Part shown: piece by piece, positions 1 through 64,000 of the stretch
Layout: every line of letters begins with the position of its first letter
Numbering within the stretch: position 1 is the stretch's first letter
Source: Lachnospiraceae bacterium
Lineage (GTDB): Bacteria; Bacillota; Clostridia; Lachnospirales; Lachnospiraceae
DNA length: 64,000 nt
Direction of reading: 5' to 3'
Assembly: GCA_024687125.1 (NCBI GenBank)
Contig: JAILFA010000124.1
Span: forward strand, 1 to 64,000
The notes under the pieces: generated by a model
The model's input: the letters and a program-made list of their open reading frames with translations, nothing else
The model's database searches: none
What the model was told of the DNA's origin: nothing
Program-made: the position numbers and the translations under genes

Positions 1-1749
1 CGGCTTCGGTTCCGGCTCTGCCGCAGGGGCAGCCTCTTCACTTGCATTCGCTGCCGCAAAAAGCGCCGCGATATCATCCGGATCCATCTTGGCGTTCGGA
101 TCTCCGGACATTTCCGGCATCGCGGGCGTGGGAGCAGGCTCAGGTTCAGGTTCCGGCTCTGCCGCAGGAGCAGGCTCTTCACTTGCATTCACTGCCGCAA
201 AGAGTGCTGCGATATCATCCGCATCCATCTTGGCATTCGGATCTCCGGACATTTCCGGCATCGCGGGCGCGAGAGCAGGCTCTGGTTCCGGCGCAGGTTC
301 AGGGATCGGTTCGGGTTCCGGAAGCACCTCAGGCTCCGGGATCGGCTCCGGTTCCGGCTCTGCCGCAGGGGCAGCCTCTTCACTTGCATTCGCTGCCGCA
401 AAAAGCGCCGCGATATCATCCGCATCCATCTTGGCATTCGGATCTCCGGACAGCTCCGGCATCGCGGGCGCGGGAGCAGGCTCTGGTTCCGGCGCAGGTT
501 CAGGGATCAGTTCAGGTTCCGGAATCACCTCAGGCTCCGGGATCGGCTTCGGTTCCGGCTCTGCCGCAGGGGCAGCCTCTTCACTTGCATTCGCTGCCGC
601 AAAAAGCGCCGCGATATCATCCGGATCCATCTTGGCGTTCGGATCTCCGGACAGCTCCGGCATCGCTGGTGCAGGAGCAGGCTCTGGTTCCGGCGCAGGT
701 TCAGGGATCGGTTCGGGTTCCGGAATAACCTCCGGTTCAGGAATCGGTTCTGGCTCGGGAATCGGTTCGGGCTCAGGAATCGGTTCGGGCTCAGGAATCG
801 GTTCGGGTTCCGGAATCACCTCCGGTTCAGCAGCCGTTTCCGACATGGACTCTTCCGCCGCTGCGATCATGGCTGCAATATCGTCAGCATCCACAGTGGA
901 GTCGACAGTATCCTCTATGGATTCCGGCATCACAGGCTCAGGTTCCGAAATCATCTCCGGTTCCGGGATCGGTTCTGGCTCGGGTTCAGGGATCGGTTCT
1001 GGCTCAGGAATTTCCTCCGGTTCCATAGCCGGTTCCGATGAAGATTTTTCCGTATTAGAATACTTGGCTAATATATCATTAGCGGTTTCTTCATTGTACG
1101 TGCCATCTGCCATGGCTTTTAAGATATCGTCAGAAGACAAATAGGCTTCTTCTTCATCGTTCATGTCCATGTCATCAAGCGTAGCTTTGATATCTTCATC
1201 ACTTGTAATGAGCCAGGGGGATTCCTGCATTACAGGCGCAGATTCCGGTTCCGATTCCGATTCAGGGATCGGATCCGGTTCAGGAATCGGTTCAGGTTCG
1301 GGAATGAACTCGGGCTCAGGAGCATCTTTCGGCTCCGGTTCAGGGATTGGCTCCGATTCGTGGACAATTGCCCGCTCAGCTGCGGATTTAGCTGCTTCCG
1401 CTGCCTCATCGGCGCGGATCTCCTCTTCGACGGATTCGATCCACTCATTCATGCTCGGCGGCGCGACTTCCGGCGGTTTTTCAAACTCGGCGAATTCCTG
1501 CGCCATTTCGGGATCTACGATGATATGCTCGTCAGACTGTCTGAGCAGATCGCTGATCTCCTTGAGATCACTGCTCTCATCACCGAAATCTTCACTGATG
1601 ATATCCGCAACATCACGCGTATCAACAGGAGCCTGCGCATCCATCACAGGCTCCTGCGCAGGCTCCTTTTTCTCGCCGGATTTTTTGCCGAACCCTCCCA
1701 TCATGGCGGCCAGAAGGCTGTCAAGATAACTCTCGTTGCTGGAATTCAT
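1..1749 (-). CDS. Acidic Pro/Glu-rich repeat protein with repeated D-D-I-A-A-L-F-A motifs (3' end beyond window)
   Basis: Minus-strand reading from ATG at 1749 ([34 protein letters not shown]...) stays open to the left edge. It contains four near-identical [10 protein letters not shown][P/A]DDIAALFAA[A/V]NASEE segments plus diverged copies, joined by [10 protein letters not shown] linkers. Absent from the ORF track, apparently because it is not closed in the window. Confidence 0.85.
40..660 (-). repeat. In-frame tandem repeat encoding [25 protein letters not shown] plus Pro-Glu linker (4 strong copies)
   Basis: The anchor 'acttgcattc.ctgccgcaaa' recurs at about 40, 181, 382 and 583 (spacings 141, 201, 201 bp), each followed by 'gatatcatccg.atccatcttggc.ttcggatctccgga'. 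Confidence 0.9.
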
Positions 1750-1771
1750 CTCTTACGTATCGCCCACCTTA

Positions 1772-2677
1772 TCAGGCGTTTTTGATCCCTACCAGTTCGT
1801 CAATAACAGAGACCAAATCTCCGATCTCAGGCTTGGTCATCTGACGGTTGGCACCGAGTGCGTCTCCCTTGCGGCGCATTTCCTCGTTGATCAATGATGA
1901 GAAGATGACCACAGGAATCTTCTTTGTAGCATCATCATTTTTCAGAAGTTTTGTAAACCGATGACCATCCATAAGCGGCATCTCAATATCCGTGATGATG
2001 CACTTGACATTTTCCTCAAGTGTACCGTTATCACGGCAGGACTTGACATAATCATAGGCCTGTTTGCCGTTCTCGAAATGTTTGACATTGTCATAGCCGG
2101 CCTGGTTGAGCGAATCAACGATCAGCTTGTTCAGAAGCTGCGAATCCTCCGCAAGAACGATCGGGATCCTGTTGCGCGGACGGCTGCCGTACTCCTTAAG
2201 ATCCTCCATCTTAAGACCGGTGTTCGGGTTGATATCGGAAACGATCTTTTCGAAGTCAAGGATGATGATCAGTCTGTCTTCAAACTTGATGATACCGGTG
2301 GAGATACTCTCTTCCGCCTTGGAGATCGTCGCGTTGGGCTTGATGATATCTGCCCAGGAAACACGATGGATGCCGATCACAGAATCCACATGGAAGGCGA
2401 TATCCAGTTTGTTGAAATTCGTGATGATGAACAGTCCGCCCGGTTCAGAAATGCCGCGCTGAAGACAGTTTCTGAGATCGATCGCCGTGATCATGACATC
2501 ACGCGGCATAAAAATACCTTCGATACTTGGATGGGCATTCGGTACCGGTGTCACCGCTTCATAAGGAATGATCTCCTTGATCTTGGCCACATTGATCCCG
2601 TAAGCATGATCGTCGACCTTGAATTCAAGGACTTCCAGCTCGTTTGTACCGTTCTCTAACAAGATTTTTGTATCCAT
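1772..2677 (-). CDS. cheV: CheV-type chemotaxis coupling protein (CheW domain + receiver domain)
   Basis: N-terminal CheW-like region (LEFKVDDHAYGINVAKIKEIIPYE...VTPVPNAHPSIEGIFMPRDVMITAIDL) followed by a receiver domain (PIVLAEDSQLLNKLIVDSL...CIITDIEMPLMDG...VVIFSS...TKPE). Start placed at MDTKILL, 10 nt after GGAGGG. Confidence 0.9.
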   Translation of the reverse strand: MDTKILLENGTNELEVLEFKVDDHAYGINVAKIKEIIPYEAVTPVPNAHPSIEGIFMPRDVMITAIDLRNCLQRGISEPGGLFIITNFNKLDIAFHVDSVIGIHRVSWADIIKPNATISKAEESISTGIIKFEDRLIIILDFEKIVSDINPNTGLKMEDLKEYGSRPRNRIPIVLAEDSQLLNKLIVDSLNQAGYDNVKHFENGKQAYDYVKSCRDNGTLEENVKCIITDIEMPLMDGHRFTKLLKNDDATKKIPVVIFSSLINEEMRRKGDALGANRQMTKPEIGDLVSVIDELVGIKNA

Positions 2678-2778
2678 GCAGCACCTACCCTCCATGTTTT
2701 ATTGGCCGCTACGCGGTTGTACATTATGTTATTATATCACAAAGCACGAATAAAAAAAGTCAAAAATCCTAAGGAGGA

Positions 2779-3690
2779 TCATTCAATCCCCAGCATCTGT
2801 TCCTCCCCGCGGAGATTCAGTTTCAGGCTCATCGTATTGATCGATTTGGCCTGTGCTTCCTTGACATTGAAGCAAAGAACGGAACTGACAGATCCGCCGC
2901 CGGGTATCGTCCCCATATAGGTTCCCATGTCATTATCGAGCACCGTCACCATCTGACGGCTCACGGGTTCGCCGTTTATGTACAGCGTAAACGTCGGATT
3001 CGCGTTGAGCAGATCGACCTTCAGCTCACCCGGCGTATGATTTGTCATGGTAAAGGAAAGGATCAGGAGCTTCTTCCCGGCATCAGCCTTGATAGAAGCA
3101 TACTCCTGTGCGGTGCTGTCGGGATAGGAATTCAGCACATAATAGCCGTTGAATGTGACCTCCAGACCATCCTGCATTTTCTGGAGCAGATCTCCGTTCC
3201 CGATTGCGACCTCAGGCGCTGCACTCGTTTCATCTGCTGGTTCCGGAACATCTTCACCGTCTTGTACATCATCTGCCGGCTGTTCCGTTTTCCCGTCGAG
3301 TGTCATATCTTCTCCGCCGTCTCCGGGTTCACCATCCGGATCCCTGACGACGATCGGCGAATCATCCGGTTTATCGGATGCTGTCGTATCGGTACTTGTC
3401 GTGTCCGCAGCAACAGGTGTCTTATCCGGCTGTTTAACAGGTTTTTCAGCAGGGGGCTCGCTCTGTTCAGATTCCGCGGTCGTTTCTCCCTCTTCCGGAT
3501 CATCGGGTCTGACACGGGTCAGCCTGTCTCCGTTGCCCTTTGAATACTTGGATAATACGCCTGCGGAATAGTCTACGATCAGATTGTATTCTTCCTGCGT
3601 AAGGACCGGAAAAGACTCGCCGCAGCCACTCAGTAGTGCCGCCGCCAGAGAGATGCCTATGATCATTTTGAAAGAACGGCGAAAAACCAT
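2779..3690 (-). CDS. Lipoprotein with acidic/Thr-rich linker and C-terminal DUF4352-like beta domain
   Basis: Lipobox-like signal IIGISLAAALLSGCGES; GGAGGA before ATG at 3690. Confidence 0.75.
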   Translation of the reverse strand: MVFRRSFKMIIGISLAAALLSGCGESFPVLTQEEYNLIVDYSAGVLSKYSKGNGDRLTRVRPDDPEEGETTAESEQSEPPAEKPVKQPDKTPVAADTTSTDTTASDKPDDSPIVVRDPDGEPGDGGEDMTLDGKTEQPADDVQDGEDVPEPADETSAAPEVAIGNGDLLQKMQDGLEVTFNGYYVLNSYPDSTAQEYASIKADAGKKLLILSFTMTNHTPGELKVDLLNANPTFTLYINGEPVSRQMVTVLDNDMGTYMGTIPGGGSVSSVLCFNVKEAQAKSINTMSLKLNLRGEEQMLGIE

Positions 3691-3715
3691 GATCTCCTCC
3701 AAAAAAACTTACTGA

Positions 3716-6301
3716 TTATTTTATCATACTTTTCGCTTCAGATACAACGATTTTGAATTGTTTCATCATCTCGTCATGTTCACCGTGGACAGTATCCAGT
3801 TCACCGGCATCCGATGCGGCTTCAACGCGTGCCGCGAGTGCAGACAGCTGCGATGCGCCGATCGTCTTGGACGAACTCTTCAGCGAATGCACCACCGCCG
3901 AATAGTTTTTCCAGTCTTCGGCCCGGTAATAGGACTCGATCGCCCTTTCTTTTTCCTCGGAGGAACGGATATATTCCGCGACGACCATCCGATAGATATC
4001 CTCATCGCCGCCGCTGTATTTCATCCCGGCTTTCTGGTCGATCCTCTCCGCTGCATCTTCGGTCACCCCGGTGTCATCCGGATCCGATCCGGCAGGGGCC
4101 GAAGTACCGGGTGTACTCTCATTCTCTGTCACTCGTTTTTTCAGTTTATCAGCGGAAAAGTACTGCGAGACCATACCCTGCAGAGCACGTCCGTTGATCG
4201 GTTTCGTCAGATAATTGTCAAAGCCTGCGGCGACATATTTCTCCCGGGCTCCGGCAACGGCATCCGCTGTCAGACATATGAACGGCGTATTTACGTTAGG
4301 GCCGTCTTTATTCTCCCTGATCCTGTGCATGGCGGTCGTTCCGTCCATTTCCGGCATTCTCTGATCCATCAGAACCAGATCATAATGCTTTTCACCGGCA
4401 AGTTCTATGGCCTCTTTTCCGCTTTCAGCCGTATCGACCTGGATCCCCGTGTTCTTGAGCAGTCCCTTGACTACCATCAGATTCATCCGTGTATCATCGA
4501 CAGCCAGGATCCTGGCCTCGGGTGCATAAAGTGAATCCCTTACAGCCTCAGCGGGTTCAAGACTCTCTTCGTACCTCTTCTGATAATCACCGACCGTCTC
4601 GCCGGACAGGATCCTCTGCGGAATCACTGCCGTGAAATCCGAACCTTTTCCATACTCGCTTTCCACATGGATGCTTCCGCCCATCATATCGAGCAGGCTC
4701 TTGGTGATCGACAGACCGAGGCCTGTCCCTTCCACCGTGCTGTTCTTTTCCAGATCCACACGCTCAAATTTGGAAAAGAGCTTGCTGAGATCATCCTTTC
4801 TGATGCCGATCCCGGTATCCCTGACCGAAATGACCAGCTCCGCGGTATCATCGCCGCCGTCAAAACACTTCTTTGCCCGCATGGACAGCCTGATACTTCC
4901 GGATGCGGTGTATTTTGCGGCATTATTCAGAAGATTTACGATGATCTGCCGGATGCGTACCTCATCTCCGTAAAGATCCTCCGGCAGATCCTCGGCAATA
5001 TCGATCAGAAACTCCAGATTCTTGGCCTTTGCCTTAAAGGAGATCATGTTGGTAACATCGTGCAGAACGGAACTCATCTTATACTCCGCATTCACCAGTT
5101 CCATCCGGCCGGCCTCGATCTTGGAGAAATCCAGGATATCATTGATGATCGAAAGCAGGTTTTTTCCTGCGCTGTCAATATTTCCGGAATATCCGCAGAT
5201 ATCTGCGAAAGTCTTTTTGATCTCCTCTTCGCGCTCCGGCAATACGTCTTTTGCCCGAAGACTCTCGCGGAGGATCATTTCATTCATTCCCAGGACCGCA
5301 TTGATCGGTGTTCGGATCTCGTGAGACATATTTGCGAGGAAATCGCTTTTTGCGGCATTGGAGCGTTCTGCGACCACCTTGGCCTGTCTGAACTCCTCGT
5401 TCTCCGCGGCCTTTCTTTCGAAGTTGACGATCAGAAGCGTTATGATCGTAACAGTCACGATAACGACAGAGATAACAAACAGCATGACTGCGATGACGCT
5501 GTACGGATCGGTATCACCCACCTGACCGATCCCGGCTGTGAGAGTATCCCGCATCCACAGGGCAACGAGCAGCCCGCTCACACAGCATACCGTCACAAAA
5601 GTATAGTACGCCGGCTTGAATACCCGTTCCAGCCGGCTCACCTGATCCTGCGCTGAACGATTGCCGGTGTCGCCGTAGTACTTCGCGATCGCAAGCGGCA
5701 GCAGCAGGTAGGAAAAAGCAGACAGGATCGACGCATAGTTGTAAGGATACAGAAGATCGGACGGCCAGTCGAAGCAGGACGATGTCCACATGGTAAACTC
5801 CATGATACTGTAGAAAAGGAGGAGCCATGCCACATAGGGCGGTCTGATACCCTGCACGCGGCGGTTCTTCAGATAAAAACAGATCGAATTGATACTCAGA
5901 CAGGCGACCACCGTCATACTGCCGACCTGTATGATATTGTTGAACAGTCCTCCGTAAGGAATATAGAGTGTGAATTGATAGATATTCAGCGGGATCGGCA
6001 GCAGAGCCAGGGGGTTAAAATACTTTTTTTCCTGCTCACCGCGCAGGGAAAATAGCAGGATGACGAGCGTAATGTATGACAGATCCCATCCGAAATATGC
6101 GAGGAGCGATGAGACATTTGGGTAATCGCCCATGACAAGGGCGTAGATACCCCAATAGTAATTGGATAGCAGCGCGCCGAGGAGAAAGACTGCCGTATAA
6201 ACCCCTGCTCTGCGCTGTTTTCGGACATATTGAAACAGGCAGATCATCAATCCTGCCAGATTGGTCAGAATACTTAAAATATTACCTATCTGCTCAAACA
6301 A
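3716..6301 (-). CDS. Membrane hybrid histidine kinase (TM, HisKA, HATPase, REC, HPt)
   Basis: [23 protein letters not shown]-box; [17 protein letters not shown] and [18 protein letters not shown] ATPase boxes; [13 protein letters not shown] receiver; [12 protein letters not shown] HPt. Confidence 0.92.
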
Positions 6302-6310
6302 TGTATACCC

Positions 6311-7852
6311 TCACGGATCACTTTGATCCTCCGTATCCAGTTCAAACCAGAATTCAACGCCATTGTCATAGTTACATACGCCGTATCCCTGATGCATGGA
6401 TTCCATGGCAGCGCGCACGACGGACAGTCCGATCCCGCTGCCCCCGTATGCTCTGGTGCGCGCCTTGTCCACCTTGTAAAACTTATCCCAGATATGCGGG
6501 ATACTCTCCTCCGGGATTGGGTCGCCGCTGTTAAAAACACTGATCCTGACCTTTCGCGGCTGCTCGATGAGCTTCACCTCAATGATCCTTTCACCGTCAA
6601 GATGCTGGATCGCGTTGCTCAGATAGTTGCGGAATACTTCCTCAACAAGGAACTCATCGGCCCAGACTTCAATCTTCGGATAGGACTCCATCCGTATGAG
6701 AGCGCCGGCCTTTTCAAACAGGATCTGTTCTGCCCTGAGAGTGTTCCGGATCAGTTCCACAATATCAAACTGCTGAAAACTGATCTGATTCTCTCCGCTC
6801 TCCAGATTCGAAAGCGTAATGAGCTTTTGGATCAGGCGGTTCATCTTGCCGGCTTCATCAACGATGACACTGCAATACTCCTGGCGGCTCCCGGCATCAT
6901 CAATGATTCCTTCCGACAGACCTTCCGCGTATCCCTGGATCAATGCGATGGGCGTCTTAAGCTCATGCGTCACATTTGAAAGGAACTCGCGCCGCTCCGT
7001 GTCGATCTCTTCCCGTCTTGCAAGATCCTTGGTGAGTTCATTGTTTGCCGTCTTCAGCTCAGAGATCTTATCCTTGAGCGTCTGTGACAGATCATTCAGA
7101 TTTCCGCCCAGGACATCCAGCTCATTGCCGGCATGCCCTTCATATCTGGCATCGAAATGCAGGCTGCGCATCTCCTCGGATACGTCGGAAAGCTTTGTGA
7201 TCGGCCGTGTCATCCTGCCTGTCAGGATATAGATGATGACAGCGCCGATGGCCGCTGCGATCAGGCCGACGATCGCCATGAATCTGATACTGAGTCTCAC
7301 CGATTCGGAGATACTGTCCACAGGGCTCTCCAGCAGGAAAAGATTTCCATTGTCAAGAGTCCCCCAGCAGACCATATTCCTAATACCGGCACGTATGTAA
7401 TTATCAATTTGCAGTGTATAATTATTCGTTACTTCGATTATTTCTACACTGGTACCCTCTTCCGGAACTGCCAGGATCTTGTTCCAGAGAAGGGCTGCCA
7501 TCTGCCTGACATCACTGGTCGAAGCCTTGACTGTCCTCGACTCCTCATCCAGTATCAGGAGCTGGATGTTATACGTCGCACAGATCTTCTGCAGCTCGAC
7601 ATTAAAGGAGTCCTCCTGGATCTCACTCTGCTGTGCGGCACGGTTGATCCGGTGATAGGCGTTCTTCAGGCTCCCGCTCTTACTGGAGAGATAATAGGGT
7701 TTCAGCAGCAGCAGATCCGCGAGTACACAGAGCAGGATCATGCCCGCCATCACGAGTATGAAAACGATACTGAACTGCCTGCGGATCGAACCTGTTTTTC
7801 TGAGCATGATCTTCGCCAAATATCCCGTAAACCCGGGTACGATATTTCGCAT
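6311..7852 (-). CDS. HAMP sensor histidine kinase (PhoR/VanS-like)
   Basis: FLSNVTHELKTPIALIQGYAEGL H-box; WDKFYKVDKARTRAYGGSGIGLSVV ATPase region; TM plus HAMP. The start may instead be MLRKTGS at about 7807. Confidence 0.88.
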   Translation of the reverse strand: MRNIVPGFTGYLAKIMLRKTGSIRRQFSIVFILVMAGMILLCVLADLLLLKPYYLSSKSGSLKNAYHRINRAAQQSEIQEDSFNVELQKICATYNIQLLILDEESRTVKASTSDVRQMAALLWNKILAVPEEGTSVEIIEVTNNYTLQIDNYIRAGIRNMVCWGTLDNGNLFLLESPVDSISESVRLSIRFMAIVGLIAAAIGAVIIYILTGRMTRPITKLSDVSEEMRSLHFDARYEGHAGNELDVLGGNLNDLSQTLKDKISELKTANNELTKDLARREEIDTERREFLSNVTHELKTPIALIQGYAEGLSEGIIDDAGSRQEYCSVIVDEAGKMNRLIQKLITLSNLESGENQISFQQFDIVELIRNTLRAEQILFEKAGALIRMESYPKIEVWADEFLVEEVFRNYLSNAIQHLDGERIIEVKLIEQPRKVRISVFNSGDPIPEESIPHIWDKFYKVDKARTRAYGGSGIGLSVVRAAMESMHQGYGVCNYDNGVEFWFELDTEDQSDP

Positions 7853-7863
7853 CCGGGTTTACG
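7826..7863. repeat. Long hairpin overlapping the 5' end of the HAMP kinase ORF
   Basis: CGTAAACCCGG (7826-7836) and CCGGGTTTACG (7853-7863) are exact inverted repeats; the loop region can extend the pairing (TCGTA/TGCGA). Confidence 0.8.
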
Positions 7864-7909
7864 TAAAATCATTCGTCTGTTTTACTTCGGATAAGGCCTG
7901 AGCAACAGC

Positions 7910-10006
7910 CTAATCCTCAGTGTTGGCTTCCGCCACCTTGGCCGCACGGGCCGTAACCTCACGCTCCTGGATATCCGTCGGTGTCTGCTCATAACGCGCG
8001 AACTCATATGAGAAATCACCGGTTCCGCCGGACAGTGAACGGAGTGTCGTGCAATATCCGAACAGTTCCATCTCCGGCACATCCGCTTCGATCGTCTGCT
8101 TACCGCCGCCGATCGGGTTCATGCCTGTCACGCGTCCGCGGCGTTTGTTCAGATCACCCATAACATCGCCGGTATAACTGTCCGGAACAGTAACCTTGAG
8201 GGATACAATCGGCTCAAGCAGCACCGGTCCGGCCTCCAGGAAGCCTTTTTTGAAAGCCTGCGAGGAAGCGACCTTGAATGCCATTTCGGAGGAGTCGACC
8301 GGATGATAGGAACCGTCATACAGAACCGCTTTTACGCCGACAACCGGATATGCAGCCAGCGGTCCTCTCTGGCAGGATTCGTTGATACCCTTTTCTACAG
8401 CGGGGAAGAAGTTCTTGGGAACCGTGCCGCCGACGACTTCCTGCTCGAATTCATAGGGTTCCTGATCATTGCCGGAGGGCGAGAACCGGATCTTGACATG
8501 GCCGTACTGACCGTGACCGCCGGTCTGTTTCTTATACTTGTACTCTACATCGGAGTTCTTGCGGATCGTCTCACGGAAAGCAACCTTGGGCTTGGTGAGG
8601 TCGATCCCGACCTTGTATTCCGAAAGAAGCTTTGCTACCACAACCTCAAGGTGCAGATCGCCGATACCGTAGATCAGTGTCTGTCGGTTCAGACCGTCAT
8701 TGACAACCTTGAGCGTCAGATCCTCGGCACACATCTTGGCGAGCGACTGCGCGATCTTGTCGATATCCGCTTTATTCTGTGCGTGATAGCGCATTGCCGT
8801 GTACGGCGTGGAGATATCCATCTTGGCGTACTGCACGGGTGTCGCCTTGGTCGATAGCGTATCACCTGTTGACGCGTCACTCTTCTGGAGAGCGCCAAGA
8901 TCACCGGCATGGAGTTCAGCGATCTCACTGGGTTTGTTGCCCTGCAGGATGTAAAGCTTTCCGATCTTGCCTTCCTGATTCTTATTGGTATTGTACATGA
9001 CATCATCAGCCTTGATGACGCCGCTGCGCACCTTGATCAGGGAGTACTTGCCGATGAACGGATCCATCATCGTCTTGAAGACGAAAGCGGTCTTAGGCTT
9101 GGAGAAGTCAAAGTTTGCTTCGAAGATCTCATTGGTATTTGTATTGATACCGCTCATCTTGCGGTTTTCAGGGCTCGGCATATACTTCACGATATCATCG
9201 AGCAGCGTATACACACCCTGGCAGAGCGTGCTCGATCCCATCTCCATCGGTACAATGGATCCGTCACAGACACTTGCTCTGAGAGCCGCGCGGATCTCCG
9301 CCTCGGAAAAGGTCTCGCCCGAGAAGTAACGATCCATGAACTCTTCACTCGTCTCCGCGACCGTCTCCATAAGGGTATCACGATACTCTGTCAGATTTTC
9401 CTTGCTGTAGTCGGGCATATCAAATTCCTTGACGTTTTTGCCCTCCCATTTGAGTGCTTTTTCCTGAATGACGTTGACATAGCCGATGAACTTCTCATTC
9501 TCACGGACCGGGAAATTGAACGGCGCAAGCTTCTTGCCGTATTTCTCCTTAAGTGCCTCTACAACATTCTTAAAGGAGGCGTCGTCGATATCCATGTCAG
9601 AGACATAGATCATCCTCGGGATGTTGTACTTTTCACACAATTCCCAGGCACGCACCGTTCCGACTTCGACACCGGCCTTGCCGGATACAACGATGATCGC
9701 TCCGTCCGCAACGCTGATCGCCTCCTCGACCTCACCGATAAAGTCGAAATATCCGGGAGTATCCAGCAGGTTGATCTTTGTCCCCTCCCATTCGATCGGT
9801 ACAAGAGAGGTGCTGATCGAGATCTGTCGCTTCTGCTCTTCCTTGTCAAAGTCGCTGATCGTGTTGCCGTCGGACACTTTGCCCATACGGCTCGTCACAC
9901 CGGCAAGGTAAGCCATGGACTCGGCGAGCGTCGTCTTGCCGCTGCCGCCATGTCCCAAGAGCACCACATTGCGAATTTTGTCGGTCGTGTAAACGTTCAT
10001 CCCCAT
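7910..10006 (-). CDS. Elongation factor G-like translational GTPase (EF-G paralogue)
   Basis: GHGGSGKTTLAE P-loop, DTPGYFDF G3, EF-G domain III-V signatures (TGGHGQYGHVKIRF, VMGDLNKRRGRVTGM). Confidence 0.88.
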   Translation of the reverse strand: MGMNVYTTDKIRNVVLLGHGGSGKTTLAESMAYLAGVTSRMGKVSDGNTISDFDKEEQKRQISISTSLVPIEWEGTKINLLDTPGYFDFIGEVEEAISVADGAIIVVSGKAGVEVGTVRAWELCEKYNIPRMIYVSDMDIDDASFKNVVEALKEKYGKKLAPFNFPVRENEKFIGYVNVIQEKALKWEGKNVKEFDMPDYSKENLTEYRDTLMETVAETSEEFMDRYFSGETFSEAEIRAALRASVCDGSIVPMEMGSSTLCQGVYTLLDDIVKYMPSPENRKMSGINTNTNEIFEANFDFSKPKTAFVFKTMMDPFIGKYSLIKVRSGVIKADDVMYNTNKNQEGKIGKLYILQGNKPSEIAELHAGDLGALQKSDASTGDTLSTKATPVQYAKMDISTPYTAMRYHAQNKADIDKIAQSLAKMCAEDLTLKVVNDGLNRQTLIYGIGDLHLEVVVAKLLSEYKVGIDLTKPKVAFRETIRKNSDVEYKYKKQTGGHGQYGHVKIRFSPSGNDQEPYEFEQEVVGGTVPKNFFPAVEKGINESCQRGPLAAYPVVGVKAVLYDGSYHPVDSSEMAFKVASSQAFKKGFLEAGPVLLEPIVSLKVTVPDSYTGDVMGDLNKRRGRVTGMNPIGGGKQTIEADVPEMELFGYCTTLRSLSGGTGDFSYEFARYEQTPTDIQEREVTARAAKVAEANTED

Positions 10007-10101
10007 CCTCCATTCCTGTGTTTTTATTACCCGGGCTTCTGCCCGAAACTATGGACTATTTTATCAAAAAACGGTCATGTGCACAAGAAATATTTACACC
10101 G

Positions 10102-11745
10102 TCACTTCTGCTTATTGAAGCGTTCCTTGTTCCTGTACATCTCTCTGTCCGCACGGTGGAATACGTCCTTAAACTCCCTGTCTCTTGCCGGATCAAAGGT
10201 CACCACGCCGCAGGACATGGACAGATCCGCGTCATATCTTCTCTCGCTTTCATTGTAGACGACGATCTCTTCATCAAACCGATGAAGCAGAGACTTCATC
10301 TCGCTTTCCGACGTATTCTCCAGGATGGCTACAAAAACATCTCCGCCGACACGGTAGATATGCTCTGTTCCGAAGACCATCTTCATCACGCCGGCAGCAT
10401 CCGCGATCATGAGATCCCCGAACTCATGCCCGAGGCGGTCATTGACACTCTTGAGACCGTTGATGTCGAACACAGCCAGCGAAAATTCGGCGAGTTCCTC
10501 ATGGATCTTGCGGTCGATCAGCTTGACCTGATCCATATAGGCAAGCTTGTTTCCGACACCGGTCATGGCATCTGTATAAGCCTGTGTATGGATATATGCG
10601 ATATATTCCTGCAGTTCACGGGCCATCAGGCGGATACTCTCCGCCAGTGCGCCGATCTCGTCCTCGGACCGATAGGGGATAGGAACGTTCAGTTCACCTC
10701 TGGCGATACGGGAAGACGCGCTCGTGATATCCTGGATCGGCCGTACGATCTTCGTCATGATCTTCCATACCAGGAACAGCGCTGCGAACAGTGCCGCGGA
10801 AAGGATCAGGAGCATGTTCCGCCACATCTGCCGGTACGGACGGCGGATCTCGGATTCCGGTGCCGAGACCACAAGAGTCATCCCGTTCTGCAGCCGGGAA
10901 GCGGACATGCGCTGCAATTCTCCGCGCCGGTAATACCCTCCCGTCTCGGAAGAATTGATCCAGTCCGGTGTGAGGTATTGCGACACGGAGTAGAGCTCCT
11001 CGTCAAACTGCACAGCCAGCAGTCCCTGCGGATAATCCCTGTGATAGACCAGATTTCCGTTCTCACCGATCAGGAATCCGAAACCCTCTCTGTAAGCAAT
11101 CGAATCCACCACACCATGGATCTTTGACATGTTGACATCCATGCCGACGACCCCGAGGAAATGACCGCCGATATTGATCGGCGTCACATAGGAGATCATG
11201 TAGACATCCACATTTTTATTTGCGTACGGCTCCATCCAGATCGACCGGCCGCTTTCTTTGGGCTCGTAATACCAGCCGACATGTTCGCGGTCGTCCTTTT
11301 CATACTGCAGGATATCGGTAGGATCGACCCTGATATAACCGCCGTATCCGTCACCTGTCAGAAAGATGCCGGCGGTACCTCCGTAGATCTCCGGATCGGG
11401 CCGGAAATACACCGTCTCGATATCCCCGGTTATCCTGGCTGCTTCAGCGGCCTGCACCGCCAGATCCCGATAATAGTAAAACGCATAGGTGGGTTCCTTT
11501 TTCAGTCTCTGCGGATCCACCGTCTGTTCGATCTCATCGCACAGGATGCCGACCGCGCGTTCCACCGCGGAAAAATGCAGGTTCAGCTCACCCGCCTTCT
11601 GATCAGAGAGCCTTGTCATCGTCTGATCTGCATCACTATCGATCACATACAGGATATGGTATGCGGCGATCACGGCGAGCAGGATATACACGCCGAAAAC
11701 AGCACCCCAGACCAGGATCAGCAGTTTTGTACGGACAGAACGCAC
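10102..11745 (-). CDS. Cache-HAMP-GGDEF-family protein with degenerate GGDVF signature
   Basis: Extracellular sensor (VYFRPDPEIYGGTAG..., GVVGMDVNMSKIHGVV), TM, HAMP (IVRPIQDITSASSRIARGEL), GGDEF fold (TDAMTGVGNKLAYM...VFDINGLKSVNDRLGHEFGD...YRVGGDVFVAIL). Confidence 0.88.
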   Translation of the reverse strand: MRSVRTKLLILVWGAVFGVYILLAVIAAYHILYVIDSDADQTMTRLSDQKAGELNLHFSAVERAVGILCDEIEQTVDPQRLKKEPTYAFYYYRDLAVQAAEAARITGDIETVYFRPDPEIYGGTAGIFLTGDGYGGYIRVDPTDILQYEKDDREHVGWYYEPKESGRSIWMEPYANKNVDVYMISYVTPINIGGHFLGVVGMDVNMSKIHGVVDSIAYREGFGFLIGENGNLVYHRDYPQGLLAVQFDEELYSVSQYLTPDWINSSETGGYYRRGELQRMSASRLQNGMTLVVSAPESEIRRPYRQMWRNMLLILSAALFAALFLVWKIMTKIVRPIQDITSASSRIARGELNVPIPYRSEDEIGALAESIRLMARELQEYIAYIHTQAYTDAMTGVGNKLAYMDQVKLIDRKIHEELAEFSLAVFDINGLKSVNDRLGHEFGDLMIADAAGVMKMVFGTEHIYRVGGDVFVAILENTSESEMKSLLHRFDEEIVVYNESERRYDADLSMSCGVVTFDPARDREFKDVFHRADREMYRNKERFNKQK

Positions 11746-11760
11746 CTCTTACTCCTTTGT

Positions 11761-13128
11761 TTATTCGCGCTTTACGCCATTACCGCCCATTTCTTTGACC
11801 AGATAGCAGCCCTGTGCGGCTCTGTAGTAATTCTTTTTGATCGTATCAGACAACCGGACCTCTGTGATCCCGACAGACACAGTCGCCCTGCCGTCTTTTT
11901 CGATATCCTTGCAGAATTCGCGGCAGATCTCGTACGCAAAATCCACAGACCACTGCATCAGAACCACGAATTCATCTCCGCCCCAGCGGTAGATATCCCC
12001 CTGATCGCCCAGATACTTCCGGGCGCAGTCGGCGACCATGACAAGAATGGCATCGCCGTCCATCGTATCGTTGATCTCCTTGAAGAAATCAATGTCGAAA
12101 ACAGCGATCGTCTTGTACCTTGTTGTGTTGAAAACGCCGCGTTCCCCGTATACATCCTTGAAATAATTGCGGTTATGAAGGCCGGTCAGCGGATCGGTCT
12201 GTGATCTCTCCCTCTCACCCGACCGTTCACCGCCCCCGCCGCGCAGCGTAAACATGATCCCCAGCGCGATAATGATAAAAGCAGCCAGTTCTCCCCAGAA
12301 GATCCCCGAATTCATCGCTTTTTCCTGATACCCGGCTTCCGTCTGTACCACAAGGAAAAAGTTCAGATCCTTCACATACTTTGTGACTGTAGACCCGTTC
12401 AGGCCGCGCGGCACATAGATGTATTCGTCCTTTTCGGAAAGATCATTGCTGCCGTAATGTGTCGTCTCTATGTTGTAGGTATTGGTATCCACCATGACCA
12501 GACCGTCTGAATTGACCAGCTGGATATGAGCATTATACTCTTCCTCGAATTCGCGGATCAGCTCCTGCAGGCCGCTGATAAAAACTCCCACACCGCAGCT
12601 GCCCAGAAATCTGCCCCGATCGTCCGTTATGCGGGCATCCACAAAGAGGGTCCATTCCTTGTCATGCACCTGATCCACATCAACACTCACAACATAAGGC
12701 GCATTGCTGTTCTTGAACATCTCATACCATTTGTCATGACTGTCCTTCGTCTGATCGACGATCTTGTTGATCCCGTCGCTGGTATAGTAACGCCTGGTGC
12801 TGTCGGAAACCAGATAGACCGTATCATAATCGCCGCTTTTCTGGATCCCTGTCAGCCACGCAGCGAAACGCGCTTCCGTCTCCTGCCGCTGACGATCCTT
12901 TTCGGCAGCGAGCATCTCGTGCACCATCGTGTCACTGGCCATCACCTTGGCAACCATGATCGGTCCCTGAAACCGGTTTTCGACAGCGTCGTAGATCCTC
13001 TCCGCAAGCAGCAGGTCAAATTCCTGACGGGAACGGTCCTTGCTGCTCTGCAGTGCAACACTGAACACCAGAGAGAACAGCAGATATCCGATCAGAAGGA
13101 GCAGAACGATGATCCGTTTTTTTCTCAT
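11761..13128 (-). CDS. Cache-GGDEF diguanylate cyclase-family protein
   Basis: TDPLTGLHNRNYF...FDIDFFKEINDTM...IYRWGGDEFVVLM; N-terminal TM and Cache-like region. Confidence 0.88.
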   Translation of the reverse strand: MRKKRIIVLLLLIGYLLFSLVFSVALQSSKDRSRQEFDLLLAERIYDAVENRFQGPIMVAKVMASDTMVHEMLAAEKDRQRQETEARFAAWLTGIQKSGDYDTVYLVSDSTRRYYTSDGINKIVDQTKDSHDKWYEMFKNSNAPYVVSVDVDQVHDKEWTLFVDARITDDRGRFLGSCGVGVFISGLQELIREFEEEYNAHIQLVNSDGLVMVDTNTYNIETTHYGSNDLSEKDEYIYVPRGLNGSTVTKYVKDLNFFLVVQTEAGYQEKAMNSGIFWGELAAFIIIALGIMFTLRGGGGERSGERERSQTDPLTGLHNRNYFKDVYGERGVFNTTRYKTIAVFDIDFFKEINDTMDGDAILVMVADCARKYLGDQGDIYRWGGDEFVVLMQWSVDFAYEICREFCKDIEKDGRATVSVGITEVRLSDTIKKNYYRAAQGCYLVKEMGGNGVKRE

Positions 13129-13132
13129 CCCA

Positions 13133-14488
13133 TCAGCCTCCGGTTCTCCGATTTTCCAGAAATTCCACCATCCACAGCACCGTCTTCAGATGACCGTCTT
13201 CCGCCCACTCCACGGGAACAAAGCGCCCGCAGCACCGCCCGTTCTTTGTATCGATGAATTCCCGCGTGATCGTCTTCTTCCCCTTCAGGCGGTCGCTCAA
13301 TGTAGAAAGATTGGTGAAGGCGTAGATCGATGTCTTGAAACGTTCATCCGTCATCGTATCCATGACCATTCTGAGTGTTTTCTGAGCACCGCCGGAAATA
13401 CTCTCCACCAGTGCGCGCACTTCTCCGGCACAGCCGGCCACTTCCGCATAGGTGTCATTATCAAGGTCAAAAAGATACATGGACGCGTAGATCCCGGCAA
13501 CCGCCCTGAGCTGCCTGTTGACAACCTCCATTTCCCCGCGTCTTCTGTAGATCTGCACGAGGATCAAAATGATCATCACATAGCCGATCAGAATGATGAG
13601 CATAGTCACGAGGAGCATTTTCCCGAAAGTGCCCATGAGCTGTTTTTCCTGTGCATAGGCAGCAAGCATCCATCCGTGTCCGACATCGGAAAACACACAG
13701 TCGTAAGTCCTGCCGTCAAACCGGACACTTGCGGTGTCTCTGTCACCTGCGCCGCGAATTCCTCTGAGGACAGCTCCGTAGATCGTATCATCGCTCTCCT
13801 TATAGCTGTTCCCGACCTCACCGGGATCGGAATGAGCCACGACCACTCCCGTTTCATCCAGCAGCATCACGCCATCCCACCTGTTTTCCTTAAAGTCGCG
13901 GCTGATGATCTCCTGGACGCCATCCAGTGAGATGTCGAGCGAGAGGACACTCTTCTTATCATACAGCATGCGGCAGACGGACATTGTTGCTCTATGCGTC
14001 TGCGAATCTATATAGGGGGTCACCAGCGCCATCTCTCCCTGCGCTTTCAGAGCCGCCTGATACCAGGGACGCTCCTGCGCCACGTATCCGTCTTCAGGCA
14101 CCCACCCGGCACCGTCCAGATAAGTGCCTTTGAACAGACCGTAAAGTCCCGTATAGTCAGAGCTGTAGGCCTGGTTGACCAGCACTGTATGTTTGGACAG
14201 ATACTCAAGAAGTTCTTCATTCGAAGCACCGTTCTTCAGCATATCATTGAGCTCATAGGACTCCAGCTTTACGGCATCCATGGTCTCCGACAGAAAAAGC
14301 CTGATCTCCACAGATGTTCCCTGGATCTCATTGCTCTGAAGCGCGATGGCGTTCTGACGAAATGTGTTTTGGAATAAAATCCCGCTTCCCACAAACAGGC
14401 CGAACAGGATCAGGCCGGTAACGATCAGGCCGATGATCAGCCTCGATTTTCTGAACTTTTCAGCACTCTTTTCCCGGGTATTCTCCAT
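13133..14488 (-). CDS. Cache-domain membrane protein with C-terminal PAS-like region and no recognisable output domain
   Basis: dCache-like region (GAGWVPEDGYVAQERPWYQAALKAQGEMALVTPYIDSQT...SLDISLDGVQEII) flanked by two TMs; the protein ends after a PAS-like segment. Confidence 0.75.
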   Translation of the reverse strand: MENTREKSAEKFRKSRLIIGLIVTGLILFGLFVGSGILFQNTFRQNAIALQSNEIQGTSVEIRLFLSETMDAVKLESYELNDMLKNGASNEELLEYLSKHTVLVNQAYSSDYTGLYGLFKGTYLDGAGWVPEDGYVAQERPWYQAALKAQGEMALVTPYIDSQTHRATMSVCRMLYDKKSVLSLDISLDGVQEIISRDFKENRWDGVMLLDETGVVVAHSDPGEVGNSYKESDDTIYGAVLRGIRGAGDRDTASVRFDGRTYDCVFSDVGHGWMLAAYAQEKQLMGTFGKMLLVTMLIILIGYVMIILILVQIYRRRGEMEVVNRQLRAVAGIYASMYLFDLDNDTYAEVAGCAGEVRALVESISGGAQKTLRMVMDTMTDERFKTSIYAFTNLSTLSDRLKGKKTITREFIDTKNGRCCGRFVPVEWAEDGHLKTVLWMVEFLENRRTGG

Positions 14489-14532
14489 TTTACTCCGTCT
14501 CCCTCAGATAACATGCTGCGGAAAAAACAGCC

Positions 14533-16950
14533 TTATTCGTTCAGCATGACCGCCGAGAAGCGGCTGCCCAGCTGCTGATAGCCTTTCAGGAGTACAGGGG
14601 TAAGACCGGCGATCCTCTTTATCGCCTCCTCATCCCCTTCTTTTGCCGCTCCGCCCGCGATCTCAAGCAAGGCTGCCAGTCTGGAAAACGCGGTTGCTCC
14701 GATCATGCGGGAAGAGCTCTTCAGAGCATGCACCTTGATCGTGTAATCATCATAATCATGCTCCTGCGAGTACGTAAGTATCGCCTCGGCGTTCTCCGGG
14801 ATATCTCTGCAGAACTGCAGCACCGTCTCCGTCAGCAGCTCTTCGTCGACCAGATAACGAAGGGCGTCCTCATACGACAGTTCTTCGGCATCCTGATAGA
14901 TCCGGCGGATGCACTCCACTTTGTCCTCACCGGTCTCTTCAGGTTCAAAGAACAGGACATCGTCCTCTTCGTGAATCTCGTTCACCGCTCTTTCGGATCT
15001 GTCTTTTCCCCGCGTATAATGCTCTGAAGCCATTTTCACCTTTTCCGGAGGCAGATGGTCGAGGAGCATTTTTTCCAGCCTGTCGCCGTTTACAGGCTTC
15101 ATCAGATAATCCGTGAATCCCTCGGCAAGGTAGCGCTCCCTGGCACCTGAAACCGCGTCAGCCGTCAGGCAGATGACCGGCGTGTCCGTATTCTTTCCGC
15201 TGTCCTGGCTTCGGATATGGTGCAGCGTCTGCGTTCCGTCCATATGCGGCATCCGCTGATCCATCAGGATGACATCATAGGCATGATCCATCGTCAGTGT
15301 CAGTGCGTCACTTCCGCTGGAAGCCGTATCGATCTTTACCTTGGTCTTTTTCAGCAGGCCCCTGACAACCGTCAGGTTCAGCATGGTATCATCCACGACC
15401 AGCACCCTTGCTGTGGGAGCCTGGAAGTCTTCATGGTAACTGCTCGCCTGTCTGAGCGTTTCCTCATAGCGCTTGCGGAAATTGCCGATCGCTTCTTCGG
15501 ATACTACCTTCTGCGGGAGACGGATCGTAAAGACCGAACCTTTGCCGTAGGTACTCTCCGCCTCAATGGATCCCCCCATCATATCGAGCAGTTCATGGGT
15601 GATCGCAAGTCCCAGACCGGTTCCTTCCACGGATTTATTCTGCGAAAGATCGATCCGTTCAAATTTCTGGAACAGGCGGTACAGATCATCCTCACGGATC
15701 CCGATACCGGTGTCGGAAACAGTGATGACAAGCGTCAGGACGGAAGGTGTTCTCTCGCCCTTTACGGTAAGTGTCACACTGCCCTCTTTTGTATATTTCA
15801 CGGCGTTGTTCAATACATTGAGGATCACCTGCCGGACTCTGATCTCATCACCGACCAGCTGGTTCGGAAGCATCTCGTTGATGTCCGTGTAAAACTCCAG
15901 CCCTTTGGATTTTGCCCTGAAGGAGACCATGTTCAGAACATCACCCAGAACCGCATTCAGTTTATAAGGCGCTTCTATGATCTCCATCTTGCCGGATTCG
16001 ATCTTGGAAAAATCAAGGATATCATTGATGATGGACATGAGGTTTCTGCCGGCACTTTCAACGCTTCGCGCATACTCGGTGATCTGCGCGTCGCCGCTCT
16101 CCCGGATGATCATCTCGTTCATCCCGAGGACAGCATTGATGGGTGTACGGATCTCATGAGACATATTCGCCAGAAAGTCGGACTTTGCCTTGCTCGCGTT
16201 GTCAGCGCGCTGTCTTTCCTCCTCAAGCTCTTTCATGGCATTCTCGAGTTTCTGATAATCGGGCGTTTCTACACCGAAGTAGAAAAGGTACATGCCCAGC
16301 GTTATGCCAAGATACCGGATCGGCATATTCATGTGCAGAGCGGCTTCCAGAATGATCGGAATGACCGTGACAAGAAAGGCTGCCATCGATGTGAGCTGAA
16401 TGCGCCGTCCGAGCAGCGTCCGATGATTGATATAAACGGTCATCGCATAGGTAAAGAAATACAGCTCTGTACCGTACGCGAGCAGATGGCAGAAAAACAC
16501 TGCCTTGTTCGGCATGGTGTCATAATCGGCAACCGTCGGGAAATACCAGAGATAAGAGAACAGGAATACCAGGATCACGACAAGTAGGATGATTCTGTTC
16601 AGGATCGTATAAAATCGGCTGGCCGGTCTCTTCTCAATGAAAAAGGACTCAATGTACCTCGCGAAATAATAGGCGATAACGATATCCGCGACGATAGACA
16701 GCAGGTAGATAAAATACACTGCCTCATACGCGAAAAACCATCTGTTGCCGGCGGTAACCAGATACGCCGTAATGGCCACAAAATTACAGATCGGCGCCAC
16801 ATCGGCGATCCGGCGGAATTTCAGATTATCCTGCCCGCGGCCGGCCGAAAGAAGGCGCATGATGATACAGAGCACTACATTGAAGATCAGTGCCGTAGCG
16901 GTTATGTACGTATTGCGGATCACATCCGCGATCATCGAAGTGGCAGACAC
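14533..16950 (-). CDS. Membrane hybrid histidine kinase (7TM-like, HisKA, HATPase, REC, HPt)
   Basis: [66 protein letters not shown]. Confidence 0.92.
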   Translation of the reverse strand: MSATSMIADVIRNTYITATALIFNVVLCIIMRLLSAGRGQDNLKFRRIADVAPICNFVAITAYLVTAGNRWFFAYEAVYFIYLLSIVADIVIAYYFARYIESFFIEKRPASRFYTILNRIILLVVILVFLFSYLWYFPTVADYDTMPNKAVFFCHLLAYGTELYFFTYAMTVYINHRTLLGRRIQLTSMAAFLVTVIPIILEAALHMNMPIRYLGITLGMYLFYFGVETPDYQKLENAMKELEEERQRADNASKAKSDFLANMSHEIRTPINAVLGMNEMIIRESGDAQITEYARSVESAGRNLMSIINDILDFSKIESGKMEIIEAPYKLNAVLGDVLNMVSFRAKSKGLEFYTDINEMLPNQLVGDEIRVRQVILNVLNNAVKYTKEGSVTLTVKGERTPSVLTLVITVSDTGIGIREDDLYRLFQKFERIDLSQNKSVEGTGLGLAITHELLDMMGGSIEAESTYGKGSVFTIRLPQKVVSEEAIGNFRKRYEETLRQASSYHEDFQAPTARVLVVDDTMLNLTVVRGLLKKTKVKIDTASSGSDALTLTMDHAYDVILMDQRMPHMDGTQTLHHIRSQDSGKNTDTPVICLTADAVSGARERYLAEGFTDYLMKPVNGDRLEKMLLDHLPPEKVKMASEHYTRGKDRSERAVNEIHEEDDVLFFEPEETGEDKVECIRRIYQDAEELSYEDALRYLVDEELLTETVLQFCRDIPENAEAILTYSQEHDYDDYTIKVHALKSSSRMIGATAFSRLAALLEIAGGAAKEGDEEAIKRIAGLTPVLLKGYQQLGSRFSAVMLNE

Positions 16951-16952
16951 AG

Positions 16953-19166
16953 TCAGTTCCTACCCTCCAGTTCCCCGATCAGTCCGTCCCAGTCAGAAGC
17001 ATCGACCATCGACCTGATCTCCCGTATCCTGCTCATATCTCCGGCAGAAAGCTCAAACTCCGAAAGGAATCCGAGAACTCCCCGGATCGTCATCTCATCT
17101 TTGTCCCTGGCAAATTCGAGCAGGGACTTGTAGGTTTCGGCCAGAACATCTTCGCTCACAGCCTCCCTTTTCACCGGTGTCTTCTCAGGAATGCGCGCAT
17201 CCGGATGAGCGCTCTCCCGCGTCTGTCCGGATGTCTCTTTCACGGGCTTTGCCTGAACGTCTTTATGCGCGGGAATCTCCGGTTCCGCATCTTCAACGGC
17301 TTCCACCAGACTGTCCGGCAGATACTTGAGGATCATATCCTCAAGCTTGTCTCCTTCAACAGGCTTCGCGAGATAATCCCGGAATCCGGCATCCAGATAC
17401 ATCTCTCTTGCACCGGAGATCGCGTTGGCAGTCAGTGCGATGAAAACAGCGTCCTCCAGTCCCGGGATATCCTTAAGCCTGTCCAGCGTCTCTATCCCGT
17501 CCATTCCAGGCATGATATGATCGATCAGATAAACGTCATAACGGTTTCTCTCAGCCATTTCGAGCGCTTCCTGACCGGACATTGCCTTATCCACACGGAT
17601 GCGGGTTCTCTTGAGCAGACCGGCGATCACCTTGTGATTCATCTCCGTGTCATCGATGACCAGAACACGCGCGTTCGGTGCCCGGAATTTACCGTTGTTC
17701 CGCTCTTTATGCTGCTCGTTTTCCTCACGGCGGACATCCTCCAGCCTGCCGATCGGCTTATCCGAAACAACACCCTGTTCGACGGCAAACGAGAATTCAC
17801 TTCCCTCCCCATAGGTGCTGGTCACTTCGAGATCCGTCCCCATCAGCGCGAGAAGCTGCCTGGTGATGTTCATTCCGAGCCCGGTTCCCTCTACAGAACG
17901 GTTCCTCCGCTCATCGATCCGGACGAACGGCATAAAGATCTTGTCAATGTCCTCGGGTTTCATCCCGATCCCGGTATCTCTGACGACAAACCTGACGATG
18001 ATGAGATTGTTTCCCTTTTCCTTGAAATCGATCCTGACGTTAACGCTCCCCTTTTCGGTATACTTGATCGCGTTTGTGACGATATTCAGCATGCACTGCT
18101 TGATGCGGATCTCATCACCGTAAAGGACGGACGGAAGCTTCGTATCCACATCGAAATATAACGCAAGGCCCTTTTTCTCCGCCCGTTCTCTTGTCATGTT
18201 GTACACGTCATTGATGGCCGAAGCGATCTCGTACTGAGCCGGTATGATCTCCATCTTGCCGGCCTCCACCTTTGAGAAATCGAGAATGTCATTGATAATG
18301 GAAAGAAGTGTGCGCCCGGAGGTCCTGATATTCTCCGCGTATTCGCGGATCTGCGGCTCCCCGCTCTCTCTGAGGATCATCTCATCCATGCCTAGGACCG
18401 CGTTGATCGGTGTCCGGATCTCATGCGACATATGCGCAAGGAACGAGGATTTTGCTTCATTCGCTGAATCAGCGCGTTCCATCTCGTGTTCGAGTTTCTC
18501 GATCAGTGCGGCGTCAGGACTCTCCACTGAATAATACAGCGCCACAACGATCAGCGTGACGCCTACACCCGTCATCAGCAGCTGATGCACGATTGCCTGT
18601 GCCACAACGACGGAGATCAGACTGAGCAGCGCCAGGGAGATCCCGCGCCTGGCTTTCGGTTCCATCTTTTTGCGGTAGCAGATGAGCAGCACAAAGCAGA
18701 ACACAAAATAGACAAAAGCAAAGATATACGCGACGGCAGGCGCCGCCCCGGTCGAATAATCACTGTACGGTGATGTCACATAGTCAATGGGAAGCTCTAC
18801 GATCGCGATGACCGCCGCTATGATCGGCAGTATCTCGAAAAGTGAAAGCCTGTATTCATCGTCACTGAAAGCGAGTGACTTGATATACAGATAGAGGAGC
18901 CACAGGATCACGGGAAACGACGCAAGAAACACGATGTGCAGCCCGTGATTCACCAGTTCCGGGATCGTGTCCCGATGATTGACCGTATAGATCGTGACAG
19001 CGTCCATTGTCACATTAAGGACCGCGGAAAACAGCAGAAGGGAAAACAGGTTGTGCGCCCTGGTCTTCTTGCGTCTGGTCGCATAATAGGTCAGAGCGAC
19101 ATAGAGAAGTACCAGCAGGCAGGCCATCTCTTCGCGGACAGTCATGATATACTGCATCAACTGCAT
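16953..19166 (-). CDS. Membrane hybrid histidine kinase (7TM-like, HisKA, HATPase, REC) without a canonical HPt
   Basis: [52 protein letters not shown]; the C-terminus ends ...DWDGLIGELEGRN and lacks the HSLKSSS motif. Confidence 0.92.
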   Translation of the reverse strand: MQLMQYIMTVREEMACLLVLLYVALTYYATRRKKTRAHNLFSLLLFSAVLNVTMDAVTIYTVNHRDTIPELVNHGLHIVFLASFPVILWLLYLYIKSLAFSDDEYRLSLFEILPIIAAVIAIVELPIDYVTSPYSDYSTGAAPAVAYIFAFVYFVFCFVLLICYRKKMEPKARRGISLALLSLISVVVAQAIVHQLLMTGVGVTLIVVALYYSVESPDAALIEKLEHEMERADSANEAKSSFLAHMSHEIRTPINAVLGMDEMILRESGEPQIREYAENIRTSGRTLLSIINDILDFSKVEAGKMEIIPAQYEIASAINDVYNMTRERAEKKGLALYFDVDTKLPSVLYGDEIRIKQCMLNIVTNAIKYTEKGSVNVRIDFKEKGNNLIIVRFVVRDTGIGMKPEDIDKIFMPFVRIDERRNRSVEGTGLGMNITRQLLALMGTDLEVTSTYGEGSEFSFAVEQGVVSDKPIGRLEDVRREENEQHKERNNGKFRAPNARVLVIDDTEMNHKVIAGLLKRTRIRVDKAMSGQEALEMAERNRYDVYLIDHIMPGMDGIETLDRLKDIPGLEDAVFIALTANAISGAREMYLDAGFRDYLAKPVEGDKLEDMILKYLPDSLVEAVEDAEPEIPAHKDVQAKPVKETSGQTRESAHPDARIPEKTPVKREAVSEDVLAETYKSLLEFARDKDEMTIRGVLGFLSEFELSAGDMSRIREIRSMVDASDWDGLIGELEGRN

Positions 19167-19233
19167 ATCTGTTTCCTCCGCGCTTCAGTCATTTCGACCA
19201 TCGTACTTTACTGCGTCCGTGATCCGCATTCGA

Positions 19234-20520
19234 TCAATTTTCCAGAGCCTGTGTCAGATCGGCGATCAGATCTGCCGCATCCTCAAGACCGCAGGACATC
19301 CTGATAAGCCCGGCAGGGATCCCGGCGGCCGCAAGCTGTTCATCGTTCATCTGACGGTGCGTCGAAGTGGCCGGATTCAGACAGCAGGTTCTAGCATCTG
19401 CGACATGTGTCTCGATCGCGGCCAGTTTGAGATTCTTCATGAACGCTTCCGCAGCCGCGCGTCCTCCCTTTAATTCAAAGGAGACTACGCCGCATCCGCC
19501 CTGCGGCAGATACTTCTGCGCCAGCTTATAGTACGGATCTCCGGGCAGACCGGAAAAATGAACACTCTCCACCTCCGGGCGCTCCAGCAGGAATTCGGCA
19601 ACCGCCTGACCGTTTTCGGCGTGCCGCTTCATCCGGACATGCAGTGATTCCAGTCCCAGATTCAGATAAAACGCGTGCTGCGGCGACTGGATGCAACCGA
19701 AGTCGCGCATGAGCTGCGCCGTGCACTTCGTGATAAACGCGCCTTCCTGTCCGAATTTCTCGGCATAGGTGATCCCATGATAGGACTCATCCGGCGTTGT
19801 GAGGCCGGGGAATTTTTCCGCATGCGCCATCCAGTCAAATCTGCCGGAATCCACGATCGCGCCGCCGACGGCCGTTCCGTGTCCGTCCATGTACTTTGTC
19901 GTCGAATGCGTGACAATATCAGCCCCCCATTCGATCGGACGGCAGTGAACAGGCGTCGGGAAGGTGTTATCCACAATGAGAGGCACACCGTGGTCATGCG
20001 CCGCCTGCGCGAACTTTTCGATATCCAGTACCGTCAGTGCCGGATTGGCTATGGTCTCTCCGAAGACAGCCCGTGTATTTTCACGGAACGCCGCGTCGAG
20101 TTCCTCTCTCGTGCAGTCCGGTGAGACGAAGGTCACATCGATTCCCATCTTCTTCATCGTGACGGAGATCAGATTGAAGGTGCCGCCGTAGATTGATGAG
20201 GAAGAAACGATATGACTGCCGCACTCGCAGATATTGAACAGGGCAAAGAAATTGGCCGCCTGGCCGGAGCTGGTCAGCATCCCGCACGCGCCGCCCTCAA
20301 GATCGGCGATCTTAGCCGCGACATAGTCATTGGTCGGATTCTGCAGCCGGGTATAGAAATAGCCGGAAGCCTCCAGATCGAAAAGCTTCCCCATGTCCTC
20401 GCTCGTGTCATATTTGAACGTCGTCGACTGAATGATCGGAATCTGCCTTGGTTCGCCGTTTCCGGGAGTATATCCTGCCTGTACGCACTTTGTTCCGATA
20501 CCAAAGCCTTTGTTTGCCAT
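19234..20520 (-). CDS. metY: O-acetylhomoserine sulfhydrylase-type Cys/Met metabolism PLP enzyme
   Basis: TKCVQAGYTPGNGEPRQIPIIQSTTFKYDTSEDMGKLFDLEASGYFYTRLQNPT; IVTHSTTKYMDGHGTAVGG PLP-lysine region. Confidence 0.9.
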   Translation of the reverse strand: MANKGFGIGTKCVQAGYTPGNGEPRQIPIIQSTTFKYDTSEDMGKLFDLEASGYFYTRLQNPTNDYVAAKIADLEGGACGMLTSSGQAANFFALFNICECGSHIVSSSSIYGGTFNLISVTMKKMGIDVTFVSPDCTREELDAAFRENTRAVFGETIANPALTVLDIEKFAQAAHDHGVPLIVDNTFPTPVHCRPIEWGADIVTHSTTKYMDGHGTAVGGAIVDSGRFDWMAHAEKFPGLTTPDESYHGITYAEKFGQEGAFITKCTAQLMRDFGCIQSPQHAFYLNLGLESLHVRMKRHAENGQAVAEFLLERPEVESVHFSGLPGDPYYKLAQKYLPQGGCGVVSFELKGGRAAAEAFMKNLKLAAIETHVADARTCCLNPATSTHRQMNDEQLAAAGIPAGLIRMSCGLEDAADLIADLTQALEN

Positions 20521-20594
20521 GCCGTGCTCCTTTCATTGTCAAAACACAATACAGAGTAATTTTATCACATTTTCGTACACAATGCATTTCTTTT

Positions 20595-20623
20595 TTGACG
20601 ATGTATGTGTTGCATGATACAAT
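20595..20623 (+). promoter_or_regulatory. Putative sigma-A promoter of tyrA (TTGACG-N17-TACAAT)
   Basis: TTGACG at 20595-20600, 17-nt spacer, TACAAT at 20618-20623. Confidence 0.65.
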
Positions 20624-20630
20624 GTTTGCC

Positions 20631-21755
20631 ATGAATACAGAAAACACACAAAATCAGCTGCCTGAAACACGTACCATCGCTTTTCTGGGACTCGGACTCA
20701 TTGGCGGATCCATCGCCAAGGCAATCCGCAGATTCCCCAGAGGCTACCGTCTCATCGCCTGGAATCCTCATGAGGACCGCGTGGACGCAGCCATCACGGA
20801 AGGCGTGATCGATAAGAAACTCCGTTCTCTGACCGATCCCCTCCTCCGGGAGGCGGACCTCATCTACCTGTGCGCACCGGTCAAGAAAAACAGCGAAAAT
20901 CTCGAGACTGTTCTGCCGCTCATCAAAGACAGTGCCATCATCACCGATATCGGCAGCGTCAAGACGGATATCCACGAAGCGGCTGCCCGGCTGGGCGTCG
21001 AAGACCGTTTTGTCGGCGGTCATCCCATGGCCGGAAGTGAGCGCACCGGATACTTTGCTTCCAAGGAACTCCTCCTGGAGAACGCATATTACGTTATCAC
21101 CGCCGGGGACAATGCGGATGAGGCGCGCGTCAGAAGAATGGCCGCCTTTGCCGCGGGTATCGGGGCGATTCCCATCAGGATGGACTATCGGGAACATGAT
21201 CGGATCGTCGCCGCCGTCTCGCATGTTCCGCATGTACTGGCCGCCTCGCTGGTTCACCTGGTCGAGGACAATGACAACCCGGAACATATCATGAAAACCA
21301 TCGCCGCCGGCGGCTTCAAGGACATCACCCGCATTGCCTCCTCTTCCCCGCAGATGTGGGAGGAGATCTGCATGACCAACGGTGACAATATCACGAAATT
21401 CCTGGATCTTTTCATCCGTTCGCTCGCACAGACCAGAGACACGATCCGGGACCGCCAGGCCGCAGCTGTCACGCAGTTCTTCGCAGGCGCGAGAGACTAC
21501 CGCGACTCCTTTATCGAAGCCTCGAGCGGCCCCATCAAAAAAGTATATGCTCTCCACATTGATATCGCCGATGAGCCCGGCGTGATCGCTTCCGTATCGA
21601 CACTCTTGGCTGTACACACCATCAACATCCACAATATCGGGATCACACATAACCGTGAGGTTGAGCGCGGTGCTCTGCGCATCGAGCTTGAAAGTGCCGA
21701 CGACGCGCAGACCGCCAGAAAGATCCTGATACAGCACGGATATTCGGTATGCTGA
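20631..21755 (+). CDS. tyrA: Prephenate dehydrogenase with C-terminal ACT domain
   Basis: IAFLGLGLIGGSIAKAIRRFP; GGHPMAGSERTGY; C-terminal ACT (HIDIADEPGVIASVSTLLAVHTINIHNIGI). Start taken as MNTENTQNQ. Confidence 0.9.
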   Translation: MNTENTQNQLPETRTIAFLGLGLIGGSIAKAIRRFPRGYRLIAWNPHEDRVDAAITEGVIDKKLRSLTDPLLREADLIYLCAPVKKNSENLETVLPLIKDSAIITDIGSVKTDIHEAAARLGVEDRFVGGHPMAGSERTGYFASKELLLENAYYVITAGDNADEARVRRMAAFAAGIGAIPIRMDYREHDRIVAAVSHVPHVLAASLVHLVEDNDNPEHIMKTIAAGGFKDITRIASSSPQMWEEICMTNGDNITKFLDLFIRSLAQTRDTIRDRQAAAVTQFFAGARDYRDSFIEASSGPIKKVYALHIDIADEPGVIASVSTLLAVHTINIHNIGITHNREVERGALRIELESADDAQTARKILIQHGYSVC

Positions 21756-23068
21756 CGATTACTCCCACACATCGTCCCTTTCACCATGAACTCACCGTTC
21801 CGGGGGACAAGTCCATCTCCCACCGGAGCATCATGTTCAGTGCCCTCGCAAAGGGAGACACGCAGATCACCGGATTTCTGAAGAGCGCCGACTGCCTCTC
21901 CACCATGGCATGCTTTCGCGCGCTCGGCGTGGAGATCGAGGAGACGGGCGATGTCATTACGGTTCACGGCAGAGGTCTCCGCGGGTTAAGAGCGCCGCAG
22001 AGGATCCTTGACGCAGGCAACAGCGGGACCACAACACGTCTGATGTCCGGTATTCTTGCCGCACAGAATTTTGAAAGCACGCTCACGGGCGATGCCTCCA
22101 TTCAGAAGCGGCCGATGAAACGTGTGATCGAACCGCTCACCGCCATGGGCGCCGATATCACCAGCGAGAAAGGAAACGGCTGTGCGCCTCTTCTGATCCG
22201 CGGCAGAAAGCTTCACGACATCGAATGGACAAGCTCTGTTGCCTCCGCTCAGGTCAAATCCTGCATCCTGCTTGCGGCGCTCTGCGCCGGTTGCAGTGCA
22301 TCCGTAACAGAGCCCGCTCTCTCCCGCGACCACTCCGAGCGGATGCTCCTTTCCTTCGGCGCGGATGTTCGCAGCACGAAGAATCCGGGCGGAACGTTTA
22401 CCGCCTTTATCGCACCCACATATGAGTTTACGAGTCCGGGGAGCATCGTCGTCCCCGGTGATATCTCCAGTGCCGCCTACTTTCTGGCGGCCGCCATGAT
22501 GGTTCCGGGCTCTGAGATCCTTGTGAAGAATGTCGGGATCAACCCGACGCGAGCCGGCATTCTCACCGTACTCGAACGGATGGGTGCCGACATCAGCGCA
22601 GAAAACGCCGATGTCACAGGAGAACCCTGTGCAGACCTGCTTCTTAAGCATTCCGAGCTGACCGCTCCGGGATGTGATGAAAACGGGGACCTTGTGATCG
22701 GCGGAGATCTCATCCCCACGCTGATCGATGAGCTTCCCATGATCGCGGTCCTCGCGACGCAGCTTCCCTGCCGCACGATCATCAGGGACGCGGCGGAATT
22801 GAAAGTCAAGGAAAGTGACCGGATCGCGGTCATGACAAAAAACCTGAAAAGAATGGGCGCCGATATCGAAGCGACCGATGACGGATTTATCATCAGCGGC
22901 CCTGCCCCTCTGCACGGCGCCGAGATCGACCCGCATCTTGATCACCGGATCGCGATGAGCCTGGCCGTTGCCGCTCTCGCAGCGGACGGCGAGACTGTCA
23001 TACGGGACGCTGACTGTGTGAATATCAGCTATCCCGAATTCTATCAGGAGCTCAGGAAGCTTCTGTAA
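21749..23068 (+). CDS. aroA: 3-phosphoshikimate 1-carboxyvinyltransferase (EPSP synthase)
   Basis: PGDKSISHRSIMFSALA; LDAGNSGTTTRLMSGILA; KESDRIAVMTKNL; DHRIAMSLAVAAL. Overlaps the tyrA stop (ATGCTGA). Confidence 0.95.
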   Translation: MLTITPTHRPFHHELTVPGDKSISHRSIMFSALAKGDTQITGFLKSADCLSTMACFRALGVEIEETGDVITVHGRGLRGLRAPQRILDAGNSGTTTRLMSGILAAQNFESTLTGDASIQKRPMKRVIEPLTAMGADITSEKGNGCAPLLIRGRKLHDIEWTSSVASAQVKSCILLAALCAGCSASVTEPALSRDHSERMLLSFGADVRSTKNPGGTFTAFIAPTYEFTSPGSIVVPGDISSAAYFLAAAMMVPGSEILVKNVGINPTRAGILTVLERMGADISAENADVTGEPCADLLLKHSELTAPGCDENGDLVIGGDLIPTLIDELPMIAVLATQLPCRTIIRDAAELKVKESDRIAVMTKNLKRMGADIEATDDGFIISGPAPLHGAEIDPHLDHRIAMSLAVAALAADGETVIRDADCVNISYPEFYQELRKLL

Positions 23069-23084
23069 GAAGCTTTTTCACTGT

Positions 23085-24422
23085 TCATCTGAATTTTTCG
23101 GCCCGGATCGAATCGATCACATAACCATAGACAGAACGTTCGTCTCTGGACAATTCATAGGTGATCTCGTAATTTGACTGCTCGTGATCGCCGCCCCAAT
23201 GTCCCATATATACCTGTTTCACTGCTTCGATCCTGTCCGTCCCAACAGATCTGACCATCATGTCATTCATCTGATAATCCGCGGCGTCACCGATATCATA
23301 GGCCTCAACAGCAGCATAGCCGTTGTAAAGAAACGCGTGATCATCTCCCGGTCCCTGATACATCTCCAGGCAGTCCAAGCCGACACTTTCTCCGAAAAGA
23401 TCCAGAGACGATCTTTGCAGTTCCTTCTCAGTGATCCCGACGATCCAGATCCGATCGTCATCCTCCGTTCCGAGCTTTCGCGTTTCAGCCGCGAAGACAG
23501 CCGCATACGCCATCGTGTTGTCGTCCAGATAAACGCTGCTGTCTGCGGATCCGTAGAATCCTATACGATAGGCCTCGAACACTTCCATTCGTTTCATCAT
23601 CGCTTCAATGCCATATGTGTAGCCCTCGTAATCACCGGAGAACTTGACATAGGCATTGGCAAACCCCGAAGATTTGGCTGTTTCCAGGGCCTCAGCGGCA
23701 GCCGCTTTCGAATCAAAGGTTCCGGCGGTTACCGCATAATACGGCTTCTGATTCAGATTGCTCCATTCGCTGGTCAGAATGACCCGGGCATCAAAACCGT
23801 ATCCGATCAGTCTGTTCGCAGCCTGCTGCGCATCCGCTCTGGTCACATAGGCGGCGCACCACACTCCGTAGAATGGTTCGCAGAGCGCATCGTCATATGC
23901 CGGTGCACTGTATGAAGCGATCCCATTTTCCTCAATGGAATTATCCCGGGGATTGTTCTGATTATTGTTCTGAGTATTATCCTGTTCCGGCACGGATCCT
24001 TCACTGCCCGCGGCCGGCATGTCCGCGGCATTATCGGCGGCCATCTTCGCCCTGTCATCCGTGGCCGGTATGTCCGCTTTATCATCCACAACTGCCGCTG
24101 GCTGCGGATCATCAAATATCTCTTCATCGATATCTGACTTACTGCTCGCAGATTCCGCTTTACTGATATCTTTTTGTTTCCCGGTTCTTTCTTCGGTTTT
24201 GCTCACAGAAGGTTTGTGATCGACGGATGTGCTCTTCTCAAGTTTTCCCAGGAGCAGCATCACGACAGCCACGATCAGAGCCACCGCCAGGAGCCCCGAT
24301 ATCACGCCGATACAGATCTTCAGCGCTGATGATCCGGAAGCATCTGCCTCTACTTTCTCACCGCATTTCGGACAAAACCTTGCATCGTCCCTGATATTCG
24401 CACCGCATTTATCGCACTTCAT
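23085..24422 (-). CDS. Zinc-ribbon, single-TM protein with SPOR domain
   Basis: MKCDKCGANIRDDARFCPKCGEKV zinc ribbon; TM VISGLLAVALIVAVVMLLL; SPOR-like GVWCAAYVTRADAQQAANRLIGYGFDARVI...YYAVTAGTFDSKAAAAEALETAKSSGFANAYVK. Confidence 0.8.
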   Translation of the reverse strand: MKCDKCGANIRDDARFCPKCGEKVEADASGSSALKICIGVISGLLAVALIVAVVMLLLGKLEKSTSVDHKPSVSKTEERTGKQKDISKAESASSKSDIDEEIFDDPQPAAVVDDKADIPATDDRAKMAADNAADMPAAGSEGSVPEQDNTQNNNQNNPRDNSIEENGIASYSAPAYDDALCEPFYGVWCAAYVTRADAQQAANRLIGYGFDARVILTSEWSNLNQKPYYAVTAGTFDSKAAAAEALETAKSSGFANAYVKFSGDYEGYTYGIEAMMKRMEVFEAYRIGFYGSADSSVYLDDNTMAYAAVFAAETRKLGTEDDDRIWIVGITEKELQRSSLDLFGESVGLDCLEMYQGPGDDHAFLYNGYAAVEAYDIGDAADYQMNDMMVRSVGTDRIEAVKQVYMGHWGGDHEQSNYEITYELSRDERSVYGYVIDSIRAEKFR

Positions 24423-24458
24423 TTTTCCATCCGTTATCCGTGTAGAATCAGAAACCGT

Positions 24459-25643
24459 TCAGTCCTCCCGGAACAGATCCCTGGTGTAGACCTTGTCCTT
24501 CACATCCGCGAGATCATCGGTCATGCGGTTGGCGAGGATGAGGTCGCAGTTTTTCTTGAACTCGTCAAGATCTCGGATCACGCGGGAATTAAAAAACAGA
24601 TCCTCCTTCAGTGCAGGTTCGTAGACGACCACCTCAATGCCCTTGGCCTTGACGCGCTTCATGACGCCCTGGATCGAGGACTGACGGAAGTTGTCGGACC
24701 CGGCCTTCATGGTGAGACGATAGACGCCGACCAGCTTCGGATGCTTCTCGATGATCCGGTCGGCAATGAAATCCTTTCTGGTGCGGTTGGCGTCAACGAT
24801 CGCCGTGATCAGGTTGTTCGGCACATGCTCATAGTTGGCGCGCAGCTGCTTGGTGTCCTTGGGCAGGCAGTAGCCGCCGTAGCCGAAGGAGGGGTTGTTG
24901 TACTGCTGTCCGATCCGGGGATCCAGACATACGCCGTCGATGATCGCGCGCGTATCCAGGCCGCGGACCTCAGCATAGGTATCCAGCTCGTTAAAGAACG
25001 AAACACGGAGTGCCAGATAAGTATTTGCGAAAAGCTTGACGCACTCCGCTTCCATCGTGTCCATGAAGATCGTCGGGATGTCCTTGTCGATCGCTCCCTC
25101 CTTCAGAAGATCAGCGAACTCCTCCGCCTTTTTCCTGCCCTCCTCATCGCCTCGATGGGAGCCGACGATGATACGCGAGGGATGCAGATTGTCATAGAGT
25201 GCCCGCCCTTCACGAAGGAATTCCGGCGAGAACAGCACCCGGGTCGTATCAAACTTCTCCTTCATCTCACGGCAAAAACCCACGGGGATCGTGGATTTGA
25301 CGACGATATATGCCTTCGGGTTCTCCTCCAGCACCATGGCGATCACGGATTCCACGGAGGAGGTATCGAAATAGTTCTTTTTCTCGTCATAGTTCGTCGG
25401 AGTGGACACGATCACGAAATCGGCATCCCGGTAGGCGCTTCTTCCGTCGGTCGTGGCGGAGAGGTGCAGATCTCTGTTAGCGAGGTAGTCTTCGATCTCC
25501 TTATCGATGATCGGAGACATTTTATTATTGATCATCTCCACCTTTTCCGGCAGCACGTCGACAGCCGTCACCTCATTATGCTGTGACAGCAGCACCGACA
25601 TGGATAAACCGACATAACCTGTTCCCGCAACTGCGATCTTCAT
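24459..25643 (-). CDS. ugd: UDP-glucose 6-dehydrogenase family protein
   Basis: [56 protein letters not shown]. Confidence 0.92.
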
Positions 25644-25681
25644 TCTCTTTTCCTCCTGCAATACACGATCTATTTTGTCAT

Positions 25682-25904
25682 TTGGGCGTATTCACACATT
25701 TTCCGCGTTTTAGCCCAACCCATTGCTTTTTCTCTTGCTCATTTGGGCGTATTTGCGCTTTTTGCTCTGTTTAGCCCTGGCTTCCTCTGATTTTCCGCAT
25801 TTACATGGGCGTATTTATACTTTATGCCTCATTTTAGCCCAGATCGCTCTGCATTCCCACATTCACTTGGGCGTATTCACACTTTTTACCCCGTTTTAGC
25901 CCAA
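25682..25904. repeat. Four-unit tandem array of ~37-bp hairpin-forming elements (period ~62 bp)
   Basis: Units TTGGGCGTATT...TTTTAGCCCAA at 25682-25718, 25743-25779, ~25805-25842, 25867-25904. Ends are inverted (TTGGGC/GCCCAA) in units 1 and 4, shorter in units 2 and 3. Confidence 0.85.
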
Positions 25905-25944
25905 CTCGCTCTGTTTTTCCTCTGTATTCCTCTGTTTTCCCTGC

Positions 25945-27120
25945 TCAGACCAGCAGCATCGCGTCCCCGAAGGAAAAGAAGCGATAACGCTCCCGCACGG
26001 CTTCCTCATACGCCGCAAGAACCCGCTCTCGTCCGGCGAATGCCGATACCAGCATCAGAAGCGTCGACTCCGGGAGGTGGAAATTCGTGATCAGGGCGTC
26101 AACCGCTTTAAAATGGTAACCGGGATAGATAAAGATGTTCGTATCTTTTCGGCCCGGATGCACGATGCCCTCTTCATCCGCGAAGCTCTCCAACGTCCGG
26201 ACGCTCGTCGTACCGACGCAGAAGATTCGTCCGCCGGCACGCCTCGCCGCATTGATCTTCTCCGCGGTGTCCTCTCCGATCTCACAGACCTCCGTGTGCA
26301 TCACATGTTCCCGGACATCCGCCACCTTGACCGGGCGGAACGTCCCAAGCCCCACATGGAGAGTCACAAAGGCCGTCTCCACACCCTTGGCACGGATCTC
26401 GTCCAGAAGCTGCTGTGTAAAATGCAGCCCCGCCGTCGGTGCGGCCGCCGACCCCTCATGTTTTGCGTAGACCGTCTGATAGCGGTCGCGCATCTCGCGG
26501 GGAAGCTTGTGCGTGATATACGGCGGAAGCGGCATCTCGCCGAGGGCATCAAGAACTTCCTCCCAGATACCATTGTAGAAAAACTGTACGAGACGATTGC
26601 CGTCGTCACAGACTTCCAGGATCCGGGCTGTCAGAAGCGGCGTACCCTGCGGCCGTTCATTCTCCCCGCTGTCCGAAGCGGTCTGCTGCGCCCCGAAAAC
26701 GACCTCTGCCCCAGGGCGCAGCTTCTTCCCGGGACGGACAAGGCATTCCCAGATACAGGCGTTTTTATCCGCGTCGTCCCCCGGTATTTCGGACTCACCC
26801 TCCTTCTCCGTCCGCTTCAGGAGCAGGATCTCCGCTGCCGCGCCGGTATCCTTCTTGACACCGAGAAGTCTGGCCGGGATCACCTTGGTATCATTAAAGA
26901 CCAGGCAGTCACCGGGACGCAGAAAACCCGGGATCTCTTTGAAAATATGGTGCGACACGACGCCGGTTTCCCGATCCATCACAAGCAGTCTGGAGGAGGA
27001 ACGATCCCCCAGCGGATCCTGCGCGATCAGTTCCTTGGGCAGTTCATACGCGTAGTCGGATGTAGAAAATCCGATCGGCGCGTTTCGCCCGGTTCCTTCT
27101 TTCAGCGGTTCCTGTGACAT
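25945..27120 (-). CDS. queA: S-adenosylmethionine:tRNA ribosyltransferase-isomerase
   Basis: [83 protein letters not shown]. Confidence 0.95.
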
Positions 27121-27144
27121 CTTGGTAAGACAGCTGCGCAGAAC

Positions 27145-28647
27145 CTACATGTTCTGCAGCGACGCCTTTTCCAGGAACGCCGTATACGCTCTAAGCGACT
27201 CATAGACATCCGCCTTGCTCGTCGCTTCCCAGGGCGCGTGCATATTCAGTACCCCAACCCCGGAATCGATCACGTTCATCCCATACAGCGCCAGAATATA
27301 CGCGATCGTACCGCCGCCGCCGATATCAACCTTGCCGAGCTCTGCAGTGTGGTAGGTGATATTCTCCGCGTCAAAGATGCTCCTGAGATGCGCGAGGTAT
27401 TCCGCGTTGGCGTCATTCGATCCGGCCTTGCCGCGGGAGCCCGTGAACTTGGAGATCGCAAGACCGCCGCCGAGGAACGATGCGTTCTTCTTTTCAAACG
27501 CACTCGCGAACTGCGGATCATACGCAGCGTTCACATCCGAAGAGAGCATGCACGAGTTTGCCAGGCAACGGCGAAGCGCCAGTTCGCTGTACGTACCTGT
27601 GAGGTTCATGACCTCCGCGACCATGTTTTCAAAAAACTGCGACCGCATGCCGGTGGCACCGACACTGCCGATCTCTTCCTTGTCCACCAGGATGCAGCAG
27701 CCCGTGCGCTTCAGGTTCTTCGCCTGTACGATCGCGCGGAAGCTCGGATAGGCACATACGCGGTCATCCTGTCCATAAGCAAGGATCATTGAGCGGTCAA
27801 AGCCCGCGTCCCTCGCCTTGCCGGCAGGTACCACCTCCAGCTCCGCGGAGATGAAATCATCCTCCTCCACGCCGTAGCTGTCCTTGAGTATGGCGAGCAC
27901 ACCACGCTTTACGGCGCCGGAAACCTTTTTCCCGGCTTCGCCTTCGGCTTTTTCCGCATCCAGAGCGTACTGCTGTCCTGCCGTCAGTCTGCTTCTGGCT
28001 GCCTTCTTTTCGACAGCGGAAGCTTTTCCGCTGTCAATGAGAAGCGGCTTATTGCCGACGATGAGATCAAGCGCCTCCCCTTCGATCACCTTGGCGGCCT
28101 TTTTGTCCATCTGTTCCTGTGCGAGATGGATCAGCAGATCCGAGATAAAGAAGACCGGGTCATCCTCATCCTCGCCGATGTTCAGCTGGCAGATGCTCCC
28201 GTCCTTTTTCACGAAAACGCCGTGCAGTGCCAGGGGCAGCGCGACATACTGATACTTTTTGATTCCGCCGTAGTAATGCGTATCAAGATATGCGATCCCG
28301 CTGTCTTCATAGAGCGGATTCTGCTTGATGTCCGTCCGGGGACTGTCGATATGCGCGCCGAGGATATTGAGACCGTTCTCCATGGGCTCGGAGCCGATCT
28401 GAAACAACACGATGGACTTGTTCATCCATACGCTGTATACCCTGTCTCCCTTTTTCAGCTTTCTGCGGCCGCCGATCAGTGTACGGATATCCGTAAATCC
28501 GGCCTGTTCCGCTGCGTTCACGATCGTCTCCACAGCCTCCCGCTCCGTCTTGGCGTTATTCAGGAAATCCTTGTAATCCTCCGCGAATTTCTCCGCCTCT
28601 TTCGTCTGTTTGGCATTCAGTACTGTCCATGCATTCCGTCTGTTCAT
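27145..28647 (-). CDS. M18 family aminopeptidase
   Basis: ILGAHIDSPRTDIKQNPLYEDSGIAYLDTHYYGGIKKYQY; DKEEIGSVGATGMRS; SSDVNAAYDP; GVLNMHAPWEATSKADVYE. Confidence 0.9.
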   Translation of the reverse strand: MNRRNAWTVLNAKQTKEAEKFAEDYKDFLNNAKTEREAVETIVNAAEQAGFTDIRTLIGGRRKLKKGDRVYSVWMNKSIVLFQIGSEPMENGLNILGAHIDSPRTDIKQNPLYEDSGIAYLDTHYYGGIKKYQYVALPLALHGVFVKKDGSICQLNIGEDEDDPVFFISDLLIHLAQEQMDKKAAKVIEGEALDLIVGNKPLLIDSGKASAVEKKAARSRLTAGQQYALDAEKAEGEAGKKVSGAVKRGVLAILKDSYGVEEDDFISAELEVVPAGKARDAGFDRSMILAYGQDDRVCAYPSFRAIVQAKNLKRTGCCILVDKEEIGSVGATGMRSQFFENMVAEVMNLTGTYSELALRRCLANSCMLSSDVNAAYDPQFASAFEKKNASFLGGGLAISKFTGSRGKAGSNDANAEYLAHLRSIFDAENITYHTAELGKVDIGGGGTIAYILALYGMNVIDSGVGVLNMHAPWEATSKADVYESLRAYTAFLEKASLQNM

Positions 28648-28742
28648 TTTCTGTTCCTTTCTTATGGTTGATGTCAGAGCATCGACAATCAGTATATGCT
28701 CACCGGCAGGCTAAGTCAATGCGGCCCGTTCCTGCCTGCGTC

Positions 28743-31118
28743 CTACAGGATCCTGATATCCGTGAGTGCGACCTGGTCTCCGGTCAGAGCGACATATACC
28801 GCGCCCTTGTCTTCCGCTATGGTGGAGGTGTTCTCTATGGCGATCCCGAGGTTTTCCGTCCTGAGTTCTATGCGGTTTCCTTTCCTCTCCGCGGATACCG
28901 TACATTCCATCCCTGCCTTGTTGGTCTCCTTCCAGACCTTCCATCCCGGGAAGGCGTCTTTCCTCTTCATCACAAATCTGTTCTGTGCAAATTCATCCGT
29001 ACCCTCGTTCTCACCGTTCAGCTTGATCAGCGCATATTCACGGTAATCCGGGCCGTCGACACAGCCGTTTTCGGAGTAGAAAAGCACAACATACGGACAA
29101 TGCCAGACAAGGCTTGCTCCCGGCAGGGTCGTCGTATGAAACACCAGTTTCAGTCTGTCTTTGAGTTCGATCCCGTCCGTTGATGCAGAACGCGTCCGGT
29201 CGACCTGAACATTCTTTATGTCAGATTCCATATGATCGATAAAGCTCACGGCTTCCGCGATCCTCGGGATATCTCCTGCGCCCGCGGTCTCACCGGTCGG
29301 TTCGGTCACGATATCGCGGATCTCACAATGCTCGCCGGTCAGTCCGATGTACACCGATCTTGTGCTGTCCGGTAGCGCGATGATCATCTCCCTTCTGCAG
29401 ACAGGGCCGTCCATGATCAGCCGTACATGATCCTCAAACCGCACGGCGACGATCTCATACGGCGTGTCGGCATCCTTCTTTTTCTCAGCGTATACCGACT
29501 GTTTCCGGTCGATCGAGACTGTCTCGATCCTGCGCACCCCGGTGGAGATCTCATGGTCATCAAACCAGAATTCCCCGTATTCCAGATAACGATACTCGTC
29601 GATCGTCTTTTTATCGTCGTGGATCCGCCGGTCGTAGGAATCAAAAAGGATGATCGAAGGGGCGCTGAATCCGTCCGAAAAACCTTCTGCGGCGGTGCAG
29701 CGGAAGCTGATCCGGATGGCGTCATTCTCGACAGGGATCCCCCGCAGGACCTGATCTCTGTATTCGCCGCAGGAAATCTCTGTCTCAATATTTTCCGTTT
29801 CCTCCGCCTGTGCACCGCTGTCCATATCGATGATCTTCACCATGATATCAGCGAACTCCGGATCAAACGTTTCTCCGGCCCCTTTGACGAAGGCTTCTCT
29901 GGCGACAAAAGAAGGGCGCGCGTCACGGAATCTCTTCCTGGTCGTCATGGCCACATACGCATCGGCCACCCCGATGATCCTGGCAATCTCCGGGATTTCC
30001 TCACCCTTTAATCCCTCCGGGTAGCCTGTCCCGTTATATCTCTCATGACTGCTGTAGGCGCCCTGCACCAGATACGGATACTCCGTGATGTTCGACAGGA
30101 TCTCCCTGCCGAGCACAGGCTTTAACCGCATCGCTTCCGCATCCCACTTGCCGGGGTCCGCCTCATTCTTGATGACCTTGTCTGGGATACCGATCATACC
30201 GACATCATGCAGCAGCGCCGAATAATATACCTTTTCGCATTCATCAGCGCTCTTGCCGCTCATCTCGGCGATCCTCCGGGCGTAATCCGCAACCCTGGCG
30301 GAAACGCCTGTGGCATAGCTGTCCTTCTTCTCGACGGCGGAAACAAAGGCCGTAGCGGTCTGATCAAACAGCCGCTTCATATGCGTCTGCTCGATCTCCA
30401 TGTTTTCGAGTTCGATCCTGTGCGCCCGTTCCACCTCATCGTTGATATCGATATAGGAAAAGATATACAGTGCGATCGAAACAGCCACCATCGACATATT
30501 GACGATTGAGATCCCGTAGGCAAAGATCTGAAGGATCCCGCAGCCGATCGGAACAAAAATGTAAAGGACCATGGAGATATAGATCAGTCTGCTGAAGATC
30601 TTCCGGTACTGTCTGATGACGGTATACTGTATGATCGGACAAATGACCGGTATGATATACGCGACCAGGAAACCGCTTCCTCTATGATATCTGTTGGATC
30701 CGTCAAAATAGTAGTAGAAATTCGTAAACGCGGAGATCACGGCGAGGGCCATTCCCAGCGCGGAGATCATACCGACCTCCCGCAGCCTTCGCGGAGGGGA
30801 TTTCATCCCGCCCTCCGTCACGGTCCAGTCCATCAGATACCTGTTGAATCCGAACACGATCGCCGACGTCAGGAAGAACACAAAAAAGTTGCTGATCCTC
30901 ACCATATAGTATCCGGTAAGGCTCAGATCCCCGGCGTAGATATAGGCCATCCGGTCGAACCAGAGCAGGAAAAAGGCGACCACCTCCATGAAGATCAGTG
31001 TCCTTTTTCTGCTCGGAGAAAGGAATCTCGTAAAGAGAAGCAGGAACACCATCGTGGCGCAGGCCCCGCACAGGAACAGCATGATATCCAGTTGGTACTC
31101 TTTCATGAGGGCAAACAT
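28743..31118 (-). CDS. Membrane HD-GYP protein with tandem C-terminal beta-rich domains
   Basis: TM N-terminus; LLHDVGMIGIPDKVI; SSHERYNGTGYPEGLKGEEIPEIARIIGVADAYVAMTT; C-terminal pair of related segments, each ending in VY[IV][GA]LTG[ED].. Confidence 0.87.
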   Translation of the reverse strand: MFALMKEYQLDIMLFLCGACATMVFLLLFTRFLSPSRKRTLIFMEVVAFFLLWFDRMAYIYAGDLSLTGYYMVRISNFFVFFLTSAIVFGFNRYLMDWTVTEGGMKSPPRRLREVGMISALGMALAVISAFTNFYYYFDGSNRYHRGSGFLVAYIIPVICPIIQYTVIRQYRKIFSRLIYISMVLYIFVPIGCGILQIFAYGISIVNMSMVAVSIALYIFSYIDINDEVERAHRIELENMEIEQTHMKRLFDQTATAFVSAVEKKDSYATGVSARVADYARRIAEMSGKSADECEKVYYSALLHDVGMIGIPDKVIKNEADPGKWDAEAMRLKPVLGREILSNITEYPYLVQGAYSSHERYNGTGYPEGLKGEEIPEIARIIGVADAYVAMTTRKRFRDARPSFVAREAFVKGAGETFDPEFADIMVKIIDMDSGAQAEETENIETEISCGEYRDQVLRGIPVENDAIRISFRCTAAEGFSDGFSAPSIILFDSYDRRIHDDKKTIDEYRYLEYGEFWFDDHEISTGVRRIETVSIDRKQSVYAEKKKDADTPYEIVAVRFEDHVRLIMDGPVCRREMIIALPDSTRSVYIGLTGEHCEIRDIVTEPTGETAGAGDIPRIAEAVSFIDHMESDIKNVQVDRTRSASTDGIELKDRLKLVFHTTTLPGASLVWHCPYVVLFYSENGCVDGPDYREYALIKLNGENEGTDEFAQNRFVMKRKDAFPGWKVWKETNKAGMECTVSAERKGNRIELRTENLGIAIENTSTIAEDKGAVYVALTGDQVALTDIRIL

Positions 31119-31132
31119 ATGGCTGAACCCCT

Positions 31133-31894
31133 TTACCTTTTTCGGCGAATAAAGAATTCCCGGAGCTTTTCAAGAAGTTCTTCCCTCTTGATGGTCTTCA
31201 GGAAATATCCTTCCGGCTTCAGGGCGACGACCGCCATGACACTTTCCTTATCCCCTTTGCCGGTCAGAAAGATCACCGGTATCGAACGGGTCTCCTCGTC
31301 ACTCCTGAGCATTTCCAGAACCTGCGGGCCGGTGGTGATCGGCATCTCATGGTCCAGCAGGATCAGATCCACCTTGTTATTTCCGAGCCACTTGATCGCC
31401 TGCAGACCGGAGTTTGCCATAGAGACCTTGTATTCATCCTTGAGCCATTCCCGCACAAGCTTCAGATAGCGCGGATCATCGTCGACGATCAGGACGCTCT
31501 TTCTCTTCTCTCCCACGCTCACTTTGCTGATGTACTCTGTGACCACACGGACAAATTCGGTATTGTCGACCGGCCGGATGAACGCTTTGCAGATCTGATC
31601 CGAAGGTACATGATCGCTGACAAAATGCACATCCTCCTGCTCCCCGACCACAACTATCTGCTGATCATTTTCATCCATCTTTTCGGACAGGAAATGCAGG
31701 ACCTCCTCGGAAGGTCTTGTCTCATCGCCCATGCAAACGCCGATCAGAGATACATCCCTGATATTTGCGTTGATAGCGTCGATCGTACAGGGCACAAATT
31801 CGCAGGTCACCCCGGCATCCTGCACCTTTTTGATCAGCACGCGGGCGATAAAGGATTCCTTCTCACTGATCATGATCATCTGGTTCTTCGGCAT
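31133..31894 (-). CDS. Response regulator: N-terminal pseudo-receiver-like domain plus receiver domain
   Basis: C-terminal receiver SVLIVDDDPRYLKLVREWL...LILLDHEMPITTGPQVLEML...FLTGKG; the N-terminal ~120 aa shows a Rossmann-like pattern without the acceptor Asp. Confidence 0.85.
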   Translation of the reverse strand: MPKNQMIMISEKESFIARVLIKKVQDAGVTCEFVPCTIDAINANIRDVSLIGVCMGDETRPSEEVLHFLSEKMDENDQQIVVVGEQEDVHFVSDHVPSDQICKAFIRPVDNTEFVRVVTEYISKVSVGEKRKSVLIVDDDPRYLKLVREWLKDEYKVSMANSGLQAIKWLGNNKVDLILLDHEMPITTGPQVLEMLRSDEETRSIPVIFLTGKGDKESVMAVVALKPEGYFLKTIKREELLEKLREFFIRRKR

Positions 31895-31913
31895 TTTGGT
31901 CCTCCTTAGCGTC

Positions 31914-34900
31914 TTACTGTCCGATCAGCGCTTCCATTCCATCCCAGTCAAACTCAGAAAGCATTTTCGTAAGTGCTTTGACTCTCCGTTCATCCTCCGG
32001 CGGGAGTGCGTATTCATTAAGCTCGCTCAGGATCATTTCCACGGAATCATAATCCATCTGCGGGATCACTTCGGCAAGCGCCGTGTACGCGCCCCGGAGC
32101 GTCTTCTCGGAGATCATCTCCTTATCCTCATTATCCGGTTCGCTGTGAAGCCTTTCGAGTTTTTCGCGGTACGCCTCGTAATCCGACAGCAGCTTTTCCG
32201 TGTTTTCCCGGATAAACTCCCTGTCATCCCTGTTTCCGGCGTCCTCAAGAGCCGCCGCGAACTCCGACAGTTCCATGGCCCCGATGATCCTGGCGGAGCT
32301 CTTCAGACTGTGCACCTTGATCGTATAGAGCCGGATACTCTCCTCCTGACAGGACTGACGTATGACCTTGACATTGTCATCGATCGTTTCCAGGAAAAGA
32401 TTGAGCGAAAAGATATAATTGGATATCCCGCCGGAATTCCGGATCCCTTCCTCGACATCCAGACCGGGTGTCTCGTAGATCCATCCCATCTCCTGCGGCA
32501 TCTCCTCAAGTTCCTGTACAGCATCCTCCTGAGAAGGCTTTTCCATCATCTCTTCCGGAATGTGCCGCATGATCGTTCTTTCCAGCGTCTGGCTGTCGAT
32601 CGGCTTTGCCAGATAGCCGTTAAAGCCCTTGGACTTATAGAATTCCTCGCCGGAAGCCGCGTTCGCGGTAAGAGCATATACCGGAAGATCCGGATCCGTC
32701 TCGCGGATCTTGGCCACGGTCTCCACCCCGTCCATACCGGGCATCATATGGTCAAGGAGCACCACATTGAACTTCGTCTCCCGGATCTTTTCCAGGCATT
32801 CCTCACCGCTCTTTGCGGTTGTGACAAAGACCCGGGTGGGCTTCAGCAGACCCTTGATCACGTTCAGGTTCATCGGTGTGTCATCGACGACCAGGATATC
32901 CGCATCCGGAGCGATAAACTGCGGAACATACGGGCCCTTGGAAGCATTGTCCTCATGCTCCATGAAAACACCGACCGGCGTTCTGTCGACGATCCTCTGC
33001 TTTACCGTGAGGATGAACTCGGATCCCTCGCCGTAAACGCTTTCACAGTCGAGCGTGCCTCCCATGAGGAGCGCGAACCTGCGCGAGATATCCAGTCCCA
33101 GTCCTGTTCCCTGGATGCCGCTGTTCTTCTGCTCATCCAGGCGCTCATACGCAGTGAAGAGCTTTTCCTTATCCTCTTCCTTAACCCCGATACCGGTATC
33201 CTTGACGGAAAAACGGAGCGTGCATTCATCATCCTCCCGTTCCTCCATGGAAACGCACAGGGAAAAGCCTCCGACATCGGTGTATTTCAGTGCGTTTGTC
33301 AGAAGATTCAGAACGATCTGCTTGATCTTTCCGGCATCCCCGTACAGCCGCGAAGGAAGGATCTCATCGATGGTCACGTCGAAGATCAGTTCCTTTTCGG
33401 TACTCCGCATCCGGATCATGGATACGATAGAGCGAAGCATCTCCTGCGTATCGTATTCCTGCTCCCCCAGATGCATCTTGCCGGACTCGATCTTGGACAT
33501 ATCCAGGATATCATTGATGAGTGAAAGCAGTGATTCCGACGCATTCCGGATATCCAGGGAATAATTGACCATCGAAACGAAATATCCCTTCGGCACGCCG
33601 GTCGCGTCCTCCCGCAGCGCCATTTCGTTCATTCCCATGATCGTATTGATCGGCGTGCGGATCTCATGGGACATGTTTGCCAGGAACCTGGATTTGGCGG
33701 TATTCGCTCTTTCCGCTTCATCCCTGGCCCGGCTTATCTCATCATACTGTCTGCGGATGACCGTGTTCTTGATCACGCGCCATACGATATAGCCGGTAGC
33801 GAACACGACGATGATCAGCGCCAGCAGGCGGATGATCGGAAGTTCAAAAAGACGTGCTCTCTTCTGGATCCGGAAGGTCTCATCCAAAAGCTCGTTTCTT
33901 CCGGCACTGTCCAATACACGAACATGCAGGATATAGCTGCCGTATCCCAGTCCCGTGAACTCCAGAGGCTTCAGTTCGCTTCTGGCGACCATGATGCCCT
34001 CGTTCTCCTTGCCCTCCAGATACACATGGATCATCGGGTTCAAAAGTGTATAGTCGAGAACAGCGGCATCGATCCGGATCCTTCCCTCCGACGAGGGCAG
34101 TTCATAGGTCCCGTTTTCTTCGGGAAAGATCTGCTCCCCGCCGAAGGTAACGGAACTGATCGCCGCCTTTACAGGGATCCGCTCCTGTGACAGATCTTTC
34201 GTATTGACCTTGCATGCACCGTTCCTGCCGGCAATATACAGATATCCCTGTGCGTCAAAAACACTGTAGGAATTTGAAGTCGGCGTACTTGTCAGCCCGT
34301 TCTCGACCTTGTAGATCCTGTAGTCCGTCACCGTATCGCCGGTCATATCAGCGGCGCTCACCGCATAGATACCGTTGGAGGCGATGATCCACATATCATC
34401 CGTATCATCGAAGTACAGGTCATAGTTGTTGTTATACGGAAAAGACGTCACCTCTCTGATCTGCCCGTCCTTCAGATATTCGATGGAATTCGACGTGACG
34501 ATCCAGGTCACCCCTCTGGTCTTATCCTTTTTGATCCGCAGGATCACATCGCTGGTCAGACCGTCATCTCTCCCGATCCGCCTGACATCGGAACCGGTGA
34601 TCACATAGATGCCGTCTCCGTCCGTACCGACATAGATCTCTCCGTTATCTCCCTCCTCCACAGTAAGAAATACGGTATTTTTGACGTCCTCACCGGCACC
34701 AACCGTCTCGGTGACGCGACCGTTCCTGATCTTTGCAAGGCCGCCGTTTGTTCCGGCGAGGATCGTCCCATCACTCATCTGAGCGGTACAGCGCACCTCA
34801 TCATCCGGCATGCCGTTTTCCGTTGTAAACCTGGAGATCTTCCCGTCTCTTCCGTAGCAGACAAGTCCCAGTCCCTTGGAAAAAGTGGAGATCCAGAGAT

Positions 34901-36173
34901 TGCCGTCCCTGTCTTCTTTGAGGCAGCGCACCCGCGCATCACCGACATACGCGGTCAGTCCGTTGCTAATCGCACGGCCGCTGTGATCAAGGATACGGAT
35001 ACCGGCATTCGTACCGATATAGAGATCATCACCGTGGAAACAGACGGCATTGGTAACCTCCTCAGCTATGCCTGCCTTTTCAAAAAGATCGACAAAGCTG
35101 TTTCTGACGATCTTCATCACACCCTGTGTGGAGGAAGCGACCCACATATTTCCCTGATAATCGGAGGTCATCATCTCGATCCCGCTGTTCATCGGAAGCC
35201 CCTCCAGGACATGAAATGCCTTATGTTCATCGAAGTACCCGATCTGGCTCAGGGATGACACCCAGACTCTTTCGCAGTCGTAGCTGATCCAGTGGGCACC
35301 GGTAAGGGGGGTCGTAGAGATGCGCTCCATGCCCGATAAGACAGTATCACCGAAATCACCGTAATAGACACTGTCGCCCTCCGTACACAGATAGATCTTG
35401 CCGTCGTGCCGGGGATCCGCGAGGATCGAAGTGATCGTTTCCATCCCAAGCTCTTTGCCGGTATATGCTCCGGTCACTCTTGCCTCCTCGATCCTGAAGA
35501 TGATCCCATTCTTGGTCTGTCCGTAGACTCTTCCCTGCGCATCGGAATCGAGCTTCAGGACCCGTTCATCGCGCAGCCTTTCGTCGTCGACAGGATGCAG
35601 CTGCATCTCAGGATCTGCGTAGCAGACGCCTGCCGTTGTGCCGATATAGACATTTCCCCGGTTATCCTCGGTAAAAACGCGGATCGAGGAGGACGGCAGC
35701 CCCTCTTTGTACGTTAGATGAATGCTCTCATTCCCGTCAATGACCACGACGCCGTTATCGTTGGTTCCGACCCAGATCCTGCCTTTGCTGTCCTCAAACA
35801 GTCCCCGTCCGTTCGTAAGACCGTCGGAGGTATCCATTCGGATAAAGGTCGAACCGTCATAACGGATGATGCCGCTGTATCCGCCGATCCAGATAAATCC
35901 GCTGCCCGCACCCAGGATAAAATTGGCATCCGAGGTCGGCAGGCCGTTAGACGCATCATACATCTGTGTCGTATAGCCGACGTTGCCGATCTGACCGGTT
36001 GCGGCATAACCGCCTCCGACCAGAGCTTCCCCGGCGCTTTCGGATTCGCTGACTTCTGCATTGTCAGCAGCCGCTGCCGCTTCCAGACGCCCGAAAAGCC
36101 CGGCCGGGAGCGCGACGGCCGCGATCAGTGCCGCGATAGTGAGGATCCTTTCGGTCTTCAGCCGCACGTACAC
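31914..36173 (-). CDS. Large hybrid histidine kinase with extracytoplasmic two-component-propeller (Reg_prop/Y_Y_Y-like) sensor, REC and HPt
   Basis: Repeated propeller blades (GLPTSDANFILGAGSGFIWIGGYSGIIRYDG; GLTNGRGLFEDSKGRIWVGTNDNGVVVIDG; GLPSSSIRVFTEDNRGNVYIGTTAGVCYA); [50 protein letters not shown]. Confidence 0.92.
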   Translation of the reverse strand: MYVRLKTERILTIAALIAAVALPAGLFGRLEAAAAADNAEVSESESAGEALVGGGYAATGQIGNVGYTTQMYDASNGLPTSDANFILGAGSGFIWIGGYSGIIRYDGSTFIRMDTSDGLTNGRGLFEDSKGRIWVGTNDNGVVVIDGNESIHLTYKEGLPSSSIRVFTEDNRGNVYIGTTAGVCYADPEMQLHPVDDERLRDERVLKLDSDAQGRVYGQTKNGIIFRIEEARVTGAYTGKELGMETITSILADPRHDGKIYLCTEGDSVYYGDFGDTVLSGMERISTTPLTGAHWISYDCERVWVSSLSQIGYFDEHKAFHVLEGLPMNSGIEMMTSDYQGNMWVASSTQGVMKIVRNSFVDLFEKAGIAEEVTNAVCFHGDDLYIGTNAGIRILDHSGRAISNGLTAYVGDARVRCLKEDRDGNLWISTFSKGLGLVCYGRDGKISRFTTENGMPDDEVRCTAQMSDGTILAGTNGGLAKIRNGRVTETVGAGEDVKNTVFLTVEEGDNGEIYVGTDGDGIYVITGSDVRRIGRDDGLTSDVILRIKKDKTRGVTWIVTSNSIEYLKDGQIREVTSFPYNNNYDLYFDDTDDMWIIASNGIYAVSAADMTGDTVTDYRIYKVENGLTSTPTSNSYSVFDAQGYLYIAGRNGACKVNTKDLSQERIPVKAAISSVTFGGEQIFPEENGTYELPSSEGRIRIDAAVLDYTLLNPMIHVYLEGKENEGIMVARSELKPLEFTGLGYGSYILHVRVLDSAGRNELLDETFRIQKRARLFELPIIRLLALIIVVFATGYIVWRVIKNTVIRRQYDEISRARDEAERANTAKSRFLANMSHEIRTPINTIMGMNEMALREDATGVPKGYFVSMVNYSLDIRNASESLLSLINDILDMSKIESGKMHLGEQEYDTQEMLRSIVSMIRMRSTEKELIFDVTIDEILPSRLYGDAGKIKQIVLNLLTNALKYTDVGGFSLCVSMEEREDDECTLRFSVKDTGIGVKEEDKEKLFTAYERLDEQKNSGIQGTGLGLDISRRFALLMGGTLDCESVYGEGSEFILTVKQRIVDRTPVGVFMEHEDNASKGPYVPQFIAPDADILVVDDTPMNLNVIKGLLKPTRVFVTTAKSGEECLEKIRETKFNVVLLDHMMPGMDGVETVAKIRETDPDLPVYALTANAASGEEFYKSKGFNGYLAKPIDSQTLERTIMRHIPEEMMEKPSQEDAVQELEEMPQEMGWIYETPGLDVEEGIRNSGGISNYIFSLNLFLETIDDNVKVIRQSCQEESIRLYTIKVHSLKSSARIIGAMELSEFAAALEDAGNRDDREFIRENTEKLLSDYEAYREKLERLHSEPDNEDKEMISEKTLRGAYTALAEVIPQMDYDSVEMILSELNEYALPPEDERRVKALTKMLSEFDWDGMEALIGQ

Positions 36174-36179
36174 ACCCTC

Positions 36180-38354
36180 CTACTCATCCTGATTGTTATA
36201 TTTCTTCAGGATCACCTTGACCTCAGCCAGGGATTCCATGAACACTTCAACACATCTGGGATCAAATTGCGTACCCTTGCCCTCCTCTATGATCTCCAGC
36301 GCTTTGTCGAGCGGGAAAGCCGGTTTATAGATACGTCTGGAAGTAAGCGCGTCAAACACGTCAGCAATCGCCATGATCCGGGCGGAAAGCGGTATGACCT
36401 CTCCATGCAGTCCCTCAGGATAACCGCTGCCGTCCCACCGCTCATGGTGATAAGCGGCCATATTTCTGGCCTCCTTGAGATAGTTTTCTCCTTCCACCGT
36501 GCTGATCGCGTTTTCCATGATGATCTTGCCGGCGACAGTGTGCGTCTTCATGATCTCGTACTCTTCTTCGGTGAGTTTTCCGGGTTTGTTGAGCACCTCG
36601 TCGGGGATGTGGATCTTGCCCACATCATGCAACGGCGCTGACCGCACGACATCGGAAATGAACTTGTCGGAGATCTTTCCCGCGTAATATCCCTTTTTCT
36701 GGAGCCCCTCCACGATGATCCTGACGTAGGCCGCGGTTTTCTGAATATGCGCACCGGTATCCGAATCGCGGTTTTCAACCATATTCGCCATCGTGACGAT
36801 CAGACCGTCCTGCATTTTCGCCGTGGAATCCGACAGCTTTCTGACGTTGCGCATCTGCTCCGCCTGACTCACGGTCATCCTGCAGAGAGACCGATACAGT
36901 TCCTCCAGTTCGTCACCGGTATGGATATCAATGCTTCTGAACCGTTTTACCTGCTCGTCGATGGCTTCCTGTGTATTCGCGGCGTCGGACAGGCCGTCCA
37001 CGAACTGCGTGATGGCGGTCACCGGGAGAATGAGATGATACTGGAGCATCCAGAACCCGAACGCACAGAACAGGATCAGGAATCCAAGGAATACGGTGAC
37101 CATCTCCGCCAGAAAATCGCGTTCCATGGACTCGAGCAGGCTCATATCCACATCCGCCACCGCGTAGCATACGCATTTTCCGGAAGGATCATAGACAGGA
37201 TGATAAGCGGTCAGCAGATGGCCGTATCTGTCGTCGGTGATGAACGGCTCGATCGGCCTGCTGGCCAGAAGATCGGGAAGATGATCGAAGATGCTCTGCT
37301 CAAACGGGATGACGGTTCCCGGTTCTTCTGCTCTCACATCGCCGGCATCGATGTCAAATACGACATGGCAGCCGTCCTCCCGGATCTGATAGACATACAG
37401 ATAAGCAATATCCGTCGAACTGTTCAGGATCTCTTTGAGCAGCTTTTCTGTTTCCGCATACCCCTCTGTATCGCGCCCGTTTTCAAGATATTCCTCGATG
37501 CTGCGGCTATCCAGGACATTGGCGGCGATCCTGGCCGTACCCTTTGCGAGGCGGGAATGCTCGTTCTCGATGGTCTTCTGATAAACCCGCATGCCGATCC
37601 CGGCCGCCACAGCAGAAACACTGATCAGAGATACGCCGAGCACCGACAGGATCTTGGATCGCAGAGACAGGACACGCACATTCATTCCGGACGTCATGAG
37701 TTCATCTGCTTCAGAGACAGGCTTTTGCATCCAGTCTGTAAAGCCGAGTCTTCCGTGCAGTTTCTGCGGGATCAGATGCAGGATGATCAGAGTCAGAAAG
37801 ACGGCGAGCGTCTTATCCGGCAGATCCATGATCAGTTTGGAGAGAAAACACGAGACCTCGGGGCCAAAAAACCCGGTCCCGGAAATGATCGCATTCAGTG
37901 ACTCGCTCTCTGCGGAAATACCATCCATGAACAGAGGGATCAAAGCGCCGAGCCCGCCTCCGATCAGGGTAAACACAGCGATCATGCCGGCGATGCCAAG
38001 TGGTTTCTTATGCCAGCCGCGCCTCGAGAATCTTGCGGCAAAGACCGCGATCAGAACACTTAAGGATCCGTAGTACAGAGCGGTGGGATTCGAAAAACTC
38101 CTGATAATGTTCGTGATAAAGCCGACCAGAACACCCGGAAGATATCCGCCGATGATAGCGACTGTGATCGTACCGACCGTGTCAAGGTAAAGCGGCAGGC
38201 CGGATGATGAAACGAGTGCTCCCAGAAGGATGTTCAGTGCAACACCCGCAGCGCAGACCAGCAAGGCAGTCACATTTTGTTTTCCCTGTGATATGACCCT
38301 GTTCTTATCGCCTTTCACCAGGCTCCTCCGTGCGGTGATGCTACATTGTTTCAA
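36180..38354 (-). CDS. HD-GYP protein with ECF S-component-like membrane domain and extracytoplasmic/HAMP-like sensor
   Basis: N-terminal multi-TM region LYLDTVGTITVAIIGGYLPGVLVGFITNIIRSFSNPTALYYG...; APLHDVGKIHIPDEVLNKPGKLTEEEYEIMKTH; YHHERWDGSGYPEGLHGE. Confidence 0.88.
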   Translation of the reverse strand: MKQCSITARRSLVKGDKNRVISQGKQNVTALLVCAAGVALNILLGALVSSSGLPLYLDTVGTITVAIIGGYLPGVLVGFITNIIRSFSNPTALYYGSLSVLIAVFAARFSRRGWHKKPLGIAGMIAVFTLIGGGLGALIPLFMDGISAESESLNAIISGTGFFGPEVSCFLSKLIMDLPDKTLAVFLTLIILHLIPQKLHGRLGFTDWMQKPVSEADELMTSGMNVRVLSLRSKILSVLGVSLISVSAVAAGIGMRVYQKTIENEHSRLAKGTARIAANVLDSRSIEEYLENGRDTEGYAETEKLLKEILNSSTDIAYLYVYQIREDGCHVVFDIDAGDVRAEEPGTVIPFEQSIFDHLPDLLASRPIEPFITDDRYGHLLTAYHPVYDPSGKCVCYAVADVDMSLLESMERDFLAEMVTVFLGFLILFCAFGFWMLQYHLILPVTAITQFVDGLSDAANTQEAIDEQVKRFRSIDIHTGDELEELYRSLCRMTVSQAEQMRNVRKLSDSTAKMQDGLIVTMANMVENRDSDTGAHIQKTAAYVRIIVEGLQKKGYYAGKISDKFISDVVRSAPLHDVGKIHIPDEVLNKPGKLTEEEYEIMKTHTVAGKIIMENAISTVEGENYLKEARNMAAYHHERWDGSGYPEGLHGEVIPLSARIMAIADVFDALTSRRIYKPAFPLDKALEIIEEGKGTQFDPRCVEVFMESLAEVKVILKKYNNQDE

Positions 38355-38371
38355 ATACTCGGATGATCACA

Positions 38372-38400
38372 GGAACGGAGGCGAAAGACGTCTCCGTTCC
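38372..38400. terminator. Strong hairpin in the pheT / HD-GYP intergenic region (terminator-like but without U-tract)
   Basis: GGAACGGAG(38372-38380)...CTCCGTTCC(38392-38400), extendable through GCG/CGT to 12 bp with an AAAGA loop. Confidence 0.6.
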
Positions 38401-38418
38401 CGTTTAATGTATGGATCT

Positions 38419-40863
38419 CTACGACCGAAGCTCAATATTCATGCTTCCGAGTCCGTTCAGGATCTTCTTCATCGTTCCGGCCACTTCATCGTCTGACAGC
38501 GTCTTCTCCTTGTTGCGGAACGAAAGCGAATAGGCCATAGACTTGAAGCCCTCCTTGATCTGCTCGCCCTCATACAGGTCGAAGAGGCTGACACTTTCCA
38601 GCGTCTTGCCGCCGCGCTGGCGGATCATCTTTTCGATATCGCCAGCAGGAATCTCTCTGGGAACGACCATACTGATATCTCTTGTCACCGCCGGGAATTT
38701 CGCGATCCCCTGATACCGGTGGTCATAACTGGCCCGTTCCACGATGACCGGAAGATCCAGGACAGCGACATAAACACGCCCCTTCATACCGTAGTTATGC
38801 GCGACCATGGGATGCAGCTCACCAAGATATCCTGCGGCAATCTGCTCTTTTCCGTCCGCGAGCAGCACCTGCGCCTGACGGCCGGGATGCAGGAAAGGCT
38901 TCTTCGCCTCGTCCCCGAAAGGCCGGATCTCCGTCGTTTCAAGAAGAGATACACTGTCCAGCAGTTCCTCGACGACGCCCTTCAGCGCGTAAAAATCCCC
39001 CTCACCATAGAACCCCAGTGTCAGCTGCATCCGCTCATCGGGAAGCTGGGTCAGCGGCAGGGATTCCGCGATGTAGATATTGCCAAGTTCAAAGAGCCTG
39101 ACATCCTTATTCCTTCGGTTGAAATTGGTCGCGAGGCTTGTCAGCATCCCGTTCAGGGAGATCGTCCGCATGACGGAGAAATCCTCACCGAGCGGATTGG
39201 CGATCCGGATCGCCTGACGCTCCGGAGCATCCTCCGCAAGATTCAGCTGATCAAACACCTTGGGCGACTCGAACGAATAACAATAGGCCTGTGAAAAGCC
39301 GGCGTATCTGGCCGTTTCCCGCAGTGTCTCCTCCACGCGCAGCTTCCAGGAGAGGCCGCCGGCCGTAGCGCTGTTCTTCGGAAGGGTCACCGGGATCCTG
39401 TCGTATCCGTAAAAACGTGCAATTTCTTCCGCAATATCGCACATTTCGTTCAGATCCTGGCGGAAGCTCGGCACGATGATCGTGTCGCCTTCGACCTTCA
39501 CTTCTTCTCTGTTCAAAATTTCGATCATGTCATCACGGGATATCGATGATCCGATCAGAGCGTTGATGCGATCGACTTCCAGCGGGATCCGTTTTTCCGG
39601 CTTGATCGGCAGTCCGGCTTCCACGATCCCCTGCGTGACCTTGCCGCAGCCCAGCTCCTCAACAAGCGCACAGGCGCGGTTGATCGCCGCTTCGGCATTG
39701 GCGGGATCAAGGCCCTTTTCGAAGAAACCGGAGGCGTCGGTTCTGAGGCCGATCCTCTTGGCGGATTTGCGGATATTGGGTCCGTTAAAAGTCGCCGCCT
39801 CAAAGAGCACCGTCTTTACGTTTTCCGTGATCATGGAATTCTCACCGCCCATGATACCGGCAATGCCGATCTCCTTTTCGGCATCGCAGATCATCAGGAC
39901 ATCCTTGTCCATTGTCCGCTCTTCTCCGTCAAGCGTTACGAACTTGTCGCCGTCCGCGGCGCGGCGCACGATGATCTTGTGTCCCGCAACGGTATCGAGG
40001 TCAAAGGCGTGCATCGGCTGGCCGTACTCGAGCATCACATAGTTGGTGATATCTACAAGATTATTGATCGGCCGGATGCCGCAGGAACGCAGGCGATCAC
40101 GCAGCCATTTCGGGCTCTGCTCGATCCTGATATCCGTGCAGACTCTCGCGCAGTAGCGTGAACAGAGGTCGGTATCCTGCACCTCGACACTGATGTAGTC
40201 CGAGGCCTTTTCAGCCGTCTCATGGATCTCCACGACCGGCTTTTTGAAAGGCAGTTTAAAAGTGGCCGCCGCCTCTCTCGCGATCCCGAGGATGCTGTAG
40301 CAGTCCACACGGTTCGAGGTGATCTCGAATTCAAAGAGCGCGTCCCTGAGTCCGAGTGCTTCCACACCGTCCGTTCCAAGAGCAGGAAGACCGTCCTTTT
40401 CACTGAAGATATGGATTCCCTCCGGATTGGATTCGGGGAACAGATTCTTGTCACAGCCGAGCTCCTCGATAGAGCACATCATGCCGTTGGATTCGATCCC
40501 GCGGAGCTTACCCGCCTTGATCGGGATGCCGTTCTCCGGAAGCGGGCCGCCGTCATGGCCGCCTGCAACCTTGCCGCCGGAGAGAACGACCGGAACGACC
40601 GCACCCTCGAACAGATTCTGCGCGCCGGTCACGATTTGGATCGTTTCCGTCCCGATATCGACCTGACAGATAACGAGCTTGTCCGCGTCTGGATGCTGTT
40701 TGATCTCTTTCACCTGACCGACGACGATCTTTTCCAGATTCTTATCAAGGCGTCTCCAGGTCTCACCCTTGGTCCCCGACAGCGTGAGTGCGTCGAAGAG
40801 CTCCTGATCGGAGCAGGAAAGATCCGGAACATATACTTTTAACCACGAATAGCTTGCGTCCAT
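38419..40863 (-). CDS. pheT: Phenylalanine--tRNA ligase beta subunit
   Basis: MDASYSWLKVYVPDLSCSDQELFDALTLSGTKGE; VVGQVKEIKQHPDADKL; EYGQPMHAFDLD; C-terminal anticodon-binding-like domain. Confidence 0.96.
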   Translation of the reverse strand: MDASYSWLKVYVPDLSCSDQELFDALTLSGTKGETWRRLDKNLEKIVVGQVKEIKQHPDADKLVICQVDIGTETIQIVTGAQNLFEGAVVPVVLSGGKVAGGHDGGPLPENGIPIKAGKLRGIESNGMMCSIEELGCDKNLFPESNPEGIHIFSEKDGLPALGTDGVEALGLRDALFEFEITSNRVDCYSILGIAREAAATFKLPFKKPVVEIHETAEKASDYISVEVQDTDLCSRYCARVCTDIRIEQSPKWLRDRLRSCGIRPINNLVDITNYVMLEYGQPMHAFDLDTVAGHKIIVRRAADGDKFVTLDGEERTMDKDVLMICDAEKEIGIAGIMGGENSMITENVKTVLFEAATFNGPNIRKSAKRIGLRTDASGFFEKGLDPANAEAAINRACALVEELGCGKVTQGIVEAGLPIKPEKRIPLEVDRINALIGSSISRDDMIEILNREEVKVEGDTIIVPSFRQDLNEMCDIAEEIARFYGYDRIPVTLPKNSATAGGLSWKLRVEETLRETARYAGFSQAYCYSFESPKVFDQLNLAEDAPERQAIRIANPLGEDFSVMRTISLNGMLTSLATNFNRRNKDVRLFELGNIYIAESLPLTQLPDERMQLTLGFYGEGDFYALKGVVEELLDSVSLLETTEIRPFGDEAKKPFLHPGRQAQVLLADGKEQIAAGYLGELHPMVAHNYGMKGRVYVAVLDLPVIVERASYDHRYQGIAKFPAVTRDISMVVPREIPAGDIEKMIRQRGGKTLESVSLFDLYEGEQIKEGFKSMAYSLSFRNKEKTLSDDEVAGTMKKILNGLGSMNIELRS

Positions 40864-40875
40864 TGATTAACCCCC

Positions 40876-41898
40876 TTAGAACTGTTCCAGGAAACGGCTG
40901 TCGTTCTCATACAGAAGCCGCATATCATCGATTTCATACTTCAGCAGTGCGATGCGTTCCAATCCGACGCCAAACGCAAAGCCTGTATACTCGCGGTTGT
41001 CGATGCCGCTCATCTCGAGCACATGAGGATGAACCATGCCGCAGCCCAGGATCTCGATCCAGCCGGAGCCCTTGCAGAACCGGCAGCCCTTGCCGCCGCA
41101 TTTAAAGCAGGAAACATCCATCTCGGCGGAAGGCTCGGTGAACGGGAAGTGGTGCGGCCGGAATTTGGTCTTTGTCTCCTCGCCGAACAGTTTTTTGGAG
41201 AATTCATCCAGCGTTCCTTTGAGATCCGCAAAAGTAATGTTCTTATCAATGACCAGTCCCTCGACCTGATGGAAGGACGGTGAATGGGTGGCATCCACCT
41301 CGTCCGCGCGGAACACTCTGCCGGGCGAGATCATCTTGATCGGGAGCCTGCCCTTTTCCATCTCGTGTACCTGGGCGGAAGAAGTCTGCGTGCGCAGGAG
41401 CAGATCGCCATGAATGTAGAAAGTATCCTGCTCATCCTTGGCCGGATGATCCGCCGGGATATTGAGCGCCTCAAAATTGTAGTAATCCTTTTCGATCTCC
41501 GGGCCTTCCACGACTTCGTAACCCATACCGACAAAGATCCGCTCGACCTCCTCAAGCGCCACGGTATTGGGGTGCTTATGTCCGACACGCATCTTTTTCG
41601 ACGGCAGCGTCACATCGATGACCTCCGAACGGAGCCGGGCGTCCATGACCGCCGCGTCAAATTTCTTTTTCTGCGCATCCAGTACGCGCTCGATCTCCTC
41701 ACGCGTATCGTTGACAAGCTGGCCGACCTTGGGCCTGTCCTCGGGAGCCACATCCTTCATGCTCTTTAAGATGCCTGTCAGTTCTCCCTTTTTCCCGAGT
41801 ACAGCCACGCGGATATCATTGAGTTTTTCCGCATCCGCTGCCTGCGAGATGGCTTCCAGTGCCTTAGCCCGGATCTCATCGAGTGTTTCTTTGATCAT
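40876..41898 (-). CDS. pheS: Phenylalanine--tRNA ligase alpha subunit
   Basis: GHKHPNTVALEEVERIFVGMGYEVVEGPEIE; SFHQVEGLVIDKN; GCGMVHPHVLEMSGIDNREYTGFAFGVGLERIALLKY. Confidence 0.97.
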   Translation of the reverse strand: MIKETLDEIRAKALEAISQAADAEKLNDIRVAVLGKKGELTGILKSMKDVAPEDRPKVGQLVNDTREEIERVLDAQKKKFDAAVMDARLRSEVIDVTLPSKKMRVGHKHPNTVALEEVERIFVGMGYEVVEGPEIEKDYYNFEALNIPADHPAKDEQDTFYIHGDLLLRTQTSSAQVHEMEKGRLPIKMISPGRVFRADEVDATHSPSFHQVEGLVIDKNITFADLKGTLDEFSKKLFGEETKTKFRPHHFPFTEPSAEMDVSCFKCGGKGCRFCKGSGWIEILGCGMVHPHVLEMSGIDNREYTGFAFGVGLERIALLKYEIDDMRLLYENDSRFLEQF

Positions 41899-41911
41899 TT
41901 TCCTTCTCCCT

Positions 41912-42922
41912 CTATCTTTCTACCTGTTTGAGTTTGCTGGTATCATTATCATTTTCCTGTGTCTGTTCGTCGGATGTTCCGTTCAGGATCTCGATCATCT
42001 CGCGGATCATCTCCTCATCCTTTAAGCGGAACAGGATCTCGACTCGGCGTGAGGCCTCGGAATCGATCTCTCCGTTTTCCTTGATGACAGGATTGCTGTA
42101 GGATCGTCCGCTGCTCGTTGTGACCGCCCGAAGCGCCTCCAGTTCATCCTTGGACAGGATCCTGCTGTTATCGGCCAGACAGTAGGCCGCAACGGAATAG
42201 GCGCGCTTCTGTGAGAGCTCCAGGTTATACAGATAGCCGCCGCTCGTATCCGTATGCCCCTCGATGATGATCTCGGAGACATACTCCCTGTACTCCGGCC
42301 CCATCAGGATCTTGACATAACGCGGCAGGAACTTGTCCAGGAACTCCTTGCCGGTCGCCTTGAGTTCCGACTGTCCGTAAGAGAACAGGATGCTGGACTG
42401 AAAGGTGATCGCACCGGTCTGCTCATCCACCGCAAGCTCCAGTCCGGAATCATCAAACTCCTTTTTCAGTGCCTCGATCAGTTCGCTCCGCACGCCGATG
42501 ATCCGGTCGAGCTTTGCCTGCTGGGATGCCATCAGACTTTCCAGCTCCGAGAGCAGTACATGCTGTGCCTTTAATTCCTCTTCCTGCGTCGCCAGCTGAT
42601 CCTGCTGAGCGATCAGTTTTTCAGCCTGTGCGAGCAGCTGCGTCTCCTGCAGCGCGATGGCTTCCTTCTGCTGATCGAGGAGAAGCGACTGGGTAGCCAC
42701 AGTCTCGCGCTCCATCTCCAGTGCATCCGTCTGGACCATCAGTTCCTCTTCTTTTCCGAGGAGCTGGCGTTCCTTTTCGTCATACTGGATCTGGGCACGC
42801 AGCATCGTAAAGGCGATGATCACCACAAAGGTGAGCAGCAGCCCTGCCATCATATCGGAATACGAGAGCCAGTAGGTGGTCTCTTCGTCCAGTCTCCGTT
42901 TTCTACGCCGTTTTCCGGTCAT
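41912..42922 (-). CDS. MotB/ZorB-like protein (single TM, coiled coil, OmpA-like peptidoglycan-binding domain)
   Basis: TYWLSYSDMMAGLLLTFVVIIAF TM with Asp; Gln/Glu-rich coiled coil; IIIEGHTDTSGGYLYNLELSQKRAYSVAAYCL...ASRRVEILFRL OmpA motif. Confidence 0.85.
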   Translation of the reverse strand: MTGKRRRKRRLDEETTYWLSYSDMMAGLLLTFVVIIAFTMLRAQIQYDEKERQLLGKEEELMVQTDALEMERETVATQSLLLDQQKEAIALQETQLLAQAEKLIAQQDQLATQEEELKAQHVLLSELESLMASQQAKLDRIIGVRSELIEALKKEFDDSGLELAVDEQTGAITFQSSILFSYGQSELKATGKEFLDKFLPRYVKILMGPEYREYVSEIIIEGHTDTSGGYLYNLELSQKRAYSVAAYCLADNSRILSKDELEALRAVTTSSGRSYSNPVIKENGEIDSEASRRVEILFRLKDEEMIREMIEILNGTSDEQTQENDNDTSKLKQVER

Positions 42923-44346
42923 CAGGAACCACGCTTCCCAAAGATCGACACCTTTTCTTTCCCTTCCTTGCCGGATGTTTCAAAGTGGCGGATCGTCTCC
43001 ACCAGAGAGTCGTTGAGCCGTTCAATGTTCTTCTCCAGTTTGCCGAGAGCGTCCTGAACGTCGACATACGCCTCACTGTAGCTGTCCGGGATCTTCTCCG
43101 CCATTTTTTCCAGACGTACGACCATCTCCCTGAACTCGATATTGGCCTGATGAACGGACTCGGAGAGCTTGGCCGCCGTCTGGTCCGTGATCTGCGGCAT
43201 CCGGTCGATATCATCGTGCATGGTGCTGATCAGACGCTCCTGATCACCCAGCCAGGTCGTATAGCGGGCAGCCTGTTCCGCAGTGCCGGAGAGCACGACC
43301 CTGAGCTGCGCGGCGTTCTCTTTCTGCAGCTTGTAGGTCTGATCGATCGTATAGGACAGCTGTGAGAACGAATTGTTCAGCGACTTGTTCATCTCCGCGA
43401 TAAAAGCATTGGTGATCACACCGAGCGCGTCCAGCTGGTTCTTTTCCGCCCCTTCCGCGAACCGGGCGATCGTGTCGTCAAACCGGTCAAACTGCGGTGT
43501 GAGCAGATCCTCCAGTCCCTCGGCAAGGGAATCCGCGATGTTGTGGGTAAGGAGTCTGAGCTGCTCTGTCTGTGTCTTCATCATATCCATCATGCGGTTG
43601 CGCGTATCGGTCTCCGCATCCGGCAGCACATAGCGGTGATAGACTTCGGCAAACTCGTGGAGGGCCTCCTCGGTCTCCTCGATCTTGCGCTTGTAGACAT
43701 AATTGAAGATCAGGGAAAAGACCATGCCGTAGATGGAAGTATGGAAGGCAACCTTGATACCGCTCATCAGCGGTGCGATGCTGTTTGTGATCTCCGCGGT
43801 GGATCCTGTCGCAAAGCCCTGCAGACCAAAGGACAGACCGATGAACGTGCCCAGGATTCCCAGACCGGTCAGGGCGCCGGGAACCTGATTGATCACGTTG
43901 CGGTGCAGCAGTTCATCCGCCAGATCGTCGCCGATATAATCCTCGATCTCACAGACAGCCGCGCCGCTCAGGTTCTTTTCCGCTCTCGCGGCATCTGTCA
44001 GGAAGTCGCGGTAGGCGTCCGCCAGGATCCCGTCGTCAAACAGTCTCCCGTAGGCATTGCGATAGGTCTCCCAGAGATATCTTCCGGCATTTCCCGCGTT
44101 CTCCGCGTCTTCTTTGATCCTGGTCATGGCGACCCGCAGATACAGGATGACCCGATTGGCCGGGATCAGCGCCGAAGATTCACATTTCAGGAAGATCAGC
44201 CCGACGATCACGAACATGGTGCCGTTGACGATGAGATTCACCAGCTCCGGCTGCTCCCCCATGAAGAAATTCAGATAGATGCACACCAGTGCCATCAGTA
44301 CATAGACGATCGTCAAAAGCCATTCATACCATTTCCGTCCGGGCAT
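42922..44346 (-). CDS. MotA/TolQ/ExbB (ZorA-like) proton-channel family protein with long C-terminal coiled-coil tail
   Basis: TMs; VPGALTGLGILGTFIGLSFGLQGF and GIKVAFHTSIYGMVFSLIFNYVYK MotA/ExbB core; about 200 aa helical tail. Stop/start overlap with the MotB-like gene. Confidence 0.85.
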   Translation of the reverse strand: MPGRKWYEWLLTIVYVLMALVCIYLNFFMGEQPELVNLIVNGTMFVIVGLIFLKCESSALIPANRVILYLRVAMTRIKEDAENAGNAGRYLWETYRNAYGRLFDDGILADAYRDFLTDAARAEKNLSGAAVCEIEDYIGDDLADELLHRNVINQVPGALTGLGILGTFIGLSFGLQGFATGSTAEITNSIAPLMSGIKVAFHTSIYGMVFSLIFNYVYKRKIEETEEALHEFAEVYHRYVLPDAETDTRNRMMDMMKTQTEQLRLLTHNIADSLAEGLEDLLTPQFDRFDDTIARFAEGAEKNQLDALGVITNAFIAEMNKSLNNSFSQLSYTIDQTYKLQKENAAQLRVVLSGTAEQAARYTTWLGDQERLISTMHDDIDRMPQITDQTAAKLSESVHQANIEFREMVVRLEKMAEKIPDSYSEAYVDVQDALGKLEKNIERLNDSLVETIRHFETSGKEGKEKVSIFGKRGS

Positions 44347-44385
44347 TTCTTCTTCCTCTCATAAGCACAACAGTTCATGTGACGG

Positions 44386-44600
44386 CTGAAGTTCATTTCA
44401 ATAGTTGAACCCGCGATGCCGTTTCCTGCTTTTTGACTCCTAGCCAAAGCCAGGTGGGTAACCGCAGTCCTGTTTCTGCCTTCCTCTGCCATAACCGCTT
44501 AAGCGGCCGAAGGCGTGACATCGACGAGGAGCATATAGGAATCCCGTTTAAAGTAATTGTAGGTTCAAAAACGCAGGAGGTGTCGAACATCTCAGGCTCG
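44386..44600 (-). ncRNA. ssrS: Probable 6S RNA
   Basis: Non-coding region between two minus-strand genes, preceded by a promoter. The RNA-sense sequence ...GTTCGACACCTCCTGCGTTTTTGAACCTACAATTACTTTAAACGGGATTCCTATATGC...TTACCCACCTGGCTTTGGCTAGGAGTCAAAAA... resembles remembered clostridial 6S RNAs. Ends pair (CTGAGATGTTC with GAACTTCAG). Boundaries approximate. Confidence 0.6.
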
Positions 44601-44606
44601 CCGAAG

Positions 44607-44635
44607 ATTATACCACATTGCGGTACCCTCTGCAA
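44607..44635 (-). promoter_or_regulatory. Sigma-A-like promoter for the probable 6S RNA (TTGCAG-N17-TATAAT)
   Basis: Reverse complement of CTGCAA (44630-44635) and ATTATA (44607-44612), spacer 17. Confidence 0.7.
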
Positions 44636-44672
44636 ATGGCATTCTATGCTTTCTCCGAAGTATTCACAGGGA

Positions 44673-45923
44673 TCACAGCACCTGAAAAATATAGAACTTC
44701 AGATAATAGGAATTGGCATCTCCTGTCCACAGGATCGGATGGTCCGGTGCCTGCTGGCGGAATTCAACCTGTCTCAGACGCCGATGAGCGGATCTGGCGG
44801 CTTCGGCGATCGTGCGCGCAAACAGTTCCTCCTCCATGAAATGGGAGCAGGTGCAGGTTGCCAGATACCCGCCCTCCCGGACCAGACGCATCCCCCGGAG
44901 ATTGATCTCCCGATAGCCCGCTGCCGCTTTTTTCACGGAGGCACGGGACTTTGTGAATGCCGGCGGATCGAGGATCACAACATCAAACTTTTCCTTTCGG
45001 CGCTCCAGCTCAGGAAGCAGGTCAAAGATATCCGCCGTCTGAAAAGAGACCGCCTGTTCCAGGCCGTTTTGTTTGGCGTTTTCGGTTGCCTGCGCAACGG
45101 CCGTCTCCGAAGCATCAACAGCAAGCACACTCTCCGCTCCGCCCACGGCGGCATTCAGTGCAAAAGCCCCGGTATGCGTGAAGCAGTCGAGAACGCGCGC
45201 TCCTTTGCAGAGACTGCGGATCGCGAGACGGTTATACTTCTGATCCAGGAAAAAACCGGTCTTCTGACCGTTTGCGATATCCACCAGATACCGGATGCCG
45301 TTCTCAACGATCGGAACGTTTGTCTCCCCGCCTTGCTGCGTCCCGGGGACCTCCAGCCACCCGCTGACCCTCGGCAGTCCTTCCAGATCTCTCTCCTTGG
45401 AGTCGCTCCGTTCATAGACACCGCGGATCGATTCGCCGTCCTTCTTCAGCACATCCGCAAGAAAAGCCAGGATCTTTTCTTTGAACCTGTCAATTCCGAG
45501 CGCCAGAGATTCGACGACAAGCACCTCCCCGAAGCGGTCCACCGTCAGTCCCGGGAGCAGATCCGACTCACCGAAGATCAGCCGGCAGGCCGTAAGATCC
45601 TCCGGAGAGCGCATCACATGCTTACGGTACTCCCAGGCAGCACGGACCCTTTCCAGGAGAAGCTCATCCGACACCGGCCGCTTCCGGTCCCTGGACAGGA
45701 TGCGGATCCGGATCCGGGAATGTGAATTGTAAAACCCGTAGCCCAGAAAATATCCGTCATGGTCCAGCAGTTCAACGATTTCTCCGTCAGCGGGTTCTTT
45801 TTCCAGATGATCGATCTCATTGTCATAGATCCAGAGTCCGCCGGCCTTAAAGCTGCGGCCCTCTCCTCTCTTCAGTACGGCGCTTGCCGTCACGCTTGTC
45901 TGTCCCTCTTCATAAGGCGCCAT
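44673..45923 (-). CDS. RlmI-like class I SAM-dependent rRNA (cytosine-C5) methyltransferase with PUA domain
   Basis: PUA-like N-terminus; FLDQKYNRLAIRSLCKGARVLDCFTHTGAFALNAAVGGAESVLAVDAS; DVVILDPPAFTKSR; ATCTCSHFMEEELF. Confidence 0.9.
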   Translation of the reverse strand: MAPYEEGQTSVTASAVLKRGEGRSFKAGGLWIYDNEIDHLEKEPADGEIVELLDHDGYFLGYGFYNSHSRIRIRILSRDRKRPVSDELLLERVRAAWEYRKHVMRSPEDLTACRLIFGESDLLPGLTVDRFGEVLVVESLALGIDRFKEKILAFLADVLKKDGESIRGVYERSDSKERDLEGLPRVSGWLEVPGTQQGGETNVPIVENGIRYLVDIANGQKTGFFLDQKYNRLAIRSLCKGARVLDCFTHTGAFALNAAVGGAESVLAVDASETAVAQATENAKQNGLEQAVSFQTADIFDLLPELERRKEKFDVVILDPPAFTKSRASVKKAAAGYREINLRGMRLVREGGYLATCTCSHFMEEELFARTIAEAARSAHRRLRQVEFRQQAPDHPILWTGDANSYYLKFYIFQVL

Positions 45924-46056
45924 CGATCGTTTCCTTTCAGCTTCCGCGAACTTAAAACTCTGATCACCAGACTCCCATTATACTACGAAACAGCCGCCAT
46001 ATCACGATAACGGTCAAAACCTCCGCCGCCTTCAAAATGCCCCTGGGAATAAGGGA

Positions 46057-46085
46057 TTGTCACATAATACCGGACAAAGTATAAT
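46057..46085 (+). promoter_or_regulatory. Sigma-A-like promoter of HAD hydrolase (TTGTCA-N17-TATAAT)
   Basis: TTGTCA at 46057-46062, TATAAT at 46080-46085. Confidence 0.75.
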
Positions 46086-46129
46086 GAACCGGACTCAGGA
46101 CCTTTGGATAATCGATGGAGGAGAAAAGG

Positions 46130-46807
46130 ATGCCAGGCACACAATACTATGTGATCTTTGATATGGACGGCGTGATCTTTGATTCCGAGCGTGCCTGCCT
46201 GTACTGCTGGCAGGAGATCGCCGCGGATTTCGGGATGCCGGATGTGGAGGACGTCTTCCGCCGGTGCATCGGCACAAACAACCAACAGACACGGGATATC
46301 GTTGAAAATGCCTATGCGGAAGAATTCGGAAGCGGGATCGCTGACAGGCTCATGGCCGAGAGTTCCCGGAGATTCCACGCGAAATATGATAACGGCAATC
46401 TCCCTGTCAAAGATGGCGTCCGGGAGATCCTGACCTTTCTGAAAGATGCCGGTGTCACGCTCGGTCTGGCCTCTTCGACCCGAAAAGCCTCTGTGGAATG
46501 TGAACTGCGTGAGGCGGGGTTCCTCGATTATTTCAATCATATCGTCGGAGGAGATGCCGTATGTGTGAGCAAGCCCGATCCCGAGATCTATGAGATCGCC
46601 ATCCGGGAACTGGGAGCGGTCCCTGCCCGCACCTGGGCGATCGAAGATTCCTTCAACGGGATCCGTTCCGCACACGCGGCACAGCTGCGTCCCATCATGG
46701 TCCCGGACATCATTCCCGCGGATGAGGAGATGCGCGGTCTCAGTGAGGTGGTCTGCGCCGATCTCAGAGAGGCCAGGGACTATCTCGCCAGGCAGATCGA
46801 GGGATAG
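46130..46807 (+). CDS. HAD family hydrolase (beta-phosphoglucomutase-like)
   Basis: YYVIFDMDGVIFDSERACLYCW; TLGLASSTRKASVECELREAGFLDYFNHIVGGDAV; WAIEDSFNGIRSAHAAQL. GGAGGAG upstream of ATG 46130. Confidence 0.9.
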   Translation: MPGTQYYVIFDMDGVIFDSERACLYCWQEIAADFGMPDVEDVFRRCIGTNNQQTRDIVENAYAEEFGSGIADRLMAESSRRFHAKYDNGNLPVKDGVREILTFLKDAGVTLGLASSTRKASVECELREAGFLDYFNHIVGGDAVCVSKPDPEIYEIAIRELGAVPARTWAIEDSFNGIRSAHAAQLRPIMVPDIIPADEEMRGLSEVVCADLREARDYLARQIEG

Positions 46808-46808
46808 A

Positions 46809-48029
46809 TCACATCCTTTGCATGATACCGCCCGGGCAGTCAATGACGATCAGAGGGATCCGGAATTCCTCAGGTGTCATGCCCGCGTGACCCCCCGGCA
46901 TGCTCTGTGCCTCGTAATGGGTGTTAAAGATCGATGTATCGGATACAGCGGCGGCAACATAGTCGCCGATCATCAACTCCAGTTCGGGATGACTTTCACC
47001 CGGTCCGAACAGTCCCAGACGCAGTACTTCCTCCCTTGTAAGAAGCAGGAAATCCTCCCCGAAATGCTGTCTGAATACATCCGGAAAACGCTCCCGATCC
47101 GCTTTTTTCACAAACAGGTTCAGGGTACGGGGTTCCAGGGACGGCAGGCGTTCCAGACATCCGAGAACCTCAGGGTGGTCGAGGATGCAGAGATTCCTGC
47201 TGTCCACGTGGCTGTGGTCGGCTGTGACCATGAGCAGTGTATCGGACAGACCTGCAGCAAACCGTTCTATCCTCTCTTCCAGCAGGGTGACCAGTTCATG
47301 CGTCTGCGGGCTGACCGTTCCCGTCCGGTGCATCGTCGCATCCGGCTCATTCCAATACGCATAGATGAATTTGCAGCCGGGTTCGCTGCACAGATCCTCT
47401 GTACGCTTTAAGATGGCATCCAGATCCCCGGGATAAGGCGGCATGAAGGGCATGAAAAAGAACGCCCGGCCGCCGGTTTCACAGATCCTGTCGACGATCG
47501 TCTGATAGGGAGTATACGCAAAGCCCGCGTGATGATCAGCCGCCGGTTTTCTTTCCGCCAGAGAGTTTTCATCCCAGACAGGTTTTCCGTCTGCGTCTGT
47601 TCCCGCGGGAGCGGCGCCTTCTTTTTCCGTCAGCTGCTCCGAATTGGTGAACACGGTCACGTTTTTATCCAGCTTCGGATAATACATATCCCATCCCAGC
47701 CAGCCATGCTCATTGGGATAGAGGCCGCTCATGACGGATGTGGTCGCAGCGACCGTTGTCGGAGGATATACGGACTCCAGGGAACCGGCAAGGTGCGACC
47801 GGAAGAACCCGTTTCTGTCCAGATGCTTCTCGAGGATCGAAATCCCCATCGCATCCAGCAGAAGAAGGACCACATTTTTGCGCTTCCCGCCAAGATACTG
47901 ATCTGCCAGCGGCAGCGTATCGTGCAGAGGGACTGCTCCGAATCTCGCAAGCACGGAATTCGCCAGATTGACCAGGCAGTTCCGGGAATCGGGCAGATAC
48001 AGTTTTTGCCGTGTTTCCAGTGCATCCAT
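46809..48029 (-). CDS. Alkaline phosphatase / nucleotide pyrophosphatase superfamily protein
   Basis: NVVLLLLDAMGISILEKHL; YPPTTVAATTSVMSGLYPNEHGWLGWDMYY; LLMVTADHSHVDSR; MPGGHAGMTPEEFRIPLIV. Confidence 0.8.
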   Translation of the reverse strand: MDALETRQKLYLPDSRNCLVNLANSVLARFGAVPLHDTLPLADQYLGGKRKNVVLLLLDAMGISILEKHLDRNGFFRSHLAGSLESVYPPTTVAATTSVMSGLYPNEHGWLGWDMYYPKLDKNVTVFTNSEQLTEKEGAAPAGTDADGKPVWDENSLAERKPAADHHAGFAYTPYQTIVDRICETGGRAFFFMPFMPPYPGDLDAILKRTEDLCSEPGCKFIYAYWNEPDATMHRTGTVSPQTHELVTLLEERIERFAAGLSDTLLMVTADHSHVDSRNLCILDHPEVLGCLERLPSLEPRTLNLFVKKADRERFPDVFRQHFGEDFLLLTREEVLRLGLFGPGESHPELELMIGDYVAAAVSDTSIFNTHYEAQSMPGGHAGMTPEEFRIPLIVIDCPGGIMQRM

Positions 48030-48101
48030 GATTAATGATTCTAACAGAGCGGACGCACTGATTCAATGCGGAATCATTTTGGGGAAAATACGGACTCGCA
48101 C

Positions 48102-48128
48102 TAAAGTTCTGCGCAGAAATGCCGAGAT
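48102..48128 (+). promoter_or_regulatory. Sigma-28/sigma-D-like promoter (TAAA-N15-GCCGAGAT)
   Basis: TAAA at 48102-48105, 15-nt spacer, GCCGAGAT at 48121-48128; 7/8 match to GCCGATAT. Confidence 0.65.
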
Positions 48129-48143
48129 AAGAATCGGATGATT

Positions 48144-48153
48144 GTCCATGGAC
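48144..48153. promoter_or_regulatory. Leader palindrome GTCCATGGAC upstream of gene 48186
   Basis: Perfect 10-bp palindrome, shared with the leader of the convergent gene (50138-50147). Confidence 0.7.
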
Positions 48154-48185
48154 GGACGAAATGATCAGACCAGGGAGGGTTTATC

Positions 48186-49262
48186 ATGAGCATATCTGCC
48201 ATATCCTTGTCAGGCGGGAATCCGTGGAGTTTCTACGGATCCGGCGCCGCCGTCAAAGCACAGGGAGCATTCGATGCTTCGACCTGTGAAACCGCATCCG
48301 ATGAGCAGTCCCAGCCCAGATCCATTTCGCAGAGAAAAGAACTCCTTGACCAGCTCCGGCAACTGCGGGAGGAAAAGCAGCAGGAAAAGACAAACCCTTT
48401 TGCCGTGACCACAGAGGACATGGTCTCCTCTCTGTTTGGGGAGACAAAAGCAGAGGACAAGGAGGAGCCCAAAGAGAACACCTCCGTGAACTACAACTTC
48501 CGTTCCGTCACCAGTAAGATCCAGCAGGCAAAGACATCGGCGAGCGCCGGGCAGGCGGTCCTGTCGGCCAAGCGCAAGATCCAGGAGCTCAAGCGCAAAC
48601 TCGCGAACAGTGATGCCGATCCCGACGAAATCACCTTTGCCTTGAACCACGCTAAACGGATCGAGCGGGTCGCCAGGAAAAAGCAGCACCACCTGGAAAT
48701 GGAGGAACAGATCATCCGCACGCAGAAACGCGATGAGCGACTGGATAAGACAGCGGAGGCCGCCGAAACGATCGTCATGTCGCAGCGCGACCAGCTGGAA
48801 GACAAACTGACGGACAAACAGAATGCGTTTGACGAAAAGCAGACAGTCATGTTCGTACAGGCAATGGAAAAGCTTAAGGAATCACAGTCCGAGATCACGG
48901 ATGACATGATCGCCTCCGTGGATGAGATGATCGAAAGCCTGACGGAAAAAGAACAGGAAATGCTCTCGGAAATGGCCGAGACGCTTGAAGACATGGAAAT
49001 CCTGGATCCGCATATGAGCGAGGAGGATCTGAAAGAGCTGAGAACAAAGCATCGGAACGCGGAGAACAAGGAGATCGTCAAAGCGGACGCCGACTACTGG
49101 AAGAGCATGATGAAACATAATGCTGAGAAAGCAGCCGCTGTATCGATGAACGGCAGCTCCTCCGGTTTTACCATGCCGTCGTTCTTTGTCGGGATCGGCA
49201 TTGCCGGCGCTTCGCCCTCAGCCGCCGATCTGGTGATGTCCTCCTTTGATGCCCAGGTCTGA
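48186..49262 (+). CDS. Coiled-coil protein of unknown function
   Basis: Good SD (AGGGAGGG) before ATG; 358 aa with long charged helices (KIQELKRKLANSDADPDEITFALNHAKRIERVARKKQHH). Confidence 0.8.
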   Translation: MSISAISLSGGNPWSFYGSGAAVKAQGAFDASTCETASDEQSQPRSISQRKELLDQLRQLREEKQQEKTNPFAVTTEDMVSSLFGETKAEDKEEPKENTSVNYNFRSVTSKIQQAKTSASAGQAVLSAKRKIQELKRKLANSDADPDEITFALNHAKRIERVARKKQHHLEMEEQIIRTQKRDERLDKTAEAAETIVMSQRDQLEDKLTDKQNAFDEKQTVMFVQAMEKLKESQSEITDDMIASVDEMIESLTEKEQEMLSEMAETLEDMEILDPHMSEEDLKELRTKHRNAENKEIVKADADYWKSMMKHNAEKAAAVSMNGSSSGFTMPSFFVGIGIAGASPSAADLVMSSFDAQV

Positions 49263-49285
49263 TGATGAGAGATCTCAGGGTCAGA

Positions 49286-50110
49286 TCAGGCCCTGAAATC
49301 AATGCTTGAACCGACCAGCTGCTCCTCGGGCGTCCGGACGCTGTCGCTTCTGCGGGCCATGGCCCAGTCCTCCATCATGCGGATCAGTTCTTCGACGCTG
49401 TCAGCCTGCAGAAGTTCATAATCACCGTCTTCGCCCCAGTCATCATCCGTGAAGTCCTCGATGTTTTTCTTGTCACGGGCCTCCTCGGCCTCTTTCTTTT
49501 CTGCCCGTTTTTCTGCGCGTTTCTCTTCAAGTTCTTTCTTTTCGGCCTTTTTGACGGCTTTCTTCTCCGCTTCCTTCTTCTCGGCCCGTCTTGTGGCAAC
49601 GCGTTCCCTCTGAGCGGTCATGCTCTTGTCCATGACGGCAAAGAAGGATGCCGTACCGTTGTCGTTGACCTGCATGCCGACTGTTTTAGCGCCTGGGGTC
49701 TTCATCAGCGCTTCCTGCAGCTGCGGCATCTTGTTCTGCGCCTGCGAGATGAGCCCCTCATACTTGTTCCGGTAGGCTTCATCCGCAGCCATCCGTTCGA
49801 TCTTGTCCTCGTCGATCAGAACGACCATCGTGTTTTTGTTGCCGTAGCTCCCCGCCTGCTGTTTGGCGATCTCCTTCATATCTCTGGAGACCAGCACGAA
49901 GTCCATATCTGCGTATTTCTTTTTCAGTTCGTCGTAGTATTTCTTTCCTTCTTCGGACAGCTCCGGCTTGCCGACAGTCTTTCCGAACCCCTCGGTGATC
50001 CCGGTCTTTGCCGCGCCGACGGTCTTGTCCGCAGCCTGTGCGGATGCGGCTTTCCATGCTTCTGAAACAGTGGAAACACTTCCTGATACAGAACCTGAAT
50101 ATGTGCTCAT
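49286..50110 (-). CDS. Unknown-function protein, probably DUF6033-like, with Lys/Glu/Ala-rich helix
   Basis: LSEEGKKYYDELKKKYADMDFVLVSRDMKEIAKQQAGSYGNKNTMVVLIDEDKIERMAADEAYRNKYEGLI; start at MSTYSGSVSGSV after AGGGAGGG. Confidence 0.75.
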   Translation of the reverse strand: MSTYSGSVSGSVSTVSEAWKAASAQAADKTVGAAKTGITEGFGKTVGKPELSEEGKKYYDELKKKYADMDFVLVSRDMKEIAKQQAGSYGNKNTMVVLIDEDKIERMAADEAYRNKYEGLISQAQNKMPQLQEALMKTPGAKTVGMQVNDNGTASFFAVMDKSMTAQRERVATRRAEKKEAEKKAVKKAEKKELEEKRAEKRAEKKEAEEARDKKNIEDFTDDDWGEDGDYELLQADSVEELIRMMEDWAMARRSDSVRTPEEQLVGSSIDFRA

Positions 50111-50137
50111 AGAAACCCTCCCTGGCTGAAAACGTCT

Positions 50138-50147
50138 GTCCATGGAC
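50138..50147. promoter_or_regulatory. Leader palindrome GTCCATGGAC upstream of gene 50110
   Basis: Perfect 10-bp palindrome; same as 48144-48153. Confidence 0.7.
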
Positions 50148-50164
50148 ATAATTATTCAAAATGT

Positions 50165-50192
50165 ATATCGTCAGAAAAATCCGATACCATTA
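50165..50192 (-). promoter_or_regulatory. Sigma-28/sigma-D-like promoter (TAAT-N16-GACGATAT)
   Basis: Reverse complement of ATATCGTC (50165-50172) and ATTA (50189-50192); 7/8 match to GCCGATAT. Confidence 0.6.
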
Positions 50193-50220
50193 GGGCTGGT
50201 GCGGGAGAATCCGACATACA

Positions 50221-50246
50221 AAAAGCCCCGTCTGTACGGGGCTTTT
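50221..50246. terminator. Intrinsic terminator (AAAAGCCCCG-TCTGTA-CGGGGCTTTT)
   Basis: Perfect 10-bp stem with A/T tracts on both sides, directly downstream of tRNA-Thr. Confidence 0.9.
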
Positions 50247-50251
50247 CGGAA

Positions 50252-50323
50252 GCTGGAGACGAGACTTGAACTCGTGACCTACTGATTACGAATCAGTTGC
50301 GCTACCGACTGCGCTACTCCAGC
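50252..50323 (-). tRNA. tRNA-Thr (anticodon CGT)
   Basis: GCTGGAGTAGCGCAGTCGGTAGCGCAACTGATTCGTAATCAGTAGGTCACGAGTTCAAGTCTCGTCTCCAGC folds into acceptor, D, anticodon (TTCGTAA loop) and T arms. Confidence 0.93.
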
Positions 50324-50409
50324 GTTTTGACCGCGCCGATCACGGCGCGATCAATATTATATTTCATTTCAGGTGATTATGCAAGCACTTTCCGTTTGCC
50401 GCTTCCACT

Positions 50410-52923
50410 CTATTTCCCGGCATCCTTTTTGGCGGTCTTTTTTACAGAAGCTGCCTTTTTGGCGGGTGCCTTCTTTGCCGCAGGCTTTTTGGCGCTCTCC
50501 TTTTTGGCTGCCGAACTTTTCTCTGCCTTCGCAGCGGAAGCTTCACCCATGATCTTGCGGACACGCTCCTCTTCGATCTTCCGGTACTTCTCCTCGATCG
50601 CCTTTTCCTGCTCGGCAAGCTCGCGCTCGTAACGGTTCTTCAGTTCCTGAAGCAGTTCCTCCTGCTCCATCTCTTTCTTTTTCTTGAGCTGTGCCATCTT
50701 CTCCGCCCGCTCTTCTTCCTTGCGGATCTCGTCCTGCTCCTTGATCGCGCGGATCTTTTTCTCCTGCTCCGTATACGGCGTGTAGTTGAAGATCGCCAGA
50801 GAAAGAGGCGCGGTCTTTACTTCGATGCTGTACAGCCTGCCGTCACCGGCGCGGCGCTTAGCCTCGATCGCCTGACGGTTGATCGTGCCCTTGCCGCCGA
50901 ACTTCCTGTCATCGGTATTGAAGATCTCCTTGTATTTTCCGTCATTCGGAACACCGACCGTAAAGCTCTGCGGGATACCGGCAAAGTTTGCAACGACCAC
51001 CAGGAACTGGTCCTCGCCCTTTGCCTTTCGCAGGAACGACAGCATGCACGCATCGCTGGCCATGCAGTTGATCCATTCAAATCCGTCCTCGCAGCGGTCA
51101 AGTTCATGAAGAGCAGGTTCTTTTTCATAGAGTCTGTTCAGCGCGGCGATCATCTCCGCGAAGCCTTCCCTGCCTTCTCCGAGGACCTCGGCAGCACCTG
51201 CATGAAGGAGCTTCCCGCCGGGATGTGTATACATATAGGCGACCGCCTGCCTGACACCGGCCATCTTCGCCTCATCTTCTCCCGGAAGGCGCTCAAAGAG
51301 AGTCCTGACGCCGCCGGACAATGCGTCCTTGCTGAGCGCCAGCACAAACCGCTCCGTGTAGCAATACAGAAGGCTGAAGGTCAGTTCATTATGCGCACCG
51401 GAACGATGGATCGGATCGTAATCCAGATACTTGAGGAAATCATCCGACCATCCGTTGTTGATCTTGTAGGTAAACCCAAGACCGCCTTCATCGACGGGAG
51501 ATGTCACCTGCGGATAACAGGCGCTCTCGCGCGCGATCGTCACGATCCCGGGATCTCTCTTTCTGCAGATCTCCGTAAACTGCCGGAAGAACTCCAGCGC
51601 TTCAAGATTCTCGTTGCCGCCGTAGACATTGGGCTGCCAGGATCCGGGAGCACGGTCATAATCCAGGTAGATCGCCTTGGCGATATCCGGCAGGCGGAAA
51701 CCGTCCACATGGAAACGATCCATCCAGTACACCGCATTGGAAAGCAGGAAGCTCACGACCGGGCCGCGGCCGTAATCGAAAAGCCTGTAGCCCGTATAGG
51801 GCTGAATGCCCTTCTCCCCGCCGTATTCATAGAGCGGCTCACCTGTATAACCCGCCATACCGCAGTCAAATTCGGGAAAAGTGACCGGCGCCCAGTCAAG
51901 CAGCACCCGTACCCCGGCAGCATGCAGGGCATTGACAAGATACTGGAGTTCCGACGCATCTCCGCCTGTTCCGGCAACCGCAAAGTATCCGGTGATCTCA
52001 TAGGGGTTCATCACGTGATGTTCCATGATCGGAAGAAGGACCACGGACTGATAGCCGCATTTCTTCACATAATCCAGGATATCCTCGGCGATCTCGCGAT
52101 AGGTGACGCGTTCTCTCGTCTTTTTGGTATCACTCCGAAAGGCGGCGAAATCCTCGATATAGATCTCGCCCGCGGAGATCGGCCTGTCAGCCGTTCTGGA
52201 GCGCCTGCGCTCCTGAAGGAACGCCTCGTCAGTCCAGGCAAAGGTATCCTCGGCGACGACCACGGAAATATCCGCATGGGTATCTCTGGCACGGAAAGCA
52301 TACGGATCCGGTTTCTTGAACAGGATCCCCTGACGGGTCTTGATCTCGAACTGATACTCGTCCCCGGCTTCGACACCGGGCACAAAGACCTCGAAAATGC
52401 CGCTCTTCTCAATCTGCTTCATCTGATGAAGGCGGCCGTCCCAGTTGTTAAAAGTGCCGACGACACTGACTCTGGCGACATCCGGAGCCCATACGGCGAA
52501 TTCACAGCCCCTGACACCGTCCCGGGTCATCATATGCGCTCCGAGCTTTTCAAAGATGTAATAGTGCAGTCCGTTGCCGAAGCGGATCGTATCCTCCCGC
52601 GTGATCAGCGGTGCGAACACATAAGGATCCGCGACCGTCTTCTTTTCGCCGTCCTCATAGGTGACCTCATAAAGGTATTCCTGCTTATCCCTGTGCGGGA
52701 TCAGGACAGCGAAGAATCCGGATTCATCCGCCATCTCCATCGGAATACCCGATTTGCCTTTGATCTTGACAGCAACACCGGCAGCTCCCGGGAAGAACGC
52801 CTGGATGAGATCGCTGCCGCCGACCTTGTGCGAACCGAGGATCCGGTGCGGGTCATCCCCGTCGGAATAGATGATCTCCTCGATCTCCGGCCAGTTCATC
52901 AGCTTATAAAGTTTGTTGTTCAT
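50410..52923 (-). CDS. Catalytically degenerate 1,4-alpha-glucan branching enzyme (GlgB) homologue with coiled coil and Lys/Ala-rich C-terminal tail
   Basis: CBM48/GH13 architecture (GVRGCEFAVWAPDVARVSVVGTFNNWDGR; LLDWAPVTFPEFDCGMAGYTGEPLYEY; VDEGGLGFTYKINNGWSDDFLKYLDYDP), but active-site motifs are RLPDI, ARESA and SKDAL. Ends AAKKESAKKPAAKKAPAKKAASVKKTAKKDAGK. Confidence 0.9.
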   Translation of the reverse strand: MNNKLYKLMNWPEIEEIIYSDGDDPHRILGSHKVGGSDLIQAFFPGAAGVAVKIKGKSGIPMEMADESGFFAVLIPHRDKQEYLYEVTYEDGEKKTVADPYVFAPLITREDTIRFGNGLHYYIFEKLGAHMMTRDGVRGCEFAVWAPDVARVSVVGTFNNWDGRLHQMKQIEKSGIFEVFVPGVEAGDEYQFEIKTRQGILFKKPDPYAFRARDTHADISVVVAEDTFAWTDEAFLQERRRSRTADRPISAGEIYIEDFAAFRSDTKKTRERVTYREIAEDILDYVKKCGYQSVVLLPIMEHHVMNPYEITGYFAVAGTGGDASELQYLVNALHAAGVRVLLDWAPVTFPEFDCGMAGYTGEPLYEYGGEKGIQPYTGYRLFDYGRGPVVSFLLSNAVYWMDRFHVDGFRLPDIAKAIYLDYDRAPGSWQPNVYGGNENLEALEFFRQFTEICRKRDPGIVTIARESACYPQVTSPVDEGGLGFTYKINNGWSDDFLKYLDYDPIHRSGAHNELTFSLLYCYTERFVLALSKDALSGGVRTLFERLPGEDEAKMAGVRQAVAYMYTHPGGKLLHAGAAEVLGEGREGFAEMIAALNRLYEKEPALHELDRCEDGFEWINCMASDACMLSFLRKAKGEDQFLVVVANFAGIPQSFTVGVPNDGKYKEIFNTDDRKFGGKGTINRQAIEAKRRAGDGRLYSIEVKTAPLSLAIFNYTPYTEQEKKIRAIKEQDEIRKEEERAEKMAQLKKKKEMEQEELLQELKNRYERELAEQEKAIEEKYRKIEEERVRKIMGEASAAKAEKSSAAKKESAKKPAAKKAPAKKAASVKKTAKKDAGK

Positions 52924-54161
52924 AGGCCCTCCCCCGTGATATCATGGATAAACAGTCCGCTGAGCAGTTTCGGTTCAAACCAGGTAGATTTCGGCGGCAT
53001 CAGACGCCCTTCGTCCGCCACGGCAAAAAGCTCCTGCAAAGAAGTCGGGTGCATGGAAAACGCGATCTGCATATCCTCCCGGCAGCGTCTTTCCAGTTCG
53101 CCGAGTCCCCGGATCCCGCCGACAAAATCGATCCTCTTATCTGTCTTGGGATCGCTGATCCCAAGCAGCGGCTCCAGCACCTCGCGCTGCAGCAAAGCGA
53201 CATCCAGCCCCTCCACGGCGTCATCGACCCGCTTTTCCTCTCTGGCGGTAAGACGATACCATCTGCCCCCAAGGAACATGCCAAAGACGCCCTTCATCTC
53301 CGGTGATACCGCACTCTCCGATCCTTCGACGGTAAAGATCCCCCGGAGAGCCTCCAGAAACTCCTCCGGTGTCCGGCCGTTCAGATCCCGCACCACACGA
53401 TTATAATCGAGGATCCTGAGCTCATCCTCCGGGAAAAGCACGGCCAGGAAATGATCGCCGGGAACGGGCGCCCCGCCGGCAGCCTCCCTGCGCATCCTGC
53501 CGACACGCACCGCTGAAGCACAGCGATGATGACCGTCAGCGATATAGATCGCATCCATCGCCTGAAAGACTTTGCGGATCCGATCGATGTCAGACGATTC
53601 ATTGATAATAAATATTCGATTTTCCGTTCCATCATGAGAGGTGAACGAATAAACAGGCTCGACAGCACGCCATTTCTCGACAATCGCCGAGATCTCAGCC
53701 TGTCTGCGGAAGCACAGAAAGATCGGTCCTGTCTGCGCATCACAGGCATCCACGTGGCGCACGCGGTCCTCCTCCTTGTCGCTCCGCGTATTCTCATGCT
53801 TCTTGATCACACCCGACAGATAGTCATCGATCGATGAGCAGGCGACAATTCCGGTCTGCACATGACCACGGAAAGTCTGCTCGTAAAGATAGTACGCAGG
53901 CCTGTCCTCGCGGATAAAACGCCCGTTTTCTATGCTCTGCCACAGCAGATCATGCGCTTTTGCGTACACCTCCGGCGCATACATGTCATGATCCGGCGGA
54001 AACTGTGTCTCCGGCCGGTCGATCGCAAGAAAAGAGCCGGGGTGCTCCTCCACAAAGCGCCTCGCCTCTTCTCTGTCAAATACATCGTAAGGAAGTGCGG
54101 CGATCTCCTGTGCAAGATCCGCACGGGGTCTTATCGCCGAAAAAGGAATGATATCCGCCAA
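52920..54161 (-). CDS. DUF1015 family protein
   Basis: LADIIPFSAIRPRADLAQEIAALPYDVFDREEARRFVEEHPGSFLAIDRPE; ADGHHRCASAVRV; likely TTG start at 54161 after GGAGAGG. Confidence 0.88.
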   Translation of the reverse strand: MADIIPFSAIRPRADLAQEIAALPYDVFDREEARRFVEEHPGSFLAIDRPETQFPPDHDMYAPEVYAKAHDLLWQSIENGRFIREDRPAYYLYEQTFRGHVQTGIVACSSIDDYLSGVIKKHENTRSDKEEDRVRHVDACDAQTGPIFLCFRRQAEISAIVEKWRAVEPVYSFTSHDGTENRIFIINESSDIDRIRKVFQAMDAIYIADGHHRCASAVRVGRMRREAAGGAPVPGDHFLAVLFPEDELRILDYNRVVRDLNGRTPEEFLEALRGIFTVEGSESAVSPEMKGVFGMFLGGRWYRLTAREEKRVDDAVEGLDVALLQREVLEPLLGISDPKTDKRIDFVGGIRGLGELERRCREDMQIAFSMHPTSLQELFAVADEGRLMPPKSTWFEPKLLSGLFIHDITGEGL

Positions 54162-54271
54162 AACAGCCTCTCCTTTGCAGTAAAATACGCAGGTAAACAG
54201 CTCTTTCTTCCTGTCTACCTGCGTATTATACCACAAATCAAAATGCCTGCAAAAGAAATGGGGATTTTTCT

Positions 54272-55441
54272 CTACTTTTTCTCCCGCACGACACGCACCC
54301 GATAAACGCCGTCAATGCTGCGCAGCTTGTCTACAACTTTGTCCGGCACATCGTCATCAAGATCGATCAGCGTGTAGGCGACCTCTCCCTTGGACTTGTT
54401 GGTCATGTCGGAGATGTTGCAGCCGGCATCGCCGATGGTCTGCGTGTATTTACTGATCATATTGGCGACATTCTTATGGAACACCGCGATACGGGGCTTC
54501 ACGCAGAGACCCAGATCACAGCGGGGATAATTGACACTGTTGAGGATATTGCCGTTCTCCAGGTAGTTCATGAGCTCATTAACAGCCGCAACGGCACAGT
54601 TGTCCTCACTCTCCTCGGTAGACGCCCCGAGGTGCGGGATAACAATGCATCCGTCGTGCCCTGCCACCGTCGTATTCGGGAAATCCGACACATAATTACG
54701 GATCTTGCCGGCGTTGATCCCTGCCAGCACATCTGTCTCATTGCACAGGATATCCCGGGCAAGATTGATCAGGATCACGCCCTTCTTCATCTTGGCGATC
54801 GCCTCCGCGTTGATCATGCCCTTTGTGGAATCCAGTGCCGGCACATGGATCGTGATGATATCGCACTTGCTGTAGATCTCGTTGACATCCGTCACATGCC
54901 GGACATCTCTCGAAAGCGCCCAGGCCGCCTCAACCGACAGATACGGATCATAGCCGAAGACCTCCATGCCCAGGCCCCTCGCCGCATTGGCGACACGGAC
55001 GCCGATGGCGCCGAGGCCGATGACACCGAGCTTCTTGCCCATGATCTCCGTTCCGGCGAACTTTTTCTTGCTCTTTTCAGTAAGCTTGGCGATATCCGGG
55101 TCGCCGGCGTTCTTTCTCACCCATTCGATACCGCCCACGATATCACGGGATGCCAGGAGCATGGCAGCAAGCACCATCTCCTTGACGCCGTTGGCGTTGG
55201 CCCCCGGCGTATTGAACACAACGATGCCCTTCTTTGCGCATTTATCTACCGGAATGTTGTTGACTCCGGCACCGGCACGGGCGATGGCGAGCAGTCTGTC
55301 GGAGAACTCCATCTCAAGCATATTGGCGCTGCGGACCAGGATACCGTCCGCCTGGTCGACATCATCTGTTGCCTGATAGAGATCCGAAAAGTTGTTCAGA
55401 CCGATCCTGGCGATCGGGTTGAGGCATTTGTACTGATACAT
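54272..55441 (-). CDS. serA: Phosphoglycerate dehydrogenase with ACT domain
   Basis: GILVRSANMLEMEFSDRLLAIARAGAGVNNIPVDKCAKKGIVVFNTPGANANGVKE; GKKLGVIGLGAIGVRVANAARGLGMEVFGYDPY. Confidence 0.93.
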   Translation of the reverse strand: MYQYKCLNPIARIGLNNFSDLYQATDDVDQADGILVRSANMLEMEFSDRLLAIARAGAGVNNIPVDKCAKKGIVVFNTPGANANGVKEMVLAAMLLASRDIVGGIEWVRKNAGDPDIAKLTEKSKKKFAGTEIMGKKLGVIGLGAIGVRVANAARGLGMEVFGYDPYLSVEAAWALSRDVRHVTDVNEIYSKCDIITIHVPALDSTKGMINAEAIAKMKKGVILINLARDILCNETDVLAGINAGKIRNYVSDFPNTTVAGHDGCIVIPHLGASTEESEDNCAVAAVNELMNYLENGNILNSVNYPRCDLGLCVKPRIAVFHKNVANMISKYTQTIGDAGCNISDMTNKSKGEVAYTLIDLDDDVPDKVVDKLRSIDGVYRVRVVREKK

Positions 55442-55459
55442 CGGTTTTTCCTCCTTATT

Positions 55460-56560
55460 TTATCGGTTTTTCGTATATTTCGCGTGCTCTTTTTCAAACT
55501 TCTCCATGAAACTGACGAGCTTCTTTACTCCTTCGATCGGCATCGCATTGTAGATGGATGCACGCATGCCGCCCACCGTGCGGTGTCCCTTGAGGCTGAC
55601 AAAGCCCTGTGCGGTCGCTTCCTTGATAAATGCCGCGTTGAGATCATCGTCGCCGGTCACGAAAGGCACGTTCATCAGAGAGCGGTCTTCCCTGCGCACG
55701 GTTCCTTTGAACATTTTACTCGAATCCAGGAAATCATAGAGGATTGCTGCCTTCTCCTCGTTGCGTTTCTTCATCTCTGTCAGGCCGCCCTGCGCCTTAA
55801 GCCATTCAAAGACCAGGCCGCAGATATAGATCGCCCAGCAGTTCGGCGTGTTATACAGAGAACCGTTGTCCGCCTGTGTCTTCCATTTGAGCATCGTAGG
55901 CACATAGCTCTCCAGATCGTCGCGGATCAGATCCTCGCGGATGATCGAGATCACAAGGCCGGCAGGCCCGACATTCTTCTGCACGCCGCCGTAGATGACT
56001 CCGTACTTTGTTACATCAACCGGCTCCGAGAGGAAGCACGAGGAAACATCGGAAACCAGAACATGGCCTTTGGTGTTTGGCATTGTTTTGAACTTGGTCC
56101 CGTAAATGGTGTTGTTCTCGCAGATATAGACATAATCCGCATCCGCCGGAATGTCCAGATCACTGCAGTCAGGAATATAGGAAAACGTCTGGTCTTCGCT
56201 CGAAGCGACCTTGACGGCCTCCAGATACTTGCCGGCCTCCTGATATGCCTTTTTCGCCCACTGGCCGGTCACGATATAGGCTGCCTTGCCGTTCTTTTTG
56301 AGGTTCATCGGCACAGCGGCAAACTGCTGGCTCGCACCGCCCTGCAGGAAAAGGACTTTATAGTTATCGGGGATCTGCATCAGGTCGCGGATGTCCTGTT
56401 CAGCCTTTCCGATCAGTTCATCAAAGGTCTTTGTCCGATGACTCATTTCCATCACGGACATGCCGGAGCCATGATAGTCGAACATCTCCTCCTGTGCCTT
56501 TTTCAGAACTTCCTCCGGCAGAACCGCGGGACCGGCTGAAAAATTGTAGACTCTGTTCAT
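55460..56560 (-). CDS. serC: Phosphoserine aminotransferase
   Basis: MNRVYNFSAGPAVLPEEVLKKAQEEMFDYHGSGMSVMEMSHRTKTFDELI; YGVIYGGVQKNVGPAGLVISIIRED. Confidence 0.96.
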   Translation of the reverse strand: MNRVYNFSAGPAVLPEEVLKKAQEEMFDYHGSGMSVMEMSHRTKTFDELIGKAEQDIRDLMQIPDNYKVLFLQGGASQQFAAVPMNLKKNGKAAYIVTGQWAKKAYQEAGKYLEAVKVASSEDQTFSYIPDCSDLDIPADADYVYICENNTIYGTKFKTMPNTKGHVLVSDVSSCFLSEPVDVTKYGVIYGGVQKNVGPAGLVISIIREDLIRDDLESYVPTMLKWKTQADNGSLYNTPNCWAIYICGLVFEWLKAQGGLTEMKKRNEEKAAILYDFLDSSKMFKGTVRREDRSLMNVPFVTGDDDLNAAFIKEATAQGFVSLKGHRTVGGMRASIYNAMPIEGVKKLVSFMEKFEKEHAKYTKNR

Positions 56561-56587
56561 GATCCACCTCCTGATTAAAAACAAAAA

Positions 56588-56646
56588 TGCAATATTTTCA
56601 AAACTGAAATCAGTATAAACCCGATTTCAGTTTTGTCAATATTGCA
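56588..56646. promoter_or_regulatory. 59-bp near-perfect palindrome with embedded minus-strand promoter upstream of serC
   Basis: Arms TGCAATATTTTCAAAACTGAAATC (56588-56611) and GATTTCAGTTTTGTCAATATTGCA (56623-56646), 22/24 complementary. Minus strand reads TTGACA-N16-TATACT inside it. Confidence 0.8.
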
Positions 56647-56694
56647 ATATCATAACTTTTGTTATTGTATTTTTTTATTCAGCTTTTACAAGGA

Positions 56695-57111
56695 CTATTT
56701 ATATACAAATTCCCGCTGAACAAAGTAGCTTACAAAGAACAAAAGCGTATCAACAGGGAGCTTTACGAAAATCTCCTGCCCTCCGAAGATACCGTGGAAA
56801 AAGGTGACAAGCAGTGCACTGAGGCTCATCTGCACTGCAGCAAGAGCAGCATATTTTGACAGTGAACGCATCTTTGATGAATCAGATCTGAAGACAACCA
56901 GGTAATTCATCAGATAGTTATAAGTAGCCGAGATCACTCTCGCGGCGACTGTAGATACAGTTACATAGAGTCCGCCTTTGCGCAGAAGATCGATCTGATC
57001 AAACAGACGGCAGAAGACCCAGAACAGAAAAATATCGATGACGCAGGAGGAAAGAGAGGAAAAGGTGTACTTTATAAAAATCAGGATACGAGGGGTTCTC
57101 ATATCGGTCAT
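56695..57111 (-). CDS. GtrA-like membrane protein
   Basis: FIKYTFSSLSSCVIDIFLFWVFCRLF...ARVISATYNYLMNYLVVFRSDSSKMRSLSKYAALAAVQM; four TMs. Confidence 0.82.
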   Translation of the reverse strand: MTDMRTPRILIFIKYTFSSLSSCVIDIFLFWVFCRLFDQIDLLRKGGLYVTVSTVAARVISATYNYLMNYLVVFRSDSSKMRSLSKYAALAAVQMSLSALLVTFFHGIFGGQEIFVKLPVDTLLFFVSYFVQREFVYK

Positions 57112-58652
57112 TCGTGGACGATCACGGGCGTTCCGACAGAGAGCTTGCGGTACAGAGGCCCCGCTTCCGCATAGGGAAGATTGACGCAGCCGTGAGAACC
57201 GTTCGTCAGATAGATTTCGCCGCCGAAGCTGCCGCGCCAGGTGGCGTCATGAAGTCCGTAGGCCTTGTAAAACGCCATCCAGTAATGGACAAAGGACTGG
57301 TAGTTCTCGCCGACAAGGGTACGGTTCGGCTGCATATAGTAGATGTAATATACACCCGGCGGCGTATCATTGTGTCTCGCCTTGCAGCCGGTGACCACCT
57401 GGATCTCGGTGTCAACCTTGCCGTCCAGGACATAATAGAGTGTCTGCTTTCCGATATCGACCTCAACATAGGTGTTCCCGATATCGGTTTCACCGAGCTG
57501 CATATCGCTGTTCTTTGTCGCCGGTACATGCTCGGTGGATGCGTGCGTTCTGACAGCCTCCTTAAGCCAGGCCTTTTCCTCGGCGGCATTGATTGCATTG
57601 CCGTATGTACCGCCCGGCACTCTGATGACACGTCCGTCCACGGTCGTAAAATCGCGATCCCTGCCCAGCGTATCGTACTGCTCACAGAGTCCGTCAACAA
57701 ACGCGTCGATCTCTGATTCCTTGATGATCAGCTGTCCGTCGGCACTCTGCGCAAAACCGTTCACTTCACGCACATCGTCCGGAAGGGTTCCCTCCTCATC
57801 CCCGATCAGGAACAGGGAATCCTCGTCCAGAGCTGTGCTCTTATCCGCCGCTGCCCTGCCGGTTCCCCTGACTGTGGAAACATTTGCGCTGCGGATACTT
57901 TTCAGTTCATCCGCCGTCAAAAGCCAGTCATCGGTCACAGCAGCATCCAGTCTGATCTTCTCGTCACCGATCACATAAGTAAGCGCCGGGAGACGGGTCT
58001 TTTCGATGGCACTCCATGTCTTCTCGAGAGAATCCGTCCTATCGGTGATCTCCAGTGCGCGGTAGCATTCCGTGGTATCCAAATTGACAAGTGCCTCACC
58101 TGCTGTGATCTGTTCGGAAGCGTATTTGAGCATGCCGCTCTTGTCCGGGATCTCCGCAGTCTGCAGGATCAGCTGATAGCCGCTGCTTGTCTTTTCGATG
58201 CGGGTATCCTCTTCGAAATCTTCGGAAAAGATCTCCCACTCGTCCATAGCCTTTTCCAGCGCAGTCAGGTTAAAGGATCTGTCCGGTCTGGCCTCAAGAT
58301 GCACGCCGCCTGAAAGCCCCTGAAACCATGTCAGGGGATTCTGGTGATTCAGAAGATCCTTGACAGCGACACGGTAGCTGCTGTAGAAATGCAGAGACTC
58401 GGTAGGGATCACGAGGCTCCGCCCCTCCCGGTCTTTCAGGACGATCACCTCAGGAAGTCCTTCATCCGGCTGAGAACCGTCAAGGAGCCTGGAAACTTCT
58501 TCCGCTGTCAGTCCGGTCGCGTAGATATCGTTCACCCACACGCCGAGACCGAAACGTCCGCTGTATAGATTTGTCAGAAGCAGGTAGAAAAACGCACAGA
58601 GGGAAATGAGCACTCCCAGCGCGATCCCCGCGATCCTGAGCGGTTTCTTCAT
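57108..58652 (-). CDS. L,D-transpeptidase (YkuD) with PG_binding_4-like region
   Basis: [64 protein letters not shown] catalytic motif; N-terminal TM. Confidence 0.9.
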
Positions 58653-60337
58653 CCGTTCGTTTCCTTTTTCAGATCCTCCGCGTCAAAAGCCTCACTGATC
58701 GGTTTGCCTGCAGGCACCATCGGAAATACCATGTCATCCTTGTCGATCACACAGTCGATCAGGACCGGTCCCTTTTCCGCGAGTGCTTTCCTGAGTGCCG
58801 GTTCCAGTTCCTCTTTCTTTGTCACGCGGATCGCCATGCAGCCCAGTCCCTCTGCGACCTTGCAGTAATCCACCTTGTCCGCCAGGACCGTCTGAGAATA
58901 ATGCTTTTTATAGAACAGATTCTGCCACTGCCGTACCATGCCGAGAACCTGGTTGTTGATCACGATCTCGATCACCGGCAGCTGATAGCGCGACGCGGTC
59001 GCAAGCTCATTCATATTCATACGGAAGCATCCGTCACCGGCGATATTGACCACCGTGCGCCCCGGATTGCCGACCTGTGCGCCGATGGCAGCGCCGAGAC
59101 CGTAACCCATGGTTCCGAGCCCGCCTGAAGTCAGGAAGGTTCTGGGCATGGTGTAGCGATAGTACTGTGCCGCCCACATCTGATGCTGTCCCACATCCGT
59201 GGAGATGATCGTATCCTGAGGAACGACCTTCTGCAGGGTCTCCACGATATACGGGCAGCTCAGTCCGCTTCTGTCATAGGAAAGCGGGTACTTGCGGAGG
59301 TTCTCCTCCACAGTGGCCACCCACTCCGCGTGATCCAGTTTTTCAAGCCGCTCGTTCAGTTCGGTGAGAACTTCTTTGAGGTCTCCTACGATACTGAAAT
59401 CCGTGCGGATATTCTTATTGATCTCCGCCGCGTCAATATCGATCTGCAGGATCTTCGCGTGCCTTGCGAATGTCTTGGGATTTCCGATCACACGGTCCGA
59501 AAACCGGGCGCCGAGCGCGATGAGCAGATCACATTCGCTGACTCCGAAATTGGAGGTCTTGGTGCCATGCATTCCGATCATCCCCGTATAAAGAGGGTGC
59601 GTTCCAGGAAATGCCCCCTTGCCCATCAGGCTGTCACAGACGGGCGCATCGATCTTTTCCGCGAATTCGACAAGTTCCCGCGAAGCACCGCTGATCACCG
59701 CCCCGCCGCCGACATAGAGATAGGGCTTTTTCGCCGCTTTGATCATTGCGAGTGCCTTGTCGATATCATCTCTGTCCCAGCTTCTTTTCGGCGCGGCTGC
59801 ATCTGCCGCGGTCATCGGCTCATATTCGCAGATCGCCGCGGTGACATCCTTGGTGATATCCACAAGGACCGGACCGGGACGTCCGCTTCTCGCAATGGCA
59901 AAAGCCTTGCGGATCGTCTGCGCCAGTGTTTTGATATCCTTGACGATATAGCCGTGCTTGGTGATCGGCATGGTGATGCCGGCGATATCCGCCTCCTGGA
60001 AACTGTCTTTTCCGAGGAGAGGGAGCGTCACATTGCAGGTGATCGCGACCATCGGAACAGAATCCATATAGGCGGTTGCGATACCGGTCACGAGATTGGT
60101 GGATCCGGGCCCGCTCGTCGCGAAGCACACGCCGACCCTGCCTGTGGCACGCGCATATCCGTCGGCAGCATGAGCAGCACCCTGTTCATGGGAGGTCAGG
60201 ATATGGGTAAAGTATTCACTCTGTTTGTAGAGTTCGTCATAGATGTTGAGGATCGCGCCGCCCGGATAGCCGAAAATGGTATCCACTCCCTGCTCCTTAA
60301 GACATTCCAGTACGATCTGTGAGCCGTTCAGTTTCAT
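58649..60337 (-). CDS. ilvB: Acetolactate synthase large subunit
   Basis: [68 protein letters not shown]; ThDP motif [29 protein letters not shown]. Confidence 0.95.
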
Positions 60338-60352
60338 GTTTTTTACCTGCTT

Positions 60353-62017
60353 TTATCTGTTTTCCAGGATCGCGCCGCGGTTGCCGCTCGTGACCATGCT
60401 CGCATAGCGTGCGAGATAACCGGTCGTCACCCTGGGCTCTCGGGGCTGCCATTTTGCCTTACGCGCAGCCAGTTCTTCATCGCTGACTTTGAGTTCCAGC
60501 TTAAGCTCGGGAATATTGACGGAGATGATGTCACCCTCCTCAACAAAAGCGATCGGACCGCCGACAGCCGCCTCCGGAGAGACATGGCCGATGGACGCTC
60601 CGCGGCTCGCGCCGGAAAAACGTCCGTCCGTGATGAGCGCGACCGTAGAACCGAGCCCCATACCGGCGATGGCAGAGGTCGGATTGAGCATCTCCCGCAT
60701 TCCGGGGCCGCCCTTGGGGCCCTCATAGCGGATGACAACGACATCACCTGCGACGATCTTGCCGCCCTTGATCGCGGCGATCGCATCCTCTTCACAGTCA
60801 AATACGCGGGCGGGACCTTCATGGACCATCATCTCGGGAACAACCGCGCTTCGTTTGACAACGCTGCCGTCCGGAGCGAGATTGCCCTTAAGCACCGCAA
60901 GTCCGCCGGTCTTGGAATAAGGATTATCAAGCGGCCGGATCACTTCCGGATCGCGGTTGACCGCGCCTTTGATATTCTCTCCGATGGTCTTTCCGGTCAC
61001 TGTCATGCAGTCGAGGTTCAGAAGACCCGCTTCCGCCAGCTCATTCATCACGGCATAGACGCCGCCCGCTTCGTTGAGATCCTCCATATAGGTGGGACCG
61101 GCGGGTGCCAGATGGCAGAGGTTCGGTGTCTTTTCACTTATCGGGTTGGCAAAGCTGATGTCAAAGTCAAATCCGATCTCATGAGCGATGGCAGGCAGAT
61201 GCAGCATGGAATTGGTGGAGCATCCGAGCGCCATGTCCACAGTCAGCGCGTTCAGGATCGCGTCCCTGGTCATGATATCCCGGGGACGGATATTCTTTTT
61301 TACAAGTTCCATGACAGCCATACCGGCGTGCTTGGCAAGCTTCAGGCGCTCCGAATAGACAGCGGGGATCGTCCCGTTGCCGCGAAGGCCCATGCCGAGC
61401 GCTTCGGTCAGACAGTTCATCGAATTGGCGGTATACATCCCTGAGCAGGATCCGCAGGTCGGGCAGACCTTTTCTTCGAATTCCAGAACCTCTTCATCGC
61501 TCATTGTCCCTGCCGCATGGGAACCTACCGCCTCGAACATCGAGGAAAGGCTGCGTTTTTTGCCGCCCACATGCCCGGCCAGCATCGGACCGCCGGAGAC
61601 AAATACCGTGGGAATATTGACACGTGCCGCCGCCATCAGGAGACCCGGAACATTCTTATCGCAGTTCGGCACCATGACCAGGGCGTCAAACTGGTGGGCG
61701 ATCGCCATACATTCGGTGGAATCGGCGATCAGGTCCCTTGTGACCAGCGAATACTTCATGCCGATATGCCCCATGGCGATACCGTCGCAGACAGCGATCG
61801 CCGGAAAAACGACCGGCACGCCGCCCGCTTCCGCGACTCCCAGTTTCACCGCCTCCACGATCTTGTCCAGGTTCATATGTCCCGGTACGATCTCATTATA
61901 GGAACTGACGATGCCGACCATGGGCTTTTTCACTTCCTCAGCCGTAAACCCGAGCGCATTGAGAAGGCTTCTGGCCGGTGCCTGCTGCATCCCGCATTTC
62001 ATATTGTCACTGATCAT
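60353..62017 (-). CDS. ilvD: Dihydroxy-acid dehydratase
   Basis: [91 protein letters not shown]. Confidence 0.97.
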
Positions 62018-62029
62018 GACGTTTCTCCT

Positions 62030-63136
62030 TTACTTTATCCTGGCTGCGATCTCCGAGCCCATCTCTGCTGTGCCGACTCTGCGGATCGATGACAGATCCA
62101 CGTCCGCCGGCATGATATCGCCGGTCCGGATCCCGTCGGCAAGAACCTGTCTGACGGCCTCTTCCACTGCATCCGCCTCACGGTCGAGATCAAAACTGTA
62201 CCGGAGCATCATGGCAGCGGAAAGGATCGTCGCGATGGGATTGGCGATCCCCTTGCCAGCGATGTCCGGTGCCGATCCGCCGCTGGGCTCATAGAGTCCG
62301 AACTTCGTTTCATTGAGGGAGGCACTGGAAAGCATTCCTAGCGAACCCGCGATCATACTGGCTTCATCGGACAGGATATCACCGAACATATTCTCTGTGA
62401 GAACAACATCGAACTGTCCGGGGTTCTGCACGAGCTGCATGGCGCAGCTGTCGACCAGCTGATGCTTCAGCGTCACATCAGGATAGTCCTTTGCGACCTC
62501 CTCAACAGTCTTCCTCCACAATCTGGAGGAATCCAGAACATTTGCCTTGTCTACGCTGGTGACCAGTTTTCTGCGCTTTCTTGCGATATCAAAAGCGCGG
62601 ATCGCCACACGCCGGATCTCCGCCTCGCTGTAGACAAGGGTATCGGTAGCCACCAGCTGACCGCCCTCTTCTCTGGTGCTGCGGGGGCCGAAATAGAGAC
62701 CGCCCGTCAGTTCACGGACGATCACCATATCAAATCCGTCTTTCACGATATCCGGACGCAGCGGACAGGCCTGTGCAAGTTCCGGATACAGATAGGCGGG
62801 CCTCAGATTGGCGAAGAGCCCGAGTGCCTTGCGGATCCCGAGAAGTCCGGCCTCCGGGCGTTTCTCAGGCGGCAGTTTATACCAGGGACTGGTCGTGGTG
62901 TCTCCTCCGATGGAGCCCATCAGGACAGCATCCGCTGCCTTGCACGCATCGATCGTCTCCTGTGTAAGAGGTTCCCCGTATGCATCGATAGAACAGCCGC
63001 CCATCAGGACGTCTGTAAAGCTGATCTCATGACCGTAATGGGAAGCTGCCGCTTCCAGGACCTTTTTGGCCTCCGCTACGATCTCCGGTCCGATCCCGTC
63101 ACCGGGGATGCTGACTATATTCATCTTCATATGCAC
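62030..63136 (-). CDS. leuB: 3-isopropylmalate dehydrogenase
   Basis: [71 protein letters not shown]. Confidence 0.96.
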
Positions 63137-63151
63137 TGCACCTTTTCCGGA

Positions 63152-63571
63152 TCAATCCTTTTTCCTGCCGAAACCGCCGAACAGCTTTTTGCCGCCCTCT
63201 TCCGCCGGAGCCGTTTCCGTCTTGGGCTGCTGAATGGCACTCTCGGGTTTTTCTACTTCCACGATAGCTTCCTTGATCATGGGGATCCTGCAGTTCTTAT
63301 TGTTTCCGAATTCCACGATCACCATATCATCAGCGACATCGATGACCGTTCCGATAAATCCGCCGGTCGTCCGAACGCTGTCACCCACCGCGAGTGCGGA
63401 AAGAAGCGCTGCCTTCTGCTTCTGCTCCTTGCGCTGCGGCCGGATCATAATAAAATACAGGAAGCCGAAAATGACTACCATGTAGACGATCAGCATGATC
63501 ATCGAGCCGCCGCCCGACTGCCCTGCATTGGCGGCATCAGCCAGAATGACAAGATCCTTGAATACTCCCAT
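63152..63571 (-). CDS. yajC: Preprotein translocase subunit YajC
   Basis: VYMVVIFGFLYFIMIRPQRKEQKQKAALLSALAVGDSVRTTGGFIGTVIDVADDMVIVEFG. Confidence 0.93.
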   Translation of the reverse strand: MGVFKDLVILADAANAGQSGGGSMIMLIVYMVVIFGFLYFIMIRPQRKEQKQKAALLSALAVGDSVRTTGGFIGTVIDVADDMVIVEFGNNKNCRIPMIKEAIVEVEKPESAIQQPKTETAPAEEGGKKLFGGFGRKKD

Positions 63572-63697
63572 AGTTGTTCTCTCCTTGTTTAAACGATTTT
63601 TTACAGCAAACATAACTGCGGCTGTGCAACTTTGCAAAAATCACCGCAGAAATCAAGTAATTATACACGATTTTAAGGAAGGAAGCAAGAAAAACCC

Positions 63698-64000
63698 TTA
63701 TTTTTCCTCTTTCATCTCATCGATCCTGGTTTTATACCAGGTGCTGTAGCAGCCCTGTTCGATCGCCTGTCTGATATCAGCCATCAGATGGTTGTAAAAC
63801 CAGAGATTGTGAAGAACGCAGAGGCGCAGACCGAGAACCTCGCCGGACTTGAGAAGATGCCGGATATAGGCGCGCGAATACCTGGAGCAGGCAGGGCAGC
63901 CGCACCCTTCCTCGATCGGGCGTTTATCGAGTTCAAACCTTGCGTTCAGCAGGTTCAGATGTCCGCGGGACGTGTAGACATGCCCGTGACGTCCGTTCCG
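63698..64000 (-). CDS. tgt: tRNA-guanine transglycosylase, C-terminal part (5' end beyond window)
   Basis: Minus-strand translation ...GRHGHVYTSRGHLNLLNARFELDKRPIEEGCGCPACSRYSRAYIRHLLKSGEVLGLRLCVLHNLWFYNHLMADIRQAIEQGCYSTWYKTRIDEMKEEK*, open to the right edge; includes the Cys zinc site. Not in the ORF track. Confidence 0.95.
   Translation of the reverse strand, partial: RNGRHGHVYTSRGHLNLLNARFELDKRPIEEGCGCPACSRYSRAYIRHLLKSGEVLGLRLCVLHNLWFYNHLMADIRQAIEQGCYSTWYKTRIDEMKEEK

Follow-up and report, generated by a model that had tools for sequence, protein, structure and literature searches.

A GlgB paralogue without its catalytic residues is fixed in Butyrivibrio, and the same gene appears to have been inactivated repeatedly across Lachnospiraceae

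The 64,000-nucleotide stretch of Lachnospiraceae DNA analyzed here (the window) encodes a paralogue of the glycogen branching enzyme GlgB that has lost its catalytic residues, is fixed in the genus Butyrivibrio and evolves under purifying selection. Its conservation suggests a noncatalytic role, most likely that of a glucan-binding accessory protein. These observations reach beyond the single protein, to a tailed paralogue found throughout the family, its repeated inactivation and a conserved operon.

Results

Domain architecture and predicted fold

Domain order, profile score and predicted fold place the window protein, by ancestry, in the GlgB (GH13_9) family. Pfam recovers the complete order GlgB_N-CBM48-GH13-Alpha-amylase_C (Table 1), the score against the NCBIfam branching-enzyme model TIGR01515 is 558 bits for a cut-off of 464, and the closest solved relatives by sequence are GlgB enzymes; in the same NCBIfam search, the protein stayed below the cut-offs of both stricter GlgB models, PRK05402 and PRK12313. 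The AF2 model (pLDDT 87, pTM 0.83) consists of the GlgB core, a single charged helix of 76 residues and a basic tail that is disordered, and its top Foldseek match is the solved GlgB 3k1d (TM 0.89 by target length). The Pfam family HC2 (histone H1-like nucleoprotein) picks up two long GlgB copies from elsewhere, probably through the Lys/Ala-rich composition of their tails. A 766-aa open reading frame antisense to the gene (51106-53406, plus strand) probably owes its existence to the codon usage of the opposite strand.

Table 1. Features of the pseudoenzyme gene and of the genes upstream of it (window coordinates)
Feature	Position	Strand	Detail	Basis
GlgB pseudoenzyme gene (glgB2-type)	50410..52923	-	837 aa, ATG start	ORF, Pfam/NCBIfam, AF2, Foldseek
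GlgB N-terminal domain	52621..52893	-	residues 11-101	Pfam PF22019 (GlgB_N), 103 bits
CBM48	52297..52548	-	residues 126-209; binding Trp retained in FNNWDGR	Pfam PF02922
Thr348	51880..51882	-	replaces region-I His (E. coli H340)	alignment
Pro412	51688..51690	-	replaces nucleophile Asp (E. coli D405)	alignment
Arg465	51529..51531	-	replaces acid/base Glu (E. coli E458)	alignment
Lys532-Asp533	51325..51330	-	replace region-VII His525-Asp526	alignment
C-terminal all-beta domain	50785..51075	-	residues 617-713	Pfam PF02806 (Alpha-amylase_C)
Long Lys/Glu-rich helix (predicted)	50542..50769	-	residues 719-794	AF2 model, DSSP; composition
Disordered Lys/Ala-rich basic tail	50413..50541	-	residues 795-837, net charge +12	pLDDT under 50 from residue 792
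DUF1015 gene	52920..54236	-	overlaps pseudoenzyme start	Pfam; SerK/SbnI-like fold by AF2 + Foldseek
SerA-like D-3-phosphoglycerate dehydrogenase	54272..55441	-	conserved neighbour	Pfam 2-Hacid_dh; synteny
SerC-like phosphoserine aminotransferase	55460..56584	-	conserved neighbour	Pfam Aminotran_5; synteny

Loss of catalytic residues and active-site loops

When the protein is aligned to E. coli GlgB, the set Y300-D335-H340-R403-D405-E458-H525-D526 reads Y-D-T-R-P-R-K-D. The first-pass annotation, made from the sequence alone, had read the nucleophile Asp as replaced by Pro, the acid/base Glu as replaced by Arg, and region VII as having lost its His and Glu with the Asp kept, and the alignment agrees on each point (D405 to P412, E458 to R465, H525 to K532, E527 to A534, and D526 retained as D533). 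Two members of the catalytic triad are therefore lost, and the third, the transition-state Asp, is present. Intact copies (73 long ones, and 20 short ones from Butyrivibrio) retain every such residue, whereas the nucleophile and the acid/base are gone from every Butyrivibrio long copy (see below), a contrast that excludes chance. The annotation had also described the flanking substrate motifs as preserved, and this holds for the equivalents of Y300, D335 and R403 but not for two active-site loops, the W298 loop (SWGYQ) and the MGQEFxxxxEW...LDWxLL loop, both of which are deleted, nor for CBM48 Lys189, which is Gln in nearly all Butyrivibrio copies, nor for Arg213-Pro214, which is lost. Going by GH13 chemistry, the window protein should neither cleave nor transfer alpha-1,4 glucan.

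Fixation and purifying selection in Butyrivibrio

Of 37 same-genus genomes (that of the window included), 34 have the long copy, with sequence identities to the window protein of 49-75%; the completeness of the other three is 60-72%. None of the 63 Butyrivibrio long copies has either the nucleophile or the acid/base residue: Ser, Ala, Pro or Thr stands at the first position and Lys or Arg at the second. Nearly all have Phe, Tyr or Thr for region-I His, and the equivalent of Asp526, kept in the window protein, is Glu in most. A frame or assembly error was ruled out because identical losses recur across several species represented by isolates, including B. hungatei DSM 14810 and B. proteoclasticus.

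Selection on the gene was estimated as dN/dS (NG86). Of the 13 long-copy pairs whose dS is below 1, 10 have a ratio of 0.020-0.080, similar to the range for the short active GlgB (0.009-0.056), and three approach saturation; the window's own subclade offers only pairs near dS saturation, with values of 0.17-0.21. Within CBM48, Trp159 is kept in 57 of the 63 copies and Lys189 is Gln in 62 of them; Arg213-Pro214 is lost as well, so the protein may bind glucan more weakly or in an altered way.

The genome of the window also carries an intact GlgB with all catalytic residues on another contig (C8), the separate active copy that the first-pass annotation had advised looking for. Its two broader claims, that the protein is noncatalytic and that selection retains it, are both well supported by the genus-wide loss of catalytic residues, the low dN/dS in orthologues, the breadth of retention and this separate intact GlgB. 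Clade-wide loss of catalytic residues, purifying selection and an intact paralogue in the same genome mark the Butyrivibrio long copy as a pseudoenzyme.

No catalytic residue is missing from the short GlgB of Butyrivibrio (~650 aa) in any of the genomes checked. Since glgC/glgD and glgA accompany the intact glgB in the window's own genome, there is a glycogen pathway for the pseudoenzyme to serve. Two separate glgC/glgD-like pairs occur there (G000:C78 and G000:C141), as they do in five other Butyrivibrio genomes.

Repeated inactivation across the family

The window protein belongs to a Lachnospiraceae-wide long GlgB paralogue with a Lys/Glu-rich C-terminal tail. Long copies with a related N-terminus are widespread in 119 other genera of the family; most are intact, and the Lys/Glu-rich extension is present in most of them, intact or degenerate. 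The nucleophile has been lost in 18 of these 119 sampled genera, with replacements that vary by lineage (N, G, C, T, S, H, I and others), and in a nineteenth degenerate genus (L146) the region-VII His alone is missing. Among short-class copies, 27 of 28 are intact, as are all 17 further ones; the one exception (L174) is a contig-edge fragment that lacks most of the N-domain and resembles a long copy. A second, intact GlgB is present in 19 of 19 other genera with a degenerate long copy (one of them represented by genome G070, where a GlgB copy is split over two frames and its state is less sure), compared with 46 of 54 genera with an intact one, a difference that is not significant (Fisher p = 0.10).

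Losses were counted on trees built without the catalytic-motif columns. A FastTree run gave four changes, with long branches joined in it; a 73-row mixture-model tree required a minimum of nine, and a 41-row tree, from which the very long branches had been left out, a minimum of five. A single ancient loss was rejected by the AU test on the 41-row tree (p = 0.0002, 153 log units), although the clustering of long branches seen with FastTree calls for some care here. At least five independent losses are well supported, and nine are likely.

A conserved serine-biosynthesis operon

Directly upstream of the pseudoenzyme gene in the window lie serC, serA and a DUF1015 gene (Table 1), the last overlapping it by an ATGA that probably couples their translation. 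This is the usual setting of the paralogue, serC-serA-DUF1015-glgB(-mscS): the order through glgB recurs in most Butyrivibrio as well as around intact orthologues from other genera, DUF1015 adjoins many degenerate long copies in other genera, and the long copy retains its ribosome-binding sites and operon position. In the family, an MscS gene lies immediately 3' of 71 of 90 intact and 12 of 18 degenerate long copies and of none of the 23 short-class copies (Fisher p = 8e-13), at a median gap of 20 nt (L202:5986-9464 and about 98 other loci), and in one Butyrivibrio cluster glgB2 and mscS are paired outside the serine operon. Within Butyrivibrio, mscS stands beside 15 of 58 glgB2 copies; there is no MscS gene downstream of the window pseudoenzyme, and its genome has only distant, 30%-identical MscS proteins. 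From gene order, the operon seems to read as serine biosynthesis, GlgB and an osmotic channel, and this linkage, to serine biosynthesis and MscS instead of glg genes, counts against a role as glycogen accessory.

A DUF1015 sequence search against the PDB returned no match, and the predicted structure resembles the free serine kinases SerK (PMC5120207) and SbnI (Foldseek E about 1e-5 to 4e-7, 12-13% identity). The protein has an invariant ADGHHR motif and, sited as it is in serC-serA, may replace SerB for the last step of serine synthesis. A 2025 survey appears to place DUF1015 (printed 'DU1015') among ParB-CTPase-fold fusions (PMC12704722).

On the downstream side of the pseudoenzyme, 49286-50149 (minus strand) encodes a DUF6033 protein (236 bits) with a Lys/Glu-rich stretch, not seen adjoining the pseudoenzyme at other loci, and 48186-49262 (plus strand) a charged 358-aa protein with no Pfam or NCBIfam match.

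Discussion

A probable noncatalytic role and its alternatives

Tight conservation without catalytic residues, together with at least five independent losses, suggests that the long GlgB probably has an important noncatalytic job; because the tail, the N-domain and the operon position are common to intact orthologues in other genera, this role is probably older than the loss of catalysis. As to what the job might be, the first-pass annotation had proposed glucan binding or scaffolding, and a glucan-binding accessory role is still the likeliest. The catalytically dead paralogue may still bind glycogen or malto-oligosaccharide via CBM48 and surface sites, it might serve the active glycogen enzymes as accessory subunit or as tether, and its basic tail could contact a second partner, for instance a protein, a nucleic acid or a membrane. 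It is tempting to speculate more broadly that the tailed Lachnospiraceae GlgB is a two-job protein whose noncatalytic job, reflected in the serC-serA-SerK-like-glgB-mscS operon and the basic tail, is conserved, and that catalysis was therefore discarded in at least five lineages that also have a short active GlgB; we offer this wider account tentatively, as quite possible but short of probable.

A serious rival, although on balance an unlikely one, is that the protein was neofunctionalized away from glycogen, its fold now being a platform for binding protein or RNA and the charged extension its working part. It draws its strength from the plant protein MKIP1, an inactive branching enzyme in which a Lys/Glu-rich insertion is essential and the CBM48 tryptophans are dispensable, and whose function is independent of glucan binding (PMC13172542), a precedent that also counts against the glucan-accessory reading. 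The window protein likewise carries a Lys/Glu helix and a Lys/Ala tail, the HC2 matches of two long copies point the same way, its operon is one of serine biosynthesis and not of glycogen, and neither the CBM48 Lys nor the glucan contacts of the active site have been kept. Against such a departure from glycogen, the CBM48 Trp is retained and the CBM48 and GH13 domains are under strong constraint.

We consider it rather improbable that the link is osmotic. On this view the long GlgB would partner the channel from the adjacent downstream mscS gene and either hold glycogen at the membrane or sense it there, with catalysis optional. The association of mscS with the long class only, and the occurrence of the pair outside the serine operon, would fit this, but operon linkage by itself is no proof of an interaction between GlgB and MscS, and the sparse occurrence of mscS beside the Butyrivibrio copies, its absence from the window and the distance of the genome's own MscS proteins argue against it.

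Less probable still is that catalysis persists through re-registered acids, Asp413 and Glu466 (each at +1) with Asp533. Among the degenerate copies, Asp indeed follows the nucleophile position in 63 of 64 and Glu the acid/base position in 64 of 64. However, no indel shifts the register, adjacent strand residues point to opposite sides, the active site is short of two loops, Glu459 is also found conserved in active copies, where it is not the catalyst, and nucleophile-less copies in other genera bear different substitutions.

The idea of a decaying, functionless duplicate, to which the constant presence of an intact GlgB (making branching by the long copy dispensable) and the very long branches of some degenerate copies in other genera lend a little color, has next to no probability left and is for Butyrivibrio already contradicted by the low dN/dS of close pairs, genus-wide retention and the preserved ribosome-binding sites and operon position.

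The repeated inactivation of one operon-locked gene amounts to a natural experiment separating catalytic from noncatalytic roles, as in ISA2 and MKIP1, and many Lachnospiraceae 'glgB' annotations need checking before they are counted as branching enzymes. Butyrivibrio are rumen bacteria, and related gut bacteria appear to have disarmed the same gene independently.

Comparison with known systems

Solved GH13_9 GlgB enzymes (E. coli 1m7x, Mycobacterium tuberculosis 3k1d, Cyanothece 5gqu) share the domain order and fold of the window protein, which keeps the region-II Arg, the region-I Asp and the Tyr300 equivalent; unlike them, it is without the nucleophile, the acid/base, the region-I His and two loops, and it adds the Lys/Glu helix and basic tail. 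In the ADP-glucose pyrophosphorylase of Firmicutes, GlgD is the noncatalytic partner of GlgC. It resembles the window protein in being a noncatalytic paralogue beside an active enzyme of the same pathway, and glgD is present in the same genome, but it belongs to another enzyme family and acts at another step.

We found no description of a bacterial inactive GlgB or pseudo-branching enzyme in the open-access literature; subscription papers may differ. In B. hungatei MB2003, glgB2 (bhn_I1458, 824 aa) is annotated as an ordinary branching enzyme alongside a 663-aa glgB1 (PMC5716241), and going by genus, length and the presence of glgB1 it is probably an orthologue of the window gene. The main texts of Butyrivibrio proteome and transcriptome papers, for their part, do not mention glgB2. 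B. fibrisolvens is known to have a genuinely active GlgB, according to a citation in PMC9960391, and glycogen-like storage material has been reported for B. proteoclasticus, as cited in PMC5217386.

The closest precedents are found in plants, in MKIP1 and ISA2. MKIP1, a class III branching enzyme formerly called Arabidopsis BE1, belongs to an intron-splicing complex in plastids (PMC13172542), and, like the window protein, it is inactive, keeps the architecture with substituted catalytic residues, carries a Lys/Glu-rich extra region and coexists with active paralogues in the same organism. The two differ in that MKIP1 represents a plant/streptophyte clade and has its Lys/Glu region after the CBM, between CBM and barrel, whereas the window protein is bacterial and has it at the C terminus. 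ISA2 (isoamylase 2; PMC12510319) likewise acts in glucan metabolism as a GH13 paralogue in which the loss of catalytic residues is conserved and which selection maintains beside an active paralogue, and by analogy it offers a precedent for the scaffold alternative; it differs in belonging to the debranching family, and so is no branching enzyme, and in having a known heteromeric partner, ISA1.
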